A DNA stretch of 64,000 nt from Streptomyces roseirectus. Its GTDB lineage: Bacteria; Actinomycetota; Actinomycetes; Streptomycetales; Streptomycetaceae. The stretch covers positions 806,001-870,000 of the forward strand of contig NZ_CP060828.1 of assembly GCF_014489635.1 (NCBI RefSeq), read 5' to 3'. The notes beneath the pieces were generated by a model, which did not search any database, was not told the origin of the DNA, and saw only the letters and a program-made list of their open reading frames with translations. The position numbers and the translations under genes were made by a program. The stretch's first letter is position 1. Each line of letters starts with the position of its first letter. This document shows positions 1-64,000 of the stretch, one piece after another.

Positions 1-3000
1 GCGTGTAGAGGGGGCGGGCTCCCTCGTGCGCCGGAGTGCCGGCCGTGCGCGAGTCGTCCGTGCGCGGGTCATCCGTGCGCGCGTCGACGAGGTGGCGCAC
101 CACCCCGTCCGGGAGCAACGCCTGAAGCGCCGGTGCGCTGTCCCGTGTGGTCAGGACGCACAGCGGGTCGGTCTGTTCCAGGACCCGGCGCAGCACGTCG
201 GCCGGGTAGGAGGGGTCGAGGGGGACGGCGGTGACGTTCAGCCGTGCCAGCGCCAGCAGCGCCGTCACGTGTTCGACCGAGGGGTCCAGGTACAGGGCCG
301 CCCGGCAGGGGGTGTCGTCGGCCGGGACCGGGTAGCGGCCGGCCAGTTCGGCGGCGAGGGCGGCGGCGCGGGCGTCGAGGGCCGCGTAGCTGAGGGCGGC
401 GCCGTCGGCCGTGACGACGGCGGGGGCGTCCGGGGTGCGGGCGACCTGGCGGGCGAAGCCTTCGGCGACCGTGGTGAAGCCGGGCCGCGGGGCGGGGCCT
501 CGTCCGTGTTCCGGGAGGGACTGCCGGTAGGGCGTGACGAGTTCACGCGCGGTGCGCTCGCCACCGGCCGCGAGCGCGTCCACGCCCTGCCGCAGCAGCG
601 CCGCCATCGCCTGGACGTCCGCACCGGTGAACCGGTCCTCGTCGTACTCCCACAGCACGTCCAGCCCGTCCGCGTGCTCGACCACGGAGACCGTCATCGG
701 GCACTTGGCCTCCGCCGGCGCCCACCACAGGGGGCGGGCGGCGCAGCCGGGCAGCCGCAGCGCCCCGAAGTCGGTGTTCTCCAGGACGAACAGGAAGTCG
801 AACGGCGTGCCGTCGCCGACGGCCTCCCAGCCGGTCAGGACGTCCATGAGCGCCACGTCCTGGCGTTCCAGGACCTGCCCCGTGCCGGTGCGGGCGAGGT
901 GCGCGCGCAGATCCTCACCGGGTGCGACGGTCAGCGGCAGCAGCACGGTGTTGGCCATCATGCCGACGCTGTTCTCGAACTCGCGCACCGGACGGCCCGC
1001 GACCGGGGCGGCGATACGCGGGCGCACCAGGCCGGTCACGCCGTACAGGCACCAGGAGAACACGTTCAGCAGGATCTGGAACCGGGTCAGCCCGAACTCG
1101 GCGCACAGCCGGTCCACTTGGTCGCGCCGAGCGGCGTCGAGCGAGGTGTGCAGCAGACGCGCCCGGGGTGCCGCGTCCATGTCCTGGGCGGTCAGCGGTT
1201 CCTGAGGCTCCGTCAATCCCTGGTAGAACGCGAGGAGTTCAGCGCGCTGCGTCTGGTAGGCCGCGCTCGCGAACCGGTCGTTCTGCCAGACGGCGAAGTC
1301 CAGCGGGGTCGGCGCGGGCGCCTCGTGGAGGCCGCTCCCCGCGTAGGCGGCGGACAGGTCGCGCAGCAGGACGCTCACCGACCAGCCGTCCACGGCGATG
1401 TGGTGCAGGTGCAGCAGGAGCGTGCCGCCGCCCTCACGCGGCAGCCAGCAGGCGCGGAGCATGCGGGGGACGGCGAGGTCGAAGGGTTCGGCGAAGAAGG
1501 TGTCGGCGAAGGCGTGCGCGTCCTCCTCGTCCCAGGTCCGCCGGGAGTCGCCCGGCTCGTGCCACGGGTCGTAGGGCTCGCCGACGTTCTGTTCCAGGCC
1601 GTCCGGTCCGAGGCCGAAGCCCGTCCGTAGCGCCTCGTGGCGTGTCACCAGGGCGCGCAGGGCCTGTCGCAGGGCGGCGGTGTCGACGGGGCCGTCCACG
1701 TCGAAGACCTGGTTGACGGAGTAGGCCCGCGAGTCCGGGGTGCGGCGCTGGAGCAGCCACAGCCGCTGCTGTTCGCTGGTGGCGGGTGCCGTGCGGGCTC
1801 CGGAGACCACGGGGGCGGCGCTGTCCGGGCCGGGGCCGTCGGTGGTGAGGGACCGGGCGACGGCGGCCAGGTCGCCGTGCAGGACGGCGGCCTGGGTCAG
1901 CTCGCGGCCCCAGCGCTGCCGGGCGGCGAAGCAGAACCGCAGCGCCTTCAGGGAGTCGCCGCCGCTGGCGATCCAGCGGTCTCCTGGTCCGAGGCCGGTG
2001 GTGTCGAGGATTTCCTCGGCCAGGGCGACGACCTGGCGTTCGGTCTCCGTCGCGGCCGGTGCGCCGGTGTCGGAGGCGATGGGGCGCCAGGGCCGGCCGG
2101 CCTGGCGCAGCAGGGCGGCCTGGTCGACCTTGCCGTTGGCGTTCAGCGGCAGTTCGGCCACGCGGTGGATGTGATGGGGGCGCATGTAGGCGGGCAGGCG
2201 GTCGGTCAGGTGGCGGTCGAACTCCTCGTAGGACACGTCCTGTTGGAGGACGACGAACGCCAGCAGCTCGTTGGGCCCCTCCTCGCCCGCGCGGCGCGCG
2301 CACACGTGGGCCCGCTCGACCGCGGGGTGCGTGAGGACCCGCAACTCCACTTCGCCGGGCTCGATCCGGAAGCCGCGGACCTTGACCTGCCGGTCGATGC
2401 GCCCGACGTACTCCACCAGGCCCTCGCGGTCGGCCCGTGCGAGGTCGCCGGTGCGGTAGTACCGCTCCGCGCCGCCGTCGAGCCACGGCAGGCGTACGAA
2501 GCGCCGCTCGGTCTCCTCGGGGAGGTTGCGGTAGCCGGCGGCCAACCCGGCGCCGCTCAGCAGCAGTTCGCCGGTCTCACCGGGCGCGGCGACCCGTTCC
2601 TCGCCGGGGACGACGACGACCGCGCCGCTCTGCGGCAGGGGGCGGCCGATCGGCACCACGTCGCCGTCGAAGTCCGGCGGGATCGGATGGCTCAGGGCGA
2701 ACGTGGTCGACTCGGTCGGCCCGTACCCGTTGAACAGCCGGGCGCCGCTGCCGGCGTTGTTCCGGTACCAGCGGCGGATCACCTGGGGGTTGAGCTGTTC
2801 GCCGCCCACCAGTACCTGTCCGGCCTCGGCGAAGCAGTCCGGGACGGCCGTGACCATCGCGTTGAACAGCGACGCTGTCATGAAGAAGGTGTGCACGCGG
2901 CCCCGCTTCAGGGCCTCGGCGAGCCGTTCGGGGGTCTGCACGTCGGTGTCGTTCAGGATCACGCAGCAGCCGCCGGTCAGCAGGGGTACCCAGACGTCGA

Positions 3001-3628
3001 AACTCAGCGCGTCGAACGCCGGGTTGGCGAGGCAGCCGAAGCGCTGGCCGGGGTCGAGGCGTAGGTAGCCGGGTCGGGCGAGCCGTCTGATGCCGGCGTC
3101 GCGGACCTCGACTCCCTTGGGCTGTCCCGTAGTTCCGGAGGTGTAGAAGAGGAAGGACACCTCGCCGGGCGCGGACGGGGCCGCCACGGCGGCAGCCGCG
3201 TCCGGAAGGCCGGGCAGCAGGGCGTGCACCGCGAACGTCCGTACGTCCTGCGGGAGTTCGGCGGCGCTCTCGGCCGTCTCGTGCACCAGGGCGACGGCGT
3301 CGGAGTCCCGCAGGATGAAGTGCCGGCGCTCAGCGGGGCTCTGCGTGTCGAGCGGCACGACTCGCGCGCCCAGCCGGAGGATGCCCAGCATCACGCAGAC
3401 CAGCCGCCACGACCTCGGCAGCGCCACCGCCACGGCCTGCCCCGCGCCGACGCCGTGCCGCTCCAGCTCCCGGGCGACGGCGTCGGCCGCCGCGTTCAAC
3501 GTCCCGTAGTCGAGGCCGACTTCGCCGTCGACGACCGCCTCGGCGCGCGGTGTCCGCAGGGCTCGGCGGTGAATCTCAAGGGCGATCCCGGCCACGTCGG
3601 TGGGGGACGTCTCGCCGCGCGGTGTCAT
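1..3628 (-). CDS. Nonribosomal peptide synthetase, A-T-C-A... (partial, runs off left end)
   Basis: The frame is open from an ATG at 3628 to the window edge, about 1,209 codons, and is incomplete at its 3' end. Visible order: adenylation domain (A3 FYTSGTTGQPKGV near residue 156, A5 NGYGPTES near 298, A8 GRIDRQVKVRGFRIEPGEVE, A10 NANGKVD near 494), carrier domain (GGDSLK near 557, the phosphopantetheine serine), condensation domain (HHIAVDG near 740), then the start of a second adenylation domain from about residue 1045. There is no condensation domain before the first A domain, so it reads as a loading module. The pocket read by hand (roughly D-A-F-M-V-G-G-T-F-K) resembles valine-type codes; this is a weak inference. 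The ATG overlaps the stop of the upstream synthetase (ATGA), implying translational coupling. Confidence 0.9.
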   Translation of the reverse strand, partial: MTPRGETSPTDVAGIALEIHRRALRTPRAEAVVDGEVGLDYGTLNAAADAVARELERHGVGAGQAVAVALPRSWRLVCVMLGILRLGARVVPLDTQSPAERRHFILRDSDAVALVHETAESAAELPQDVRTFAVHALLPGLPDAAAAVAAPSAPGEVSFLFYTSGTTGQPKGVEVRDAGIRRLARPGYLRLDPGQRFGCLANPAFDALSFDVWVPLLTGGCCVILNDTDVQTPERLAEALKRGRVHTFFMTASLFNAMVTAVPDCFAEAGQVLVGGEQLNPQVIRRWYRNNAGSGARLFNGYGPTESTTFALSHPIPPDFDGDVVPIGRPLPQSGAVVVVPGEERVAAPGETGELLLSGAGLAAGYRNLPEETERRFVRLPWLDGGAERYYRTGDLARADREGLVEYVGRIDRQVKVRGFRIEPGEVELRVLTHPAVERAHVCARRAGEEGPNELLAFVVLQQDVSYEEFDRHLTDRLPAYMRPHHIHRVAELPLNANGKVDQAALLRQAGRPWRPIASDTGAPAATETERQVVALAEEILDTTGLGPGDRWIASGGDSLKALRFCFAARQRWGRELTQAAVLHGDLAAVARSLTTDGPGPDSAAPVVSGARTAPATSEQQRLWLLQRRTPDSRAYSVNQVFDVDGPVDTAALRQALRALVTRHEALRTGFGLGPDGLEQNVGEPYDPWHEPGDSRRTWDEEDAHAFADTFFAEPFDLAVPRMLRACWLPREGGGTLLLHLHHIAVDGWSVSVLLRDLSAAYAGSGLHEAPAPTPLDFAVWQNDRFASAAYQTQRAELLAFYQGLTEPQEPLTAQDMDAAPRARLLHTSLDAARRDQVDRLCAEFGLTRFQILLNVFSWCLYGVTGLVRPRIAAPVAGRPVREFENSVGMMANTVLLPLTVAPGEDLRAHLARTGTGQVLERQDVALMDVLTGWEAVGDGTPFDFLFVLENTDFGALRLPGCAARPLWWAPAEAKCPMTVSVVEHADGLDVLWEYDEDRFTGADVQAMAALLRQGVDALAAGGERTARELVTPYRQSLPEHGRGPAPRPGFTTVAEGFARQVARTPDAPAVVTADGAALSYAALDARAAALAAELAGRYPVPADDTPCRAALYLDPSVEHVTALLALARLNVTAVPLDPSYPADVLRRVLEQTDPLCVLTTRDSAPALQALLPDGVVRHLVDARTDDPRTDDSRTAGTPAHEGARPLYT

Positions 3629-6600
3629 CGTGCCTCCGACGTGCCTGAAGGTGCGGTGCTGGGTGCGGTGGTCATCCGGTGCAGTTCGGCGGTGAGGACG
3701 GCGGCGACGCGGGGCAGTTCGGCGCTCTCCAGCATGTCCCAGTGGCCGCAGGCGACCGGCTCGACGGCGAACCCGCCGCCGGCCCGCCGCTGCCAGAACT
3801 CCCGCAGGCCGCCGGCTGCGTCCGGGTCCTCCACGGCCGTCGCCTGCATCAGGACGACGCGGGCGGGCGAGACGGGGACGGCGTAGTCGCGGGCCGTCTC
3901 GCGGTGGTGGTTGTAGACGTTCAGGTAGCGGGCCACCTGGTCGTCGTCGATGCCCGGGTACATGCCGTTGAAGCGGACCAGCTTGTCCCGGAACTCGTCC
4001 ATGCCGACCGGTGCGAGCGCGGCGCGCTGTCCGTCGTCCTGGGCGCCGTGGGTGTCGAGGAGGACGACGCTGACCTTCTCGTGGCCGGCCTCGGCCAGCC
4101 GGCGGCCCATCTCGTGGGCGACGAGGCCGCCGTAGGAGAGCCCGCACAGGACCAGGGCCTCGTCGGGGCGGGGGGCGACGAGCCGCAGGTACTCCTCGGC
4201 CATCGCCTCGACGCCGGGCAGGGTGGACTCGCCGGGGTTGATGCCGGGTGCCTGGAGGCCCACCACGCCGATGTCGTCGGCGAGTTCGGCGGACAGGGGC
4301 AGGTAGCAGAAGGCGGTGCCGCCGGCGGGGTGCACGCAGACCACGCGCTGCCGGCCGGCGCCCGCGCGGAACTCGACCAGGCTGCTGGGCCGCGTGGCCT
4401 CGCCGCCGTGGCCGCGCACCCGTTCGGCGAGCGCTTCGATGGTGGGGTGCAGCAGGACGTCGCGGACCGGCAGGGTGACGCCGAGTTCCCGTTCGACGGC
4501 GGAGGCCATCTTGATCGCCGATATCGAGGTGCCGCCCAGGTCGAAGAAGTTGTCGCCGATGCCGATGGCCGGGTGCAGCAGCACCTCGCGCCAGATCCGG
4601 TACAGCGCCATCTCCGCGTGGTCGCGGGGCGCGGCCGCGTTGACCCGTCCCGCGAGGGCCGTGGACGCGGCGCGCAGCACCTCGGTCCGGTCTGCCTTGC
4701 CGCTGCGGTTGAGCGGCAGTCGCGGGAACTCGACGACGACGGCGGGGATCATGTAGTCCGGCAGGCGGTCCGCCAGGTCCGCGCGCCACTCGTACGGCAT
4801 CCGCGTGGCCCCGGTGTCGCAGCCGACGCCGGCGACCAGGCGGGGGCCGCCGGGTGCGTCGCGGTCGGCCAGGACGACGGCTTCCCGCACTCCGGGGAGC
4901 GCCAGCAGCGCCGCCTCGACCTCGCCGGGTTCGATCCGGAAGCCGCGCAGTTTGAGCTGGTCGTCGCGGCGTCCGGCGTACTCGGCGTTGCCGTCCGGCA
5001 GCCAGCGCGCCAGGTCGCCGGTGCGGTAGAGGCGTTCGCCGGGGACGAAGGGGTCGGGCACGAAGAGTTCGTCGGTGAGGTCGGGGCGGTTCAGGTAGCC
5101 GCGGGCCAGGCTGGCGCCGCCGAGGTAGACCTCGCCGGGGACGCCGACGGGGACCGGGCGCATGCGGTCGTCGAGCAGGTAGAGGCGGGTGCCGCGCAGG
5201 GGCCGTCCGATGGGGCAGGGCCGGTCATACGGCTGGGGGTCGGTGTAGGCGGTGGAGTAGAGGGTGGCCTCGGTCGGGCCGTAGCCGAAGCAGATGCGCA
5301 GGCCGGGCAGGAGTTCGCGCATGCGGTGCAGGGTGTTCTCGGGCAGGGACTCCACTCCGGTGAGGAGCTGGCGCAGGCTGGATCCGGCGAGCCGCGCGGC
5401 CGGGTCCTCGCCGATCCACAGGACGTAGGAGGGGGGCAGGAACGCCTGGGTGACCTTGCGTTCGCGCATCCAGTCCAGCAGTTCCCGGGGGTCGCCGCGC
5501 AGTTCGTCGGGGACGAGGTGGAGGACGGCGCCGGTGGTGAGGGGGACGAGGAGTTCGTGCACCGACGCGTCGAAGCCGATGCTGGACCAGGCCGAGGACG
5601 CCTCGCCGGGGGCGTCTCCCATGAGGTCGCGCCAGTGGTCGAGGAGGTTGACGACGCTGCCGTGCGTCACCGCGACGCCCTTGGGGCGGCCGGTGGATCC
5701 CGAGGTGTAGATGACGTAGGCGAGCCGGGCCGGGTCCGCGTCGAGGGCTGGCGCCTCCTCGCATGTGCCTTCCGCCTCCACCTTCGCCAGGTGTTCCCAC
5801 CCTGACTCCTGGTCGCTCAGGACGAGGACGGGTGTGGCGTCGTCCACCATGGCGGTGAGCCGTTCCGGGGGCTGGCCGGGGTCGAGGGGCAGATAGGCGG
5901 CCCCAGCCTTGAGGATCCCGAGGACGCCGACGACGAGTTCGGCGGTGCGTCCGGTGTGCAGGCCCACGACGCGGTCGGGGCCGGCGCCGCGGGCGATGAG
6001 CGCGTGGGCGAGGCGGTTGGACCGGCGGTCGAGGGTCGCGTAGTCGAGTGCGGTGTCGCCGGCCACCAGCGCGCACTGCCCCGGCCGTTCGCGGACCTGC
6101 GCGGCGAACCGCTCCAGGACGCCGGCCGGCGCCGGTCCGGTCACGGCGGGTCCGGTGCTGAAGTCGGCGAGCAGGGCCCGCTGTTCGTCCTCGTCGAGCA
6201 GGGTCAGGTCGGTGATCTGGGCGTCGGGGCGTTCGGTCATCAGGCGCAGGACGCGCAGGAACTGGCGCCGGTAGCGTTCGACGGTCGTCCGGTCGAAGAG
6301 GGCCACGGCGTAGTCGATCTCGCCGGTGAGCTGTCGGCCTTCGTCGGCCAGGGCCAGGACCAGGTCGAACTTCGCGGGGACGTGGGCGGCGTCGGTCCTG
6401 GGTTCGACCGTCAGGCCCGGCAGTTCGAGTTCCCGCCGCATGGAGGGGACCCAGGCGACCATGGTCTGGAACAGGACGGTGCAGGCGGGGCTGCGGGGCG
6501 GGTTGACGAGTTCGACGACGCGTTCGAAGGGCAGGTCGACGTGTTTCAGGGCGTCGCGGATCCGCTGGTTCACCTGTTTCAGGGCGTCGGTGACGCTGGG

Positions 6601-7560
6601 TGAGCCGGAGAGGTCGGCGCGCAGGGCGACGGTGTTGACGAAGAAGCCGATCAGGCCCTCGACGTCGCCGCGCCGGCGGTTGGCGGTGGGGGCGCCGACA
6701 ACGATGTCCTCCTGGCCGGAGAGCAGGGCCAGCAGCACGGACCAGCCGGTGAGGACGGTCGCGTACAGGGAGACATCGTTGTCCTCGGCCAGGGCGCGCA
6801 GGGCCCGCGTCAGGTCCTCGTCGACGGTCACGGGCACCCGGGCGCCGCGGAAGTCCTGCTCGGGCGGGCGGGGCCGGTCGGTGGGCAGGGGGAGCGCGGC
6901 GGGGGCGCCGGCAAGTGCGGCGGTCCAGTAGTCGGCCTGCGCGCGGGGTTCGTCCCCCGCCATCCACTCCCACTGCCAGCGCGTGTAGTCGCTGTACTGC
7001 CAGGTCAGTTCGGGCAGCGAGACCTCCTGGCCGCGCTGGAGCGCGGAGTACAGCAGGCCCAGCTCTTTCAGCAGCAGGGAGCGGGACCAGCCGTCGAAGA
7101 CGAGGTGGTGTGCCGTCAGGATCAGGACGTGGTGGTCCGGCTGGAGCGCGATCAGGCAGCCGCGTGCCATGGGTTCCTCGCCCAGGCGGAAGGGGGCTCC
7201 CTCCGCCTCCGTCCGCAGGCGGGTGAGCCGTTCGGCCTGGTCCGGTGCTCCCGTCAGGTCCTCGAAGGTCACCGGGAATCCCGTGTCCGGCGGGTCGACG
7301 ACCTGGAGGGCCGTTCCCTCGGTGGGGACGAGCCGGGTGCGCAGGGCCTCGTGCCGGGCCGCGAGCAGGCGCAGCGCCTCGGTGAGGAGGTCGCGGTCCA
7401 GTGGTCCCCGGATGTCGAAGGGCATCGGCTCGTTGTAGGCGGCGCCGGCGTCTCCGTCCATGCGCGCCATGACCCACAGGCGCTCCTGCGCCAGGGACAG
7501 GGGCGCGAATTCGGTCTCTTCGCCGGAGGGAGCGCCGGCTGGGATTCGGGACAAGGACAC
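3625..7560 (-). CDS. Nonribosomal peptide synthetase, C-A-T-TE (termination module)
   Basis: This 1,311-aa protein starts at a GTG preceded by GAAGGG. Domains: condensation (HHLVFDG near residue 150), adenylation (YTSGSTGRPKGV near 620, GYGPTE near 760, YRTGDLAR, NRSGKAD), carrier (DLGGTSI near 1010) and a C-terminal type I thioesterase (GLSYGG near 1142 with nucleophile serine, downstream VVLLDTH aspartate and GHWDM histidine near 1271). It should add the last residue and release the peptide by hydrolysis or cyclisation. The A-domain pocket read by eye is roughly D-A-H-F-L-G-G-L-Y-K, for which I cannot name a substrate. It is transcribed before the loading-type synthetase, so gene order is opposite to assembly order. 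It is cytoplasmic and needs phosphopantetheinylation by an enzyme not seen here. Confidence 0.95.
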   Translation of the reverse strand: MSLSRIPAGAPSGEETEFAPLSLAQERLWVMARMDGDAGAAYNEPMPFDIRGPLDRDLLTEALRLLAARHEALRTRLVPTEGTALQVVDPPDTGFPVTFEDLTGAPDQAERLTRLRTEAEGAPFRLGEEPMARGCLIALQPDHHVLILTAHHLVFDGWSRSLLLKELGLLYSALQRGQEVSLPELTWQYSDYTRWQWEWMAGDEPRAQADYWTAALAGAPAALPLPTDRPRPPEQDFRGARVPVTVDEDLTRALRALAEDNDVSLYATVLTGWSVLLALLSGQEDIVVGAPTANRRRGDVEGLIGFFVNTVALRADLSGSPSVTDALKQVNQRIRDALKHVDLPFERVVELVNPPRSPACTVLFQTMVAWVPSMRRELELPGLTVEPRTDAAHVPAKFDLVLALADEGRQLTGEIDYAVALFDRTTVERYRRQFLRVLRLMTERPDAQITDLTLLDEDEQRALLADFSTGPAVTGPAPAGVLERFAAQVRERPGQCALVAGDTALDYATLDRRSNRLAHALIARGAGPDRVVGLHTGRTAELVVGVLGILKAGAAYLPLDPGQPPERLTAMVDDATPVLVLSDQESGWEHLAKVEAEGTCEEAPALDADPARLAYVIYTSGSTGRPKGVAVTHGSVVNLLDHWRDLMGDAPGEASSAWSSIGFDASVHELLVPLTTGAVLHLVPDELRGDPRELLDWMRERKVTQAFLPPSYVLWIGEDPAARLAGSSLRQLLTGVESLPENTLHRMRELLPGLRICFGYGPTEATLYSTAYTDPQPYDRPCPIGRPLRGTRLYLLDDRMRPVPVGVPGEVYLGGASLARGYLNRPDLTDELFVPDPFVPGERLYRTGDLARWLPDGNAEYAGRRDDQLKLRGFRIEPGEVEAALLALPGVREAVVLADRDAPGGPRLVAGVGCDTGATRMPYEWRADLADRLPDYMIPAVVVEFPRLPLNRSGKADRTEVLRAASTALAGRVNAAAPRDHAEMALYRIWREVLLHPAIGIGDNFFDLGGTSISAIKMASAVERELGVTLPVRDVLLHPTIEALAERVRGHGGEATRPSSLVEFRAGAGRQRVVCVHPAGGTAFCYLPLSAELADDIGVVGLQAPGINPGESTLPGVEAMAEEYLRLVAPRPDEALVLCGLSYGGLVAHEMGRRLAEAGHEKVSVVLLDTHGAQDDGQRAALAPVGMDEFRDKLVRFNGMYPGIDDDQVARYLNVYNHHRETARDYAVPVSPARVVLMQATAVEDPDAAGGLREFWQRRAGGGFAVEPVACGHWDMLESAELPRVAAVLTAELHRMTTAPSTAPSGTSEAR

Positions 7561-7751
7561 GGATTACCCTTCACAAGAAGAAAACGCGGCGGAAACATTT
7601 CCGGCAGCGCCGGAGTGATGTCCGGAATAGGTGAGTCGCGGTCGAGGCGCGATCTGGGTGAATTCCTGAAGGGTGCGCGAAGTGTACGCGGGGTGAAGAT
7701 TTTGGGGGGTTTCTTTTATTCGGCCGCCCGCGCGGCGGCCCATTCGCGTTG

Positions 7752-7781
7752 ATGCTAAATGCGCTCGGATTAGGCGGTCAA
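7752..7781 (-). promoter_or_regulatory. Candidate sigma-70-type promoter of the NRPS operon
   Basis: On the minus strand TTGACC (7781-7776) and TAGCAT (7757-7752) are separated by 18 bp, upstream of the GTG at 7560. A leader of about 185 nt would result. The 7561-7842 interval is less GC-rich than the genes around it and holds no convincing gene. The assignment rests on hexamer match only. Confidence 0.4.
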
Positions 7782-7842
7782 CTGTGACCAGCACCACAGG
7801 AATTCGGCGGCGGAACGCCGTTTGGTGATCACCTCGACGGCG

Positions 7843-9048
7843 TCACCGCAGCTCGCCGGTCAGCCTGCGTGCCGCCACCTCCGCCCCGTCGGTGCGGAGC
7901 CGGCCCGCCAGGGACCGCGCGCGCTCGCGGGTCTCGGGCGACAGGGCGGTCTTGAGCGCGACGCCCAGGGTCTCGGCGGTCGTCTCCCGCGCGTCGAGGG
8001 CCGCGCCGAGGTCCAGCGCCGCCACCCGGCCCGCCCAGTACGGGTTGTCCGACAGCTGGAGGGGGACGACGACCTGCGGCGCGCCCGCGCGGGCCGCCGT
8101 CAGCGTCGTGCCCGCGCCTCCGTGGTGGACCACGGCGGCCACCCGGGGGAACAGGTTCTGGTGGTTGGCCTCGCCGACGGCGAAGCAGTCGTCCCCGTCG
8201 TCGAGGAGGTCGAGGTCCGCCCAGCCCCGGGACACGAGGACCCGGTGCCCCTGGGCGCGGATCGCCTCGACGGCCATGGCGCCGACGCCCTCGGCCGGGG
8301 ACATGCTGCCGAAGCCCACGTAGACCGGCGGGTCGCCCGCGTCCAGGAACCTCGTCAGGTCGGCCGGGAGGGGGCGGTCGTCCGGCAGGGTCCACGCGCC
8401 GGTCTGCACGACGTCCAGGCCAGGGGTTTCCTGCCACGGGCCCAGGACCGGGTCGGCCGCGAGCCACGGGTGGTCGGTGATGATGTGGTCGCGCACGTTG
8501 TCCACCGCAGGCAGGCCGAGCGCCGCCCGGTGCCTGGCCAGCGCCGCGCCGAACTGCGCGTCGACGTTGCGGGCGTCGAACTCCCACCGGGCCGCGTTGC
8601 CGGCGGCCTCGGGCTCCGGCCAGCCCGGCCGGGGCGGCGGCGCGTGGTGCGGCGACGGCAGGTGGACCGCCGCGTAGCTGACGTAGAGGTAGGGGATGCC
8701 CAGGGACTCGGCCACGGACCGCGCGGCGACCTGTCCCAGACCGGCCGCCAGCACCACGTCGCAGCCGTCGAACGCCGCGGGGAAGGCGCCGAACTGCGTC
8801 TCGACCAGCTCGTCGCGGTAGCGGGCCAGGTCCGCCGCCGAGGGCAGGGTCTTGCCGCGCATCATCTCCTTGACCGGCGGCCCGACCGGCACGAGCCCCA
8901 CTCCGACGCCCGCGAGCCGCGCCGCGAACTCCTCGTCCGGCGGGGTACACATCCTCACCTCGGCGCCGAGCTCCCGTAGCCGCACCGCGAGTGCCACCAG
9001 CGGCTCGACGTCGCCACGTGTCCCGTATGTGGACAACAGCACGCGCAT
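7843..9048 (-). CDS. GT1-family glycosyltransferase (glycopeptide GtfB-like)
   Basis: This 401-aa protein starts at an ATG 5 nt after GAGGA. The N-terminus MRVLLSTYGTRGDVEPLVAL is the classic beginning of the GT1/GtfA-E glycosyltransferases that decorate glycopeptides and other natural products. The C-terminal donor-binding region has VYVGFGSM (about residues 240-247) and the HHGGAGTT motif (about 310-317) that contacts the nucleotide-sugar diphosphate, with a following PLQLSDNPYWA segment. It is predicted to move a sugar from an NDP-sugar to an aglycone in the cytoplasm. It lies on the same strand as, and 282 bp upstream of, the synthetases, so it is likely a tailoring enzyme of that cluster. 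Acceptor and sugar cannot be told from sequence. Confidence 0.9.
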   Translation of the reverse strand: MRVLLSTYGTRGDVEPLVALAVRLRELGAEVRMCTPPDEEFAARLAGVGVGLVPVGPPVKEMMRGKTLPSAADLARYRDELVETQFGAFPAAFDGCDVVLAAGLGQVAARSVAESLGIPYLYVSYAAVHLPSPHHAPPPRPGWPEPEAAGNAARWEFDARNVDAQFGAALARHRAALGLPAVDNVRDHIITDHPWLAADPVLGPWQETPGLDVVQTGAWTLPDDRPLPADLTRFLDAGDPPVYVGFGSMSPAEGVGAMAVEAIRAQGHRVLVSRGWADLDLLDDGDDCFAVGEANHQNLFPRVAAVVHHGGAGTTLTAARAGAPQVVVPLQLSDNPYWAGRVAALDLGAALDARETTAETLGVALKTALSPETRERARSLAGRLRTDGAEVAARRLTGELR

Positions 9049-9259
9049 TCAGCGTCCTCTTTCGTCGGGTTTCTCATAACGCCGGGCGGGCTCCGCCGGG
9101 CCACAGCGGAATTATCCTTTCCCGAGTCACCGGAAACAGTCGCACCGGTAAGAATTTCGTATGCGATCGGCGTGAAAGGTTCGGCGCCGTCCGGAACCGG
9201 GCAGTCTGTGCCCGGCGAGGTGTGCAATTCCCCCCTCCACACAATCGGAGCGCTACGCG

Positions 9260-9964
9260 ATGCAGAGTTCGTTCACACCCGTACCTGATGTGTCGGTCAT
9301 CCTGCCCTGCGCCGGGCACGGAACGCGTTTCGGGGCGCCCTACCCGAAGGAGCTGCACTGCCTGGCTTCTGGAATCACGGTGCTGGACCGCAGCCTGGAA
9401 GCCGTCGTCGAACTCGCCAAGAGCGGACTGACCGTGCGTCTGGTCGTCGTGTTCGCGGAGCACAAGCTGGACACGGTGCGTCATCTGGCCCGCTACGCCG
9501 ACCTCTTCCAGATGGTCTTCGTCTACCAGGCGGACTCGTACGGACCCGGTCTCGACGGGGCGATCCGGGCCGCGCTGCCGATGACCCGGGGGCCGGTGGC
9601 CCTCGTCCTGCCCGACATCGTTGTCACAGGGCCGGACACCCAGGGCAAGCTCCTCGACGCCTTCCGGCGGGTGGAGGTCGCGGGCTGGAGCGTGGTCGCC
9701 GCCGAGGAACGGGACCACGAGACGCTGCGGCAGATGGGCGCGCTGGCCGTGGCCGAGGTGGACGGCGTCCTGACCGTGGGGGCGGCCACCGACAAGCCGG
9801 CGGACCCCTCGGGCTTCAACGCGTTCTGGGGCATGGTCGCCGTCGCCGAGAACGAGGCGCACCGGCTGCCCGACGTCGTGTGCGTGGGGGCCGCCAACCC
9901 GCTGGCCGGCGCGACCGCCCTCATGGTGGAGGGGATCGTCAACTACAACACCCCCGCGGGCTGA
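9260..9964 (+). CDS. Nucleotidyltransferase-like protein (GT-A/NTP_transferase fold)
   Basis: This 234-aa protein starts at an ATG with GGAG 8 nt upstream. Near the N-terminus VILPCAGHGTRFGAPYPKEL fits the G-x-G-T-R-x(n)-P-K nucleotide-binding signature of sugar-1-phosphate nucleotidyltransferases. VALVLPDIV near residue 117 resembles the strand carrying the metal-binding aspartate. It is shorter than RmlA (about 290 aa) and lacks an obvious oligomerisation arm. It is divergent from the glycosyltransferase with a shared 211-bp promoter region, so supply of an activated sugar (NDP-sugar) for that enzyme is an attractive but unproven role. Alternatives are a MobA/IspD-like cytidylyltransferase or a catalytically altered homologue. 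Confidence 0.65.
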   Translation: MQSSFTPVPDVSVILPCAGHGTRFGAPYPKELHCLASGITVLDRSLEAVVELAKSGLTVRLVVVFAEHKLDTVRHLARYADLFQMVFVYQADSYGPGLDGAIRAALPMTRGPVALVLPDIVVTGPDTQGKLLDAFRRVEVAGWSVVAAEERDHETLRQMGALAVAEVDGVLTVGAATDKPADPSGFNAFWGMVAVAENEAHRLPDVVCVGAANPLAGATALMVEGIVNYNTPAG

Positions 9965-9973
9965 CACCGAACG

Positions 9974-10010
9974 GCTCCGGCCCCGCCGCCCGTGGGGGCG
10001 GGGCCGGAGC
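9974..10010. terminator. Strong hairpin between convergent genes
   Basis: GCTCCGGCCCCGCC (9974-9987) pairs perfectly with GGCGGGGCCGGAGC (9997-10010) around a 9-nt loop. It sits between the stop of the nucleotidyltransferase gene (+) and the stop of the subtilase gene (-), as expected for a bidirectional terminator without a U-tract, which is common in streptomycetes. Confidence 0.75.
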
Positions 10011-10014
10011 GCGG

Positions 10015-13000
10015 TCACGGGGTGACGCTCAGGAGGGTGCGGCCGACGGCTCCGGTGCCGTCGCCGTAGCCGATCAGGCCGAGGTAGGGGCGGCCGGCCG
10101 GGAGGTCCTGCCAGGAGACGGTGACCCCGGTGGGGGTGCCCCGGGTGACCGGCTGTTCGGCCGGGGTGGCCGTGGCGGTGTGGTCGGGCCGGGTGCCCTT
10201 GCCGATCAGCCAGGTGCGCAGGGTGTACGTCTGGCCGGTCGCGCCCTGCGGGAGGGCGTACTGGTTGAGGTAGACGTCGTAGGTGCCCGGCTCGGTGAGG
10301 TCGACGTGTTCGTCGTTGCCGGTGACGAGGTTGACGAGGTTGTCGCCGTTCTTGTCGAGCACCCACAGGTCCAGGTCGCTGCCCGGCAGGTGGTCGGCGG
10401 ACCGGATCGCGACGCGGGCGAGTTCGGTGCCCTCGGGCACGGTGATCCGGGTCCTGATCGTGGCGGCCGGCAGCGGCGACCGGCCCGGGGCGAAGTCGGG
10501 GTTGGTCCCGGTGAGGGTGCCGGTCTCGGCGGTGCCCGCGTACAGGCCGTTCACCGCCGTGGTGAGGGTGCCGTCCCAGCCGGGCTTCGGCGCGAGGGCG
10601 ACCGAGCCGGTGGCGCCCTCGCCGGTGGCCTCGGCGGCGACGGCGAGCGGGGTGGCGCGCAGGGCGACGGCGCTGCGGACCCGGTGGCCCTGCCGGTCGT
10701 GCCAGGTGAGCGAGCCGAACGCCCAGTCGCCGTAGGCGGCGTCGGTGCGGGTGAAGGTGACCCGGTAGCCGGCCGACGCGCCGGGCTTCACGACGAGTTC
10801 CTTCGGCGTGACCTCGGCCCGGTAGCCGGGCGGCGTGCGCAGCTCGGCCGTGTAGACGCCGGTCGCGGCGCTGACGTTGGTGACGGTGCGGGTGACGGTC
10901 TGCTTCCCGGCGAGGGCGCCGACCGAGATCGTCGGGTAGTTCAGGTCGCTCGGGGCGGTCCGCTCCCCGGTGGGGCAGGAGTCACCGGCGGTCACCGGGG
11001 CGCCCGTGACGGCGCAGTTGTACGCCGTCCAGTCGGCCGGGGTGGAGTCGTAGACCAGGCCGGGGTCGTCGGCGCGGTTCGGGACGGCCTGTCCGGCGCC
11101 GTAGTCGAGCGGGGTGGCCGGGCGGCCGGTGCCGATGCGGGTGATGGGCTCGCCCGCGCGGTCCGTGGTGGTCGCCGTGGTCATCAGCGCCGACCTGATC
11201 TCCATGGGGGACCAGTCGGGGTGGCGTGCGCGCAGCAGCAGCGCGAGGCCGGCGACGTGCGGGGTCGCCATCGAGGTGCCGGACATGATGCCCTGCTCGC
11301 CCGTGAAACGGCCGTCGTCGCCGCCCGGGGTGGTGCCGGCGACGATGTCGAGGCCGGGGGCCGCGAGGTCGGGCTTGAGCAGGTCGCCGGTGACAGGGTT
11401 GGGGCCGCCGGAGGAGAACGCCGCGATCTGCGGGGCCCGTTGCGCGACGGCTCGGGCCGCGCTGAGGCGGACGGTGGCGCCGGGGCCGTCGGCGTATGCC
11501 TTGACGGCGGCGCCCGCGGTGTTGTCGAGGTGCACGCGCGGGAGGGGGTAGGTGTAGGTGAGCCGGTCCTGGACCGCGTTCGGGTTGTAGAGCACGATGC
11601 CGACGCCGCCCGCCGACTCGACCTCGACACTGGTGTCGGTGTTGACGGACTGGCCTCGCCGGCACAGCACGACGGCGCCCTTGACCTTGGCCGGGTCGAG
11701 GGTGCCCGGCTGGCACAGCTCGGCCTGTCCGACGTCCGCCCCGCTCTTGGCGGCCTTCGCGGCGTCGACCAGCGGCGCGGACGGTACGGCGCGGTCGCTG
11801 ATGCCGGCCCCCTCGTACGTCTTGCCGTCGCCGAGGGTGACGGTGGTGCGGTAACCGGTGTCGTGGGTGGACGCGGCCACCGTGGTCACCCAGGGGACGT
11901 TGTTGCGGACGGTGCCGGGGCCGGAGTTGGCGGCGGAGGCGGCGATGAAGACGCCCGCCTTGGCGGCGTTGAACATCGCCGTGTACTCGGGGGTGGCGGC
12001 CAGGGCGTTGCTGCCGACGGAGTAGTTGATGACGTCGACGCCGTCGGCCACGGCCTTGTCGAAGCCGGCGACGACGTCCACGGTCGGGCAGCCGACGCTC
12101 CAGCAGACCTTGTAGACCGCGATGCGCGCGGCCGGGGCGATCCCGGAGACACGGCCGGAGATGGCGGTGCCGGGCACGTGCGCGGGCACGTCCATATCGC
12201 CGGCCGCGGTGGTCGCGATGTGGGTGCCGTACGAGCCGGAGTCCCGGGGCGAGGCCCAGTCGGACTTCGTCGGGTTGGGCAGGCCCTGGTTGAAGTACTG
12301 GGCGCCGATCACCTTGTTGTTGCAGGTGACTTGGTGCGCGGTGTCGGCGCCCCGGTCGCAGGCGCCCTTCCACTTCGCGGCGATGATCCGGGCGTCGGGC
12401 CGGGGTTCGGGCAGGGCGCGCAGCGACGGGTTGTCGGTGTCGATGCCGCTGTCGAGCACGCCGATGATCGTGCCCTCGCCCGCGTCGCGCTGCCCGCCGG
12501 GGGTCTTCGCGTACAGTCCCGTGCGCTCCTTGAGACCCAGGAACGCGGCGGTGTCGGGGACGGGCAGGTGCTCGGACGTCGGCTCGGACGGAGGCTCGGG
12601 AATGGGCTGGGTGCCGGCGGGTGCCGTGGCCCGCACACTCTCTTCGGCCGGGGCGTCGTCGGCCGGCCTGCGTATCTCGTTGGGCGTGAGCGAGACGACG
12701 CCGGGGGTGCGGGCCAGTTCGGACGCCTGGCGTGCCGTCAGGCGGGCGGCGAATCCGTTCAGCACGTACTGGTAGGTGTGCAGCGGTTCGACGCCCGCCA
12801 CCCGTTCCAGCACCCGGTCGCGTTCGCGGGTCAGCCGGCCGGTGTAGTCGCGGACCGCCTGGGACCGCGTGTTCAGCCGTGCGCCCCCGGCGGGCGCGGT
12901 GCCGGGGTGGGCGGCGACGGGCTGGTCCGCGAGCTGGACGAGGTAGGTGCCGGCGGCGTAGGTCGTCCGCCGGGCCGCGTCGGCCGGCGCGTTGGACGCC

Positions 13001-13107
13001 TGGGCGGCCGGTCCCGAGGTGAGGGCGAGGCCGGCGAGGAGTGCCGGGGTCAGCAGGAGTGCCGTTCTGCCGCCGGTGCGGCGTCGGCCGGGGTGGTGCT
13101 GGGACAC
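10015..13107 (-). CDS. Secreted subtilisin-family (S8) serine protease
   Basis: This 1,030-aa preproprotein starts at a GTG with AAAAGG upstream. An N-terminal signal peptide (RRR...ALLLTPALLAGLALTSG, cleavage near residue 37) precedes an inhibitor I9-type propeptide (about 50-155). The catalytic triad is visible as Asp in GVLDSGIDTDN (about 217), His in SYGTHIATT (about 295) and Ser in GTSMATPHVAG (about 611). A PA-like insertion lies before the serine. After the catalytic domain come a fibronectin-III-like region and a C-terminal beta domain (about 850-1030) with DLDLWVLDKNGDN, like the domains that bind substrate or calcium in long S8 proteases. It is an extracellular endopeptidase for nutrient release or maturation of secreted proteins. 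It stands alone in its own transcript. Confidence 0.95.
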   Translation of the reverse strand: MSQHHPGRRRTGGRTALLLTPALLAGLALTSGPAAQASNAPADAARRTTYAAGTYLVQLADQPVAAHPGTAPAGGARLNTRSQAVRDYTGRLTRERDRVLERVAGVEPLHTYQYVLNGFAARLTARQASELARTPGVVSLTPNEIRRPADDAPAEESVRATAPAGTQPIPEPPSEPTSEHLPVPDTAAFLGLKERTGLYAKTPGGQRDAGEGTIIGVLDSGIDTDNPSLRALPEPRPDARIIAAKWKGACDRGADTAHQVTCNNKVIGAQYFNQGLPNPTKSDWASPRDSGSYGTHIATTAAGDMDVPAHVPGTAISGRVSGIAPAARIAVYKVCWSVGCPTVDVVAGFDKAVADGVDVINYSVGSNALAATPEYTAMFNAAKAGVFIAASAANSGPGTVRNNVPWVTTVAASTHDTGYRTTVTLGDGKTYEGAGISDRAVPSAPLVDAAKAAKSGADVGQAELCQPGTLDPAKVKGAVVLCRRGQSVNTDTSVEVESAGGVGIVLYNPNAVQDRLTYTYPLPRVHLDNTAGAAVKAYADGPGATVRLSAARAVAQRAPQIAAFSSGGPNPVTGDLLKPDLAAPGLDIVAGTTPGGDDGRFTGEQGIMSGTSMATPHVAGLALLLRARHPDWSPMEIRSALMTTATTTDRAGEPITRIGTGRPATPLDYGAGQAVPNRADDPGLVYDSTPADWTAYNCAVTGAPVTAGDSCPTGERTAPSDLNYPTISVGALAGKQTVTRTVTNVSAATGVYTAELRTPPGYRAEVTPKELVVKPGASAGYRVTFTRTDAAYGDWAFGSLTWHDRQGHRVRSAVALRATPLAVAAEATGEGATGSVALAPKPGWDGTLTTAVNGLYAGTAETGTLTGTNPDFAPGRSPLPAATIRTRITVPEGTELARVAIRSADHLPGSDLDLWVLDKNGDNLVNLVTGNDEHVDLTEPGTYDVYLNQYALPQGATGQTYTLRTWLIGKGTRPDHTATATPAEQPVTRGTPTGVTVSWQDLPAGRPYLGLIGYGDGTGAVGRTLLSVTP

Positions 13108-13421
13108 GTGGGTGCCTTTTCCCGCGCACGGCTTGCGGGCGTGTGCGCGTGACGGTCGGTCCGGTGTGGGAGGTGTGATCGAGTTCCCCCGTGATCGCCG
13201 TCATCCTGGGCCACGGTCCGGTCGCGGCGGACGCGAACAACTTGAGAGCTGAATAGATTCACCGGCTCTTCACAGCGTTCTCATGGCGGACGGGCGTCCG
13301 GGGAACCCGTGACCTTCTGGGCAGCACGGCCGATACTGCCGTGAGGGTGGCTATGATCCGCACGACCGCCTTCGGCCGCCGCCCACCGCCAAGGGCGAAC
13401 GACGTCACTAGGAGACACGCC
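13108..13421. other. Intergenic region between divergent subtilase and dhaK
   Basis: This 314-bp interval separates the divergent subtilase and dhaK genes. It contains a TATGAT hexamer near 13351 that could be a -10 box for dhaK, but no well-spaced -35 box is evident. I see no RNA gene or small coding frame here. Confidence 0.4.
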
Positions 13422-14414
13422 ATGAGGATGCTCATCAACGTTCCGGAGACCGTGGTCGCCGACGCGTTGCGAGGGATGGCGGCGGCGCATCCGGAGCTGG
13501 TCGTGGACGTCGAGAACCGGGTGATCGTGCGCCGGGACGCGCCGGTCGCCGGGAAGGTGGCGCTGGTGTCGGGCGGCGGTTCGGGGCACGAGCCGCTGCA
13601 CGGGGGCTTCGTGGGCCCCGGCATGCTGTCGGCGGCCTGTCCCGGCGAGGTGTTCACCTCGCCGGTGCCGGACCAGATGGTGCGGGCGGCGGCGGCCGTG
13701 GACAGCGGGGCCGGGGTGCTGTTCGTCGTGAAGAACTACACCGGGGACGTCCTCAACTTCGAGATGGCGGCCGAACTCGCCGAGGACGAGGGCATCCAGA
13801 TCGCGAAGGTCCTCGTGGACGACGACGTCGCCGTCACCGACAGCCTTTACACCGCCGGGCGGCGCGGCACCGGGGCGACGCTGTTCGTGGAGAAGATCGC
13901 GGGCGCGGCGGCCGACGAGGGGCAGCCGCTGGAGCGGGTCGAGGCGATCGCCCGTCAGGTCAACGAGAACTCCCGGAGTTTCGGCGTCGCGCTGAACGCC
14001 TGCACCACCCCGGCGAAGGGCTCCCCCACCTTCGACCTGCCGCCGGGCGAGCTGGAACTCGGCATCGGCATCCACGGCGAGCCGGGGCGGGAGCGGCGGC
14101 CGATGATGACGTCCGGGGAGATCGCGGACGTCGCCGTCAACGCGATCCTGGACGACTTCACGCCCCGCAACCCCGTCCTCGCGCTGGTCAACGGCATGGG
14201 GGCGACGCCGCTGCTCGAACTGTACGGATTCAACGCCGAGGTGCAGCGGGTGCTGGCCCAGCGCGGGGTGGCCGTCGCGCACACGCTCGTCGGCAACTAT
14301 GTGACCTCGCTGGACATGGCGGGCGCGTCGGTGACGCTGTGCCAGATCGACGAGGAGCTGCTGCGGCTGTGGAAGGCGCCGGTCAGCACGGCGGGACTGC
14401 GCTGGGGGATGTGA
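13422..14414 (+). CDS. dhaK: Dihydroxyacetone kinase subunit DhaK
   Basis: This 330-aa subunit starts at the ATG preceded by AGGAG; the frame is open further upstream but without a better site. GGGSGHEPLHGG near residue 45 and the histidine in GIGIHGEPG near residue 220 (the residue that covalently binds dihydroxyacetone as a hemiaminal in the family) are present. It binds the substrate and receives phosphate from the DhaL-ADP subunit. It is the first gene of dhaKLM, with dhaL 41 nt downstream. Because dhaM is present, phosphate comes from the PEP:phosphotransferase system rather than from free ATP. It is a cytoplasmic enzyme linking glycerol/triose metabolism to glycolysis. Confidence 0.95.
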   Translation: MRMLINVPETVVADALRGMAAAHPELVVDVENRVIVRRDAPVAGKVALVSGGGSGHEPLHGGFVGPGMLSAACPGEVFTSPVPDQMVRAAAAVDSGAGVLFVVKNYTGDVLNFEMAAELAEDEGIQIAKVLVDDDVAVTDSLYTAGRRGTGATLFVEKIAGAAADEGQPLERVEAIARQVNENSRSFGVALNACTTPAKGSPTFDLPPGELELGIGIHGEPGRERRPMMTSGEIADVAVNAILDDFTPRNPVLALVNGMGATPLLELYGFNAEVQRVLAQRGVAVAHTLVGNYVTSLDMAGASVTLCQIDEELLRLWKAPVSTAGLRWGM

Positions 14415-14455
14415 TCCGTCGTATGGCGAACGTGTCCGCCGACCGAGGAGTTCCC

Positions 14456-15073
14456 ATGCTGGACGCCGGTTTCCTCATCCGCTGGCTGACGACGGCCGCC
14501 GCGCTCGTCGAGCGTGAGGCGGACCGTCTCACCGAGCTCGACTCGCCCATCGGGGACGCCGATCACGGCGCGAACCTGCGGCGCGGGTTCACGGCCGTGA
14601 CCGCCGCCCTGGCGAAGGAGGCGCCCGCGACGCCGCGCGCGGTCCTCCAGCTCGCCGGACGGCAGCTCATCTCGACCGTCGGCGGCGCCTCGGGCCCGCT
14701 GTACGGGACGCTGCTGCGCGGCACCGGCAAGGCGCTCGGGGACGCGGCCGAGGTGAGCGAGGCCGAGTTCGCGGCGGCGCTGCGGGCGGGGGTGGAGGCG
14801 GTGATGCGGCTCGGCGGGGCCGCGCCGGGCGACAAGACCATGGTCGACGCGCTGCTCCCGGCCGTGGACGCCCTCGACGCCGGGTTCGGCGCGGCGCGGG
14901 ACGCGGCCGAGCGGGGTGCGGAGGCGACCGTGCCGCTCCAGGCGCGCAAGGGGCGCGCGAGCTATCTCGGCGAGCGCAGCGTCGGTCACCAGGACCCGGG
15001 GGCGACCTCGGCGGCCCTGCTGATCGCGGCGCTCGCCGACAGTCAAGAGCAAGGGGAGGACAGCACTTCATGA
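14456..15073 (+). CDS. dhaL: Dihydroxyacetone kinase subunit DhaL
   Basis: This 205-aa subunit carries the ADP/ATP site. SPIGDADHG near residue 30 supplies the Mg-binding aspartates, STVGGASGPLYG near residue 75 the nucleotide loop, and GDKTMVDALLPA near residue 120 the second phosphate-binding segment, all standard for DhaL. The ATG at 14456 was chosen because GAGGAG lies 6 nt upstream; an in-frame ATG at 14423 is possible but has no ribosome site. The stop overlaps the dhaM start (ATGA), so the two are translationally coupled. It passes phosphate from phospho-DhaM, via bound ADP, to dihydroxyacetone on DhaK. Confidence 0.95.
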   Translation: MLDAGFLIRWLTTAAALVEREADRLTELDSPIGDADHGANLRRGFTAVTAALAKEAPATPRAVLQLAGRQLISTVGGASGPLYGTLLRGTGKALGDAAEVSEAEFAAALRAGVEAVMRLGGAAPGDKTMVDALLPAVDALDAGFGAARDAAERGAEATVPLQARKGRASYLGERSVGHQDPGATSAALLIAALADSQEQGEDSTS

Positions 15074-15477
15074 GCGAGCGGAAACTCGTCGGGATCGTCC
15101 TGGTCTCGCACAGCGCGACGGTCGCGGAGTCCGTCGCGGACCTCGCGCGCGGCCTCGTCGGCGACGGCACGGACGTGCCGGTGGCCGCCGCCGGAGGGAC
15201 CGAGGACGGCCGGTTCGGGACCAGCGCCGCGCTGATCACGCGGGCCGCCGCCGAGGTCGACCAGGGCGCGGGGGTCGCCGTCCTCGCCGACCTGGGCAGC
15301 GCCGTCCTGACCGTCAAGGCGCTGCTGGAGGACGACGAACTCCCGCACGACATCCGCCTGTTGGACGCCCCGTTCGTCGAGGGGGCGATCGCGGCGGCCG
15401 TCACGGCGGCGACGGGGGCGGACCTGACGGCGGTGGAGGCGGCGGCCGGGGAGGCGTACGCGTACCGCAAGGTGTGA
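15070..15477 (+). CDS. dhaM: PTS phosphocarrier subunit DhaM (EIIA-mannose type)
   Basis: This 135-aa single-domain protein has the EIIA-Man/DhaM hallmark VLVSHSATVAESVA, where the histidine (about residue 14) is the phosphorylation site, and LADLGSAVLTVKALLE later. It lacks the extra HPr and EI-like domains present in the long enterobacterial DhaM, so it must be phosphorylated by general HPr. Its role is to rephosphorylate the ADP bound to DhaL. It is the last gene of dhaKLM and is followed by a strong hairpin. Its presence distinguishes this PTS-dependent kinase from ATP-dependent single-chain dihydroxyacetone kinases. Confidence 0.93.
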   Translation: MSERKLVGIVLVSHSATVAESVADLARGLVGDGTDVPVAAAGGTEDGRFGTSAALITRAAAEVDQGAGVAVLADLGSAVLTVKALLEDDELPHDIRLLDAPFVEGAIAAAVTAATGADLTAVEAAAGEAYAYRKV

Positions 15478-15485
15478 ACCGGTGG

Positions 15486-15531
15486 GCCGTCGGGTGCCGG
15501 ACGCCTGATCATGGGCGGGCCACCCGACGGC
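15486..15531. terminator. Inverted repeat between dhaM and chitosanase gene
   Basis: GCCGTCGGGTG (15486-15496) and CACCCGACGGC (15521-15531) form a perfect 11-bp stem with a 24-nt loop, located just after dhaM and before the convergent chitosanase stop. It is a probable shared terminator. Confidence 0.6.
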
Positions 15532-15555
15532 GACCCGGTCTACGGCTGACGGGCC

Positions 15556-16245
15556 CTAGCCGTCCCCGCGCACGAACAGCTTCGCCAGGCGTTCGCCCAC
15601 CGCCACCGCCTCCTTCTTGTCCTCGATCGGCTTGACCCGTGAGTCCTTGAAGACGATGTAGGTGACGCCTGAGGGGACGCCTCCGGTGCTGGGGTCGGCG
15701 GGGATGCCGAGGGCCTTGGCGGTGGCGTAGGACGCCTCGCCGATGATGTCGTCGGGTCCGGTGTCGCCGACGACGGCGTACTGGATCCGGCCCTGGTAGA
15801 TCACGGCGGCGACGGATCCGGCGAGGACGCCGCTGTCGCGGTGGTTCCAGGTCCGGCTCTTCATGGGGACGACGATGTAGGGCAGCGTCTCGGCGCTGAG
15901 GTGGCGCCCGTCGGACTGCTGGAACGCGGTGGTGGGGGCGAAGAGGGGGTCGGTGTCGCGGTTGCAGTGGCGGCCGGGGCGCCCGTCGCAGTCGATGTCC
16001 ATGTCGGCCTTCCAGAAGACCGCGTCGCGGGTGCCGCAGACGGGGACGGTGCGCGGGGCGCCGTCGTCCGTGCGGTACTTGCCGCGTGAGACGGGGTCGC
16101 AGTCGCGGACCTTGGCCAGCAGGTCGTCGGCGTCCACGGGGCCGTCGGAGGTGGGGAGGCCGAACGCCTGGGGGACGGCGGGCGCGGTCGGTGCCAGCAG
16201 GGCGAGGCAGACGGCGGCGAGTGTCAACGACTGGGGGCGACGCAC
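15556..16245 (-). CDS. Secreted chitosanase, glycoside hydrolase family 75
   Basis: This protein of about 229 aa cleaves chitosan outside the cell. The GTG at 16245 gives a clean signal peptide (MRRPQSLTLAAVCLALL..., cleavage near PAVPQA); the frame also allows a GTG at 16284, and no ribosome site clearly decides. The GH75 catalytic pair is visible in AVVGDTGPDDIIGEAS: an Asp followed nine residues later by a Glu, the same spacing as in characterised fungal GH75 enzymes. Other features are CDGRPGRHCNRDTDPL and PYIVVP. GH75 is mostly fungal but recurs in streptomycetes. It is a monocistronic gene convergent with dhaM. Confidence 0.88.
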   Translation of the reverse strand: MRRPQSLTLAAVCLALLAPTAPAVPQAFGLPTSDGPVDADDLLAKVRDCDPVSRGKYRTDDGAPRTVPVCGTRDAVFWKADMDIDCDGRPGRHCNRDTDPLFAPTTAFQQSDGRHLSAETLPYIVVPMKSRTWNHRDSGVLAGSVAAVIYQGRIQYAVVGDTGPDDIIGEASYATAKALGIPADPSTGGVPSGVTYIVFKDSRVKPIEDKKEAVAVGERLAKLFVRGDG

Positions 16246-16540
16246 GTGGAGAAACCCAATCCGTGGGGGGACTCTGACGGACACTCAGGTAAATCTGGTG
16301 CCCGCGCGTCCCGTCGGCCACCTCAAGGGGGCCGTACGGTGCACGCGGGTTGACGGACCGCCAGGATCCGGGGCTGCGGCGGGGCCGGCAGGTTGCGCCG
16401 TACGGAGGAATCCGTCACCTGCCCGGCGGCCCCGGGGTGCGGGCCCCGCCGTGGCCGCGTTGGCTTCGGCTGAGGCAGCACGGCCGTTCCCGACCCCCGG
16501 CGGATGAACCGCCGACCGTGCCGCCGGGAGGGCACATCCG

Positions 16541-17062
16541 ATGCGCACACTTCAGCTTCTCGTCGGCTCCGGGGCGGCTGCGGCGACCGTCGCGCTGGCA
16601 GCGGGTCCGGCGTTCGCGGCCGGGATCTCGGTGAGTACGACGGGGTCGACGGTGTCGGTGGTGACGAGCACGTGCACGACGCAGGTCGACGGCAGCTACG
16701 GCACCGGGTCTCTGCTGACCAGCAGCCAGACCAGCTTCAGCCAGGGCCGCCAGGCGACCCTGTCCGGGACGACGGTCAGCCAGTCGGCCGCCTGGACGAA
16801 CGTCACCCCCGGCACGTACACGGTGATGGTGCGCTGCGCGGACGGCCGCGACGCCGGTTCCCAGGTCGTCATCGTCTCCACCGCCTCCGCCCCCACCATC
16901 TCCGCGACCTCCGCCCCCTCCCGCGGCGTCCTCGGCGGTATCGGAGGCGGCATCCGCGACTACGGCACGGTGACCCTCGCGGCGGGCGGAGCGCTCACCG
17001 CCGTCGGCATGCTGGCGGCGGGCTGGTTCCTGCGGCGCCGCCGGCGGCCGTACCGGCTCTGA
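16541..17062 (+). CDS. Small secreted protein with C-terminal membrane anchor
   Basis: This 173-aa protein starts at an ATG after GGGAGG. It has a signal peptide (LLVGSGAAAATVALAAGPAFAA), a Ser/Thr-rich extracellular domain with cysteines in VTSTCTTQ and MVRCADG that could pair, and a C-terminal hydrophobic segment (TLAAGGALTAVGMLAAGWFL) followed by RRRRRP, so it is likely anchored in the membrane with the bulk outside. No enzymatic motif is recognised. Streptomycetes encode many such small surface proteins of unknown role. It is alone between a divergent chitosanase gene and a convergent PadR gene. Confidence 0.75.
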   Translation: MRTLQLLVGSGAAAATVALAAGPAFAAGISVSTTGSTVSVVTSTCTTQVDGSYGTGSLLTSSQTSFSQGRQATLSGTTVSQSAAWTNVTPGTYTVMVRCADGRDAGSQVVIVSTASAPTISATSAPSRGVLGGIGGGIRDYGTVTLAAGGALTAVGMLAAGWFLRRRRRPYRL

Positions 17063-17084
17063 GCCCGTTCTCCACGGTCCGAGG

Positions 17085-17624
17085 TCAGGGTTCCTCGGCG
17101 GGGAGTTCCGCGAGGGCTCGGGCGAGCCAGTCCGTCCAGAACGTCTCCAGTTCGATGCCGGCGCGCAGGACCAGGTGGTGCAGCCTGGCCTGCGTGCTGT
17201 CGTCCCCGGGCGGGAAGTCGCGGGCCTCGATCTCCTGGTACTCGGCCAACTGGCGCTGGTGCAGGGCGAGATGGCGGGTGAGGTCGGTGGCGAGGCCGGC
17301 GGTGCCGACGACCGCGGCGGCGCGCAGGCGCAGGAGGGTCGCGTCGCGGTGGGGGCGGGGGTCCTGGGGGCCGGCCGTCCAGCGGGCGAGTTCGGCGCGG
17401 CCCTCGGGGAGGACTTCGTAGGACTTCTTCTGGCCGCGCGCGGGGGCCTCGGAGGGGAGGGCGCGGATATGGCCCTCCGCCTCCAGTTTTCCCAGCTCGC
17501 GGTAGATCTGCTGGTGCGTGGCCGACCAGAAGTATCCGATCGACCGGTCGAACCGGCGGGTCAGCTCCAGCCCCGAGGACGGTTTTTCGAGCAGGGCGGT
17601 GAGGATCGCGTGCGGGAGTGACAT
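17085..17624 (-). CDS. PadR-family transcriptional regulator
   Basis: This 179-aa protein has the PadR winged helix-turn-helix at residues 1-80 (LTRRFDRSIGYFWSATHQQIYRELGKLEAEGHI) and a C-terminal helical dimerisation segment (VirR-like, about 95-170). PadR proteins are ligand- or phenolic-responsive repressors. The gene lies 21 nt downstream of the old-yellow-enzyme-type reductase on the same strand, so the pair is probably one transcript. A 14-bp perfect palindrome in the promoter region of that transcript (19716-19729) is a plausible operator, which would give autorepression. The effector is unknown. Confidence 0.9.
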   Translation of the reverse strand: MSLPHAILTALLEKPSSGLELTRRFDRSIGYFWSATHQQIYRELGKLEAEGHIRALPSEAPARGQKKSYEVLPEGRAELARWTAGPQDPRPHRDATLLRLRAAAVVGTAGLATDLTRHLALHQRQLAEYQEIEARDFPPGDDSTQARLHHLVLRAGIELETFWTDWLARALAELPAEEP

Positions 17625-17645
17625 GCGGTCATCCTAGAAAGGCCC

Positions 17646-19709
<2,064 letters not shown>

Positions 19710-19715
19710 TCATTA

Positions 19716-19729
19716 TGCAACTAGTTGCA
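19716..19729. promoter_or_regulatory. Perfect palindrome TGCAACTAGTTGCA, candidate PadR operator
   Basis: This 14-bp perfect palindrome lies in the 117-bp region between the divergent reductase (start 19661) and NTF2-like (start 19779) genes, in a locally AT-rich patch. The PadR gene downstream of the reductase is the obvious candidate to bind it. It could control both divergent transcripts. Confidence 0.5.
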
Positions 19730-19778
19730 AAACAGTGCGGGGTCGGCTCCCGGGCGCGCGGGCTGGTATGACTGGCCC

Positions 19779-20159
19779 ATGCAGGAAGAGACCGCGCGGT
19801 CCGCGATCGACACGTTCATCTCCGCCTTCAACGCCTCGGCCGACGCCTATGTGACGTCCCTGCTCGCCCAGGCCCTCACCTCGGACGTCGTCTTCTGGGG
19901 TCCGCTCGGCCGCAGCGAGGGCATCGAGGCGGTGGAGCGCTTCGTCCTTGACATCCGCCGCCACCCGGCGGGCACCGGCACCATGGTCCGCTCCTCGGCC
20001 ATCGACATGCCCGACGAGTGGGCCCGCTACCGCTGGGTCTTCACCACGCCCGACGGCGGCCCCCGGCTCGCCGGCACCGACGTCGTCCACCTGCGCCGCG
20101 GCCTCATCGACCAGGTCATCGTCTTCGCTGGCGAGATCGGGCCGCCCGGCTTTGCGTGA
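19779..20159 (+). CDS. NTF2/SnoaL-like fold protein
   Basis: This 126-aa protein fits the SnoaL-like/NTF2 superfamily: N-terminal helices with IDTFISAFNA, DVVFWGPLGRSEGIEAVERFV, then beta strands ARYRWVFT and GTDVVHLRRGLIDQVIVFAGE, ending as these proteins do. Members are small cone-shaped enzymes (isomerases, cyclases, dehydratases) or binding proteins; the active residues here cannot be assigned. It is divergent from the PadR-regulated reductase and may share its operator at 19716-19729. The start is the ATG after GGCTGGTATGACTGGCCC; no strong ribosome site is visible, so translation may be from a short or leaderless transcript. Confidence 0.75.
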   Translation: MQEETARSAIDTFISAFNASADAYVTSLLAQALTSDVVFWGPLGRSEGIEAVERFVLDIRRHPAGTGTMVRSSAIDMPDEWARYRWVFTTPDGGPRLAGTDVVHLRRGLIDQVIVFAGEIGPPGFA

Positions 20160-20200
20160 AAGCGTGAGCGGACAGGCCCGGGTCCGCCAGCATGGGCGGC

Positions 20201-20803
20201 ATGCCTGTGAAGAGTGACGGTCTGACCCACGAGAACGAGCTGGTCGCGCGGAACGTACGGCGGTTCCGGCTGGAGCGGGCCATGTCGCTGGGGGAACTCG
20301 CGCGCCGGTCGGGGCTGTCGAAGCAGACGCTGTCGAAGATCGAGCAGGGCACCGGCAACCCGACCGTCGAGACCCTGTCCCTGCTGGGGGCCGCCCTCGA
20401 CGTCCCCACGCGCAGGCTGCTCACCGAGTGGGGGACGCCCGTCCACGTCCAGCGGCACGACGAGGGCGAGTGGTCGCGCGCCGGGAACTGGTCGCAGCGG
20501 CTGCTGGACGAGGTGTACGGCTCCGGGTACGTCCGCACGCTCGTCCTGCGCCTCGACCGCGCGGCGGGCCGGCCCGAGCCCATCGCCCCGCACGCGCCCG
20601 GCACGCTCCACCACGTCTACGTCATCACCGGCCGGCTCCGCACGGGACCGCTCACCGAGCCGGTCGACCTCGCGGCCGGGGACTTCGCACGCTTCCCCGG
20701 GGACATCCCCCACCAGCACATCTGCCTGAGCGAACGCGCCGTGGCCCACATGGTGACAACACTGCCGCAGGTCAGGCAGGTCAGCTCGACGGCGGTGCGC
20801 TGA
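20201..20803 (+). CDS. XRE-family regulator with C-terminal cupin domain
   Basis: This 200-aa protein joins an N-terminal helix-turn-helix of the Cro/CI type (MSLGELARRSGLSKQTLSKIEQG, residues about 28-50) to a cupin sensor domain (about 100-195: PHAPGTLHHVYVITGRL, DLAAGDFARFPGDIPHQH). XRE-cupin proteins usually sense a small molecule and control a neighbouring amino acid, transport or resistance gene. No dedicated target is adjacent: the gene follows the NTF2-like gene by 41 nt on the same strand and may be cotranscribed with it. An ATG at 20192 (three residues earlier) is an alternative start. Confidence 0.88.
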   Translation: MPVKSDGLTHENELVARNVRRFRLERAMSLGELARRSGLSKQTLSKIEQGTGNPTVETLSLLGAALDVPTRRLLTEWGTPVHVQRHDEGEWSRAGNWSQRLLDEVYGSGYVRTLVLRLDRAAGRPEPIAPHAPGTLHHVYVITGRLRTGPLTEPVDLAAGDFARFPGDIPHQHICLSERAVAHMVTTLPQVRQVSSTAVR

Positions 20804-20891
20804 GGCGAGGGGGGACGGCTGCGGGGCGGCGAGGCGAGGGGGCGAGACGGCGGCGATCCGCCGGGACGTGGGGGGCGCCGGCGGCAGTTCG

Positions 20892-21158
20892 GCGAGGCGT
20901 GCGGGGCGTCAGCAGCGGTCCAGCGAAACATGCGAGGCACCGACGGCAACTCGGCGAGACGCGCGGGGCGTCAGCAGCGGTCCAGCGAAACGTGCGGGGT
21001 GTCGTCGGCCGCGCTCCGGCGAAACATGCGGCGCGTCAGCAGCGGTCCAGCGAAACATGCGGGGCACCAACGGCAACTCGGCGAGACGCGCGGGGCGTCA
21101 GCAGCGGTCCAGCGAAACGTGCGGGGTGTCGTCGGCTGCGCTCCGGCTAGTCGTGCGG
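20892..21158. repeat. ~31-bp minisatellite with 13-nt core, nine units, plus a 127-bp higher-order duplication
   Basis: A core close to GCGARACRYGCGG recurs at 20892, 20923, 20954, 20985, 21019, 21050, 21081, 21112 and, degenerate, 21146. Spacings are 31 bp except two of 34. A composite 127-bp unit (31+31+31+34) is repeated nearly exactly: 20906 against 21033 and 20968 against 21095. Since 127 is not a multiple of three, the array is unlikely to encode a repeated peptide. It fills the 416-bp gap between the convergent XRE-cupin and LacI-family genes. Spacers between cores are themselves repeated, so it is not a CRISPR array. Confidence 0.85.
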
Positions 21159-21219
21159 GGCGCGTCGGCGGCGTCGCGGCGACCGCCGGTTCCCTCAGCC
21201 CCTCAGCCCCGCAGGTCCC

Positions 21220-22224
21220 TCACGCCGGCCCCGTGCTCGCTCGCAGTGAGATCGGCGGCGTCAGCAGGTGGTGGCGGGCGGGGGCGGACGGGTCGGTGAG
21301 GCGTTCGATGAGGAGGTCCACCGCCAGCTCGCCCATCCGCGCGGCGGGCACGTCGGCCGCCGTGAGCGGCGGGGTGACCGTCTCGGCCCAGCGGGCGGCG
21401 ACGACGCCGGTGACGGAGAAGTCGCGGGGGACGTGCCGGCCGGCGTGCGCGAGCCCCCGGTACAGGCCGCCGAGCGCGGCCTCGTTGAGGGTGACAAGGG
21501 CGGTCGTCGCGGGGTCGTCGCGCAGGATCCGCTCCACGCACGCCTCGCCGGAGGCCGCGTCGTCGCCGCAGCAGTACGCGCGGACGGTCAGCCCGCGTTC
21601 GGCGGCGGCCTTGGTGAAGCCTTCCAGCCCCCGGTGCGCGGACTCGTAGCCGGAGCGCAGGAGGCGTTCGGGGCGGTTGACGAAGGCGATGCGGCGGTGG
21701 CCGAGGTCGGCGAGGTGGTGGACGCAGGCGGCGGCGAGGGCCGTGTGGTCGAGGGCCACCCACCACTGGCCCTCCGGGCGGGCGGTGCGGCCGATGGTGA
21801 CGGCGGGGAAGCCGAGGCCGGCGAGGTGGTCGACGCGGTCGTCCGCCAGCTTGATCTCCATGAGGATCGCGCCGTCGACCCGCCTCTCCCCGAGCAGGCG
21901 TTGGAAGGAGCGGTCGCTGTCGACGCCGCTCGGGGAGAGCAGGACGTCGTGGTCGTGGGCGGCGGCGGCCTCGACGACGCTGCCGATGAAGTCGAGTTGC
22001 ATGCCGGTGTAGTGGGGCCCGGCGGGCGGGAAGACCAGGCCGATGGTGGAGGTGCGGCCGTTGGCGAGGGCGCGGGCGCTGGCGTTGGGGCGGTAGCCGA
22101 GTTCGTCGATGACGTGCTGGATCTTGCGCCGGGTGTCGTCGGAGACGGGGCGCTTGCCGCTGAGGGCGTAGGAGACGGTGCTCCGGGAGACACCGGCCCG
22201 CCGGGCGATCTCACCGATGTTCAC
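21220..22224 (-). CDS. LacI/GalR-family transcriptional regulator
   Basis: This 334-aa repressor starts at a GTG with a perfect AAGGAG 6 nt upstream. The N-terminal domain (NIGEIARRAGVSRSTVSYALSG, hinge helix RPNASARALANG near 50-60) is canonical. It is followed by a periplasmic-binding-protein-like sensor domain (IGLVFP, VDGAILMEIK, FVNRPERLLRSGYESAHRGLEGF, VTGVVAARWAE). It presumably binds a sugar or sugar-like effector, but no sugar transport or hydrolase gene lies beside it. Its target could be the divergent ALF/secreted-protein region or something distant. The gene ends within 62 bp of the minisatellite array. Confidence 0.93.
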   Translation of the reverse strand: MNIGEIARRAGVSRSTVSYALSGKRPVSDDTRRKIQHVIDELGYRPNASARALANGRTSTIGLVFPPAGPHYTGMQLDFIGSVVEAAAAHDHDVLLSPSGVDSDRSFQRLLGERRVDGAILMEIKLADDRVDHLAGLGFPAVTIGRTARPEGQWWVALDHTALAAACVHHLADLGHRRIAFVNRPERLLRSGYESAHRGLEGFTKAAAERGLTVRAYCCGDDAASGEACVERILRDDPATTALVTLNEAALGGLYRGLAHAGRHVPRDFSVTGVVAARWAETVTPPLTAADVPAARMGELAVDLLIERLTDPSAPARHHLLTPPISLRASTGPA

Positions 22225-22314
22225 GGGTGCTCCTTCGGCTGCGGCGGGCGGTCCGGGTCCCCGCGTCGAACTGCGGGGACCCACGCCGAAAGCCTACGCA
22301 CCGCGCGGCCTCGG

Positions 22315-22803
22315 TCAGCCCGTCACCCGGATCTCCAGGAGGACCGTCGGCGGCTTGCCCAGGCCCTCGCCGACGCCCTGGAGGTCGTTCTTCGGGACGT
22401 CGACGGTCTCTGTCTGCCCCTCGGCGGTGAGTTCGACGCGGACCGGGTGGCTCTCGGTCTGGACGGCGAAGACGTCGGCGAGTTCGAGGGTGAGGAAGCC
22501 GCTCGCGGACGTGGTGGCGAAGCAGAAGTCGCCGGTGCCGGTGCGGGAGAGGACCTTGATCTGGTCGGCGGCGTCGTCGCAGGCGGCGAGGGTGATGTGG
22601 CCGTCGCCCCGGACGAGCTTGATGCCCCGCTCGGCCTCGATCTTCGCGGCGTTCGGGTAGGAGAAGTCCTCCGCGAGGTAGGGCGGCTCGTCCCCGGCGG
22701 TGGGCGCGGCGCCCGGGGCGGCGATGGCGAGCGCGGTGCCCGCGGCGAGGGCGGCGCCGACCCCGGCACTGGCGATCAGGAGTTTATGGGCGCGGGAAAT
22801 CAC
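22315..22803 (-). CDS. Secreted protein of unknown function
   Basis: This 162-aa protein has a signal peptide (LLIASAGVGAALAAGTALAIAAPGAA). The mature region is acidic and carries two cysteines (LAACDDAAD and GDFCFATT) suited to one disulfide. A beta-rich pattern (GIKLVRGDGHITLAAC, GFLTLELADVFAVQT, HPVRVELTAEGQTETVDV) suggests a small beta-sandwich. I recognise no family. It is divergent from the ALF-repeat gene, with 216 bp between the starts, so shared regulation is possible. Confidence 0.7.
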   Translation of the reverse strand: MISRAHKLLIASAGVGAALAAGTALAIAAPGAAPTAGDEPPYLAEDFSYPNAAKIEAERGIKLVRGDGHITLAACDDAADQIKVLSRTGTGDFCFATTSASGFLTLELADVFAVQTESHPVRVELTAEGQTETVDVPKNDLQGVGEGLGKPPTVLLEIRVTG

Positions 22804-23019
22804 CAGGGATTCCTTCCGGTGTACGGACAGAAAGTGTGCGACAAACGGGCAGATCCGGGAAATTCGCCGGTACGGCGTCGCGTCGGTACGACCGGTCTCG
22901 CTTTACGTACCGTTGGCACACTTCCCCCGTTTTTGACCGCCCCGATCTCGGCCACGATCGTACGGTATCAAGCCGCTCCGCAGGTGGGACAGGACGTATT
23001 CTCCGGGAGGCACCGTCCG

Positions 23020-26000
23020 GTGCGTCTTGTGCTTTCCTCGGGAAAGAAAGGATTTGACCCCGTCTTGACGCATAGATTCAGAACAGACGGAATACGGAAT
23101 TCCGCACGAGCCCTCTGTCTCGTCCTCCTTCTCTCGCTCTTCGTGGGCCTGCTCGGCACCCCCGTCCAGGCGGCCGTGCCGCCGGACTCCGGCGAGCCCG
23201 TGGGCACGGACCACATCCCCGACACCCCGCGCGGCGAGGTCCTGCGCGCGTGGAAGTCGGGCGGCCCCGGTGTGAAGGCGGCGGCGGAGGCCGCGCTACT
23301 GGGCACGGACGCCCAGGTCCGCGCGTTCCTCGACAGCGAGCGCGCCGTCGCCGAACTGTCGGACGACCGCGTGGCCACCGTCCAGATCTTCTCGGCCGGC
23401 GGCCGGGGTGTGCGGGAGGCGGCCGAGCGGGCGCTCGCCGGGACCCCGGCGGACCTCGACGCGTTCATCGAGTCGGGCTGGCAGGCGCCGCTGGTGCAGG
23501 ACCAGCGGGTGCGCGCGACGCAGATCATCAGCGCGGGCGGCCCCGAGGTGAGGAGCGCGGGCCGGGCGGCGCTCGACGGCACCCCCGACGACGTGCAGCG
23601 TTTCATCACCGACGGCCAGTACGACGCCCGGCGCGACGACGAGCGCGTGGAGGTCGTCCAGCTCCTGTCGGCCGGCGGTCCGGCCACGCGTGAGGCCGCG
23701 CAGGTGGCGCTGGACGGGACGCCGGAGGACGTGACCGAGTTCCTGGAGGTGGGCCGGCACCTCGCGCTCGCCCGTGACCAGGAGCTGGCCACGATCGAGG
23801 ACCTGGTGAAGCTGGTCGAGGAGTCCGGCCGGCTGGCCAAGGTCGAGACCGAGGCCGCCAAGGAGGCGTCGGCGCGGGCCGTCGCGGCGACGAAGCTCGC
23901 CAAGGAGGCCGCGCAGAAGGCCGCCGCCGAGACGGCCGCCGCGAAGGAGGACGCGACCAAGGCGTCCAACGCGGCGGGCCGGGCCGCCGATGCCGCCAGT
24001 GGCGCGGCGAAGGCGGCCCAGGAGGCGATCAACGCGTCCCGGGCGGCGAACACGTCGGCGCGCATCGCGGCCAACGCGGCGGCGCAGGCCGCCTCGGCGG
24101 CGTCCGCGGCGGCCCAGTCGGCGGCGAGCGCGCGCGGTGCCGCGGCCGACGCGGCGACGGACGCGACGAAGGCGTCGGCGGCGCGCAAGGCGGCCGAGGG
24201 CGCGTACGCGGCGGCCAAGGGCGCGGAGACCGCGGCGAAGGCGGCCGATCAGGCGGCGATCGCGGCCGACGAGTCGGGCAAGGCGGCGCTCGCCGCCGCC
24301 AGCGCGGGGACGAACGCGGACCTCGCGGCGGCTGCCGCGCAGGAGGCGAGCGGGCACGCCAACGTCTCCAGCGCGCAGGCCCAGCGGGCGACGGCGGCCG
24401 CCGCCGAGGCCCGTCGGCAGGCGGCCGAGGCGACGCGCGCGGCCAACCGTGCCGTCGCGCTCGCGGCGAAGGCGGCGAAGGCGGCCCGTGCGGCGCGGGA
24501 CGCGGCCAACTCGGCCGCGGTGCACGCCCGTAACGCGGGCGCGGCGGCCGAGGAGGCCGCCGAGCACGCCGGGGACGCCGCCAAGGCGGCCACCGAGTCC
24601 ACCAAGCACGCGGCCGAGGCGAAGAAGGCCGCCGACGCGGCGACCGCAGCCGTCGTCGAGGCCAAGGCCACCTACGACGTCGCCCGCGAGGTGGAGGCGG
24701 CCGAACTCGCCGACCGCCGCTACACGGACGTCGAGCAGGCGAAGGCGCTCAAGCGCGCGGACGCCGAGCGCACGGCGCGTGAGCAGCGGGCGGCGACCGA
24801 GGCGCGGGCGGCCGACGAGGAGGCGCGGGCCCTTGCGGAGGAGGTCACCGCGCCGGACGCCGACCTGACGCGGATCGCCGGCAAGGCGCGTGCGGTCGCG
24901 CTGCACATCGCCGCCACGCGCGGCCCGTGGAGCGTCACCACCGCCGAGTCCGCCCTCGCGGGTTCGGACGCGCTGGTCGTCGAATACGTCAGGACGGGGC
25001 TGCCGGAGGCCGCCCGGCGCGACGAGTACGCCCGTACGGTCAACCTGGCCTGGGAGTCGGACTACGCGGCCGTGCGGACGGCCGCGAAGGCGGCCCTGAC
25101 CGGGGACGCGGCGCGGATCAGCGCGTTCATCGCGACGGGCCAGCACCAGGCGGCCCGGGACGACTACCGGATCCGGGTCACCCAGCTGGTCACCGGCGCC
25201 GGGCCCGGCGTGAAGAAGGCGGGACAGGCCGCCCTGGACTCCGGGTCGACCGACGCGCTGCGGGAGTTCGTCCACACCGGGTACTACACGGCGCGCACGA
25301 GCGACGAGCGGGTGCGTGCCGTCCAGCTCTACAGCGCGGGCGGGCCGGAGCTGAAGGCCGCCGCCGATGTGGCGCTGAACGGGCCGCCGGAGGTGCTGCA
25401 CCGGTTCATCGAGGTCGACCAGTACCGGGCCGTGCGCAAGGACCGGCTGACGGCGACCCACGTGTCCCGGCTGCAGGGCATGATCGCCGGGGCGGCGCGG
25501 GTGGCCGCGACGGCGCAGCAGAACGCGCTGATCGCCGCGAAGGTGGCGGCGACGGCCCGCAAGGCCGCCGAGGAGGCGGCCCGCTACGAGCAGCAGGCCA
25601 AGGAGTCGGCCGCCGAGGCCACGGAGTACGCCAGGCAGGCGGACGCGCACGCCGACGCGGCGGAGAAATCCGCGGCCGAGGCGGCGGCGTCCGCGCGGAC
25701 GGCCCGTGCCGCCGAGGCGTCCGCGAAGGACGCCGTGGTGCGTGCCGACGTGTCGGCGGGCCAGGCCCGGTCGTCGGCGGCGGCCGCGCAGGTGTCGGCG
25801 AGCAGCGCGTGGGCGGCGGCCGACGCCGCGTACGCGTCGAAGATCGCCGCCGGTGAGGACGCCGCCGCGGCGAGCAAGGCGGCGACGCAGGCCGGCGAGG
25901 TGGCGTTCCGCAAGCTCCAGGAGGAGATCCGGCAGCACTTCGCGCAGGCCGCGGCCGAGGCGGAGGAGTTCGGTCTGCTGGCGGAGGACGAGGAGTTCGC

Positions 26001-26715
26001 CGCGTACATGGCCGAGCTGGAGGACATCGACTGGGGTCAGGTCCTCTCCGAGGGCGGTCACTTCGCCCTCGACGTCCTCGGTCTGATCCCCGGTTTCGGC
26101 GAGGCCGCCGACGGTGCCAACTGCCTGTGGTACGCCGGTGAGGGCAACGGGATCGACGCGGGTCTGTCCTGCGCCGGGATGGTGCCGTTCGCCGGGTGGG
26201 GCGCGGCCGGGGTCAAGGGCGGGAAGTGGGCGACGAAGGCGGACGATTTCTTCCGCCGGCTGTTCGGCAAGACCCCGCAGTTCCCGGTGTGCGTGCGGCC
26301 GCTGGCGCGGACGGCGCTCGCGGCGGGCGCCACGTCGTGCCCGGTCAACTTCCAGAACCTGGGCAACGACATCTTCCAGTCGCCGGGCGGCCTGGTCTAC
26401 ATGCCGCAGGGCAGTTCGCACCGCATCGACCACGTCATGGAACACACCCGGCCCAACCCCGACAAGCCGTTGCACGGCGTCTTCGTGACGAAGGGCCAGG
26501 ACGAGGTGCTGGCGATGATCGACGACGCCTGGGAGCGGGTCAAGAACCAGACGCCGCAGATCAGCGCCGGGAACAAGGTGTTCGCCCACGAGTACGCCGA
26601 GGCCATCGGCGAGGGCGGCGAGAAGTTCCTGTGCATCGTGACCCGGTACAAGAGCAAGAAGTACCGCGTCATCACGGCGTACCCGTCGGCGTCGGCGTCG
26701 TGTCCTCGGACGTGA
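23020..26715 (+). CDS. ALF-repeat secreted protein with polymorphic-toxin-like C-terminus
   Basis: This protein is about 1,231 aa. A GTG at 23020 with GGGAGG 9 nt upstream was chosen; a TTG at 23065 is an alternative, and both keep the signal peptide (ALCLVLLLSLFVGLLGTPVQA). The mature part has ALF-type repeats of about 43 aa (SAGG..VR.AA..AL.GT...), then a long Ala-rich predicted coil (AAKAA/AAETAAA runs), a second ALF block, and a second Ala-rich coil. Near the end, DVLGLIPGFGEAADGANCLW resembles pretoxin linkers of secreted polymorphic toxins. The last ~130 residues carry SSHRIDHVMEHT and finish with YRVITAYP, a pattern I associate with BECR-fold RNase toxins; this fold call is tentative. 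The small acidic gene after it is a candidate immunity gene. Confidence 0.85.
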   Translation: MRLVLSSGKKGFDPVLTHRFRTDGIRNSARALCLVLLLSLFVGLLGTPVQAAVPPDSGEPVGTDHIPDTPRGEVLRAWKSGGPGVKAAAEAALLGTDAQVRAFLDSERAVAELSDDRVATVQIFSAGGRGVREAAERALAGTPADLDAFIESGWQAPLVQDQRVRATQIISAGGPEVRSAGRAALDGTPDDVQRFITDGQYDARRDDERVEVVQLLSAGGPATREAAQVALDGTPEDVTEFLEVGRHLALARDQELATIEDLVKLVEESGRLAKVETEAAKEASARAVAATKLAKEAAQKAAAETAAAKEDATKASNAAGRAADAASGAAKAAQEAINASRAANTSARIAANAAAQAASAASAAAQSAASARGAAADAATDATKASAARKAAEGAYAAAKGAETAAKAADQAAIAADESGKAALAAASAGTNADLAAAAAQEASGHANVSSAQAQRATAAAAEARRQAAEATRAANRAVALAAKAAKAARAARDAANSAAVHARNAGAAAEEAAEHAGDAAKAATESTKHAAEAKKAADAATAAVVEAKATYDVAREVEAAELADRRYTDVEQAKALKRADAERTAREQRAATEARAADEEARALAEEVTAPDADLTRIAGKARAVALHIAATRGPWSVTTAESALAGSDALVVEYVRTGLPEAARRDEYARTVNLAWESDYAAVRTAAKAALTGDAARISAFIATGQHQAARDDYRIRVTQLVTGAGPGVKKAGQAALDSGSTDALREFVHTGYYTARTSDERVRAVQLYSAGGPELKAAADVALNGPPEVLHRFIEVDQYRAVRKDRLTATHVSRLQGMIAGAARVAATAQQNALIAAKVAATARKAAEEAARYEQQAKESAAEATEYARQADAHADAAEKSAAEAAASARTARAAEASAKDAVVRADVSAGQARSSAAAAQVSASSAWAAADAAYASKIAAGEDAAAASKAATQAGEVAFRKLQEEIRQHFAQAAAEAEEFGLLAEDEEFAAYMAELEDIDWGQVLSEGGHFALDVLGLIPGFGEAADGANCLWYAGEGNGIDAGLSCAGMVPFAGWGAAGVKGGKWATKADDFFRRLFGKTPQFPVCVRPLARTALAAGATSCPVNFQNLGNDIFQSPGGLVYMPQGSSHRIDHVMEHTRPNPDKPLHGVFVTKGQDEVLAMIDDAWERVKNQTPQISAGNKVFAHEYAEAIGEGGEKFLCIVTRYKSKKYRVITAYPSASASCPRT

Positions 26716-26736
26716 CCCCGGCAGGCTGACAAGCTC

Positions 26737-26763
26737 AGGGGCGGCGACCTGGTCGCCGCCCCT
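26737..26763 (+). terminator. 12-bp stem hairpin between toxin-like gene and candidate immunity gene
   Basis: AGGGGCGGCGAC (26737-26748) pairs with GTCGCCGCCCCT (26752-26763) around a 3-nt loop, 21 nt after the toxin stop and 40 nt before the next ATG. It could end or attenuate the upstream transcript, implying separate expression of the downstream gene. Confidence 0.65.
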
Positions 26764-26803
26764 TCCCGCACCTCCTCACGACTCCTCGACGACAAGGCCC
26801 GCC

Positions 26804-27283
26804 ATGCACTCCCCCGACCGCCTCCGCACCCTCCTGCGCGAGCTGGACGACCCCGACCGCCTCGAACTCCCCGCAGGCCACGACCTGTCCGCCGCCCGGC
26901 ACCGCTTCGCCCGCCTCGCCGGGGCCCTGGAGGACCGGTTCGGCCCGTCCGTGACATCCGGCGTGGTCCAGGACGCGAGCTTCCACGGCTACGTCTCGAC
27001 CCCGGACCGCTGGGTCCTGCTGAGCAACTTCGGCCCCTTCGTCACCACTGGCACTGGCCCTGACTGGGGCGTGCCGGGTTGCGAGGAGGGCCTGGACCCG
27101 GGGTTCGTGACCTGGCTCGACGGCCTCTGCGCGTCCCTCGGCTGCGTGTACGTCCCCGTCGCCCTCCTCCTGGAGCCCTACGACGGCCCCTCGCCCCTCG
27201 CCGACGAGCCGATCCCCGGCGAGGAGGACGAGGACGACGACGCGCCGCCGCTGTGGTGGGACCGGTACTTCCAGTACATGTGA
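26804..27283 (+). CDS. Small acidic protein, candidate immunity protein for the ALF toxin
   Basis: This 159-aa cytoplasmic protein has no signal peptide. It ends with an acidic stretch (PIPGEEDEDDDAPPLWWDRYFQYM, residues about 136-159) after a folded-looking core (SFHGYVSTPDRWVLLSNFGPFVT, GFVTWLDGLCASLGCVYVPVALLLEPY). No family is recognised. The immunity proposal rests on position (same strand, immediately after a gene with a toxin-like C-terminus), small size, acidity and lack of export, which are common features of immunity proteins against basic nucleases. It is not proved. The start is the ATG at 26804; the region before it holds a hairpin rather than a strong ribosome site. Confidence 0.6.
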   Translation: MHSPDRLRTLLRELDDPDRLELPAGHDLSAARHRFARLAGALEDRFGPSVTSGVVQDASFHGYVSTPDRWVLLSNFGPFVTTGTGPDWGVPGCEEGLDPGFVTWLDGLCASLGCVYVPVALLLEPYDGPSPLADEPIPGEEDEDDDAPPLWWDRYFQYM

Positions 27284-27289
27284 CGCCGT

Positions 27290-27730
27290 TCAGCGGGCCG
27301 GGATCAACTCCGCGCGGCCGAACAACAGGGCGTAGCCGGGCGGGAGTTGAGCGAGCACCCGGTCGACGAGGTCGTCGCCGGCGACTTCCGGCAGGGTGCT
27401 CAGGACCGAGCTGACGTCCCAGCGGACGGTGGCCAGGGCGGCGGCGTTCTCGCTGCGGGTGGCCACCGAGGCGACGAACTCCGGGCCGGTCAGCGGGCGC
27501 CGGGCCGGGATCTGGGCGGCGATGATCCGGGCGGCCTCGCCGGGCAGGGCGCGGGCGAGGGCGACGCGCTCGTCGGCGACCACCTGGGTGCCGAGGGCCG
27601 CGAGGACGGTCCGGGTGATCCGCTCGGCCTCGGCCGGGGTCGCGTAGTGGCCGTTGCGGCGGACTCGTTCGACGAGGTCGGACCAGTCGTTCTCGCGCGC
27701 CGGGGTGGGGGGCACGGTCGTCACGGTCAT
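27290..27730 (-). CDS. DUF2267-domain protein
   Basis: This 146-aa protein matches the DUF2267 pattern: VERVRRNGHYATPAEAERITRTVLAALGTQV...ERVALARALPGEAARII, then a second half-repeat LTGPEFVASVATRS...VRWDVSSVLSTL and DLVDRVLAQLPPGYALLFG. DUF2267 proteins are small helical proteins often found beside heat-shock or stress genes; their function is unknown. Here it lies 83 nt downstream of hsp20 on the same strand, so it is probably part of the heat-shock transcript. It converges with the candidate immunity gene, with only 6 nt between stops. Confidence 0.85.
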   Translation of the reverse strand: MTVTTVPPTPARENDWSDLVERVRRNGHYATPAEAERITRTVLAALGTQVVADERVALARALPGEAARIIAAQIPARRPLTGPEFVASVATRSENAAALATVRWDVSSVLSTLPEVAGDDLVDRVLAQLPPGYALLFGRAELIPAR

Positions 27731-27813
27731 GGGTGGTTTCTTCCTCCACGGTGCGTGGGTGTGCGGCGCCCCGCGGCCGGACGTCGCCGCGGGGCGCTGG
27801 TGGTGCGGTGGGG

Positions 27814-28236
27814 TTACTTGCCGAGTTCCCTGCGGCCGGTGCCGCCGGTGATGCGGATGCGGCGCGGCTTGGCCTGTTCGGCGACCGGGATGCGCAGGGT
27901 CAGGACGCCGGCGTCGTAGGAGGCGTCGACGCGGTCCGTGTCGAGGGTGTCGCCGAGGAAGAGCTGACGGGTGCAGGTGCCCGTGGGGCGTTCGGCGACG
28001 ATCAGCTCCGCGCCCTCGGGGGCGGGGCTGCGGCGCTCGGCGCGGACGTTGAGGACGTTGCGCTCGATGTCGAGGTCGATCGTCTCGGGGTCGATGCCCG
28101 GGAGGTCGAAGTGGACGATGAAGTCGTCACCCGACCGGTAGGCGTCCATCGCCATCGCGGTGGGGCGGGCGCTGGAGCCGAGGACCTGCTGGGCGAGCCG
28201 GTCGAACTCGCGGAACGGGTCGGTACGCATGAGCAT
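27814..28236 (-). CDS. Hsp20/alpha-crystallin small heat-shock protein
   Basis: This 140-aa chaperone has the alpha-crystallin domain: [33 protein letters not shown], then the characteristic [35 protein letters not shown], with the G-V-L-T-L-x-I-P signature near the C-terminus. It is an ATP-independent holdase that keeps unfolding proteins soluble. GAGGAG lies upstream; the ATG at 28236 is used, with an overlapping GTG three bases earlier as alternative. The promoter region carries a clear -35/-10 pair overlapped by an HspR-type inverted repeat (28309-28329), suggesting heat-inducible repression relief. Confidence 0.95.
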
Positions 28237-28287
28237 CACGGGTCACTCCTCTCTTCGGATTCCGGGGTGCGATGCCCTGTGCCTTCT

Positions 28288-28316
28288 TATATAGCGCCGA
28301 GAAGGAAACTTGACAA
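28288..28316 (-). promoter_or_regulatory. hsp20 promoter, TTGTCA-N17-TATATA
   Basis: On the minus strand TTGTCA (28316-28311) and TATATA (28293-28288) are exactly 17 bp apart, with the hsp20 start codon about 50 bp downstream. This is the best vegetative-type promoter in the window. Confidence 0.75.
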
Positions 28317-28329
28317 CCCTGGACTCAGG
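28309..28329. promoter_or_regulatory. HAIR-like (HspR) operator overlapping the hsp20 -35 box
   Basis: CTTGACA-N7-ACTCAGG matches the known HAIR consensus CTTGAGT-N7-ACTCAAG at 11 of 14 positions with the correct 7-bp spacer. It overlaps the -35 hexamer, so a bound repressor would block initiation. HspR itself is not in the window. Confidence 0.55.
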
Positions 28330-28404
28330 GCAGGGATGGTCCGCCCTTCAAACATTCAGGGCGGTTAAGTTCCCGCAACATCCCCGGCACGAGCCCATAA
28401 CGCT

Positions 28405-28417
28405 GCAAACGGTTTGC
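28405..28417. promoter_or_regulatory. Inverted repeat upstream of ehuB
   Basis: GCAAAC-G-GTTTGC is a perfect 13-bp odd palindrome 73 bp before the ehuB start, in the region between divergent hsp20 and ehuB. It is a candidate operator for the ectoine uptake/synthesis genes; the cognate regulator is unknown. Confidence 0.35.
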
Positions 28418-28490
28418 GCATACCTTTCTGAGGACGGGCAGGTGCGTCGGCACGACGAAAGTTGATCGCCCGACCAGGGGACTCCAGTTG

Positions 28491-29369
28491 ATGCCCAGCA
28501 AGACCGTCCTGACCCGTCGTCGCCTCATCGGACTCGCCGCCCTCGGTGGCCTCGCCGCGTGCAGCAAGGTCGAGGGAGGCGCCACCGACGACGCGGAACT
28601 CCTCCCCGCGCTGCGCAAGCGCGGCTACGTCAAGGTTGCGTACGCGAACGAGGCGCCGTACGGATTCCGGGAGGGCGGCACCCTGAAGGGCGAGGCACCG
28701 GCGCTGCACGGCGAGGTGTTCAAGGCGCTCGGCGTGCCGGAGCTGCGGCCGGTGTTCTCGGAGTGGGACGGGCTGATCCCGGGGCTGCTGGCCGGGAAGT
28801 ACGAGGTGATCAGCGCCGGGATGGCGATCCTGCCGGACCGCTGCGAGAAGGCCGCGTTCTCCGAGCCGGAGTTCATCTCGCCGACGGCCATGATGGTGCC
28901 GTCCGGGAACCCCAAGAAGCTGACCGACCTGGCGTCGGCGAAGCGTGCCGGGGTCACCGTCGGCGTGATGTCGGGCGCGGCCGAGAAGGGGTACGTGCGG
29001 GACGCCGGGATCGCGGACGGCCGGATCAAGACGCTGACCAAGCCGCAGGACGGCGCCGACGCCGTCAAGAGCGGGCGCATCGACGCCTTCGTGCTGACCG
29101 GTGTGTCGCTGCGCTGGCTGGCGCGGACCAACAAGGGGCTCCAGGTGACCGAACCGTTCGTGCCGATGATCGGCGGGGTGAAGCAGTACAGCCCGGGGGG
29201 AGCGGTGTTCCGCAAGACCGCGACCTCGCTGCGGGACGCCTTCAACGTCCAGCTGAAGAAGATCACTTCGGACCGGGAGCGGTATGTGCGCCTGCTGGGC
29301 GCGTACGGTTTCACGGCCGCCGAACTGCCGCCCGCCGGTCTGTCGACCGCGCGTCTGTGCGCCGCCTGA
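28491..29369 (+). CDS. ehuB: Ectoine/hydroxyectoine ABC transporter substrate-binding lipoprotein
   Basis: This 292-aa family-3 solute-binding protein has an N-terminal TRRRLIGLAALGGLAACSK, combining a twin-arginine-like start with a lipobox (LAAC), so it is a membrane-tethered lipoprotein. The body reads KVAYANEAPYGFREG, WDGLIPGLLAGKYEVISAGMAILPDR and GRIDAFVLTGVSLRWL, typical of EhuB. It captures ectoine and hydroxyectoine outside the cell. The permeases (ehuC, ehuD) and ATPase (ehuA) follow in one operon, and ectABCD follow those, which strongly supports the ectoine assignment over a generic amino acid binder. Confidence 0.88.
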   Translation: MPSKTVLTRRRLIGLAALGGLAACSKVEGGATDDAELLPALRKRGYVKVAYANEAPYGFREGGTLKGEAPALHGEVFKALGVPELRPVFSEWDGLIPGLLAGKYEVISAGMAILPDRCEKAAFSEPEFISPTAMMVPSGNPKKLTDLASAKRAGVTVGVMSGAAEKGYVRDAGIADGRIKTLTKPQDGADAVKSGRIDAFVLTGVSLRWLARTNKGLQVTEPFVPMIGGVKQYSPGGAVFRKTATSLRDAFNVQLKKITSDRERYVRLLGAYGFTAAELPPAGLSTARLCAA

Positions 29370-29384
29370 GCCGGAGGCGTCGTC

Positions 29385-30101
29385 ATGGGTGACTTCCTCT
29401 CCTTGTTCCGCGACGAACTGCCCTCGGTCGGCTCCGGGTTGTGGGTGACCGTCCAGGCGACCGTGCTGGGCGCGCTGCTCGCCGTCGCCGTCGCGTTCGG
29501 CTGCGGTCTGGCCGCCGGGTCGCGGCTGCGCGTGGTGCGCTGGACGTCTCGGGGGGTCGTGGAGTTCTTCCGCGGGACCTCCCTCTACATCCAGTTGTTC
29601 TGGCTGTACTACGCCTTCCCGCTGCTGACCGGGTACCAGTTCGATCCGCTGGCGTGCGGGGTGCTCGCGTTCGGCCTCAACTACGGGGCGTACGGCTCCG
29701 AGGTGGTGCGCGGGGCGCTCGCGGCGGTGCCGACGCCGCAGCGGGAGGCCGCCGTCGCGCTGAGCTTCACCCCGCTCCAGCGGCTGTACCGGGTGCTGCT
29801 GCCGCAGGCGTGGCCGCAGATGATCCCGCCGTTCACCAACCTGCTCATCCAACTCCTCAAGTCCACGCCGTTGTTGTGGCTGATCTCGGTGGCTGACCTG
29901 ACGACGGTGATCCAGACGCTGCGCGACCGTACCGGGGAGACCGTGCCCGCCTATCTGACGCTGCTGGCCCTGTACTTCGTCCTCGCGTGGGCGCTGACGG
30001 CCGGAATGCGGTGGCTGGAGCGGCGTGCCGCCGGACGGCTGGGCCGTACGGTCGCGCCGAAGGCCGGGACGCCCGTGGTGATGAGCGGGGGCCGCCCGTG
30101 A
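29385..30101 (+). CDS. ehuC: Ectoine ABC transporter permease EhuC
   Basis: This 238-aa membrane protein of the HisMQ permease family has about five hydrophobic segments (VTVQATVLGALLAVAVAFGCG near the start). The cytoplasmic coupling loop EVVRGALAAVPTPQREAAVALSFTPLQRLYRVLLPQAW contains the conserved E-A-A...G/F...P pattern that docks the ATPase. It pairs with EhuD to form the channel. Its stop overlaps the GTG of ehuD (GTGA). It starts 15 nt after ehuB. Confidence 0.9.
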   Translation: MGDFLSLFRDELPSVGSGLWVTVQATVLGALLAVAVAFGCGLAAGSRLRVVRWTSRGVVEFFRGTSLYIQLFWLYYAFPLLTGYQFDPLACGVLAFGLNYGAYGSEVVRGALAAVPTPQREAAVALSFTPLQRLYRVLLPQAWPQMIPPFTNLLIQLLKSTPLLWLISVADLTTVIQTLRDRTGETVPAYLTLLALYFVLAWALTAGMRWLERRAAGRLGRTVAPKAGTPVVMSGGRP

Positions 30102-30742
30102 ACTACCACTGGGACTGGGACGCGGTGCGCGAGGCGTTGCCGCTGCTGCTCGAAGGGTTCGAGACGACGCTCCTCGCGACCGTGCTGGGGACGCTGGTCG
30201 CCGCCGTCCTCGGGCTCGCGCTCGCGGTCGGCGGGCGGGCGCCGACGCGGTGGGTGACCCTGCCGCTCGCGGGCCTCGTCACGTTCGTGCGCTCGACCCC
30301 GCTGCTGGTCCAACTCGCGGGCGCGTACGCGGTGTTCACCACGCTGGATCCGCTGACCATCGGCGTCGCGGTGCTCGGCGTCCACTACTCCGCCTACCTC
30401 GCGGAGGTCTACCGGGCCGGTATCGACGCCGTCCCGAGGGGGCAGTGGGAGGCGGCGCGGGCGCTGTCCCTGACGCCGGGGCTGACCTGGCGGGACGTCA
30501 TCCTGCCGCAGGCGGTGCGCACCGTGCTGCCCGCGCTCGGCAACTACGCGATCTCCATGTTCAAGGAGACGCCGTTCCTCGCCGTGATCACCGTCGCGGA
30601 GATGGTCGCGCAGGCCCGTGAGTACGGCGCCGACCACTTCGCCTACCCGGAGGCATTCACCCTCGCCGGCCTGGTCTTCCTGCTGGCGAGCTACCCCACC
30701 TCGCTCGCCCTGCGGAAACTGGAGCAACGCCTTGGCCACTGA
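30098..30742 (+). CDS. ehuD: Ectoine ABC transporter permease EhuD
   Basis: This 214-aa HisMQ-family permease begins with a GTG inside the ehuC stop. Hydrophobic helices (TLLATVLGTLVAAVLGLALAVG and following) surround the coupling loop AGIDAVPRGQWEAARALSLTPGLTWRDVILPQAVR, the EAA motif. It is the second channel half of the ectoine importer. The ehuA start lies within its last codons, so expression of the whole import system is translationally linked. Confidence 0.9.
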   Translation: MNYHWDWDAVREALPLLLEGFETTLLATVLGTLVAAVLGLALAVGGRAPTRWVTLPLAGLVTFVRSTPLLVQLAGAYAVFTTLDPLTIGVAVLGVHYSAYLAEVYRAGIDAVPRGQWEAARALSLTPGLTWRDVILPQAVRTVLPALGNYAISMFKETPFLAVITVAEMVAQAREYGADHFAYPEAFTLAGLVFLLASYPTSLALRKLEQRLGH

Positions 30743-31544
30743 CACCGAACCCCGCGTCCATTCCACCGCCGCCGTCACACCCCCGATGATCCGCTTCGAA
30801 CGGGTCGTCAAACGCTACGGCGAGAACACCGTCCTCGACGAACTCGACTTCTCCGTCGAGCGCGGCCGGCACATCACCCTCATCGGGCCCTCTGGCTCCG
30901 GCAAGACCACCATCCTGCGGCTGCTGATGACGCTGGAGCCGGTCACGGACGGCGTGATCTGGGTCGACGGCGAACCCCTCACGCACCAGCGCACCCCCGA
31001 CGGCTCGCTGAAGCCGGCCGACGAGAAGCACCTGCGGGCGCTGCGGCGCCGGATCGGCATGGTCTTCCAGCACTTCAACCTGTTCCCGCACATGAACGTG
31101 GTCCGCAACATCACCGAGGCGCCCGTGCGGGCCCTCGGACAGCCCCGGGAACAGGCCGAGGAGCGGGCGCGGGAACTGCTCGACATGGTCGGCCTCGCGG
31201 ACAAGGCGCTCGCGCATCCCACCCAGTTGTCCGGCGGGCAGCAGCAGCGGGTCGCCATCGCCCGCGCGCTCGCCATGGAACCGGAGGTGCTGCTGCTCGA
31301 CGAGGTGACGTCGGCTCTCGACCCCGAACTCGTCACCGGCGTCCTCGACCTGCTGCGGGAGATCGCGGAGACGACCGACATCACGCTGCTGTGCGTGACG
31401 CACGAGATGGGGTTCGCCCGGGACGTCTCCGACGAGGTCCTGATGTTCGACGCCGGGCGGGTGGTGGAGGCGGGCAGCCCCGAGCAGTTGTTCAGCGCGC
31501 CGAGCCACCGGCGTACGCGGGAATTCCTGAGCGCGGTGCTGTGA
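30732..31544 (+). CDS. ehuA: Ectoine ABC transporter ATPase EhuA
   Basis: This 270-aa ATPase has Walker [10 protein letters not shown], the Q-loop in [11 protein letters not shown], the signature LSGGQQQR, Walker [15 protein letters not shown] and the H-loop VTHEMGF, a complete functional set. The TTG at 30732 with GGAG 7 nt upstream was chosen, giving a short N-terminal extension; an ATG at 30786 is an alternative. It overlaps the ehuD 3' end by 11 nt. It powers uptake of ectoine/hydroxyectoine through EhuCD. The ehuBCDA order, with the ATPase last, is followed 79 nt later by ectA. Confidence 0.9.
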
Positions 31545-31623
31545 ACCCGAACCGCCGGCTCCGCGCGCGTGGTCCGCCCGCCGGGCCCGTCGCCCGTCTC
31601 CCCGTTCCCGGCCCAAGGGACTC

Positions 31624-32109
31624 ATGCCCTTTCATCCTGCCCTGACCATCGACCGCCCGACCGTGGACGACGGGAGCGCCCTGTGGCGCATCGCCCGGGA
31701 CTCCCAGGTCCTCGACGTCAACTCCCCCTACAGCTACCTCCTGTGGTGCCGTGACTTCGCGGACACCTCGGCCGTCGCCCGGCACGCGGGCGAACCCGTC
31801 GCGTTCGTCACCGGCTACCTGCGGCCCGACCGCCCCGGCACCCTCTTCGTCTGGCAGATCGCCGTCGCCGACGCCCACCAGGGGCGGGGACTGGCCGGCG
31901 CCCTGCTCGACGCGCTGACCGCGCGGACCGCCGCGCGCATGGTGGAGACCACCATCACGCCGGACAACGCCGCCTCCCGGGCACTCTTCGCGTCGTACGC
32001 GGAACGTCACCGCGCACCGGTCGAGGAGACCGTGCTGTTCGACGACGCGCTGTTCCCCGGCGCCGGGCACGCACCCGAGGTGCTGCACCGCATCGGCCCC
32101 CTGCGCTGA
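31624..32109 (+). CDS. ectA: L-2,4-diaminobutyrate N-acetyltransferase EctA
   Basis: This 161-aa GNAT enzyme carries the acetyl-CoA loop IAVADAHQGRGLAGALLDAL and the EctA hallmarks DVNSPYSYLLWCRDF and ETTITPDNAASRALF. It makes N-gamma-acetyl-diaminobutyrate, the second step toward ectoine. It has AAGGGA before the ATG and begins the ectABCD cluster. The preceding 79 bp separate it from ehuA, so it could be read through from the transporter operon or from its own promoter. Confidence 0.95.
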   Translation: MPFHPALTIDRPTVDDGSALWRIARDSQVLDVNSPYSYLLWCRDFADTSAVARHAGEPVAFVTGYLRPDRPGTLFVWQIAVADAHQGRGLAGALLDALTARTAARMVETTITPDNAASRALFASYAERHRAPVEETVLFDDALFPGAGHAPEVLHRIGPLR

Positions 32110-32158
32110 CCCTCCCCCTTCTTTTTCCTCCCTCCCCCCTTTATGAGGAGTTTTTCGC

Positions 32159-33421
32159 ATGACCACCATCGAGACGCCCCTGAGTACGTTCGAGCTGCTG
32201 GAGTCGGAGGTCCGCAGCTACTGCCGCGGCTGGCCCGTCGTCTTCGACCAGGCGCGCGGCAGCCATCTGTGGTCCGAGGACGGGCGCCGCTACCTGGACT
32301 TCTTCGCCGGCGCCGGCTCGCTGAACTACGGGCACAACAACCCGGTCCTCAAACGCGCCCTGCTGGACTATCTGGAGCGGGACGGCGTCACGCACGGCCT
32401 GGATATGGCGACGACGGCCAAGCGGGCCTTCCTGGAGAGCTTCCACGACCTCGTGCTGAAGCCGCGCGACCTGCCGTACAAGGTGATGTTCCCGGGGCCG
32501 ACGGGGACCAACGCTGTGGAGTCCGCGCTGAAGCTGGCCCGCAAGGCGAAGGGGCGGGAGTCCGTCGTCTCGTTCACCAACGCGTTCCACGGGATGACGC
32601 TGGGGTCGCTCGCGGTCACCGGCAACGCGTTCAAGCGGGCCGGGGCGGGGATTCCGCTGGTCCACGGGACGCCGATGCCGTTCGACGACTACCTCGACGG
32701 GCAGGTCCCGGACTTCCTGTGGTTCGAGCGGCTGCTCGCGGACACCGGGTCCGGGCTGAACCATCCGGCGGCGGTCATCGTCGAGACCGTGCAGGGCGAG
32801 GGCGGGATCAACGTGGCCCGGCCCGAGTGGCTGCGGGGGCTCGCGGCGCTGTGCGCGCGGCACGACATGCTGCTGATCGTCGACGACATCCAGATGGGGT
32901 GCGGGCGTACGGGGTCGTTCTTCTCCTTCGAGGAGGCGGGGATCACGCCGGACATCGTGACCGTCTCCAAGTCGATCAGCGGGTACGGGCTGCCGATGGC
33001 GCTCACCCTGTTCCGGCCCGAACTCGACCTGTGGGAGCCGGGCGAGCACAACGGGACATTCCGGGGGAACAACCCGGCGTTCGTGACGGCGACGGCCGCG
33101 CTGCACGCGTACTGGGCGGACCAGGAGACGGAGCTGCGGACCCGGCGGCTCGGTGAGCTGGTCGAGCAGCGGCTCCTCGCGCTGTGCGCGGAGCACACCG
33201 GGACGTCCTGCCGGGGGCGCGGGCTGGTGTGGGGGGTCGAGTTCGAGGACCCGGCGCGCGCTTCCGAGGTGTGCGCGCGGGCGTTCGAGCGGGGGCTGCT
33301 GCTGGAGACGTCGGGGCCCGAGGGTGAGGTCGTGAAGCTGCTGCCGGCGCTGACGGTGAGCGAGGCCGAGCTGGACGAGGGGCTGGACATCCTCGACCGG
33401 GCCGTGCGGGCGTCGGACTGA
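32159..33421 (+). CDS. ectB: Diaminobutyrate--2-oxoglutarate transaminase EctB
   Basis: This 420-aa class III aminotransferase has GAGSLNYGHNNP, the cofactor-phosphate segment GPTGTNAVESALKLAR, the aspartate in LLIVDDIQMGCGRTG and the Schiff-base lysine in TVSKSISGYG. It converts aspartate semialdehyde plus an amino donor to L-2,4-diaminobutyrate, the first dedicated step of ectoine synthesis. A GAGGAG-type site lies upstream of the ATG. It lies between ectA and ectC in the conserved order. Confidence 0.96.
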   Translation: MTTIETPLSTFELLESEVRSYCRGWPVVFDQARGSHLWSEDGRRYLDFFAGAGSLNYGHNNPVLKRALLDYLERDGVTHGLDMATTAKRAFLESFHDLVLKPRDLPYKVMFPGPTGTNAVESALKLARKAKGRESVVSFTNAFHGMTLGSLAVTGNAFKRAGAGIPLVHGTPMPFDDYLDGQVPDFLWFERLLADTGSGLNHPAAVIVETVQGEGGINVARPEWLRGLAALCARHDMLLIVDDIQMGCGRTGSFFSFEEAGITPDIVTVSKSISGYGLPMALTLFRPELDLWEPGEHNGTFRGNNPAFVTATAALHAYWADQETELRTRRLGELVEQRLLALCAEHTGTSCRGRGLVWGVEFEDPARASEVCARAFERGLLLETSGPEGEVVKLLPALTVSEAELDEGLDILDRAVRASD

Positions 33422-33455
33422 ACGAGGGTCGCACTGAACGGAGGATGACTTACCC

Positions 33456-33851
33456 ATGATCATCAGGTCGCTTGCGGAGATCGAGAACACCGACCGCCAC
33501 GTCCGCTCCAGGTCCGGCACCTGGGAGAGCAAACGCATCGTCCTCGCCCGCGAGAAGGTCGGGTTCTCGCTGCACGAGACGGTCCTGTACGCCGGGACCG
33601 AGACCAGCATGTGGTACGCGAACCACGTCGAGGCGGTGCTGTGCGTGGAGGGCGAGGCGGAGCTCACCGACGAGGAGACCGGCCTCACCCACCTCATCAC
33701 CCCCGGCACGATGTACCTCCTCGACGGCCACGAGCGGCACACGCTGCGGCCGAAGACGGACTTCCGGTGCGTGTGCGTGTTCAACCCGCCCGTCACCGGC
33801 CGTGAGGACCACGACGAGAACGGCGTCTACCCCCTGCTCCTGGAGGACTGA
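33456..33851 (+). CDS. ectC: L-ectoine synthase EctC
   Basis: This 131-aa cupin enzyme starts [18 protein letters not shown] and carries the cupin residues in [25 protein letters not shown] and [15 protein letters not shown], matching EctC in length and motifs. It cyclises N-gamma-acetyl-diaminobutyrate to ectoine by loss of water, using a metal-binding cupin barrel. The gene ends 4 nt before ectD. Confidence 0.96.
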
Positions 33852-33855
33852 TCCC

Positions 33856-34743
33856 ATGACCACGCTCACCGATCTCTACCCGAGCCGTGGCCCCCGCGAA
33901 GTCACGACCCCCCGCCGGGACCCGGTCGTCTGGTCGCCGCCCGGCACCCCGGGGCCGATCACCCCGGCCGACCTCGCCGCCTACGACACGGACGGCTTCC
34001 TCCCGGTCGACCGGCTCCTCGATCCGGCCGAAGTGAACGTCTACCGGGCCGAGTTGAACCGTCTCCTCGACGACCCGGCGGTCCGCGCCGACGAGCGCGC
34101 CATCGTCGAACCCCGCTCCGGCGAGGTCCGCTCGGTCTTCGAGGTGCACCGGATCAGCGAGGTGTTCGCCGCCCTCGTCCGTGACGAACGCGTCGCGGGG
34201 CGGGCCCGGCAGATCCTCGGCTCCGACGTGTACGTCCACCAGTCCCGGGTCAACGTCAAGCCCGGTTTCGGGGCGTCCGGGTTCTACTGGCACTCCGACT
34301 TCGAGACCTGGCACGCCGAGGACGGACTGCCCCGCATGCGCACCGTCTCCGTCTCCATCGCCCTGACACCCAACTACGACACCAACGGCGCCCTCATGAT
34401 CATGCCGGGCTCCCACAGGACGTTCCTGGGCTGCGCCGGCGAGACCCCCCGCGACAACTACAAGCGCTCCCTCCAGATGCAGGACGCCGGCACCCCCTCC
34501 CCCGACGCCCTGACCCGCCTCGCCGACGCCCATTCCATCCGCCTCTTCACCGGCCCCGCCGGCTCCGCCGTCTGGTTCGACTGCAACGCCATGCACGGCT
34601 CCGGCGACAACATCACCCCCTACCCCCGCTCCAACCTCTTCATCGTCTTCAACAGCACCGAAAACCCCGCCACAGACCCCTTCGCGGCCCCCGTCCGCCG
34701 CCCGGACTTCATCGGCGCCCGGGACTTCACGCCGGTCCGCTGA
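33856..34743 (+). CDS. ectD: Ectoine 5-hydroxylase EctD
   Basis: This 295-aa non-haem iron(II)/2-oxoglutarate dioxygenase converts ectoine to 5-hydroxyectoine. The iron triad is visible as H and D in FYWHSDFETWHAEDG and the distal H in CNAMHGSGDN; the 2-oxoglutarate-binding arginine lies in PYPRSNLFIVFN. The ATG at 33856 is 4 nt after ectC, so the genes are coupled. It is the last gene of the ect cluster and is followed by a strong hairpin. Its presence means the strain can make the hydroxylated, heat-protective form. Confidence 0.95.
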   Translation: MTTLTDLYPSRGPREVTTPRRDPVVWSPPGTPGPITPADLAAYDTDGFLPVDRLLDPAEVNVYRAELNRLLDDPAVRADERAIVEPRSGEVRSVFEVHRISEVFAALVRDERVAGRARQILGSDVYVHQSRVNVKPGFGASGFYWHSDFETWHAEDGLPRMRTVSVSIALTPNYDTNGALMIMPGSHRTFLGCAGETPRDNYKRSLQMQDAGTPSPDALTRLADAHSIRLFTGPAGSAVWFDCNAMHGSGDNITPYPRSNLFIVFNSTENPATDPFAAPVRRPDFIGARDFTPVR

Positions 34744-34748
34744 ACCAC

Positions 34749-34786
34749 CACGGCCGTGCCCCGGCCTGTCCCGGGGCACGGCCGTG
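34749..34786 (+). terminator. Terminator hairpin after ectD
   Basis: CACGGCCGTGCCCCGG (34749-34764) pairs perfectly with CCGGGGCACGGCCGTG (34771-34786) around a 6-nt loop, starting 6 nt after the ectD stop. It has a 16-bp stem and no T-tract. The following 34787-35007 region holds no gene I can support. Confidence 0.85.
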
Positions 34787-35007
34787 AGGCGAGGTACAAC
34801 GAGGCGGTTCAGGTGCCGCCGGCGAACCGGCCGAGTGACATCGGGGGCCTGTTGTGCGCGGAGCGCGGGCGGCCGGCGTCGGCGCGGCGGGCACGACGTC
34901 GGCGGTGGTCAACCGCGACCCGCGCCGCTCCGAGAACCCTGCCCGGCGAACGCGCGCCGCCACCGCCTCCTGCCGACGTACATCGTGCGCGGCCCCGGCG
35001 ACGGCGG

Positions 35008-36270
35008 CTACGCGACCGTCGAGCGGGCCGTCTCCCTGAGCCGGCCCGGCCTCGCGGCGCGGCTGATCAGAGCCTCTGAGCCCATTCCGTGGAGCAGGAC
35101 GCTGCCGAGGACGCAGAGGACGGTGGTCTGGAGGACGGTGTCGGCGCCGGGGCCGTCGGGGAGGCTGTTGTAGGCGATGAGGCCGAAGACGATGGTGGTG
35201 GTGCCGCGGGGGCCGAGGAGGCCGAGGAGGAGGCGGTCGCGGCGGTTCAGGGGGGAGGCGGTGAGGGAGAGGAGGACTGGGATGATGCGGACTGCGGTGA
35301 GGGCGCCGAGGCAGAACAGGGCCGCCTGCCAGCTCACGCCGATCTCGAAGGTGACGACGGCCGCGAGGCCGACGACGAACCACATGGTCATCGTGAGCAG
35401 CGAGGTCACATCCTCAAGGAGGACCACCTCGTGGCTCCCGAGGGCCGAGCGGTGGGCCTGCCTGCGGGCGACGAGGACGCGGTGGACGTACCGGAAGGCG
35501 ATCCCGCACACGAACGACGTGACGAACCCGTTGCCGCCGATCTCGACGCCGGCGCTGTAGGCGATCAGCGGGGTCAGCAGGACGGCGAACCGGCGTGACT
35601 GGTCGGTCGTCCAGCCCGCGCGGTCGGCGCGGTGCAGCAGCCAGGCGACGAGCGCGCCGATGATCAGCCCGGCGATGATCGCCTTGACCGCCTGCCCGGC
35701 GGCGCTGGTCAGGGCCTCGGTGGGGGTGTGGAGGGCGGAGTCCCCGCCGGCGAGCAGCAGGGCGAACAGGAACAGCGGCGAGACGATGCCGTCGTTGTAG
35801 CCGCTCTCGACGTTCAGCACGCTGCGCACCCGCGACGCCAGCCGGGTGTCGCGGACGACGCTCTCACTGGGCGCGAAGTCGATGGGGACGACGATGCAGG
35901 CGATCACCAGCATCAGCGCCCACGGCAGCCCGGGGAACGCGAGCTTGCCGAGCAGGACGGCCGCGCCGAGGCTCAGCGGCAGCGCGATCAGCAGGACCCG
36001 GCCGACGAGCTTCGGCGCGTTGCCCCAGAGCTTGCCGCCGCGCACCTCGGTCGCGTCGACGAACAGCAGGAACGCGAGGATGATCTCGGCGGCGTGCTGG
36101 GCGACCTCCGTGTTGAGGGCTGCGGCGACGGAGTCCTCGATGCTGAGCCCGACGACGATCCCGGCGAACACCATCGTGGCCGGTGCGCCGAGGTGCCAGC
36201 GCTGGAGGCGCAGTGCGGCGAGGGAGCGGATCAGGGCCATCACCGCGGCGGCCAGGATGGTGGGGAGCAC
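35008..36270 (-). CDS. CPA1-family Na+(K+)/H+ antiporter
   Basis: This 420-aa integral membrane protein has about 12 hydrophobic segments. It shows the CPA1 core features VVPIDFAPSESVVRDTRLASRVRSVLNVESGYNDGIVSPLFLF (the D-F/D-P-x-x-S segment followed by the ESGxNDG motif) and LLGLLGPRGTTTIVFGLI near the C-terminus. It exchanges cytoplasmic Na+ or K+ for protons, contributing to pH and salt homeostasis. It starts at a GTG. It stands beside the ectoine genes but is convergent with them. A 52-aa membrane peptide gene lies just upstream on the same strand. Confidence 0.88.
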   Translation of the reverse strand: MLPTILAAAVMALIRSLAALRLQRWHLGAPATMVFAGIVVGLSIEDSVAAALNTEVAQHAAEIILAFLLFVDATEVRGGKLWGNAPKLVGRVLLIALPLSLGAAVLLGKLAFPGLPWALMLVIACIVVPIDFAPSESVVRDTRLASRVRSVLNVESGYNDGIVSPLFLFALLLAGGDSALHTPTEALTSAAGQAVKAIIAGLIIGALVAWLLHRADRAGWTTDQSRRFAVLLTPLIAYSAGVEIGGNGFVTSFVCGIAFRYVHRVLVARRQAHRSALGSHEVVLLEDVTSLLTMTMWFVVGLAAVVTFEIGVSWQAALFCLGALTAVRIIPVLLSLTASPLNRRDRLLLGLLGPRGTTTIVFGLIAYNSLPDGPGADTVLQTTVLCVLGSVLLHGMGSEALISRAARPGRLRETARSTVA

Positions 36271-36350
36271 GTTCTTCCATGGGGCGGTAGGGGGACGAAG
36301 AGGGACTGACTGGAGCGTAACCGGCGGGGGTGGGACCCCGCGCCCTCAGC

Positions 36351-36509
36351 TCAGTGCGTCCCCGTCACCGTCGCGGCGATGCCCTCGACCAGCCCGCCGT
36401 ACAGGTCGGGCCGGATCACCGCCAGGACGGCGATCGTCGCGGCGATGCTCAGAAGGACGCCTTCCCAGCGGGGCGCGCGGGTCTGTGTCTTGCGTTCATC
36501 ACGTTGCAT
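36351..36509 (-). CDS. Small membrane peptide (52 aa) upstream of the antiporter
   Basis: This is a short reading frame: ATG at 36509, TGA at 36351-36353. It begins MQRDERKTQTRAPRWEG (basic, cytoplasmic), followed by one hydrophobic segment VLLSIAATIAVLAVI and a short tail RPDLYGGLVEGIAATVTGTH. GAGG lies just upstream. GC is concentrated at third positions as in real genes here. It is on the same strand as, and 80 bp upstream of, the antiporter start, so it may be a small partner or regulator of that protein. No family is recognised. Confidence 0.55.
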   Translation of the reverse strand: MQRDERKTQTRAPRWEGVLLSIAATIAVLAVIRPDLYGGLVEGIAATVTGTH

Positions 36510-36678
36510 GCCTCAAGCCTCGCCGCCGGCCGGGGCGCGGCCCATCCGGCGGGTGTCCGGTGCGGGCCCGCCGGTCGGGGGCGGGGCATCCCCCGGTCGG
36601 GGGGTGGGGAGCAGTCCTCCACTGGACTGAATTTTGGCATAGGACAAAGCTGCTAGGGTCGCCCCCGGAGGTGATCAC

Positions 36679-37980
36679 ATGCCCATCACCGGAACGACGG
36701 CCGCCGAGATCGCCGGCAGCGTGCGCGACCAGGTCGCATCGGGCGACCTCGCGCCCGGCACCCCCCTCCCCCCGGTCCGCGCCCTCTGCGCCGAACTCGG
36801 CGTCAACCGCAACACCGTGGCCCTGGCATACCGCCGGCTCGTCGAGGCGGGCGTCGCGCAGACCCGGGGGCGCGGCGGAACCGTCGTCGCGGCGGTCCCC
36901 CGGCTCGCCCGGGAGGGCGTCGGGGCGGGCGGCGAGGCCGTCGACCTGGCCAGCGGCAACCCGGACCCGGAGCTGCTGCCGCACATCCTGACGGCGGCCC
37001 GCGGGGGCGAGTTCCTGTACGGGGTCCCGGCCGTCGACCCGGCGCTCGCGGCCTGGGCCGAGGCCGACTTCGCCGAGGACGTCGACCGTCCGCTGCGGAC
37101 GCTGGTCACGCACGGCGCGGTCGACGCGACCGAGCGGCTGCTGGGCGTCCACCTCACGCGGGGCGACCTCGTGGCCGTCGAGGACCCGTGTTTCCTCGCG
37201 ACCATCGGCACGCTCCGGCTGGCCGGCTACCGCGTGGCCCCGGTCCCCGTCGACGCCCACGGCATGGACCCCGGCGCGCTGCGGGCAGCCCTCGACGCCG
37301 GGGCCCGCGCGGTGGTGGCCACACCCCGCGCCCACAACCCGACCGGCGCGAGCCTCACGGCGGAACGGGCGCAGGAGCTGCGCGCCGTCCTCGCCGGGCA
37401 TCCGCAGGTACTGGTGATCGAGGACGACCACTTCTCGGCGGTGTCGGCCCGGCCGTACCACCGCATCACCCCGGCGGGGACGGCGCGCTGGGCGCTCGTG
37501 CGGTCCGTGTCCAAGTTCCTCGGGCCCGACCTGCGGGTCGCGCTGGTCGCGGCCGACCCCGAGAGCGCGGCGCGGCTCGGCGCGCGCCTCAGTGCCGGGA
37601 TGACCTGGGTCAGCCGGCTCCTCCAGCGCACCGTGCACGACCTGCTGGCCGACCCCGCCGTCCACGACCTGCACGAGCGGGCCCGCGAGAGCTACGCCGG
37701 CCGGGCCGCCCTCCTCGCGGAGCGGTTGCGCGCGCACGGGTTCGACGTCCCGCCGGACTCCGACGGGCTGAACCTGTGGATCGGACTCGACGTCGACGAA
37801 CGGTCCGTCACCGACGCGCTGGCCCACCGGGGCTGGGCCGTGCGCCCCGGTCACGTCTTCGCCGTCGCCCCCTCGCCGCGCGCCGCGATCCGCGTCACCA
37901 CCTCCACCCTCACCGAACCCCGCGCCGAGGCGTTCGCCGCCGAACTGGCCGCCGTCGTCGCGGACCTGCGTACCGCCTGA
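36679..37980 (+). CDS. MocR-type regulator (GntR helix-turn-helix plus aminotransferase fold)
   Basis: This 433-aa protein has an N-terminal GntR winged helix (GDLAPGTPLPPVRALCAELGVNRNTVALAYRRLVEAG, about 20-60) joined to a fold-type I aminotransferase-like domain with ATPRAHNPTGASL and the PLP lysine in VRSVSKFLGPDLR. MocR proteins sense PLP with an amino compound and usually activate PLP, amino acid or GABA genes beside them. GGAGGTGATC precedes the ATG. The gene is 18 nt upstream of a DHDPS-family gene, probably cotranscribed. It resembles the PtsJ subgroup, but that is a hand impression. Confidence 0.9.
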   Translation: MPITGTTAAEIAGSVRDQVASGDLAPGTPLPPVRALCAELGVNRNTVALAYRRLVEAGVAQTRGRGGTVVAAVPRLAREGVGAGGEAVDLASGNPDPELLPHILTAARGGEFLYGVPAVDPALAAWAEADFAEDVDRPLRTLVTHGAVDATERLLGVHLTRGDLVAVEDPCFLATIGTLRLAGYRVAPVPVDAHGMDPGALRAALDAGARAVVATPRAHNPTGASLTAERAQELRAVLAGHPQVLVIEDDHFSAVSARPYHRITPAGTARWALVRSVSKFLGPDLRVALVAADPESAARLGARLSAGMTWVSRLLQRTVHDLLADPAVHDLHERARESYAGRAALLAERLRAHGFDVPPDSDGLNLWIGLDVDERSVTDALAHRGWAVRPGHVFAVAPSPRAAIRVTTSTLTEPRAEAFAAELAAVVADLRTA

Positions 37981-37998
37981 CTCCCCAAGGAGCTTCCC

Positions 37999-38883
37999 GT
38001 GTTCCGTGGCCTCAGCGCCTTCCCGCTCACCCCCGTCGACGAGGACGGCGTCGACCTCACGGCGTACGCCGCCCTCGTGGCCCGGCTCGCCGGCGCCGGG
38101 GTCGACTCCATCGGCGCCCTCGGCTCCACCGGCGGCTACGCCTATCTCACCCGCGAGCAGCGCGCCCGCGTGGCCGAGGCCGCCGTCGACGCCGCGTCCG
38201 GCACGCCCGTCATGGTCGGCATCGGCGCCCTGCGCACCCGCGACGTCCTCGCGCTGGCCGAGGACGCGCAGAACGCGGGCGCCGCCGCCGTCCTGCTGGC
38301 GCCGCTGACCTACCAACCCCTCGGCGACGACGAGGTGTTCGGGCTGTACGAGGACGTGACCCACCACCTCTCCGTGCCTCTCTGCGTGTACGACAACCCG
38401 GCGACCACGCACGTCCGCTTCAGCGACGAACTCCACGCCCGTATCGCCGCGTTGCCGCACATCGGCTCCGTCAAGATCCCCGGCGTCCCCACCGGGGCCG
38501 AGGACCGTGTCGCCGCACTGCGGGCCCTCCTCCCGGCGTCCGTCGCCCTCGGTGTCAGCGGCGACTGGACGGCCGTCCGGGGGCTCAACTCCGGTTGTGA
38601 CGTGTGGTATTCGGTCCTCGGCGGCACGTTCCCGCGCACAGCGCTGGCCCTCACCCGCGCCGCGCAGTCCGGCCACGCGGATCACGCGAACGACCTGTCT
38701 GACGCCCTCGAACCCCTGTGGGCCCTGTTCCGCCGCCACGGCAGCCTGCGGGTGATGGCCGCCGCCGCGTCCCACCTCGGCCTGACCGGCGAGGTCAACC
38801 TCCCGCGCCCGCTACGGGGGTTGGACGCGGAACAACGCCGCGAGGTCGTCGCCGTGCTGGATGCGCTCGGGCTGGACGAGTGA
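37999..38883 (+). CDS. Dihydrodipicolinate synthase/N-acetylneuraminate lyase family protein
   Basis: This 294-aa class I aldolase starts at a GTG after AAGGAG. FPLTPVDEDGVDLTAY, ALGSTGGYAYLTREQR and VPLCVYDNPATT (general-base tyrosine) and the Schiff-base lysine in IGSVKIPG follow the family closely. It condenses or cleaves a 2-oxo acid such as pyruvate with an aldehyde. The usual GTTGE substrate loop reads GSTGG here, so it is probably not the housekeeping DapA. It follows a MocR regulator by 18 nt, suggesting a PLP- or amino-acid-related catabolic step under its control. Confidence 0.88.
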   Translation: MFRGLSAFPLTPVDEDGVDLTAYAALVARLAGAGVDSIGALGSTGGYAYLTREQRARVAEAAVDAASGTPVMVGIGALRTRDVLALAEDAQNAGAAAVLLAPLTYQPLGDDEVFGLYEDVTHHLSVPLCVYDNPATTHVRFSDELHARIAALPHIGSVKIPGVPTGAEDRVAALRALLPASVALGVSGDWTAVRGLNSGCDVWYSVLGGTFPRTALALTRAAQSGHADHANDLSDALEPLWALFRRHGSLRVMAAAASHLGLTGEVNLPRPLRGLDAEQRREVVAVLDALGLDE

Positions 38884-38957
38884 GCCGGCTTCCCCTTCAC
38901 CGGCCGGTGCCGCGGAAACTCCCGGCATCTCGCCGGCCGGTGCCGCAGAGTTTCCCC

Positions 38958-39629
38958 ATGACACTCCCCGCCCTCCCCCACGGCTACCACAGCCGCCCAC
39001 CAACTCCCGCCGACGCCCCGGCCGTTCACCACCTGATCACCGCCTGCGAGACCACCCTGCACGGCCACGCCACGACCGACCTCGACCGCGTCACCGCCGA
39101 CCTCGGTACGCCCGGGGCCAGTTCAATCCTCATCCACGGCGACGGGGGCAAGCCGGCCGGCTGGGGCTGGGTACGGGGCCGACGCGCCACCGTCCACGTC
39201 CACCCCGCCCACACCGGCCGGGGGCTGGGCAGTTGGCTGCTGGACTGGACAGAGGCCTGGGGCACGGACCGGCTGGCCCAGTCATCACCGCTCGCCTTCA
39301 TGAACGGCCAACTGGTCGGCGCAGTCCTGTCGTTGGACGTACCCGGCGACGAGGGATACGTCGAACGGGTCGCCGTACGGCGCGACCAGCGGGGCCGGGG
39401 CATCGCCCGACTCCTGCTCCTGGACTCCTTCCGCACCTTCCAGCGGCAGGGCAGACGGGGTTGCGTCCTGTGGACGCACTCCGACACGGGGGCGCTGGCC
39501 CTGTACGAGCGTGTCGGCATGGCGGTCCGGCGCGGTTCCACGGTTCTCAGCAAGACCCTCAGCGCCGGGCGCACGCCGGTGTCGAACCTGCCTGTTCCGC
39601 AAGGTACTTCGCCCGTTCCCCGACGGTGA
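38958..39629 (+). CDS. GNAT-family acetyltransferase with two GNAT-like halves
   Basis: This 223-aa protein has two segments resembling acetyl-CoA-binding loops: VHPAHTGRGLGSWLLDWTEAW (about 75-95) and a stronger VERVAVRRDQRGRGIARLLLLDSF (about 135-158) followed by TGALALYERVGM. Tandem GNAT arrangements of this kind occur in mycothiol synthase and antibiotic acetyltransferases; the acceptor here is unknown. Its last 71 bp overlap the 3' end of the convergent WD40 gene on the other strand. The start has only a weak ribosome site. Confidence 0.82.
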   Translation: MTLPALPHGYHSRPPTPADAPAVHHLITACETTLHGHATTDLDRVTADLGTPGASSILIHGDGGKPAGWGWVRGRRATVHVHPAHTGRGLGSWLLDWTEAWGTDRLAQSSPLAFMNGQLVGAVLSLDVPGDEGYVERVAVRRDQRGRGIARLLLLDSFRTFQRQGRRGCVLWTHSDTGALALYERVGMAVRRGSTVLSKTLSAGRTPVSNLPVPQGTSPVPRR

Positions 39630-41685
39630 GGCCACGGCCGACGGCCCGGCAGACCCGGTCGAGCGCCGCCTTCCCGGAGGGGACGTCGACGGGCCACAGG
39701 CGCACGGTGTGGTCGATGCTCGCGGTGGCGAGGGTGCGGCCGTCGCGGGTCAGGCCGATCGCCATGACGGCCGCGTCGTGCCCGGTGAACACCGTGCGCA
39801 GGCGGCCCGTGGGCACGTCCCACAGCCACGCGGCGCGGTCGCTGCCGGCGGTGACGAGGGTGCGGCCGTCGGGGGTGAAGGCCAGGCCCATGAGGAAACC
39901 GTCGTGGCTGGTGATCGTCCCCATGCCCGTGCTCCAGCTGAGCTGGCTGTCCCCGGTCGCCGTGTCCCACATCCACACGATGCCGCCCGCGGTGGCGGCC
40001 AGGGTGCGGCTGTCGGGGCTGAAGGCGAGCCTCGTGTCGGGGTCGACCCCCATGGCGTCCAGGTCGTCGCGCACGCGCCCGGTGCGCGCGTCCCAGAGCC
40101 GTACGGTGCGCCCGGTGACCGTGGCGAGGAACCGGCCGTCCGGGCTGTACTCGACGGCCGTGACCTCGCCCCGGGTCCTGGGGAGCGTGGCCCGCAGGCG
40201 CCCGTGCGCGGTGTCCCAGACGCGGACGGCGCCGTCGTCGGTGCCGGTCGCGACGGTTTCGCCGTCCGGGCCGAACGCCACGACGCGCCCGGCGAAGGTG
40301 GTGCGCACGCGGCCGGTCGCGGCGTCGTGCAGGCGCGCGGTCCCGTCGTGGCCGCCGGTGGCGACGGTACGGCCGTCGGGGCTGAACTCGACGCTCTCAG
40401 CGCGTCCTTGGCTCCCCGCGAGGGCCGTGCGCACGCGGCCGGTCGCGGTGTCCCTGAGGTGTGCGCCCGCGCTGCTCACGGTCGCGAGAACACGCCGGTC
40501 CGGGCCGAACGCCACCGACGTCACCAGGTCCCGCGACGCCGTGAGGACCCGCCCGACCGGCACGTCCCACAGCCGGACGGTGTGATCGTCGCCGCCGCTC
40601 GCGAGCGTGCGCCCGTCGGGGCTGAAGGCGAGCGCCGTGACACCGTCCAGGTGCCCGGCGAACACGGCGCGCGGGGCCCGGGTCGCGAGGTCCCAGGTCC
40701 GGACGTTCCGGTCGGCGCCGCCGGTCGCTAGCGTGCGGCCGTCCGGGCTGAACGCCAATGCCCCGACGGGCTGTTCGGTGGTGAGGGTGCCGCTCCGGCG
40801 GCCGGTCGCGGTGTTCCACAGGCGGACGTTCCGCTCGGCGCCGCCGACGGCGAGGGTGCGGCCGTCGGGGCTGAACGCGAGGGCGCCGGCGTCGTCCGTC
40901 GTGAGGGTCGCGCGCAGGCGGCCGTCTGCCGTGTCGTGGAGCTGTACGGGGTCCGAGGTGGCGACGGTGCGGCCGTCCGGGCTGAACAGGACGCTCCAGC
41001 CGGCGCCGGGGAAGGAGGTGCGGGAGCGGCCGGTCGTCGCGTCCCACAGGCGGACGGTCCCGTCCTCCCCGGTGGCGGCGAGGGTGCGGCCGTCGGGGCT
41101 GAGGGCCGCCGCGTTCGGGCGGGGCACGTGGAGGGCGAGGGTCGTGCGGGGGCGGCCGGTCCGGGTGTCCCAGCGGCGCAGGACGCCGTCGGCGTAGGCC
41201 ACGGCGAGGGTGTCGTCGTCGGTGAAGCCGACGGCGCGGGCGAGGTTCTCGGGGTCGTGGGGGAGGTTTTCGCGCGGCCGTCCGGTCCGGGTGTCCCAGA
41301 GTTTCACCGTGCGTGTGTCGTCGGTGTTGGCGCCGGAGCTGGCGAGGGTGCGGCCGTCGGGGCTGAACGCCAGGTGCAGGACCGGGCCGTGGTGTCCCGT
41401 GAGGCGGTGGCGCAGCGGCAGGGAGGCCGCGTTGCGGAGGCTGGTGTCCGCCTCGGTGGTGGCGCTGACCAGATACGCCTGGGCGGCGAGGAGGGAGGCG
41501 AGGTCCGGGTCGTGGTCGAGCCATCCGCCGGCCTCGACGGACAGCAGCCGCGACACGTTCCGCCGCTGGGCCGCCGCGTCACCGCGCACGGAACTCAATT
41601 CCCTCTCGCGCCACCGCAGAACGAGACCGCCCGCGACGAGAGAAGCGACGAGAACACCGATCAGCAGAATTCGATATGGCCTCAC
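39559..41685 (-). CDS. Membrane-anchored WD40 protein with about 14 blades
   Basis: This 708-aa protein starts at a GTG after GGGGA. A single transmembrane helix (ILLIGVLVASLVAGGLVL) is followed by a helical linker AQRRNVSRLLSVEAGGWLDHDPDLASLLAAQAYL, which resembles the segment between the NTPase and WD40 parts of STAND ATPases, but no NTPase is present. I count 14 repeats with variants of LAFSPDGRTLA and VRLWD, enough for two seven-bladed propellers. The propellers are probably a protein-binding platform on one face of the membrane. It is divergent from another single-pass membrane protein, a plausible partner. Confidence 0.88.
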   Translation of the reverse strand: MRPYRILLIGVLVASLVAGGLVLRWRERELSSVRGDAAAQRRNVSRLLSVEAGGWLDHDPDLASLLAAQAYLVSATTEADTSLRNAASLPLRHRLTGHHGPVLHLAFSPDGRTLASSGANTDDTRTVKLWDTRTGRPRENLPHDPENLARAVGFTDDDTLAVAYADGVLRRWDTRTGRPRTTLALHVPRPNAAALSPDGRTLAATGEDGTVRLWDATTGRSRTSFPGAGWSVLFSPDGRTVATSDPVQLHDTADGRLRATLTTDDAGALAFSPDGRTLAVGGAERNVRLWNTATGRRSGTLTTEQPVGALAFSPDGRTLATGGADRNVRTWDLATRAPRAVFAGHLDGVTALAFSPDGRTLASGGDDHTVRLWDVPVGRVLTASRDLVTSVAFGPDRRVLATVSSAGAHLRDTATGRVRTALAGSQGRAESVEFSPDGRTVATGGHDGTARLHDAATGRVRTTFAGRVVAFGPDGETVATGTDDGAVRVWDTAHGRLRATLPRTRGEVTAVEYSPDGRFLATVTGRTVRLWDARTGRVRDDLDAMGVDPDTRLAFSPDSRTLAATAGGIVWMWDTATGDSQLSWSTGMGTITSHDGFLMGLAFTPDGRTLVTAGSDRAAWLWDVPTGRLRTVFTGHDAAVMAIGLTRDGRTLATASIDHTVRLWPVDVPSGKAALDRVCRAVGRGLTVGERAKYLAEQAGSTPACARR

Positions 41686-41830
41686 TGATTCCCCCGAACC
41701 TCTTCCCCCACACGCGGCGGACCGCGGGCGTATTTCGAATGTACTCCCCGCCGACCCCTCCGTACCCGGGTAATACGTCGGGTATTTTGGGCCGGAAATC
41801 CCGGAAATCACGGACGGGGAGGAGCCCTCG

Positions 41831-42691
41831 ATGCCGGACGATCCCCCTGCGCCACCGCGCCGGTTCTGGCGGGACGGGAACTTCATCGCGACGGCGGTCG
41901 TCGCGCCGGTCGTCGTCTCGCTGATCGGGCTCGGGCTGGCCGGCGGTTTCTCCTGGCTCGGCGACCGCTTCGAGGACGATGCGACGCCCCCGCCGCACGT
42001 CACCGCCTCCCGCTCGCCGAGAGCCGCCGAGTCGGTCGGCGCGCGGGCCGCGGACGCCGACGGCGTCCACTACACGCGCAGCGCCTACCGCTGCCCGTGG
42101 ACGGCGTGGGTGGTGACCAGGCCGCCCGGCGCCTTCACCCGCGTACCCGTCCTCGGGGACGGCACCCCGGACCCGGCGCTCATCGGCGCCGGCACGGCGG
42201 GCGACCCGGACCGCACCCGGGTGGGCCTCGACATCCAGCCCGTGGACGACAGACCGCTCCAGATCAAGGAACTGCGGATCAAGGTGCTCGCCCGGAAACC
42301 GGCGCCGACCGCGAAGGACGCCACCGTGATCGGCCTGCGCGACGGGCAGTGCGGCGGCGGGCCCGAACGGCTGGCCGCCTCCGCCGATCTCGACGGCGGC
42401 GCCGATTTCGCGACCGTGCGTTTCGCGGAAGGAAAAGGGCTTCCCTGGGAAATCACCGGCGGAAGGTCACTGCTCATCGATCTCACGGTGACGACCCGGA
42501 CCTGTGACTGTTCCTGGGTTCCCGAGATCGTCTGGTCCAGGGACGGAAAAGTACGGACCTTGGAATTCCGTTTCGACGGAAAGGACTTCCGTACGATCCC
42601 GTCCCGGGGACTGGAGCGCCGCGCCTGGGTCCAGGACCTGGACACGGGGCACTGGTCGAGGACCGCCTTCGACGAGTCGGTCCTCGGGTGA
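41831..42691 (+). CDS. Single-pass membrane protein of unknown function
   Basis: This 286-aa protein starts at an ATG after GGAGG. A short N-terminus precedes one transmembrane helix (IATAVVAPVVVSLIGLGLAGGF), then a long domain with beta-rich segments (LQIKELRIKVLARK, SLLIDLTVTTRTCDCSWVPEIVWSRDGKVRTLEF). Cysteines in CPWTAW, GQCGGG and TCDCSW could form disulfides or bind metal if the domain is outside the cell. No family is recognised. It is divergent from the WD40 membrane protein with 145 bp between starts, and its stop is 2 nt from the convergent enolase stop. Confidence 0.75.
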   Translation: MPDDPPAPPRRFWRDGNFIATAVVAPVVVSLIGLGLAGGFSWLGDRFEDDATPPPHVTASRSPRAAESVGARAADADGVHYTRSAYRCPWTAWVVTRPPGAFTRVPVLGDGTPDPALIGAGTAGDPDRTRVGLDIQPVDDRPLQIKELRIKVLARKPAPTAKDATVIGLRDGQCGGGPERLAASADLDGGADFATVRFAEGKGLPWEITGGRSLLIDLTVTTRTCDCSWVPEIVWSRDGKVRTLEFRFDGKDFRTIPSRGLERRAWVQDLDTGHWSRTAFDESVLG

Positions 42692-42693
42692 GG

Positions 42694-44031
<1,338 letters not shown>

Positions 44032-44041
44032 CTATGGGCGC

Positions 44042-44881
44042 ATGAGGATGCACAACGCGGACGAGACCTGTGGGATCGCGCAGGCCGCACTCGTCCTGGG
44101 CGACTGGTGGAACGTACTCGTGCTGCGCGAAGTCGCCCGGGGGCACGTCAGGTTCGACGCGCTCGCCGCCGAGATCGGCCTGTCCCGCAAGGTCCTCACC
44201 GAACGGCTCGGCCGCCTCGTCGCCCACGGCGTCCTGCGCCGCAGCCTCTACCAGCGGCGCCCCGTGCGCTACGAGTACCTGCTCACCGACTCCGGCACCG
44301 CGCTGCTGCCGCTGCTGGTCGCGATGCAGGACTGGGGCGACCGGTGGATCCTGGGCGACGGCGCCCTCACCGCGACGGCCGCACAGGACGGCGCCGAACA
44401 CGCACGCATGCACGCCCTGCCCGGGACGCGCCTGCCGGACGGCCTCCACGCACCCGACGCCACCGCGACCGTCCTGTTCACCTATCCCGGCACGGGTGTC
44501 GACTGGGGGGATCCCGCGATCGCGGGAGCGGCCGGGTGCGCGCTGGAGCACGGGCTGTTCCGCGACGCCTGGCCGACGTTCCGGCGGGCGGGTGTGGAGG
44601 TGCGCGGGATCAGCACCCAACTCCCCTACGAACAGGCCGAGTTCGCCCGCGCCGAGAACATCCCGTACCCGCTGGTCTCCGACGCCGGGCACGAGATCGC
44701 CGCGGCTCTGCGCCTGCCGACGTTCCGGGGAGCGGGGCGGCTGCGGCACAAGCGGCTGATCCTGGTCGCGGACGGCGACGGGATCGTGCGGCACGTCCTC
44801 TTCCCCGTCACCGACATTCCGGAGGCGGTCTCCGAGGCCCTGCGGCTGGCGCTCGGCCGGCCCGCCCCGGAATTCCGTTGA
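44042..44881 (+). CDS. HxlR-type regulator fused to a peroxiredoxin-like domain
   Basis: This 279-aa protein has residues 1-105 forming an HxlR winged helix (LVLGDWWNVLVLREVARGHVRFDALAAEIGLSRKVLTERL...). Cys10 (DETCGIAQA) is at the position of the redox-active N-terminal cysteine of YodB-like HxlR regulators. Residues about 130-279 resemble an AhpC/TSA (BCP-like) domain: TVLFTYPG, GCALEHGLFRD (Cys166 aligned with the peroxidatic cysteine), VEVRGISTQ, YPLVSDAGHEIAAALRLPTF. The fusion suggests a sensor that reacts with peroxide or electrophiles and alters DNA binding. It probably controls itself and the divergent enolase through the dyads at 43989-44031. Confidence 0.85.
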   Translation: MRMHNADETCGIAQAALVLGDWWNVLVLREVARGHVRFDALAAEIGLSRKVLTERLGRLVAHGVLRRSLYQRRPVRYEYLLTDSGTALLPLLVAMQDWGDRWILGDGALTATAAQDGAEHARMHALPGTRLPDGLHAPDATATVLFTYPGTGVDWGDPAIAGAAGCALEHGLFRDAWPTFRRAGVEVRGISTQLPYEQAEFARAENIPYPLVSDAGHEIAAALRLPTFRGAGRLRHKRLILVADGDGIVRHVLFPVTDIPEAVSEALRLALGRPAPEFR

Positions 44882-44915
44882 TCGGCGTCCCCGCACCCGA
44901 CTAGCGTGACCTGTC

Positions 44916-45692
44916 ATGACCACCACCCCCGACGCCACTGACTGGCGTGCCACCAACCGCGCCAACTGGGACGAGCGCGTACCGATCCACACCGCCGGCT
45001 CCTTCTACGACCTGCCCGGTTTCGTCGCGGGCGGGGACTCGCTGCGGGACTTCGAGCCGGCGGAGGTCGGCGACGTCAAGGGCAAGAGCCTGCTGCACCT
45101 CCAGTGCCATATCGGGCTGGACACGTTGTCGTGGGCCCGGCGCGGGGCGGACGTCACCGGGCTCGACTTCTCACCGGCGGCGGTCGAGGCGGCCGGGGAG
45201 CTGGCCGGGCGGATCGGCGCGGACACGGCCCGCTTCGTCGCCGCCGACGTGTACGACGCCGTCGAAGCCCTGGACGGGCGGCGGTTCGACGTCGTCTACA
45301 CCGGCTTCGGCGCGCTGTGCTGGCTGCCGGACATCGCCGCGTGGGCGCGTACGGCCGCGGAGCTGGTGGCCGACGGGGGCTTCCTGTACCTGGCCGAGTA
45401 CCACCCCGTCGCCGATCTGCTCGCCGAGGACGGGACGACCGTCGAGGGCCGGTACTTCGACCGTGCGCCGATGGTGGTGGACGCGCCGGGCACGTACGCC
45501 GACCCCGACGCGCCCATGGAGGCGACGCTGACGGTGGAGTGGCGGCACGGCGTGGGGGACGTGGTGAGCGCGGTCGCGGCGGCGGGGCTCAGGGTGGAGT
45601 TCCTGCACGAGCACGACCTGGGCCACTTCCGGCTCGCGCCGGGGCAACGGGTCCCGCAGGTCTACTCGCTGCGGGCGTCGAAGGCCGGATAG
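44916..45692 (+). CDS. SAM-dependent class I methyltransferase
   Basis: This 258-aa protein has the Rossmann motif I SLLHLQCHIGLDTLSWARRGADVTGLDFS (acidic residue D in GLDFS at the end of strand 2), motif II-like FVAADVYDAVEAL and FDVVYTGFGALCWLPDIAAWARTAAELVADGGFLYLAEYH. The family moves a methyl group from S-adenosylmethionine to a small molecule; the acceptor is unknown. A TAGCGT hexamer lies about 8 nt before the ATG, so the transcript may be nearly leaderless. The last codons and stop are part of a triplicated 24-bp repeat. Confidence 0.88.
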   Translation: MTTTPDATDWRATNRANWDERVPIHTAGSFYDLPGFVAGGDSLRDFEPAEVGDVKGKSLLHLQCHIGLDTLSWARRGADVTGLDFSPAAVEAAGELAGRIGADTARFVAADVYDAVEALDGRRFDVVYTGFGALCWLPDIAAWARTAAELVADGGFLYLAEYHPVADLLAEDGTTVEGRYFDRAPMVVDAPGTYADPDAPMEATLTVEWRHGVGDVVSAVAAAGLRVEFLHEHDLGHFRLAPGQRVPQVYSLRASKAG

Positions 45693-45750
45693 CGGCGGGC
45701 GGTGAAGGCCGGGTAGCGGCGGGCGGTGAAGGCCGGGTAGCGGCGGGCGG
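45680..45750 (+). repeat. Three 24-bp tandem repeats across the methyltransferase stop codon
   Basis: Copies start at 45680, 45704 and 45728, each beginning GAAGGCCGGRTAGCGG. The first contains the true stop codon of the methyltransferase and the next two repeat it in frame. The array ends near 45750, before the promoter of the His-rich gene. Confidence 0.85.
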
Positions 45751-45782
45751 CGCCGGTATACGCGCGCTTGACCCGCGCATTC

Positions 45783-45804
45783 CATATGCATGAATCGCCA
45801 TATG
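45783..45804. promoter_or_regulatory. Paired CATATG sites upstream of the His-rich gene
   Basis: Two CATATG hexamers (45783-45788 and 45799-45804) are separated by 10 bp in an AT-rich patch 69 bp before the His-rich protein start. A third CATATG overlaps the start codon of the downstream ArsR gene (46247-46252), so a shared ArsR-type operator is plausible. Confidence 0.45.
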
Positions 45805-45872
45805 TTAATGTCACGACGTGAAGTCGGCGGGAACCAGCCGCCGGCACCCGATCCCCTTTCCAGGAGCACCAC

Positions 45873-46175
45873 ATGACCACCGTCGCCGAACACCGCACCC
45901 ACGACAGCCACACGCACACCCACGGCGAGGGCTGCGGCCACACCGCCATCCCGCACGGCGACCACACGGACTACGCGCACGACGGCCACCTGCACCGGGT
46001 CCACGAGGACCACACCGACGAGTGCGCCGCGACCGGCCACGCCACCCACGAGGGCCACGACCACACGCACGGCGAGGGCTGCGGCCACGTCGCCGTCCCG
46101 CACGAGGACCACGTCGACTACGTGCACGACGGCCACCGGCACGCGTCCCACGACGGCCACTGGGACGACCACTGA
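45873..46175 (+). CDS. Histidine-rich metal-binding protein
   Basis: This 100-aa protein consists of about one-quarter histidine and contains two near-repeats, each with THGEGCGH followed by (I/V)PH.DH.DY.HDGH. The repeated Cys/His clusters indicate binding of several transition-metal ions (zinc, nickel or copper) in the cytoplasm; no export signal is present. It has AGGAG before the ATG. An ArsR repressor follows 74 nt downstream, so the protein is likely made when a metal is in excess and acts as a buffer or chaperone. The specific metal cannot be told. Confidence 0.85.
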   Translation: MTTVAEHRTHDSHTHTHGEGCGHTAIPHGDHTDYAHDGHLHRVHEDHTDECAATGHATHEGHDHTHGEGCGHVAVPHEDHVDYVHDGHRHASHDGHWDDH

Positions 46176-46222
46176 GCCGGCAGCCCCGTCGATCACCGAG
46201 TCGATCACTGGGCTGACCTGGG

Positions 46223-46260
46223 ACGGTTGCCAGATGCTAACGTGCGCATATGGCAACCGT
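46223..46260. promoter_or_regulatory. Ten-bp inverted repeat overlapping the ArsR start codon
   Basis: ACGGTTGCCA (46223-46232) and TGGCAACCGT (46251-46260) are perfect complements spaced by 18 bp. The right arm overlaps the ATG (46250-46252). It is a candidate autoregulatory operator or an mRNA hairpin that masks the start. Confidence 0.5.
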
Positions 46261-46570
46261 TCCCACCTCGCAGCCGCCCGCGCCGGACGAACCGCTCCGC
46301 GAACTGCAGGCGGCCAGCGAGTTGCTGAAGGCGCTGGCCTCCCCCGTGCGCGTCGGCATCGTGCGCGAGCTGGCGCGGGGCGGGAAGTACGTCCATGAAC
46401 TGGTCGCGGTGCTCGGCGTGAGCCAGCCGCTCGTGTCGCAGCACCTGCGGGTGCTGCGCAACTCGCGGATCGTGACGACGCAGCGCCAGGCCCGCGAGAT
46501 CCAGTACTTCCTGACGGACGAACACGTCGCGCACATCGTGCTGGACGCGATCCGGCACGCGCAGGAGTAG
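46250..46570 (+). CDS. ArsR/SmtB-family metal-responsive repressor
   Basis: This 106-aa protein has a winged helix: ASELLKALASPVRVGIVRELARGGKYVHELVAVLGVSQPLVSQHLRVLRNSRIV, followed by REIQYFLTDEHVAHIVLDAIRHAQE. The C-terminal helix carries D/H-x(n)-H residues (DEHVAH, IRHAQE) resembling the alpha-5 metal site of SmtB/CzrA-type zinc sensors rather than the CxC site of arsenic sensors. It probably represses the upstream His-rich gene and itself. The ATG lies inside an inverted repeat with no normal ribosome site, suggesting leaderless translation. Confidence 0.9.
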   Translation: MATVPTSQPPAPDEPLRELQAASELLKALASPVRVGIVRELARGGKYVHELVAVLGVSQPLVSQHLRVLRNSRIVTTQRQAREIQYFLTDEHVAHIVLDAIRHAQE

Positions 46571-46702
46571 CGCGAGCCCCGGCCGCCGGGCGGATTTTGA
46601 CGGTCGCTTCCTCTGTGCTGGACGAACGCTGGACGGGCGTTAACCGGCCTCCCGAGAGGGTGAGTTCACCACTCCACTCAAGGGACATCGAGGGGCTGAC
46701 TC

Positions 46703-47491
46703 ATGAACGACGCCGTCCGGCCGCAGCGCAGGGCCGTCCTCGCCGGAGGGCTCGCGGTGGCCACCACCGCCGTCCTCGCCGGCTGTTCGTCGACGGACGG
46801 ATCCGGACCGGCCAAGGCGGTGAGCGCCGGTACGCCGTCGCCCGCCGCCTCCCCGAACGCCGCTCCCCCGGCCGCCCGGCCCGCCACCGCGCGGGCCGCC
46901 TACGCGCGGCTGCTGGAGGGCAACGAGCGCTGGGTGAAGGGGACGCCCCAACACCCCGACCAGAACCCGGCCAGGCGCGCGGCCCTCGCCCCCGAGCAGA
47001 AGCCGTACGGTGTGGTCGTCTCGTGCATCGACTCGCGGGTCCCGCCGGAGCTGGTCTTCGACACCGGGATCGGCGACCTGTTCGTGATACGCACCGGCGG
47101 GCAGGTCGTGCAGCCGGTGGTCGCCGGGTCCGCCGAGTACGGGCCCCTCACCGCGGGCTCCCCGCTCATCGTCGTGCTCGGGCACCAGAACTGCGGTGCG
47201 ATCAAGGCGGCGTACAAGGAGCTGAAGAGCGGCGGACGGCTGCCGGGCGACCTCCAGTCGATCGTCGAGGCCCTGCGCCCGGCGTACCGGGAGATCGCCA
47301 AGGTCAAGCACGCCGATCCGGTGGACGCGATGATCCGCGCCCACGCGAACCGCACCGCCGCCGACCTGCGCTCCAGCGACGTCCTCGCCCCGCTGGTGAA
47401 GAAGGGCGAGCTGACCGTGGTCAGCGCCTACTACTCGCTCGACACCGGCCGGGTGGAGACGCTGGCGGGGGCGCCGTCCGGAGTGCGGTGA
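46703..47491 (+). CDS. Exported beta-class carbonic anhydrase (lipoprotein)
   Basis: This 262-aa protein begins QRRAVLAGGLAVATTAVLAGCSS, a Tat-like start with a lipobox cysteine, followed by an Ala/Pro/Ser-rich spacer. The catalytic domain has the beta-carbonic anhydrase zinc ligands: Cys with the Asp/Arg dyad in VSCIDSRVPPE, and His and Cys in LGHQNCGAI. It hydrates CO2 at the outer face of the membrane. Extracytoplasmic beta-carbonic anhydrases of this type are common in streptomycetes. It lies downstream of the ArsR gene on the same strand, 132 nt away, and requires zinc, which may explain the neighbourhood. Confidence 0.92.
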   Translation: MNDAVRPQRRAVLAGGLAVATTAVLAGCSSTDGSGPAKAVSAGTPSPAASPNAAPPAARPATARAAYARLLEGNERWVKGTPQHPDQNPARRAALAPEQKPYGVVVSCIDSRVPPELVFDTGIGDLFVIRTGGQVVQPVVAGSAEYGPLTAGSPLIVVLGHQNCGAIKAAYKELKSGGRLPGDLQSIVEALRPAYREIAKVKHADPVDAMIRAHANRTAADLRSSDVLAPLVKKGELTVVSAYYSLDTGRVETLAGAPSGVR

Positions 47492-47513
47492 ACGACCCTC
47501 CCGCACCCCGGCG

Positions 47514-47873
47514 TCAGCAGCCGCCGATCGCCTCCCCCCGCACGAACCCGCTGAAGCGGTCCGCGAACTCGGCGCTGACGTACAGCTTCCCGCCGTTTCG
47601 CACGAACAGGTGCAGGTGCCGGGCGAGCCAGTCCTGGAAGAGCTTGCCGTCGCGGTGGGCGTCGAAGGCCGCGCGGTCCTTCCAGGCGCCGAGGAAGATC
47701 AGCTCGTTCGGGGTGGGCGGCGGGAGGGAGCCGTCGACGACGGCGGTGTGCAGGCAGTACATGTAGGTGTCCGGCTCACCGTTCCTCACCAGTTCGACGA
47801 GGTCCTTGAGCGCGGCGACGGCCTCCTCCCGCTTGCCTTCGACGTGCCACCACTTGGTGACGATGGAGATCAT
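47514..47873 (-). CDS. Antibiotic-biosynthesis-monooxygenase (ABM) fold protein
   Basis: This 119-aa protein of the dimeric alpha/beta-barrel fold reads VTKWWHVEGKREEAVAALKDLVELVRNGEPDTYMYCLHT, then LIFLGAWKDRAAFDAHRDGKLFQDWLARH, the usual ABM layout. Such proteins act as cofactor-free monooxygenases, haem-degrading enzymes or small-molecule binders. It is the last gene of a six-gene oxidative operon, with its ATG overlapping the stop of the ferritin-like gene. A long frame open upstream through that gene is coincidental; GGGAG before 47873 supports this start. Confidence 0.88.
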   Translation of the reverse strand: MISIVTKWWHVEGKREEAVAALKDLVELVRNGEPDTYMYCLHTAVVDGSLPPPTPNELIFLGAWKDRAAFDAHRDGKLFQDWLARHLHLFVRNGGKLYVSAEFADRFSGFVRGEAIGGC

Positions 47874-49018
47874 GACGAGGCTCCCTTCGGCGTCGGGGTG
47901 TAGTGGAACCGGGGGCAGAGCCGGCGGGCGGGGTGGGCCGGGTCCGGGGTGCGCATCAGGGCGACGGCCTTGTCCTTGAGGGCCTTCATGCCGTGGACGG
48001 CCAGCAGGAGCGGGTCGGCGTCGCGTTCGCCGCCGGGGGCGAGCCTGTCCTTGACCTTCCGGGTCCGGCCGGCGAAGGCGAGGTAGAGGTCGTCGACGAG
48101 CCGGGAGTAGGTGCGGTCGAACTGGTCGAGGGCCAGGTCCTCGGGGCTGTGCGGGGCGCCGGCGCGCTTGACGTGGAACGCCGGGTGGACGGCGTCGTAG
48201 TCGATCGGCACCAGGGAGCCGCGCGGAATCTCGTCGGCGGTCTGGTCGCTGCGGAAGCGGCGTCCGGTCTGGAGTTCGCGGAAGCGGGCGTAGTGCGAGT
48301 ACATCTGCCAGCCGTTGTTGAGGCGGTCCTCGGTGGTGACCTTCTTGGCCTGGCGGCGCGTGTACTGCTCCGGCATGCCCTCGCCCTCGTCCACGATCAT
48401 GTGGATCGCGGCGAGCGCGCTCGCCCGGTCGACGACCTGGATCGCGCGGCCGGCGCCCCCGTAGTAGTGGGTGGCCGCGACCTGGTTGCCGTGGGTGAAG
48501 TCGGCGTCCTGGCAGATCCCCGCCGCCGCGCCGAGCGCGGCGGCGACGGCCTCGTAGAACTCGCCGATGGTGGCGTACCTGCCCTCGACGCGCTGGAGTT
48601 CGTCCAGGGACTTCGCGCCGTGGTAAGGCGACTCGATCCTTACGAAGCTCTCCACGGCGGCGGGGGTGAAGGGCTGGAGGGTGAGCGTGCCGATGCCGGA
48701 GACGAGGGCGCTGTCGAGGGGGTACTCGGGGACCGGGTGGATGTTCTTGGCGGTGCGGAAGGTGACCGGCTCGGTGCTGGGTCTCTCGCCGAGCGCGTTG
48801 AGGACGTTCGCGGCGAGCGTCATGTGCAGCATCTCCTCCATGACGACGCTGCGGATGGTCTGGACCGCCTCGGTGTTGGTGCCGTCCTTGATGGAGTAGA
48901 GGGCGGTGAGGTAGACGGGGATGGTGCTGAGTTCCAGGCCGATGGCGAGCTGGAGGGCGGCCTTCAGCTCGGTCAGGTTCTTCAGGGGGGCCGGTTTGCC
49001 GGTGGGCGGGGTGCTCAC
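47870..49018 (-). CDS. Ferritin-like protein of the VioB/iminophenylpyruvate dimer synthase family
   Basis: This 382-aa protein starts with a GTG inside the GMC stop (GTGA). The N-terminal helical bundle TELKAALQLAIGLELSTIPVYLTALYSI...VVMEEMLHMTLAANVLNALG contains E and E-x-x-H iron-ligand patterns of the ferritin-like domain found in VioB, RebD and StaD, which couple indole-pyruvate imines. The body continues with TPAAVESFVRIESPYHG and HMIVDEGEGMP, another metal-ligand-like segment. The protein is much shorter than VioB (about 1,000 aa), so it is a stand-alone version. It may oxidatively couple or modify a product of the flavoenzymes in the same operon. Confidence 0.85.
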   Translation of the reverse strand: MSTPPTGKPAPLKNLTELKAALQLAIGLELSTIPVYLTALYSIKDGTNTEAVQTIRSVVMEEMLHMTLAANVLNALGERPSTEPVTFRTAKNIHPVPEYPLDSALVSGIGTLTLQPFTPAAVESFVRIESPYHGAKSLDELQRVEGRYATIGEFYEAVAAALGAAAGICQDADFTHGNQVAATHYYGGAGRAIQVVDRASALAAIHMIVDEGEGMPEQYTRRQAKKVTTEDRLNNGWQMYSHYARFRELQTGRRFRSDQTADEIPRGSLVPIDYDAVHPAFHVKRAGAPHSPEDLALDQFDRTYSRLVDDLYLAFAGRTRKVKDRLAPGGERDADPLLLAVHGMKALKDKAVALMRTPDPAHPARRLCPRFHYTPTPKGASS

Positions 49019-50985
49019 GTGAACAGCTCCTCGGCGATCTTGTCACCCGTGTGCAGCGCCAGGGCGGTCATGGTGAGGGTGGGGTTGGAGGTGCCGAGCG
49101 TCGGCATGCTGCCGCAGCCGACGACGTACAGGTTGGGCAGGTCGTGGCTGCGCTGGTACTTGTCGACGACGGAGGTCTTCGGGTCGTTGCCCATGCGGTG
49201 GGTGCCGACGACGTGGCCGGCGCCGGCGACCCAGTAGGTGACGCCGTCGTACTCGACCTCCATGGGGTTGTCGGTGTCGTAGTGGCTGTAGTCGCCGGTC
49301 TCGTACGTGGGCCGCTTCACCTTCCGGGTCATGCCGAGCCTGGCGAAGAGCTGCCGGTTCGCCTCGGCTGCCCAGGGCAGGGCGGCCCGGACGTACTCGG
49401 AGAGGTCGTAGTGGATGACGGGGCGGTGTTTGCCGAGCGCGTCGCGGTAGGTGTCGTCGATGGTGACGCGGTTGCGTTCCTCGGGGTCCTGTTCCAGCTC
49501 CCAGGCGATGCGGAACTGCCGGGGCACGATCTCGCCGATCCGCTTGCGCAGCGCGGCGCCGTACAGCGCGGGGCGTTCGCTGCCGACGAGGTCGATGACG
49601 GTGTCGTAGGGGGCGTTCTCGGGGAAGTTCCAGCCCCAGTTGCCGATCTCGACGCGGAAGGCGGTGCGTTCCCCGCGGAAGGTGCCGTCACGGAAGGCGG
49701 GGATGCCGGAGGTGGAGCCGGGGCCCCGGTAGGCGCCGACGTTGTCGGGGAGCAGGCCCCAGGTGAGCAGCAGGGGGTGGTCCATGAGGTTGCGGCCGAC
49801 CTGTTTGCTCCGGTTGGCGGCCTTGGAGGCGAGGAGCAGGGTGGCGTTCTCGATGGCGTTGGCGGCGAGGACGTAGGTGCGGGCGGTGACGGTGTGGTCG
49901 GTGGGCGGTGCGCCGTCCTGGTAGGTGCGGTACTTGATGCCGGTGACCTCGGCGCCTTGCCCCGTGGTGTGGACGACCTCCATGGCGACGGACTGGCTGC
50001 GGATGGTGACGCGGGCGCGTTCCTCCTCGTCGGGCCGCAGCTTCTCGGGGTACTTGACGATCAGCTCGTACAGGGTCTTGAGCGCGTTGTACTTGGCCTG
50101 GACGGGGCAGATCGGGATGCAGCTGGAGTTGCCCTCGCAGCGCTGGCCGCGTTCGGCGTTCCCGGCGGCGCCGGTGATCCTGTAGTCGGGGGTGGTGGGC
50201 GTGGAGTTGCGGGCGACGGGGGTGTTGCTGATCTTGACCGGGAAGGTGTGCGTGGGCTTTTTCAGGTCGGGCAGCTTGATCTTCAGGTCGCCGATGGTGT
50301 GGCTGATGTACCGGTCGAGGTAACTGGAGGGGATCTCCGCCATCGGGAAGCTGTAGACGCCGTTCTTGAACTTGTCGGTGTTCGCGCTCTTGAAGTACGT
50401 CTTCGGGTCGTCGCCGATGCCCGGGTAGTACTGGTGGGCGACGTCCGCCGCGACGCCGAGGATGTCCCACTCGGCGCGCTCGTAGTACGGCTTGAGGTCG
50501 TCGTAGGTGAGCGGCCAGTCGACGGCCCGCTGGTAGACGGTGCGCATCCGGAAGTCGTTGGGCAGCATGCGCAGGCAGGTGCCGAGCCAGTGCAGGGTGG
50601 TGCCGCCGAGCGAGCGGGCGTAGTCGCTGCCGAAGGGCAGGGGGCCCTTCTGGACGAAGTAGCCCTGGGCGCTGGTGACCGTGTTGCCCTGCGCGTCCTT
50701 GAGCGGCCGGATGTCGAGGACGTCCGGCTGGGGCGCGGAACTGCTCGCCGGGTAGGGGGAGTTGGGGACCTTGAGGAGGGCTTCGTGGTACGCCTCGACG
50801 TAGGTGTCGTACTTGTCGGCGCTGAGCGCCGTGGCGCGGCCGGCCTCCAGGATCAGGATCCTCGGGTGCTCGTCGTCCGCCGCGCACTTCTCGATGACGG
50901 TCTTGGCGACGACGGCGCCCGAGATGCCGCCGCCGACGATGACGAGGTCGTAGTCGGGCTCGGTGGTCTCGGCGGGGTCGGTCAT
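49015..50985 (-). CDS. GMC-family FAD oxidoreductase
   Basis: This 656-aa protein has DLVIVGGGISGAVVAKTVIEK (FAD-binding GxGxxG near residue 13), SLGGTTLHWLGTCLRM (GMC signature region), and the C-terminal catalytic pair His in VVGTHRMGND and Asn in TLGTSNPTLTMTALAL. A cysteine-rich insertion CEGNSSCIPICPVQAKYN is typical of the dehydrogenase branch. It oxidises an alcohol, sugar or similar CH-OH group. It is preceded 23 nt upstream by a gene resembling the small subunit of FAD-dependent sorbitol/gluconate dehydrogenases, suggesting a two-subunit enzyme, although no signal peptide or haem c subunit is present. Confidence 0.92.
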   Translation of the reverse strand: MTDPAETTEPDYDLVIVGGGISGAVVAKTVIEKCAADDEHPRILILEAGRATALSADKYDTYVEAYHEALLKVPNSPYPASSSAPQPDVLDIRPLKDAQGNTVTSAQGYFVQKGPLPFGSDYARSLGGTTLHWLGTCLRMLPNDFRMRTVYQRAVDWPLTYDDLKPYYERAEWDILGVAADVAHQYYPGIGDDPKTYFKSANTDKFKNGVYSFPMAEIPSSYLDRYISHTIGDLKIKLPDLKKPTHTFPVKISNTPVARNSTPTTPDYRITGAAGNAERGQRCEGNSSCIPICPVQAKYNALKTLYELIVKYPEKLRPDEEERARVTIRSQSVAMEVVHTTGQGAEVTGIKYRTYQDGAPPTDHTVTARTYVLAANAIENATLLLASKAANRSKQVGRNLMDHPLLLTWGLLPDNVGAYRGPGSTSGIPAFRDGTFRGERTAFRVEIGNWGWNFPENAPYDTVIDLVGSERPALYGAALRKRIGEIVPRQFRIAWELEQDPEERNRVTIDDTYRDALGKHRPVIHYDLSEYVRAALPWAAEANRQLFARLGMTRKVKRPTYETGDYSHYDTDNPMEVEYDGVTYWVAGAGHVVGTHRMGNDPKTSVVDKYQRSHDLPNLYVVGCGSMPTLGTSNPTLTMTALALHTGDKIAEELFT

Positions 50986-51008
50986 GGTTCCACCTCGGGT
51001 TCTCGGGG

Positions 51009-51491
51009 TCACAGGGGCAGGGCCGGGGGTTCGCCCCAGGAGCCGAAGCCCGGGGGTTTGGCGCCCATGGGGTGCGCTCCGGCGGCGACCCACACCAGGC
51101 CCTCGCGGTGGCTCTGGCCGGAGACGACGTGTTCGACGTCGTCGGCGGTCGAGCCGAAGCGGTCGCGGTAACCGGCGGGCAGGGGGTACCAGCGGCCGAG
51201 GTACCAGAGTTTGACCAGGGCGGCGGCGACCGGTCCGAAGCGGTCGCTGTCGACGATGGCCTCCTTGAACGCCTCGCCGGCGCCGGGGGTGGTCTCGCCG
51301 TCCTCGGTGAGGGCGTCGTCCGCGTAGCGCAGGAACTGGCCGGCCTCGCGTTCGCCGATCATCCGCAGGAGGGTCGCGTAGTAGGTGTCGATCATGCCGG
51401 TGCCGGCGAGTTCCGCGCGGTCGAAGCCGGTGAGTTCGACGGAGAGGTCGGTGAAGATGTTCTTGGGGGTGCGGGGGGTGTCGTTGCCCAT
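51009..51491 (-). CDS. Small dehydrogenase subunit-like protein (FAD-sorbitol/gluconate DH small subunit type)
   Basis: This 160-aa protein begins NIFTDLSVELTGFDRAELAGTGMIDTYYATLLRMIG, matching the start of FAD-dependent sorbitol/gluconate dehydrogenase small subunits (F..LS..LTG...L......Y...L). It then has VAAALVKLWYLGRWYPLPAGYRDRFG, and ends SHREGLVWVAAGAHPMGAKPPGFGSWGEPPALPL. Classical small subunits have a Tat signal and escort the GMC subunit to the periplasm; this one has none, so the complex should stay in the cytoplasm. It sits between the FAD oxidase and the GMC gene in the operon. The family assignment is by pattern only. Confidence 0.65.
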   Translation of the reverse strand: MGNDTPRTPKNIFTDLSVELTGFDRAELAGTGMIDTYYATLLRMIGEREAGQFLRYADDALTEDGETTPGAGEAFKEAIVDSDRFGPVAAALVKLWYLGRWYPLPAGYRDRFGSTADDVEHVVSGQSHREGLVWVAAGAHPMGAKPPGFGSWGEPPALPL

Positions 51492-51509
51492 GCGGGTGCT
51501 CCCGTGGGG

Positions 51510-52976
51510 TCAGAGGAGGGTGCGGTTGAGGGGGCTGAGGTCGAGGGGTGCGGACAGGTCGGGTTCGAAGGCGGAGTCGACGGACTGCTGGAACGTGAAG
51601 AAGCCCTCGGGGTCGGCGGCCTTCTTGATCCGCCGCAGCTCGGCCAGGTTCCGCTCGCCGTAGTAGGCGGTGGCCCACTTCTCCTGGAGGGGGTCGATGT
51701 AGTTGACGTAGGCGCCCTGGAAGTCGTCCTTCATCGCCTCGCCGAGGCGGACGGCCCACTCGACGTTGGCGCGGGTGTCGGCGGGGTCGGCCCAGATGGC
51801 CTTGACCTCGAAGACGTACCGCTTGTCGCGGTGCGGGTAGGGGCCCTGGCCCGCGAGTGCCGGGTCGGCGACCTTGCCCCGGCCGTGCGTCCACACGGCG
51901 AAGGTGTCGGTCGAGGGCGCGGTGGCCATCGCGTCCCGGAGGGTCCTGATCATCCCCGGGGTCCAGCCCTGCTGGTCGCCGATCATGCCGGAGCGGATGT
52001 ACGCCAGCCGGTCGCCGACGAGGGTGGAGCGGCCGATGGCCATCTCCAGCCTGGGCAGCGGCATCGAGTGCAGGCGGACGTCGAGGGGGTTCAGCTTCAG
52101 CATCGGCGCGAGCAGCGCGGCGCCCTCGGCGTAGGGGCCGTTGTGGACCGGCGTGATGCGGAACACCGGGATCCTGCGGGTGGGTTCGGCGGGGTCGGGG
52201 TCGTGGCCGACATAGCCGTAGGCGGCCATCTGCGGCGGGAGTTTCGCCGCCCACGCGTCGTAGGCGGCGATGACCTCCTCGGCGCGCTCCAGGCGGTAGG
52301 AGAGGGCGCCGCCGAGGACGGTGTCGGCGGGCGGTTTGTGCAGTCGCAGGGTCATCTCGACGGCGACGCCGAAGTTCCCCCCGCCGCCGCCCCGGCACGC
52401 CCAGAACAGGTCCCGGTCCTCCTTCGCGGCGGCGTCGGCGGTGAGCGTGCGCAGGGTGCCCGAGGCGTCGACCAGCTTGATCATGGTGACGTTGTCGCTG
52501 CCGAGGCCGTAGGAGCGGGAGACGAAGCTGTAGCCGCCGCCCAGCAGGAAGCCGGGCAGCCCCACGGTGAGGCAGCCCCCGCCGACCGGGATCAGCCCGT
52601 CGCCGGCGCGGTCGGCGTACCCGTACACGTCGTTCCACAGGGCGCCCATCTGGACGGTGAGCTGTCGCGCCTCCTTGTGCGGGGTGATCGTCCGCATCAG
52701 GCCGAGGTCGAGGACGATGCCGCCCCGGTTGAGGCAGTACCCGGCGGCGCTGTGGCCGCCGCCGCGCACCGTCAGGGGGCGTTCGGTGTCTTTGGCGAAC
52801 GCGAGGGCGAGGGCGACGTCGGCGGTGGAGTTCGCGCGGATCACGAGGGCCGGGGGTGTGCGGGTGCGGCCGTTGTCGATGGCGACCGTCCTCGCGTACT
52901 CGGCGCTGCCGGGTTCACAGACGTAGCCGCTGAGCCTGCGGGCCAGCTTGTCGACGGCGGTGCGGAAGCCGGGCAC
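51510..52976 (-). CDS. FAD-linked oxidase (berberine-bridge-enzyme-like, PCMH type)
   Basis: This 488-aa protein starts at a GTG 2 nt after the DyP stop, with its ribosome site inside the DyP end. TVRGGGHSAAGYC contains the histidine for 8-alpha-histidyl-FAD attachment, and VGGGCLTVGLPGFLLGGGYSF contains a cysteine placed as in bicovalent members. YVNYIDPLQEKWATAYYGERNLAELRRIKKAADPEGFFTFQQSV is the BBE C-terminal domain, although the usual N-x-x-Y ends differently. Such oxidases remove hydride from sugars, alkaloids or alcohols and give hydrogen peroxide, which the coupled DyP peroxidase could use. Confidence 0.9.
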   Translation of the reverse strand: MPGFRTAVDKLARRLSGYVCEPGSAEYARTVAIDNGRTRTPPALVIRANSTADVALALAFAKDTERPLTVRGGGHSAAGYCLNRGGIVLDLGLMRTITPHKEARQLTVQMGALWNDVYGYADRAGDGLIPVGGGCLTVGLPGFLLGGGYSFVSRSYGLGSDNVTMIKLVDASGTLRTLTADAAAKEDRDLFWACRGGGGGNFGVAVEMTLRLHKPPADTVLGGALSYRLERAEEVIAAYDAWAAKLPPQMAAYGYVGHDPDPAEPTRRIPVFRITPVHNGPYAEGAALLAPMLKLNPLDVRLHSMPLPRLEMAIGRSTLVGDRLAYIRSGMIGDQQGWTPGMIRTLRDAMATAPSTDTFAVWTHGRGKVADPALAGQGPYPHRDKRYVFEVKAIWADPADTRANVEWAVRLGEAMKDDFQGAYVNYIDPLQEKWATAYYGERNLAELRRIKKAADPEGFFTFQQSVDSAFEPDLSAPLDLSPLNRTLL

Positions 52977-52978
52977 GG

Positions 52979-54589
52979 TCACTTCTCCTCCGCGGTGCCG
53001 AACGCGGTGAGCGCGCTCAGGCTCGGGACGAAGAAGTACTCGCCGCCGCGCATGGTCACCCACTGGCCGACGGCCTGCGTGAAGGTGTGGCTCATCGGCG
53101 TCGGGAAGTGCGGGGGCTCCGGCTGCGGCTTGGCGAAGTCGAGCTGGTTGTGGGAGGCGTAGATCTTGGGCCAGGGCTGCGGGACCTGCGTGGGCGGCGG
53201 GGTCCGTCGGGGCAGGGTGCCGATCACCGGGTCGAGGCCGCTGCCGGGGACGAGGAAGTCCTGGTAGTTCGCCCAGGCCGCCTGGATGAACTCGAACTGG
53301 TCGGGGATGCTGCTCTGCGCGCACAGGAACAGCAGGCCGACCTTGCCGTCCTCCGGCTTCGGGTCCAGGGTCACCTTGCCGTAGCTGATGCCCCGGCGGA
53401 CGATCCGGTTGGCGCGCTCCTGGGTGAGCGGCACCCCGAACTGGCGCTGTTTGTCGCCGCGCGGGTTGGTCTTGCGGATGTGCGCCTGGAAGGGGCAGCG
53501 GACGGCGTCGACGTCCTCGTCGTAGGCGAAGTTGTTCGGCTCGGCGCCGAGTCCGGCCGTGTCGCGCTCCAGGACCGGGGTGCCGTCCTGGAAGCGGCCC
53601 ACCATGTAGGCGCCGGCGAGGGCGACGTCGTGCGGGGTGGCCGGGGGTGTCGTGGGGTGGGCGTGCTGGGCGATCTTCGCGGCGAGGGCCTTCTCGCCGG
53701 CGCGGAAGGCGGGGACGTCCTGCTCCAGCTTGCGGTACACGAAGTAGGAGCCGTAGGCGGTGGACCTGTCGCCGCCGGGGTCCTTGAGGAGGACCAGGTC
53801 GAGGGGGGCGCTGGGGTCGTAGCGGTCGATGCCGCCCTGGCGGGTGCGGGCGCGGTCGATGTCGTCGGCGAAGAAGAGGGGCTGGCTGATGCCGTCGACG
53901 AAGCCGAAGTGCTCACGTACGGGGGCCTGGGCGTTCCACTGGCCGGACGCGTCCAGGCGCATCGCGGCGCCGGTCTCCTCGTGGAGGTGGGCGGCGATGT
54001 CCTTGAGGTCGTTCCTGAGCCGCTTGAGGAGCGGGTCGAGGCGGTTGGTGGCGTGGTCGTCTGCGGCGACGAGCAGGACGTGCAGGGTGTTGCGGAAGCC
54101 CGGCTCCCACTGGTCGTCCTTCGGGTCGTTGAGGAACCCCGCGCGCTGTTTGGCGCCGGCGAGGAAGGACGGGTCGTCGGGGGTGGCGTCCGGGCCGAGT
54201 CCCAGGTCGCGGTAGCAGGCGGCGGAGAGCATCACGCCGACGAAGACCTTGCTCGCGTCCTCGACCGCTTGCTGTGCTCCGGCGGGGTTCGCCTCGGTGG
54301 CCGCCAGCGTCGCCCGGTAGGCCCGCGCTTCCTCCCGCTGCCGGTGGGCGGAGGTGACGAGCTTCGAGGTGACCAGTCCGGCGAGCCACTGTCTGGCCTT
54401 CTTCCGGTCGGCCGCGTCGGCCGTCTTGAAGGTGACGAACAGGTGGCGGCTGTGGTCGCGGCCGTGGCTCTTGAGGATGTTGCCCTGGAGGTCCTTCAGC
54501 ACCGCCACCAAGGCGGCCTGGGTGTTGCGGGTCGGCGGGATCTCCGGGAGGTCCGGATTGATGGCGGTCTGTTTGAGGTCGATGGCCAT
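52979..54589 (-). CDS. DyP-type haem peroxidase
   Basis: This 536-aa protein has the DyP hallmarks GFVDGISQP (the G-x-x-D-G motif, catalytic aspartate), the proximal histidine in CPFQAHIRKTNPRGD and the distal arginine in RIVRRGISYG. There is no twin-arginine signal, so it is cytoplasmic, unlike many Streptomyces DyPs. Length exceeds that of compact A/B-type enzymes because of insertions, suggesting a C/D-type (P/V-class) enzyme. It is first in the six-gene operon; the FAD oxidase follows after 2 nt. It would consume hydrogen peroxide from the flavoenzymes to oxidise an aromatic or amine substrate. Confidence 0.93.
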   Translation of the reverse strand: MAIDLKQTAINPDLPEIPPTRNTQAALVAVLKDLQGNILKSHGRDHSRHLFVTFKTADAADRKKARQWLAGLVTSKLVTSAHRQREEARAYRATLAATEANPAGAQQAVEDASKVFVGVMLSAACYRDLGLGPDATPDDPSFLAGAKQRAGFLNDPKDDQWEPGFRNTLHVLLVAADDHATNRLDPLLKRLRNDLKDIAAHLHEETGAAMRLDASGQWNAQAPVREHFGFVDGISQPLFFADDIDRARTRQGGIDRYDPSAPLDLVLLKDPGGDRSTAYGSYFVYRKLEQDVPAFRAGEKALAAKIAQHAHPTTPPATPHDVALAGAYMVGRFQDGTPVLERDTAGLGAEPNNFAYDEDVDAVRCPFQAHIRKTNPRGDKQRQFGVPLTQERANRIVRRGISYGKVTLDPKPEDGKVGLLFLCAQSSIPDQFEFIQAAWANYQDFLVPGSGLDPVIGTLPRRTPPPTQVPQPWPKIYASHNQLDFAKPQPEPPHFPTPMSHTFTQAVGQWVTMRGGEYFFVPSLSALTAFGTAEEK

Positions 54590-54726
54590 GCCGCCCTTAC
54601 TGTCCGCGACGACCCGTGACTAATCTTGGCCAGCTCCTCGCCCTCCGCATCCGCCATGGGTGAGGAGAAACGTCGCGAACTGCACGGATGTGCGATGCCG
54701 CGGGGGGCCTGCGAGGCACGGGAACA

Positions 54727-55175
54727 TCACTCGTTCGGTGTCGTGTGCCGAGGCTCAAACGCGCCGTGCGGGTGATGCCCGGTGAACACCTGAACGGGCG
54801 GCCGACCGGACCTCGCACAGGCGTGCGGCAGCCGGTCAGGCTGAGGAGGGGGGCGGTCGGTCGCCCAGGAGGCGAGCAGGCGCAGGCTGTCGTGAGTGGG
54901 GGTGCCGGCCTCGGCGGTCCAGACGATGATCTGGAGGTCCGGGTCGGCGGCCCAGGTGACGGCGTTCCAGTCGAGGTGCAGGTCACCGGCGACGGGGTGG
55001 CGCAGGTGCTTGGTGCCGGTGTCGCGGACGGCGACGTCGTGGGCGTCCCACCAGGCGAGGAACTGCTCGTCGCGGGCGGAGAGTTCGCGTTCCACGCGAC
55101 GATCTCGGTACGCGGGCCGATCACGAACGCCGGGGTGTGCGCCATGTCGTCGATCATCCGCTGCGGTTGCGGCCG
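54727..55175 (-). pseudogene. Remnant of an MmyB-type XRE regulator (ligand-binding domain only)
   Basis: On the minus strand RMIDDMAHTPAFVIGPRTEIVAWNA (near 55165-55095) and, in a different frame, HDVAVRDTGTKHLRHPVAGDLHLDW...VWTAEAGTPTHDSLRLLASWA (about 55045-54850) match the two halves of the MmyB-like sensor domain of XRE regulators. The helix-turn-helix is missing and at least one frameshift separates the halves. The fragment is fused in frame to the remains of an amidase gene, so a deletion probably joined two loci. It is unlikely to be functional. Confidence 0.7.
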
Positions 55176-55221
55176 CGCCTCGCTCCTCGGCCGACTGCGC
55201 CGGGGCGGACGGAGGTGAACA

Positions 55222-56053
55222 CGGCCATGGGTAGGTGTTGCGGACCGCGCGCAGGGGGTCGTCCTCGGTGCCGGCGCGCCACTCGCCGATGAGGGGCGGG
55301 AGGCAGGCCATGGTGGGCGTGACGAGGATGTCGAAGTTCGCGAGGAAGCCCTCGACGATGCGCCGGGACAGCTCCTGGGTGCGGCCCGGCCCTTCCGTGA
55401 ACGCCCAGGAGTCGACGGCCCGTGCCGCCTCGCGCAGGGCGCGGTCGTGCGGTTCGACGCGGTCGGGGTCGGTGAGGCGCCGCCGACGTTCCACAGGGTC
55501 GTGAACGCCGTGACGAGGCCGTCGGCCGGCGGCAGCGGGAGCGGGGTGTCGACGAGGTGGTGGCCGGCCGCTTCGAGGGCCCGCAGGACGGTGTGGACGG
55601 CTTCGACGCGCGCCGGAGGCCGACGAGGCCGGTGCAGGAGGCGGGGATGCGGATCGAGCCGCCGCCGCCCTCGGCGTGGGCGAGCGGCGACGGCGACGGC
55701 TGCCCCGCTGGACGAGCCGCCGGGTGTGCGGTCCGGGTCCCAGGGGTTGCGGGTGATGCCCAGGGTGTCGTTCTCGGTGACGGGCAGGCTGCCGAACTCG
55801 GAGGTGGTGGTCTTGCCGAGCGGCACGAACCCGGCCTCCTCCAGGCGCCGCACGACCGGGTCCGGCTCCTTGGCCGGGGTGCGCGCGGTGGCGGCGGAGC
55901 CGTAGGTGGTCGACGTCGACGCAGCCTTGAAGGGCAGCGGCACGCCGTGGAAGGGCGGGAGGTCGCCGGTGTGCGCGGCGCGGGCCGCGGCGGCGGTGCG
56001 GTGGCAGAAGGCGTTCAGGCGGGGGTGAACGGGTCGATCGGCGGACGGGTCAC
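55222..56053 (-). pseudogene. Decayed amidase-signature enzyme
   Basis: The minus strand reads HPRLNAFCHRTAAAARAAHTG, GVPLPFKA, FVPLGKTTTSEFGSLPVTEND and RTPGGSSSGAAVAVA, the N-terminal half of the amidase-signature family. The frame then shifts to GGGGSIRIPASCTGLVGLR (the catalytic-serine region), and after a deletion of roughly 150 codons jumps to a C-terminal part RVEAVHTVLRALEAAGHHLVD...LTDPDRVEPHDRALREAARAVDSW in yet other frames. A GTG near 56052 with a good ribosome site gives only 12 codons before a stop. Multiple lesions show a dead gene. Confidence 0.8.
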
Positions 56054-56185
56054 GGGTGTTCCTCTCCTGACGGGACCGCCCCTGACGCACCCTGACATCC
56101 GTCAGGACCGCGATCGGCGTGCGGGTTCCTAGGGTTCGTGGTGTCTTCGAGCACCGCCCCGATCGACCGACCGAAAGGCATGCCC

Positions 56186-57328
56186 ATGCGCGGAATCCTC
56201 CGGGGCGCCACCGCGCTCGCCGGTGCCGCCGTCCTGACCGCCGCGCTGCTGGTGACGGGCGGCGCGGCGGGCACCGCGCGGGCGGACGCGGCGTCCGTCC
56301 AGGTGCCCGCCGGCGTCACCGCGGGCGTCGCCGTGTTCGACCGGCGGACCGGCGCCTACACCGAGCAGCTGAACGCGAGCGCCCGTTTCCGGTCCGCGTC
56401 GGTCGTCAAACTGCTGCTGGCGCTGGACTTCCTGTGGGACCGGGGCCCCGAGTACACCGTGCCCGCCGCCGACCGGGCACGGCTGGAGCCGATGCTGCGC
56501 GGCAGCGACGACAGCGCCGCCAACCACTACTGGTCGACGTACGGGGGTTCGGCGATCGTCACGCGCATGGTCGCCCGGCTCGGCCTGAGCGACACGGCGC
56601 CGCCGCCCGCCGGGTACGAGGGCTACTGGGGCTACACCGCCCTGTCGGCCCGCGACACGGTGACCGTCTACCGGTATCTCCTGGACCAGGCCCCGGCGCC
56701 CGTACGGGACTTCGTCATGGGCAACCTGCGCCAGTCGACGCGCTGCGCCTCCGACGGCTTCGACCAGCACTTCGGCATCGCCGGGGCGTTCGACAAGCCG
56801 TGGGCGGTGAAGCAGGGCTGGGCGGGGTCGTCGTTCCCGGAAGGCACGTGCGGCACCCAAAGCACGGCGAGCACGGCGAGCGTGTCCAAGACGGCCGCCG
56901 CCATGGACGTCGACCTGTCCCGGCCCGCGCTGCACAGCACGGGCACGGTCGGCGCCGGGGACCGGTCGATCGTCGCGGTGTTCACGCTGCACCCGGCGGG
57001 GACGTCGTACGGGAAGGCGTTCACGGACATCGGGCGGCTGACGCGCTCGCTGGACGTGCCGGGGGCGGCGCGGCCGGCGGGGTGGTGGTACGGCACGTGG
57101 AGCGAGCAGGTGAACGTGCGCCGCGACCCCTCCACCGCGAACGCGCCGATGACACGGCTCCCGGCCGGCGTGGAGGTGCTGATCGGCTGCCAGAAGCGGG
57201 GGCAGGAGGTGCGCGTGCCGCCGTACACGAACGACTGGTGGGCGTACCTCCCGCAGTACGGCGGCTGGATCAGCAACGTCTACGTCACCTCGCCCGACAA
57301 CCGGATCCCGGATGTCAGGGAGTGCTGA
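56186..57328 (+). CDS. Secreted serine beta-lactamase-like protein with C-terminal SH3-like region
   Basis: This 380-aa protein starts at the ATG 7 nt after GAAAGG and has a signal peptide (GATALAGAAVLTAALLVTGGAAG). The penicillin-binding fold motifs are present: S-x-x-K in RSASVVKLLLALDF, an SDN-like element in LRGSDDSAANHYW and K-x-G in AVKQGWAGSS. A C-terminal segment VNVRRDPSTANAPMTRLPAGVEVLIGCQKRG...WISNVYVT looks like a bacterial SH3 wall-binding domain, unusual in true class A beta-lactamases. It may be an esterase or peptidoglycan-acting relative. Its stop is 1 nt from the convergent kinase gene stop. Confidence 0.85.
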   Translation: MRGILRGATALAGAAVLTAALLVTGGAAGTARADAASVQVPAGVTAGVAVFDRRTGAYTEQLNASARFRSASVVKLLLALDFLWDRGPEYTVPAADRARLEPMLRGSDDSAANHYWSTYGGSAIVTRMVARLGLSDTAPPPAGYEGYWGYTALSARDTVTVYRYLLDQAPAPVRDFVMGNLRQSTRCASDGFDQHFGIAGAFDKPWAVKQGWAGSSFPEGTCGTQSTASTASVSKTAAAMDVDLSRPALHSTGTVGAGDRSIVAVFTLHPAGTSYGKAFTDIGRLTRSLDVPGAARPAGWWYGTWSEQVNVRRDPSTANAPMTRLPAGVEVLIGCQKRGQEVRVPPYTNDWWAYLPQYGGWISNVYVTSPDNRIPDVREC

Positions 57329-57329
57329 G

Positions 57330-58814
57330 TCACCGCCCGTAGACGGCGAGTTGGCGGAGTACCTCGTCCACGTACGGCTGTACGCGGGCGGGGACTCCGC
57401 GCTCCTCGATGACGGTGCGGTCGCTGGTGCGCCAGCCGGCCGCGATCAGGGCGGGGAGGTCGGCGGCCGGCAGTCCGGCCTGTTTGAAGCGCTGGTCGAG
57501 CCAGCAGACGTACAGGCTCATCGTGGAGATGGCGTCGGGCGGCGACCAGTAGTCCTTGTCGCCGTCCCCGTCGCCGTCGACCGCCCAGGCGCGGAACACG
57601 GACGGCGTCCACATCGCGATGCCGTACTCGTCCCGGCGGGAGGCGCGCGGGTCGAAGCCGCTCTCCGTCTTCAGCATCGCGGCGAGCAGCGCGGGGGTGA
57701 CCTCGGCGTCGGAGCAGTGTTGCGCGGCGTCGACGATGACGGGGCGCAGGGCCTGGGGGACGTCGGAGTCCTCGGCGATGTTCCCGGCGGGGGTGACGAC
57801 GGCGGGGGTGACGGAGGCGGGGGTCCGTCGCGCCGGCCGCTCCTCACCACCGTCCCCTAGCAGCGTGAACCCCGTGGCGGCGAGGGCTCCGGCGAGCGTC
57901 ACCGCCGCCACGGCCGGCAGCAGCGCGCGCCGGGCGCGTTTCTCGCCAGCGAGCGCCCGGACGCGGGCCTCGATGCTCGCGGCGGTGTGTTTCAGGCGGG
58001 CCGCGTGGTCCGGGGCGAGGCAGTCGGCGACGATGCGGCGCCAGTCCTCGTCGAGCCCGGCGTCCAGGCGCAGGGGGGCGGTGCCGCGCGCGTACGCCTG
58101 GGCGGCGAGCGAGCGGGCGCGGGCGGTGGCGCCGGGGAAGGGGTGCAGGCCGCCGGTGAGGACCTGGTGGGCGAGGACGCCGAACGCCCAGATGTCGGCG
58201 GTGGGGCGGACGACGGCCCCGTCGGCGCCGGTCCGCTGGGACCACCACTCGGGCGGGAGGTGGTCGAGGGTGCCGAGCGGGGGCATGTGGGCGTGGGTGC
58301 CGTCGAGTTCGGTGGCCAGCCCGAAGTCGGCGAGCCAGACCTCGCCGGAGGCGCCCAGCAGGACGTTGGCGGGTTTCAGGTCGCCGTGCACCCAGCCGGC
58401 GCCGTGCATGTGGGCGAGGCCGGCGATGACGCCGCGCAGGACGCGCACGGGGTCCGGGAGCCGGCCGTCCTCGTCCAGGCTCTGGCGCAGGCTGGTCTCG
58501 GCGCGGTCCATGACGAGGGCGATCGCGCCGTCCAGTTCGGGCAGGTGAGGGGCGTCGACGGTGCACACGGCGTGGGTGCGGATCAGGTGGGGGTGGTCGG
58601 CCTCGGTGCTGAAGCGGACCTCGCGGGCGACGAGTTCGCCGAGCGCGGCCCGCTGGCCGGGGCCGAGGGCGCCGGTCGGCAGGACCTTGACGGCGGCGGG
58701 GGTGCCGTCGGCGAGGGCGTGGGCCTCGTGGACGGTGCCCCAGCCGCCCGAGCCGATGACGCCGCCCAGCTCCCAGCCGTCGATGCGGAAGCCCTCGGGG
58801 AGGGGGGCGGTCAT
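57330..58814 (-). CDS. Ser/Thr protein kinase fused to an extracellular lytic-transglycosylase-like domain
   Basis: This 494-aa protein has residues 12-290 forming a Hanks-type kinase: glycine loop IGSGGWGTV, Lys43, catalytic HGDLKPAN (Asp145), ADFGLA (Asp163) and a G-T-L activation segment end. A transmembrane helix follows (ALLPAVAAVTLAGALAATGFTLL, about 297-319), then a Pro/Thr linker and a domain with LLAAMLKTESGFDPRASRRDEYGIAMWTPSVF (Glu384 as the putative catalytic acid) and DYWSPPDAISTMSLYVCWL, matching SLT/lysozyme-like muramidases. It replaces the PASTA sensor of PknB. The start overlaps the FHA gene stop (ATGA). It may link peptidoglycan cutting or sensing to phosphorylation. Confidence 0.88.
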   Translation of the reverse strand: MTAPLPEGFRIDGWELGGVIGSGGWGTVHEAHALADGTPAAVKVLPTGALGPGQRAALGELVAREVRFSTEADHPHLIRTHAVCTVDAPHLPELDGAIALVMDRAETSLRQSLDEDGRLPDPVRVLRGVIAGLAHMHGAGWVHGDLKPANVLLGASGEVWLADFGLATELDGTHAHMPPLGTLDHLPPEWWSQRTGADGAVVRPTADIWAFGVLAHQVLTGGLHPFPGATARARSLAAQAYARGTAPLRLDAGLDEDWRRIVADCLAPDHAARLKHTAASIEARVRALAGEKRARRALLPAVAAVTLAGALAATGFTLLGDGGEERPARRTPASVTPAVVTPAGNIAEDSDVPQALRPVIVDAAQHCSDAEVTPALLAAMLKTESGFDPRASRRDEYGIAMWTPSVFRAWAVDGDGDGDKDYWSPPDAISTMSLYVCWLDQRFKQAGLPAADLPALIAAGWRTSDRTVIEERGVPARVQPYVDEVLRQLAVYGR

Positions 58815-59572
58815 GCGCAGGCTCCCTTGCGGGACGGCAGCAGGGCGAGGTGTTCCTCGCGGACCAGGCCGAAGCGCAGGGCGAGGGAGGCGAGGCGGGC
58901 GCGTTTGGCGCCGGTGCCGCCGGGGTCGTCGCCGGTGTCCAGGCGCAGTTTCGCGAACGCCAGGTAGTCGATGTGGTAGTTGACGGCGGAGCGGGTCAGG
59001 CCCCGGCAGCTGTCCAGCGGGCGCAGCCGGTCCGCGATGTCCCCGGCGCCGGGGAGGGTGGTGTCGGCGGGGTCGCGCAGGCGGGGTTCGCACAGGGCGA
59101 CGAGGACCAGGAAGTACTTCGCCGTCGCGTCCAGGGCGTACGGGTGGACGGTCAGCTCCCCGGCGCCGGGGGCCGACCGCTCGTCCAGGTAGGCGTGTTG
59201 CGGGGCGAACACCTTGAAGTCGGCGGTGCCGCCCAGGGCGGGCAGGACGACGCGGGAGAACTCGAAGGGGACGGGGGCGCCGAGGCGGCCGGGGGCGACG
59301 GTGATGTACTCGCCGGCGCCCTCCAGGTTCTCGACGACGTACGCGGTGTCCCTGCTGTAGTTCGACAGCCGCCAGTAGTCCTCGGCCGCCTCCAGCCTGC
59401 CCGCGCGCCGGGAGATCCCGGGGTCGGGCAGGGTGATCGGCATCGTTTTGCCGGGGGCGCCCCGGCCGAACTCCGCGATGTCCCCCGGTCCCATGCGCAG
59501 CAGGTGCGGTCTGCCCGTGCCCGCGGCGTCCGGCCGCGTCGGACCGGGCGGCTGGACGATGATCGTTTCCAT
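58811..59572 (-). CDS. FHA-domain protein paired with the kinase
   Basis: This 253-aa protein has a middle region DIAEFGRGAPGKTMPITLPDPGISRRAGRLEAAEDYWRLSNYS that fits a forkhead-associated phosphothreonine-binding domain (FGRG, ISRRAGRL, NYS positions). A C-terminal part with LTRSAVNYHIDYLAFAKLRL resembles a small helical or winged-helix domain. No signal or membrane segment is present. Its stop overlaps the kinase ATG, so the two are made together. It is probably the kinase substrate or adaptor, possibly acting as a phospho-switched regulator. Confidence 0.78.
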   Translation of the reverse strand: METIIVQPPGPTRPDAAGTGRPHLLRMGPGDIAEFGRGAPGKTMPITLPDPGISRRAGRLEAAEDYWRLSNYSRDTAYVVENLEGAGEYITVAPGRLGAPVPFEFSRVVLPALGGTADFKVFAPQHAYLDERSAPGAGELTVHPYALDATAKYFLVLVALCEPRLRDPADTTLPGAGDIADRLRPLDSCRGLTRSAVNYHIDYLAFAKLRLDTGDDPGGTGAKRARLASLALRFGLVREEHLALLPSRKGACA

Positions 59573-59696
59573 GCCGGCTCTCCCCCGATGTGTTTCCCGT
59601 GAATCCTACGGAGCGTTCAGGTCCGCGCCGCCGCGCTGTCGTGTGCGATACGTGAAGGGATGCCGGGGCTCCGGCGAAGACGGCTGCCGGTCGCGG

Positions 59697-61611
59697 CTAC
59701 CACCAGGCGCCGGAGGTGTCCCGCAGGGTGTTCGTCCCGCAGTGCACCTCGCCCATGCCGAGGTGGTACGTGTAGTAGTCGTCGATGTAGGAGACGGTCA
59801 GGCCCGCGCCCCGGTAGGCGGCGGTGACGGCCTCGGTGAAGAGGTCCTTGCCGGCGACGACCGGGCCCCACTGCTTGGGGGCGAGGTAGTGGGTGCGGGA
59901 GAGGACGACGCCGTTGACGGCGCCGGGGACGTAGGCGCTGGTCTGGACGGTCGGGGCCTTACCGGCGGCGTCCGCGAGGTACTTCTGCTGGCCGTGTTCC
60001 CGCAGGGCCTGGGTGAGGCCGGCGCCCACGCGGGTCAGGCGGGGGACGCTGAGGTCGCCGCTGGGCTGGGTCTCGCGGAGGTAGAGGGCGGGCACGCGGA
60101 CCACCTCGGCGTCGGTGACGCCCGTCTCGCGCCTCAGGATCGCCAGGTTCGCGGCGACGCGTTCGGCGGCGAGCTGGTTGTCGGCGACGAGGTGGGGGTT
60201 GGCGAGGGCCTGGTCGATGGTCTCCTTCGGGGCCTGGGCGCCGGACACCTTGGGGACGGAGAACATCTTCGTGCGGCCGTGGCCCGCCCGCTGGGCCTCG
60301 CGCAGCAGGCGCAGGCCCGCGTCGGGGTCGGCGAGGCCGACGCGCCAGCCGCGCGGGGTGTCGGCGGGCAGGAACTGGACGAACTCGTCGACGTGGCCGA
60401 CGCCGAGCCAGGACGTGTCCAGCAGCAGGGGGTTCTGTAGGCCCTGCGAGGCGAGGAGGGTGCGCATCGCCTGGGAAGGGCGGGCGCCGCTGTCCTTGCG
60501 CTCGCCCATGATGATGCGGCCCGCCGGGTAGGAGCGGCCGGCGTGCGTGTGGGGCGGGATCGTCTCCAGGTTGCCCATGGAGTTGAGGGACCAGTCGGGG
60601 ACGGTGTCCGGGCGGGCGATCTCCACGACGCCGGTGTCCCGGCCGCGCAGCTTCTCGAAGAGTTCCCGGCCCGCCTCGCGGCCGGGCTGGGCCGAGCGGA
60701 GCATCACGCGCATCGCCTGCCGCTTGCCGCTTGCCGCCGGGGCCGGTCATGCTCACGTACGCCGGTTCCACGAAGTCCTGCGCCCACGGGTCGTTGTACG
60801 CGTCGAAGGTGACCAGCGGGGCCGTGATCCCGGCCTTCCTCACCTCGCCGGCCAGGTTCTTCACGAACTTCCGCTGCTCCTGGCCGTACAGGTCGTCATC
60901 GTCGTTCGTGATCCGCGTGACCATCACCTGCCGGGCGTTCTGGAGGTGGTGGTGCGTCAGGAGGGGGGCGACGCGCAGGGTGACCTCGTCGGTCGTCGAG
61001 CCGGCCGGCGAGGTGACCGTCAGCCGGACGACGGCCCGGCCGTCCCACTTCTTCGTGTCCCGGATGACGTCCGTGGCCTCGACGCCGAGTTCGACGCCGA
61101 CGCGCAGGTCGGCGGCGAGCAGGCGGGTCCTCGGGGTGACGAGGGTCCACTCGCCGTCGCGCTTCAGGAAGAGGCGCGTGTGGGTGGCCCCCACGGTGAC
61201 CGCCACCCGCCCCCGCACGTTCGGCTTCACCCCGGCCAGCGGCGCCGTCCGGATCCGCGCCAGGTCGGCGGCGTCCGCCTCGCCGTTCACCACCAGGTCC
61301 TTCGCGTCGTCGCACGCCGCGAGCCGCGCGTCGGACAACGGCTTCCCCCCGGGCCCGGCGACCGGACAACGTCTGGAGTCATCATCGATGTTGGGCAGGA
61401 ACACGGCCCCCCTCCCGACGCTCCACCCGTCCTCCCCCGCCGCGTCCGTGTCCCCAGCGACATCCACCCGCCCGTCCCGGTTCACGTCCACCCGCAGGTC
61501 CGCCCGCGGCACCTGCCCCGCGGCCACCGCCGGCACCACCAGCACCGACCCCGCGGCGGCCAACGCCAGCACCAGCGAACCAGCCGGGTGTATACGCGTA
61601 CGACAACGCAC
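59697..61611 (-). pseudogene. Secreted protein-arginine deiminase, frameshifted by a 7-bp tandem duplication
   Basis: A GTG at 61611 with AGAGGAAG upstream and a signal peptide (GSLVLALAAAGSVLVVPAVAAG) begins a frame carrying a beta domain and WAQDFVEPAYVSMTGPGGKRQA. The sequence then continues in another frame as MRVMLRSAQPGREAG through HVDEFVQFLPA to GEVHCGTNTLR, with the catalytic cysteine, ending WW. The C-terminal motifs are those of peptidyl-arginine deiminases (conversion of arginine to citrulline). Removing one copy of a directly repeated GCCGCTT at 60719-60732 restores one frame of about 635 aa with the expected GGKRQAMRVML junction. The break may be a true mutation or a sequencing error. 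Confidence 0.88.
60719..60732. repeat. Seven-bp tandem duplication causing the deiminase frameshift
   Basis: GCCGCTT occurs twice in direct tandem (60719-60725 and 60726-60732), followed by GCCGCC. Deletion of one unit rejoins the two deiminase frames exactly. Confidence 0.85.
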
Positions 61612-61698
61612 GGAATCTTCCTCTCAGTTGGGGGTGTCGCCCAACTAGAGGGGTGCGGGTGGCTGTGAGTTCCCTGTGAAGGACGGATTCTTGACGGG

Positions 61699-61917
61699 GT
61701 GAAGGGCAGTCCCGGCACGCTGTCGCGGGCCGGGCTGGACGCCTACCGGGTTCCCGGGCGGCCGGCCCTGCTCGGCGGGCGCTTCGAGGCGGACGCGGTG
61801 CCCGGCTGGGGCACCACCGTCACCGGGGCGTGGGCCCGGCGCGCCGGATCCCCCAGGACCAGCGTCATGTCTTCGGGTACGACCGCGCCCTCCACCGGCA
61901 CATCGCCGTCCTCCTGA
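61699..61917 (+). pseudogene. Possible remnant of a histidine-kinase C-terminus
   Basis: The plus strand reads GRPALLGGRFEADAVPGWGTTVTGAWA, which resembles the end of the ATPase domain of sensor kinases (RVALLGG.F.A.P.PG.GT.V). Nothing upstream supports a complete gene, and the preceding DNA belongs to the deiminase promoter region. It is a weak call and may be coincidence. Confidence 0.3.
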
Positions 61918-61975
61918 ATCACGTGGCCCGCCTGCGTGCCGCCTGGGTGAGCCCGGCCCGCAGGATCACGGCGTC

Positions 61976-62917
61976 CTAGTGTTCGTGCGGTTCCGGGCGG
62001 TGAGCGGGGCCGTGGGTGGTGTCGCGGTGGGGGGTGTCGGGGGTGTGGTCGAGCTGGAGGGTGGTGTGGGTGAGGGTGTGGTGGTCGCGGAGGACGTGTT
62101 CGAGGTCGCGGCGGACGGCGTGGCAGTCGGCGTCGGGGGTGACGAGGACGTGGGCGGAGAGGGCGGGTTCGCCGGAGGTGATGGTCCACAGGTGGAGGTC
62201 GTGGATCTCGACGACGTCGGGCCGGGCGGCGAGTTCGTCGCCGATGGCGTCGGGGTCGAGGCCGGCGGGCGCCGCCTCCAGGAAGATCCGCCCGGAGTCG
62301 CGGACGAGCCCGTAACCGGCCCGGACCATGAGGGCGACGACGACGAGGGTGGCGATGGCGTCGGCGCGCGCGAACCCGGTGAGGACGACGACGAGCGCCG
62401 CCACGGCCGTCCCGATGAACGCGAACAGGTCGTTGAGGATGTGCTGGTAGGCGCCCTCGACGTTGAGCGAACTCCGGTTGGCCTTGGACAGGCACCAGGT
62501 GGCGGCGAGGTTGACGGCGATCCCGGCGAGGGCGGTGGCCAGCATCAGGCCGCCTTCGACGTCGGGCGGGTCGATCAGGCGCCGGATCGCCTCGTAGGCG
62601 AGCCAGGCGCCGAGCAGGAGCAGGGTGAGGCCGTTGGCCTGGGCGGACAGGATCTCGGCGCGTTTGAGGCCGTAGGTGAATCCGCCGCGCGCCGGCCGCG
62701 CCGACAGCCGCATCGCGAGGAGCGCGAGGACGATCGAGACGGCGTCGGTGAGCATGTGGGCGGCGTCGGAGAGCAGCGCGAGGGAGCGGGCGGCGATGCC
62801 CACGACGACCTCGGCGGCCATGAACACCGTGATCAGGGCGAGGGCGGTGCCCAGCCAGCGGCGGTCGGCGTCCGCCGTCACTCCGTGGGAGTGCCCCGCC
62901 GTGTCGTGCCGTTCCAT
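61976..62917 (-). CDS. Cation diffusion facilitator (zinc/cobalt/cadmium exporter, CzcD-like)
   Basis: This 313-aa protein has six hydrophobic segments. The transmembrane metal site is visible as LLSDAAHMLTDAVSI (H-x-x-x-D in helix 2) and YQHILNDLFAFIG (H-x-x-x-D in helix 5), the H-D-H-D pattern typical of zinc-selective members. The cytoplasmic C-terminal domain contains VVEIHDLHLWTITSGEPALSAHV. His-rich ends (HDTAGHSHG and THGPAHRPEPHEH) probably collect metal. It exports divalent metal in exchange for protons. It is divergent from a small Cys/His-rich secreted protein with only 76 bp between the starts. Confidence 0.93.
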   Translation of the reverse strand: MERHDTAGHSHGVTADADRRWLGTALALITVFMAAEVVVGIAARSLALLSDAAHMLTDAVSIVLALLAMRLSARPARGGFTYGLKRAEILSAQANGLTLLLLGAWLAYEAIRRLIDPPDVEGGLMLATALAGIAVNLAATWCLSKANRSSLNVEGAYQHILNDLFAFIGTAVAALVVVLTGFARADAIATLVVVALMVRAGYGLVRDSGRIFLEAAPAGLDPDAIGDELAARPDVVEIHDLHLWTITSGEPALSAHVLVTPDADCHAVRRDLEHVLRDHHTLTHTTLQLDHTPDTPHRDTTHGPAHRPEPHEH

Positions 62918-62993
62918 GCCGCCCGCCTTCCACCCGACGCTTTTCGGCCACTCACAGAAACTTTACGTGCGCACACCGTTAAGGTTTGCGCCC

Positions 62994-63389
62994 ATGCGAG
63001 CCGCGTCAGCCAGCCGAGGCGTCCGCTCCGTGCACAGGGCCGGAGCGGTGCTGGTGTTCGCGCTGGTCGTGCTCGTGCACGTCTTCGGCTGCGCGCACGG
63101 GCCCACGGCGGCGGAACACGTGCGCACGGACGCCCTGGCGCTGACCGCCCCCGCCGCCTGCGAACCCCCGCCCGGCCACCCGAAGGCCCCCTCGCACGGC
63201 ACCGAGTCGCACTGCTGCACCGAGGACGCCCCGCTCCTCCAGTCGGCCCCCGACCACGGCACCGCCGTGACCACCGCGGCCCCCGCGGACCTGCCGGCCG
63301 CGCCCGCGCTCCCCCACCTCTCCGGCACCCCTCCCCCGCCCCTGTCGCCCGGCAACGACCGGGCCCGTCTCGGCGTGTGGCGGACCTGA
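62994..63389 (+). CDS. Small Cys/His-rich membrane-tethered or secreted protein
   Basis: This 131-aa protein begins with a hydrophobic segment ([21 protein letters not shown]), which could be a signal peptide or a lipoprotein start (VFGC). The rest is low-complexity, with [25 protein letters not shown] clustering Cys and His residues suited to metal binding, then an Ala/Pro-rich tail. No family is named with confidence. It is divergent from the CDF exporter and precedes a cysteine-synthase-family gene by 85 nt on the same strand, so a role in metal handling is a reasonable guess. Confidence 0.65.
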
Positions 63390-63474
63390 TCGGACCGGCG
63401 TCCGATCAGCTTCCGACCACCCTTCGACCCACGGCCGGCGCCCCCGCGCGCACCGGCCGCAGGAGAGACACGCC

Positions 63475-64000
63475 ATGACACGCCACACCCCCCACTCGCC
63501 GACCCCCTCGCCCCACGCCCCGGCTCCCTCCCCGGCCCACGCCCCGGCTCCGTCTCCGGCCCACTCGGCCAACTCCCAGGCTCCGTCCCCGGCTTCTCCC
63601 CCGGCCCACGCCCCGGCTCCCTCCCCGGCCCACTCGGCCAACTCCCAGGCTCCGTCCCCGGCTTCTCCCCCGGCCCACGCCCCGGCTCCCTCCCCGGCCC
63701 GTCTGCTGGCCGACGCGAAGCATCCCCTGCACACCCCCGCCGGGCTCGTCGGCGACACCCCGGTCCTGTGGATCGGCGAGCCCTTCACCGCCCCCGGGCG
63801 CGGTTTCTGGGCGAAGCTGGAGGGTCACAACCCCGGCGGTATCAAGGACCGCACCGCCCTGTTCATGGTCGACGCGGCCCGCGAACGCGGACTGCTGCGC
63901 CCCGGCGCCCGCATCGTCGAGTCGACGTCGGGCACGCTCGGCCTCGGCCTGGTCCTGGCCGGCGCGACCTACGGCCACCCGGTCACCGTCGTCACCGACC
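63475..64000 (+). CDS. PLP-dependent cysteine-synthase-family protein, 5' part (runs off right end)
   Basis: The first 175 codons are present, starting at the ATG after AGGAGA. After a repetitive Pro/Ala/Ser/His N-terminal tail of about 75 residues, the family sequence begins: [41 protein letters not shown] (the PLP lysine in GGIKDR), [21 protein letters not shown] (phosphate-binding STSGT). This matches O-acetylserine sulfhydrylase/cystathionine beta-synthase-type enzymes, which use a serine derivative and sulfide or a thiol. The N-terminal extension is not part of the usual family and contains a 69-bp DNA repeat. The product beyond 64000 is unseen. Confidence 0.88.
63562..63699 (+). repeat. 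69-bp in-frame tandem repeat in the PLP enzyme N-terminus
   Basis: The sequence beginning CACTCGGCCAACTCCCAGG at 63562 recurs at 63631, a period of exactly 69 bp (23 codons), nearly identical. It encodes a repeated [23 protein letters not shown] peptide. Related shorter Pro-Ala-Ser units precede it. Confidence 0.85.

Follow-up and report, generated by a model that had tools for sequence, protein, structure and literature searches.

The question raised by this locus is whether six closely packed genes, which the earlier note had read as one cytoplasmic oxidation pathway, belong together, and if so how their chemistry might be joined. All six are complete and lie on the minus strand, from 54589 to 47514, of the window, the 64,000-nucleotide stretch of Streptomyces roseirectus DNA that was analysed (Table 1). 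Their coordinates confirm the six genes on one strand that had been described, with intergenic gaps of 2, 18, 23, -4 and -4 bp from the DyP gene to the ABM gene.

Table 1. Genes of the six-gene operon, from the DyP gene to the ABM gene.
Product	Position	Strand	Length	Remarks
DyP-type peroxidase	52979-54589	-	536 aa	
EncM/BBE-like FAD oxidase	51510-52976	-	488 aa	GTG start
Small subunit	51009-51491	-	160 aa	No Pfam match, no Cys
GMC catalytic subunit	49015-50985	-	656 aa	GMC_oxred_N/C
PF12902 ferritin-like protein	47870-49018	-	382 aa	GTG start
ABM-domain alpha/beta-barrel protein	47514-47873	-	119 aa	PF03992

The source genome measures 9.95 Mb, and a domain count gave a single PF12902 match, which is the window's own, together with six GMC C-domain, four BBE and eight ABM matches, each count including that of the window. 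Five DyP C-domain matches were counted, and the window's weak DyP match falls outside that count. Since these families are sparse in the genome and yet all six genes share 7.1 kb, their clustering goes beyond chance. Furthermore, an identical six-gene order was found in 7 other actinobacterial loci, which bears out the proposal of a single operon; in one of these, L018, the DyP gene is truncated and the FAD oxidase gene is split, and the pieces were searched separately. A scattering of the families in related genomes, which the earlier note had named as evidence against its own reading, was not found; the gene neighborhood is conserved. We conclude that the six-gene operon is real and consists of two modules, a core trio (small subunit, GMC and ferritin-like protein) and an accessory set (DyP, FAD oxidase and ABM protein). 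The operon has a GC content of 69-73%, inside the window range of 69-78%. No promoter was found in a sigma-70 scan, a method that is uninformative at high GC, and the one terminator-like site, set against a shuffle mean of 3.0, is likewise uninformative in a high-GC genome. A known anti-phage defence system was rejected, as none of the six proteins matched any PADLOC model at E<=0.001.

Conservation of the trio was followed in 87 loci, made up of the best 80 of 182 confirmed relatives, six further stretches and the window itself; the short stretches L001-L009 were left out. The small subunit, GMC and PF12902 ferritin-like genes occur in the same order and on the same strand in 85 of the 87 loci, which span Actinomycetota, Bacteroidota, Proteobacteria, Acidobacteriota and Verrucomicrobiota. 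The sequence of L083 stops at the GMC gene, and L095 carries the small subunit and GMC genes without a ferritin-like gene. The treatment of the six genes as one set holds for the operon, but overlooked that the near-invariant unit is the trio, to which DyP, the FAD oxidase and the ABM protein are accessory. Because many loci are closely related (several are from Flavobacterium, Dyadobacter and Chryseobacterium), counts over the 87 are not independent, and 21 of them have less than 5 kb of sequence on one side of the trio. Divergence was correlated between GMC and the ferritin-like protein (rho 0.74) and between GMC and the small subunit (rho 0.68), values reached by 0 of 199 permutations either way; between GMC and the ABM protein it was uncorrelated among close actinobacteria (rho 0.10, reached by 56 of 199 permutations).

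Overall the trio has a broad and patchy distribution with varied neighbor genes. Clustering showed that those recurring in the same orientation, up to 5 kb away, were an FMP-type haem protein (31 loci), Dabb (15), ADC-like (14) and cupin_5 (10). A Pfam scan of 55 selected neighboring ORFs, ten of which were scanned again at a looser threshold, looked for a shared biosynthetic scaffold gene and, at E<=1e-5, found no family matched by more than two of them. As no family is common to more than two of the scanned neighbors, the substrate of the trio is not readable from gene context.

The best PDB matches of the GMC protein are the large subunits of FAD-glucose dehydrogenase (FAD-GDH) and fructose dehydrogenase (FDH). 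Its Cx5Cx3C motif, C283, C289 and C293, has all three cysteines in 87/87 loci and aligns with the 3Fe-4S motif of FAD-GDH, in which we take Cys212, Cys218 and Cys222 to be the cluster ligands; the three GMC residues are predicted to carry a 3Fe-4S cluster. The putative catalytic residues are also conserved, H591 in 87/87 sequences and N634 in 86/86. A conserved 3Fe-4S motif points to delivery of electrons to a partner protein and not to plain alcohol oxidation. The earlier assignment of this GMC with its small subunit to the alcohol or sugar dehydrogenases is upheld, but it had overlooked the motif.

The small subunit has no Pfam match of its own; its orthologue in L065 matches PF12318 FAD-SLDH (27.5 bits, cut-off 24.2), and a small-subunit profile run against the PDB returned 7w2j_B first (E=0.0014) and 6a2u_A second (E=0.57). 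These matches weakly suggest a distant relative of the FDH and FAD-GDH gamma subunits and, with those of the GMC protein, agree with the pairing of a GMC with a dehydrogenase small subunit that had been put forward. There is no Cys in the matched region of 68 of the 87 small subunits. A twin-Arg motif with an unbroken hydrophobic stretch was found in none of the 87, upstream in-frame sequence included and eight chance RR matches inspected. With no plausible Tat signal, the operon products are apparently cytoplasmic, as had been proposed.

Complexes of FAD-GDH and FDH (6a2u, 8hdd, 7w2j) consist of an alpha GMC subunit, a gamma small subunit and a beta tri-haem cytochrome c. The classical operons follow the gene order gamma-alpha-beta as a general rule, and two control loci of this ordinary kind, L116 and L117, were compared. 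In both controls a Tat-type small subunit is followed by a GMC with Cx5Cx3CP and then by an overlapping or adjacent frame with three CxxCH motifs (a third PF12318 match, L118, is below cut-off and has no GMC match in its stretch). The operon shares with these systems a GMC with Cx5Cx3C and the catalytic His/Asn, a small subunit gene before the GMC gene, and a third redox gene after it. In contrast, its third gene encodes a PF12902 ferritin-like protein and not a cytochrome c, and its products lack both the Tat signal and the Cys of the inter-subunit disulfide. Up to 3 kb from the trio, none of the 87 loci showed a stop-to-stop frame with at least two CxxCH motifs, as expected of a multi-haem cytochrome (in 14 loci one flank is shorter than 3 kb). 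According to PMC9727119, the cytochrome of FAD-GDH has its third haem at 7-8 Å from the 3Fe-4S cluster and in contact with both other subunits; Cys213, near the cluster cysteines, forms the inter-subunit disulfide (PMC9727119 and PMC5979317). Cys occupies that position in 0 of 87 trio GMC proteins. This loss is not diagnostic, since the control GMC of L117 also lacks that Cys.

The protein in the cytochrome slot matches PF12902 with 161.8 bits (cut-off 22.3), and its nearest solved structure by sequence is 3hl1 (E=1.5e-16). Six ligand-type residues, E29, E62, H65, E129, E213 and H242, make up a 4-Glu/2-His set that is invariant in the trio (85/85 to 83/83 sequences with letters there) and in 18 further aligned PF12902 members; they are putative di-iron ligands. 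Residue 239 is Glu in 61 trio members, giving an ExxH with H242, and Met in 13, the window's protein among them. The earlier identification of this protein as VioB-type was rejected, since it scores 27.4 bits against the TIGR04492 cut-off of 1250 and has 382 residues against about 1000 in VioB (a 1003-position model); the imine coupling proposed along with it found no direct support. VioB, like RebD, is an iminophenylpyruvate dimer synthase. The partner of the ferritin-like protein also differs from that of VioB, being a GMC/3Fe-4S dehydrogenase and not an amino-acid oxidase.

In the accessory set, the FAD oxidase carries FAD_binding_4 and BBE domains (Pfam) and has EncM as its nearest solved structures. 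Like EncM and the BagK/FevA1 FAD oxygenases, it is a FAD_binding_4/BBE protein with the covalent-FAD His; it differs from EncM by the extra Cys135, at which position EncM aligns a Val, and from BagK/FevA1 by a score of 151 against a cut-off of 800. Attachment through both a His and a Cys characterizes bicovalent FAD. H75 and C135 are each present in 22/22 sequences with letters there, of 23, and the oxidase is predicted from these residues to hold bicovalent FAD. Neither a polyketide synthase, as in the EncM-type cluster context, nor any other scaffold synthase was found by Pfam among the six genes, in agreement with the earlier reading. The DyP protein matches Pfam DyP_N (30.5 bits, cut-off 27.5), Dyp_perox_C (24.6, cut-off 20), TIGR01413 (103.2, cut-off 100.5) and PDB 5c2i (E=4e-90), and is related to Alr1585 and DyP2, with which it has a distal Asp, a proximal His and an Arg in common. 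D232 of GFVDG, H370 and R398/R399 are conserved in 12 of 13 sequences, the 13th being the truncated L018. Unlike Alr1585 and DyP2, it is partnered in an operon with a FAD oxidase and the trio. The ABM protein matches PF03992 with 40.3 bits, and its W8, E33, Y39 and H73 are conserved in 26/26 homologues near the trio.

A FAD oxidase occurs in 23 of the 87 loci, and all 23 also have a haem peroxidase-type gene and an ABM or Dabb protein. The peroxidase type is DyP in 11 and the non-homologous FMP type (presumably named for the Flavobacterium meningosepticum peroxidase) in 14, with both in 2. Among the 64 loci without a FAD oxidase, a haem peroxidase-type gene is present in only 18 (Fisher p=3e-10, ignoring kinship). 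The pairing of oxidase and peroxidase that had been proposed is thus supported by co-occurrence; that the oxidase forms H2O2 and DyP uses it is our inference. On the other hand, no same-strand peroxidase-type gene lies inside 5 kb in 46/87 loci (in 21 loci one flank is shorter than that); the FMP-type gene lies on the opposite strand in L039 and L043, L090 has DyP without a FAD oxidase, and a DyP gene about 7 kb beyond the ferritin gene of L068 was excluded from the count. In 12 Bacteroidota loci the FAD oxidase is accompanied not by DyP but by an FMP-type protein (NF040571 peroxidase/NF040572 haem-binding), and 2 more loci have both; the FMP-type proteins do not match the DyP models, and the window has no such gene. 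Their identity was checked with NCBIfam for 9 of 34 members, of which eight exceeded the haem-binding cut-off, L060 fell below it (145.8 against 150), and only L073 and L088 exceeded the peroxidase cut-off.

On this basis we propose a cytoplasmic two-module oxidative operon whose trio would form an electron chain running from FAD through 3Fe-4S to di-iron, with O2 being reduced or activated by it, a reading to which we give an even chance. The small subunit and GMC would associate as a FAD-glucose/fructose dehydrogenase-type enzyme, and the GMC flavin would oxidise an alcohol or sugar-like substrate. Electrons would probably flow singly from the flavin to the 3Fe-4S cluster and from there to the ferritin-like di-iron center, where ordinary members use a tri-haem cytochrome c. 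The di-iron center may then use them on O2, reducing or activating it, with a second substrate as the target. In the accessory set, the BBE/EncM-like bicovalent-FAD oxidase would oxidise an intermediate and yield H2O2, a haem peroxidase (DyP here, FMP-type in Bacteroidota) may take up this H2O2 and spend it on the same pathway, and the ABM/Dabb barrel proteins would act on the product. No described system with this gene set was found in the papers searched.

Electron transfer within the trio would be unnecessary if GMC or the FAD oxidase made a reactive product (an imine, a quinone methide or a ketone) and two such molecules were then coupled by the ferritin-like protein, as in a VioA/VioB-like hand-over; this comes near to what the earlier note had suggested. 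The match to the VioB model speaks for this in part and, being confined to model positions 668-814, is no more than partial. An amine-oxidase-like gene lies upstream of the trio in L027, and a gene from its cluster also occurs in L028, but the L027 protein resembles VioA over its N-terminal 47 positions only (43.8 bits, cut-off 600). PF12902 genes are also found near lodA/lodB-like oxidase genes in fungi, according to PMC4417212. A 3Fe-4S motif in every GMC and a retained small subunit are hard to explain by mere passing of a product, and we consider this hand-over unlikely.

Alternatively, the trio could be a terminal oxidase or oxygen-scavenging module that burns a cheap alcohol or sugar and turns O2 into water on its iron pair. 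This would shield the cell, or those of its steps that oxygen harms, with DyP or the FMP-type protein clearing peroxide and no biosynthetic product formed. Some ferritin-like di-iron proteins do reduce O2 or H2O2, and the patchy distribution, varied neighbors and peroxidase partners of the trio would suit such a role. However, the FAD oxidase would add peroxide and remove none, and it seems, like the ABM, Dabb and cupin neighbors, to resemble a tailoring enzyme for a specific substrate; oxygen scavenging also appears improbable to us. Least probable in our judgement is that one transcript joins two unrelated functions through repeated gene insertion. Of the 12 close actinobacterial loci, L013, L016 and L091 are indeed without the accessory set, a FAD oxidase is missing from 60 of the 75 other loci, and about half of all loci lack a same-strand peroxidase-type gene nearby. 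Yet loci of Verrucomicrobiota and Bacteroidota, L041 and L065 among them, have the set again, rearranged and with parts substituted, which is not easily put down to repeated accident.

If the electron-transfer chain proposed above is right, the acceptor subunit of FAD-glucose-dehydrogenase-type complexes is replaceable by a di-iron protein to give a self-powered O2-activating enzyme, and the trio points to an as yet unassigned pathway present in several phyla. More tentatively, and with doubt outweighing belief, the trio may represent a new soluble class of O2-activating enzyme in which a flavin/3Fe-4S dehydrogenase passes electrons from its substrate directly to a ferritin-like di-iron protein in the cytochrome c slot. 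One substrate's oxidation would then drive another's oxygenation or coupling, and NAD(P)H, a reductase and ferredoxin would not be needed; some lineages would add an oxidase together with a peroxidase, the latter of interchangeable, non-homologous types. The exchange of DyP and FMP-type proteins beside one oxidase offers a natural case of such swapping of peroxidase types. The chain would also provide a testable partner and role for a group of PF12902 proteins. Where given, their source names are hypothetical protein, ferritin-like or rubrerythrin. It speaks against the chain that most PF12902 genes sampled stand without a GMC gene inside about 1.5 kb on each side, 13 of 16 in a class sample and 8 of 12 in a Flavobacterium sample; it speaks for the chain that the PF12902 domain of P0196 and L096 shares its protein with CDGSH and Fer4_19 iron-sulphur domains.

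The operon comprises six intact genes that follow one another, all on the minus strand, in a genome of 9.95 Mb, and the gene coordinates bore out all five intergenic distances that the earlier note had claimed (2, 18, 23, -4 and -4 bp). Searches of open-licence papers turned up no account of this gene set, or of a ferritin-like protein paired with a GMC/3Fe-4S enzyme. The operon had no match among the PADLOC models of defence systems. The same note had labeled the ferritin-like protein "VioB-type", an identity that was rejected at 27.4 bits against a cut-off of 1250.

Genes of the operon (54589 to 47514) and neighboring features of the window
Feature	Position	Strand	Remark
DyP peroxidase	operon gene 1	-	
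FAD oxidase, BBE/EncM type	operon gene 2	-	
Small protein	operon gene 3	-	160 aa, without Pfam match
GMC oxidoreductase	operon gene 4	-	
PF12902 ferritin-like protein	operon gene 5	-	
ABM protein	operon gene 6	-	
Carbonic anhydrase gene	46703-47491	convergent	downstream of operon
Amidase start (PF01425, 105 bits)	54597-56090	-	same frame runs into MmyB-like regulator ligand-binding piece
MmyB-like piece, continued	54727-55494	-	overlapping frame, upstream of operon
Protein-arginine deiminase domain (PF03068)	59697-60713	-	strong match, E=2e-91
His-rich protein	45873-46175	+	100 aa, very His-rich, repeated HTHGEGCGH stretch
ArsR-type regulator	46250-46570		adjoins His-rich protein
HxlR regulator domain and AhpC/TSA redoxin domain	43754-44881	+	both matched by one open frame

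The amidase and MmyB-like pieces just upstream of the operon look like gene remnants, and the His-rich protein and ArsR-type regulator look like a metal-handling pair. The protein-arginine deiminase family is best known from animals.

Three of the six genes, encoding the small subunit, the GMC protein and the ferritin-like protein (the trio), form the conserved core. Trio genes were located by HMMs built from the window genes in 87 loci, namely the best 80 of 182 GMC relatives from a genome scan with GMC, six further relatives' stretches and the window. The small and GMC genes were present in all 87 loci and the ferritin-like gene in 85, the exceptions being L083, where the contig stops at GMC, and L095, which is without the ferritin gene. 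In 85/85 loci having the ferritin-like gene, the order was small-GMC-ferritin on one strand. The hosts include Streptomyces, Kitasatospora, Nocardia, Catenulispora, many Bacteroidota, Proteobacteria, Acidobacteriota and one Verrucomicrobium. Pairwise divergence of GMC correlated with that of the ferritin-like protein (rho 0.74) and of the small subunit (rho 0.68), values reached by 0/199 permutations in each case. Given the common order and the correlated divergences, the trio is passed down largely as a unit. The association is not reciprocal, as the majority of PF12902 genes sit away from GMC: within the stretch examined around the gene, GMC was near a PF12902 gene in 3/16 cases of a class-wide sample (the window's counted), the other two having the order GMC-ferritin-small, and in 4/12 of a Flavobacterium sample. 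The small gene is rare among the window genome's relatives (8/61 genomes, its own counted). Two loci from the window's genus, L098 and L100, carry the trio genes as GMC-ferritin-small.

The trio is built from known families and resembles the dehydrogenase half of FAD-glucose dehydrogenase (FAD-GDH). The GMC protein aligns with the large subunits of FAD-glucose and fructose dehydrogenases, and its C283-x5-C289-x3-C293 motif, invariant in 87/87 loci, is aligned to glucose dehydrogenase C212/C218/C222. H591 (87/87) and N634 (86/86) are likewise conserved. The operon is not a complete FAD-GDH: two hallmarks of that enzyme, export by Tat and a cytochrome, were looked for and not found. No plausible Tat signal was present in any of the 87 small subunits, including upstream in-frame sequence beyond the likely start, and eight twin-Arg matches were each inspected and judged to be chance. 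Two control loci of the ordinary FAD-GDH kind, L116 and L117, were drawn from the order of Undibacterium (L061), a Proteobacterial trio genome. In both, a small gene with a Tat signal is followed by GMC with the cluster motif, and GMC directly by a frame that holds three haem motifs (CxxCH). In the 87 loci, no frame carrying at least two CxxCH was found on either strand within 3 kb of the trio; in 14 of these loci the sequence on one side was shorter than 3 kb. Seven loci have, near the trio, a called ORF with one CxxCH. A published account (PMC9727119) describes a further Cys of glucose dehydrogenase, Cys 213, as lying beside the cluster and forming a disulfide to the small subunit. Its counterpart here is Glu284, Cys occurs there in 0/87 loci, and 68/87 small subunits lack Cys in the matched region. 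This absence fits a cytoplasmic location but is not diagnostic, because the control GMC of L117 also lacks that Cys.

The ferritin-like gene occupies the position of the cytochrome gene in the control loci. In glucose dehydrogenase, that account places the third haem 7-8 Å from the 3Fe-4S cluster, in contact with both other subunits (PMC9727119). Residues E29, E62, H65, E129, E213 and H242 of the ferritin-like protein are invariant in all trio members with letters at those positions, and are kept in 18 further aligned PF12902 members, which include L098, where the gene adjoins GMC and the small gene. At four Glu and two His, the set has as many ligands of each kind as a di-iron site; these residues are putative di-iron ligands. 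At position 239, 61 trio members have Glu and 13, the window protein included, have Met; Met239 departs from the textbook ExxH of the last helix, and the invariant E213 may substitute. Our best reading of the trio is that electrons would pass from FAD to 3Fe-4S, to the di-iron site and to O2. Should electrons indeed reach the di-iron site, the trio would represent a new enzyme architecture. PF12902 also occurs in fusion with iron-sulphur domains, namely two CDGSH stretches and one Fer4_19 (P0196, L096:517-2316; the L096 Fer4_19 match falls slightly under the cut-off), a possible precedent for iron-sulphur electron delivery to this domain.

DyP, the FAD oxidase and ABM form an accessory set. 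The window's order recurs in 7/11 other close actinobacterial loci; of the remaining four, three carry only the trio of the six genes and L090 has DyP plus the trio. Beyond this group, the FAD oxidase occurs in 15/75 loci and ABM in 18/75. In one of the seven, at L018:7682-9447 (Streptomyces altiplanensis), DyP is truncated and the FAD oxidase is split over two frames, reflecting either decay or assembly error. The full set in Bacteroidota reads small-GMC-ferritin-ABM-FMP haem protein-Dabb-FAD, then cupin in most, with FAD proteins 45-48% identical to the window's over the best aligned segment. In the Verrucomicrobium locus L041 the order is DyP-Dabb-FAD-cupin-small-GMC-ferritin, and DyP takes the position of the FMP-type protein.

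All 23 loci with a FAD oxidase have DyP or an FMP-type protein (DyP 11, FMP-type 14, both 2), compared with 18/64 loci without it (Fisher p=3e-10, kinship uncorrected), and 23/23 have ABM or Dabb. Two FMP-type proteins, from Chryseobacterium loci without the FAD oxidase, score 611.6 and 616.4 bits against a cut-off of 300 for the NCBI FMP-type peroxidase model. The other seven checked fall under it; six pass the haem-binding model and L060 narrowly misses. The FMP-type protein next to the FAD oxidase likely acts as a peroxidase. Next to one and the same oxidase, haem proteins without homology thus replace each other, which gives the best support for the earlier note's proposal that the peroxidase consumes the peroxide made by the oxidase. 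In L058 and L062, DyP departs from GxxDG, with R and S at two positions, while retaining Asp, His and Arg; the L058 protein scores under the family cut-off.

BBE-type oxidases carry bicovalent FAD, and the FAD oxidase here is predicted to do so as well: H75 and C135 are both present in 22/22 homologues with letters there. EncM, the closest solved relative, shares the His but has Val at the Cys position. The FAD oxidase reached none of the NCBIfam cut-offs (BagK/FevA1 model, 151 against 800).

An acetoacetate decarboxylase-like protein (weak match) lies within 5 kb of the trio on the same strand in 14 loci (L020, L023, L026, L032, L034, L045, L048, L052, L054, L085, L086, L089, L094 and L095); the L085 match is under the cut-off (E=1e-4), and L095 is the locus without a ferritin gene. 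At L027:6546-9437 and L028, the latter by cluster membership only, a FAD amine-oxidase-like protein and an FMP-type haem protein are encoded immediately upstream of the trio.
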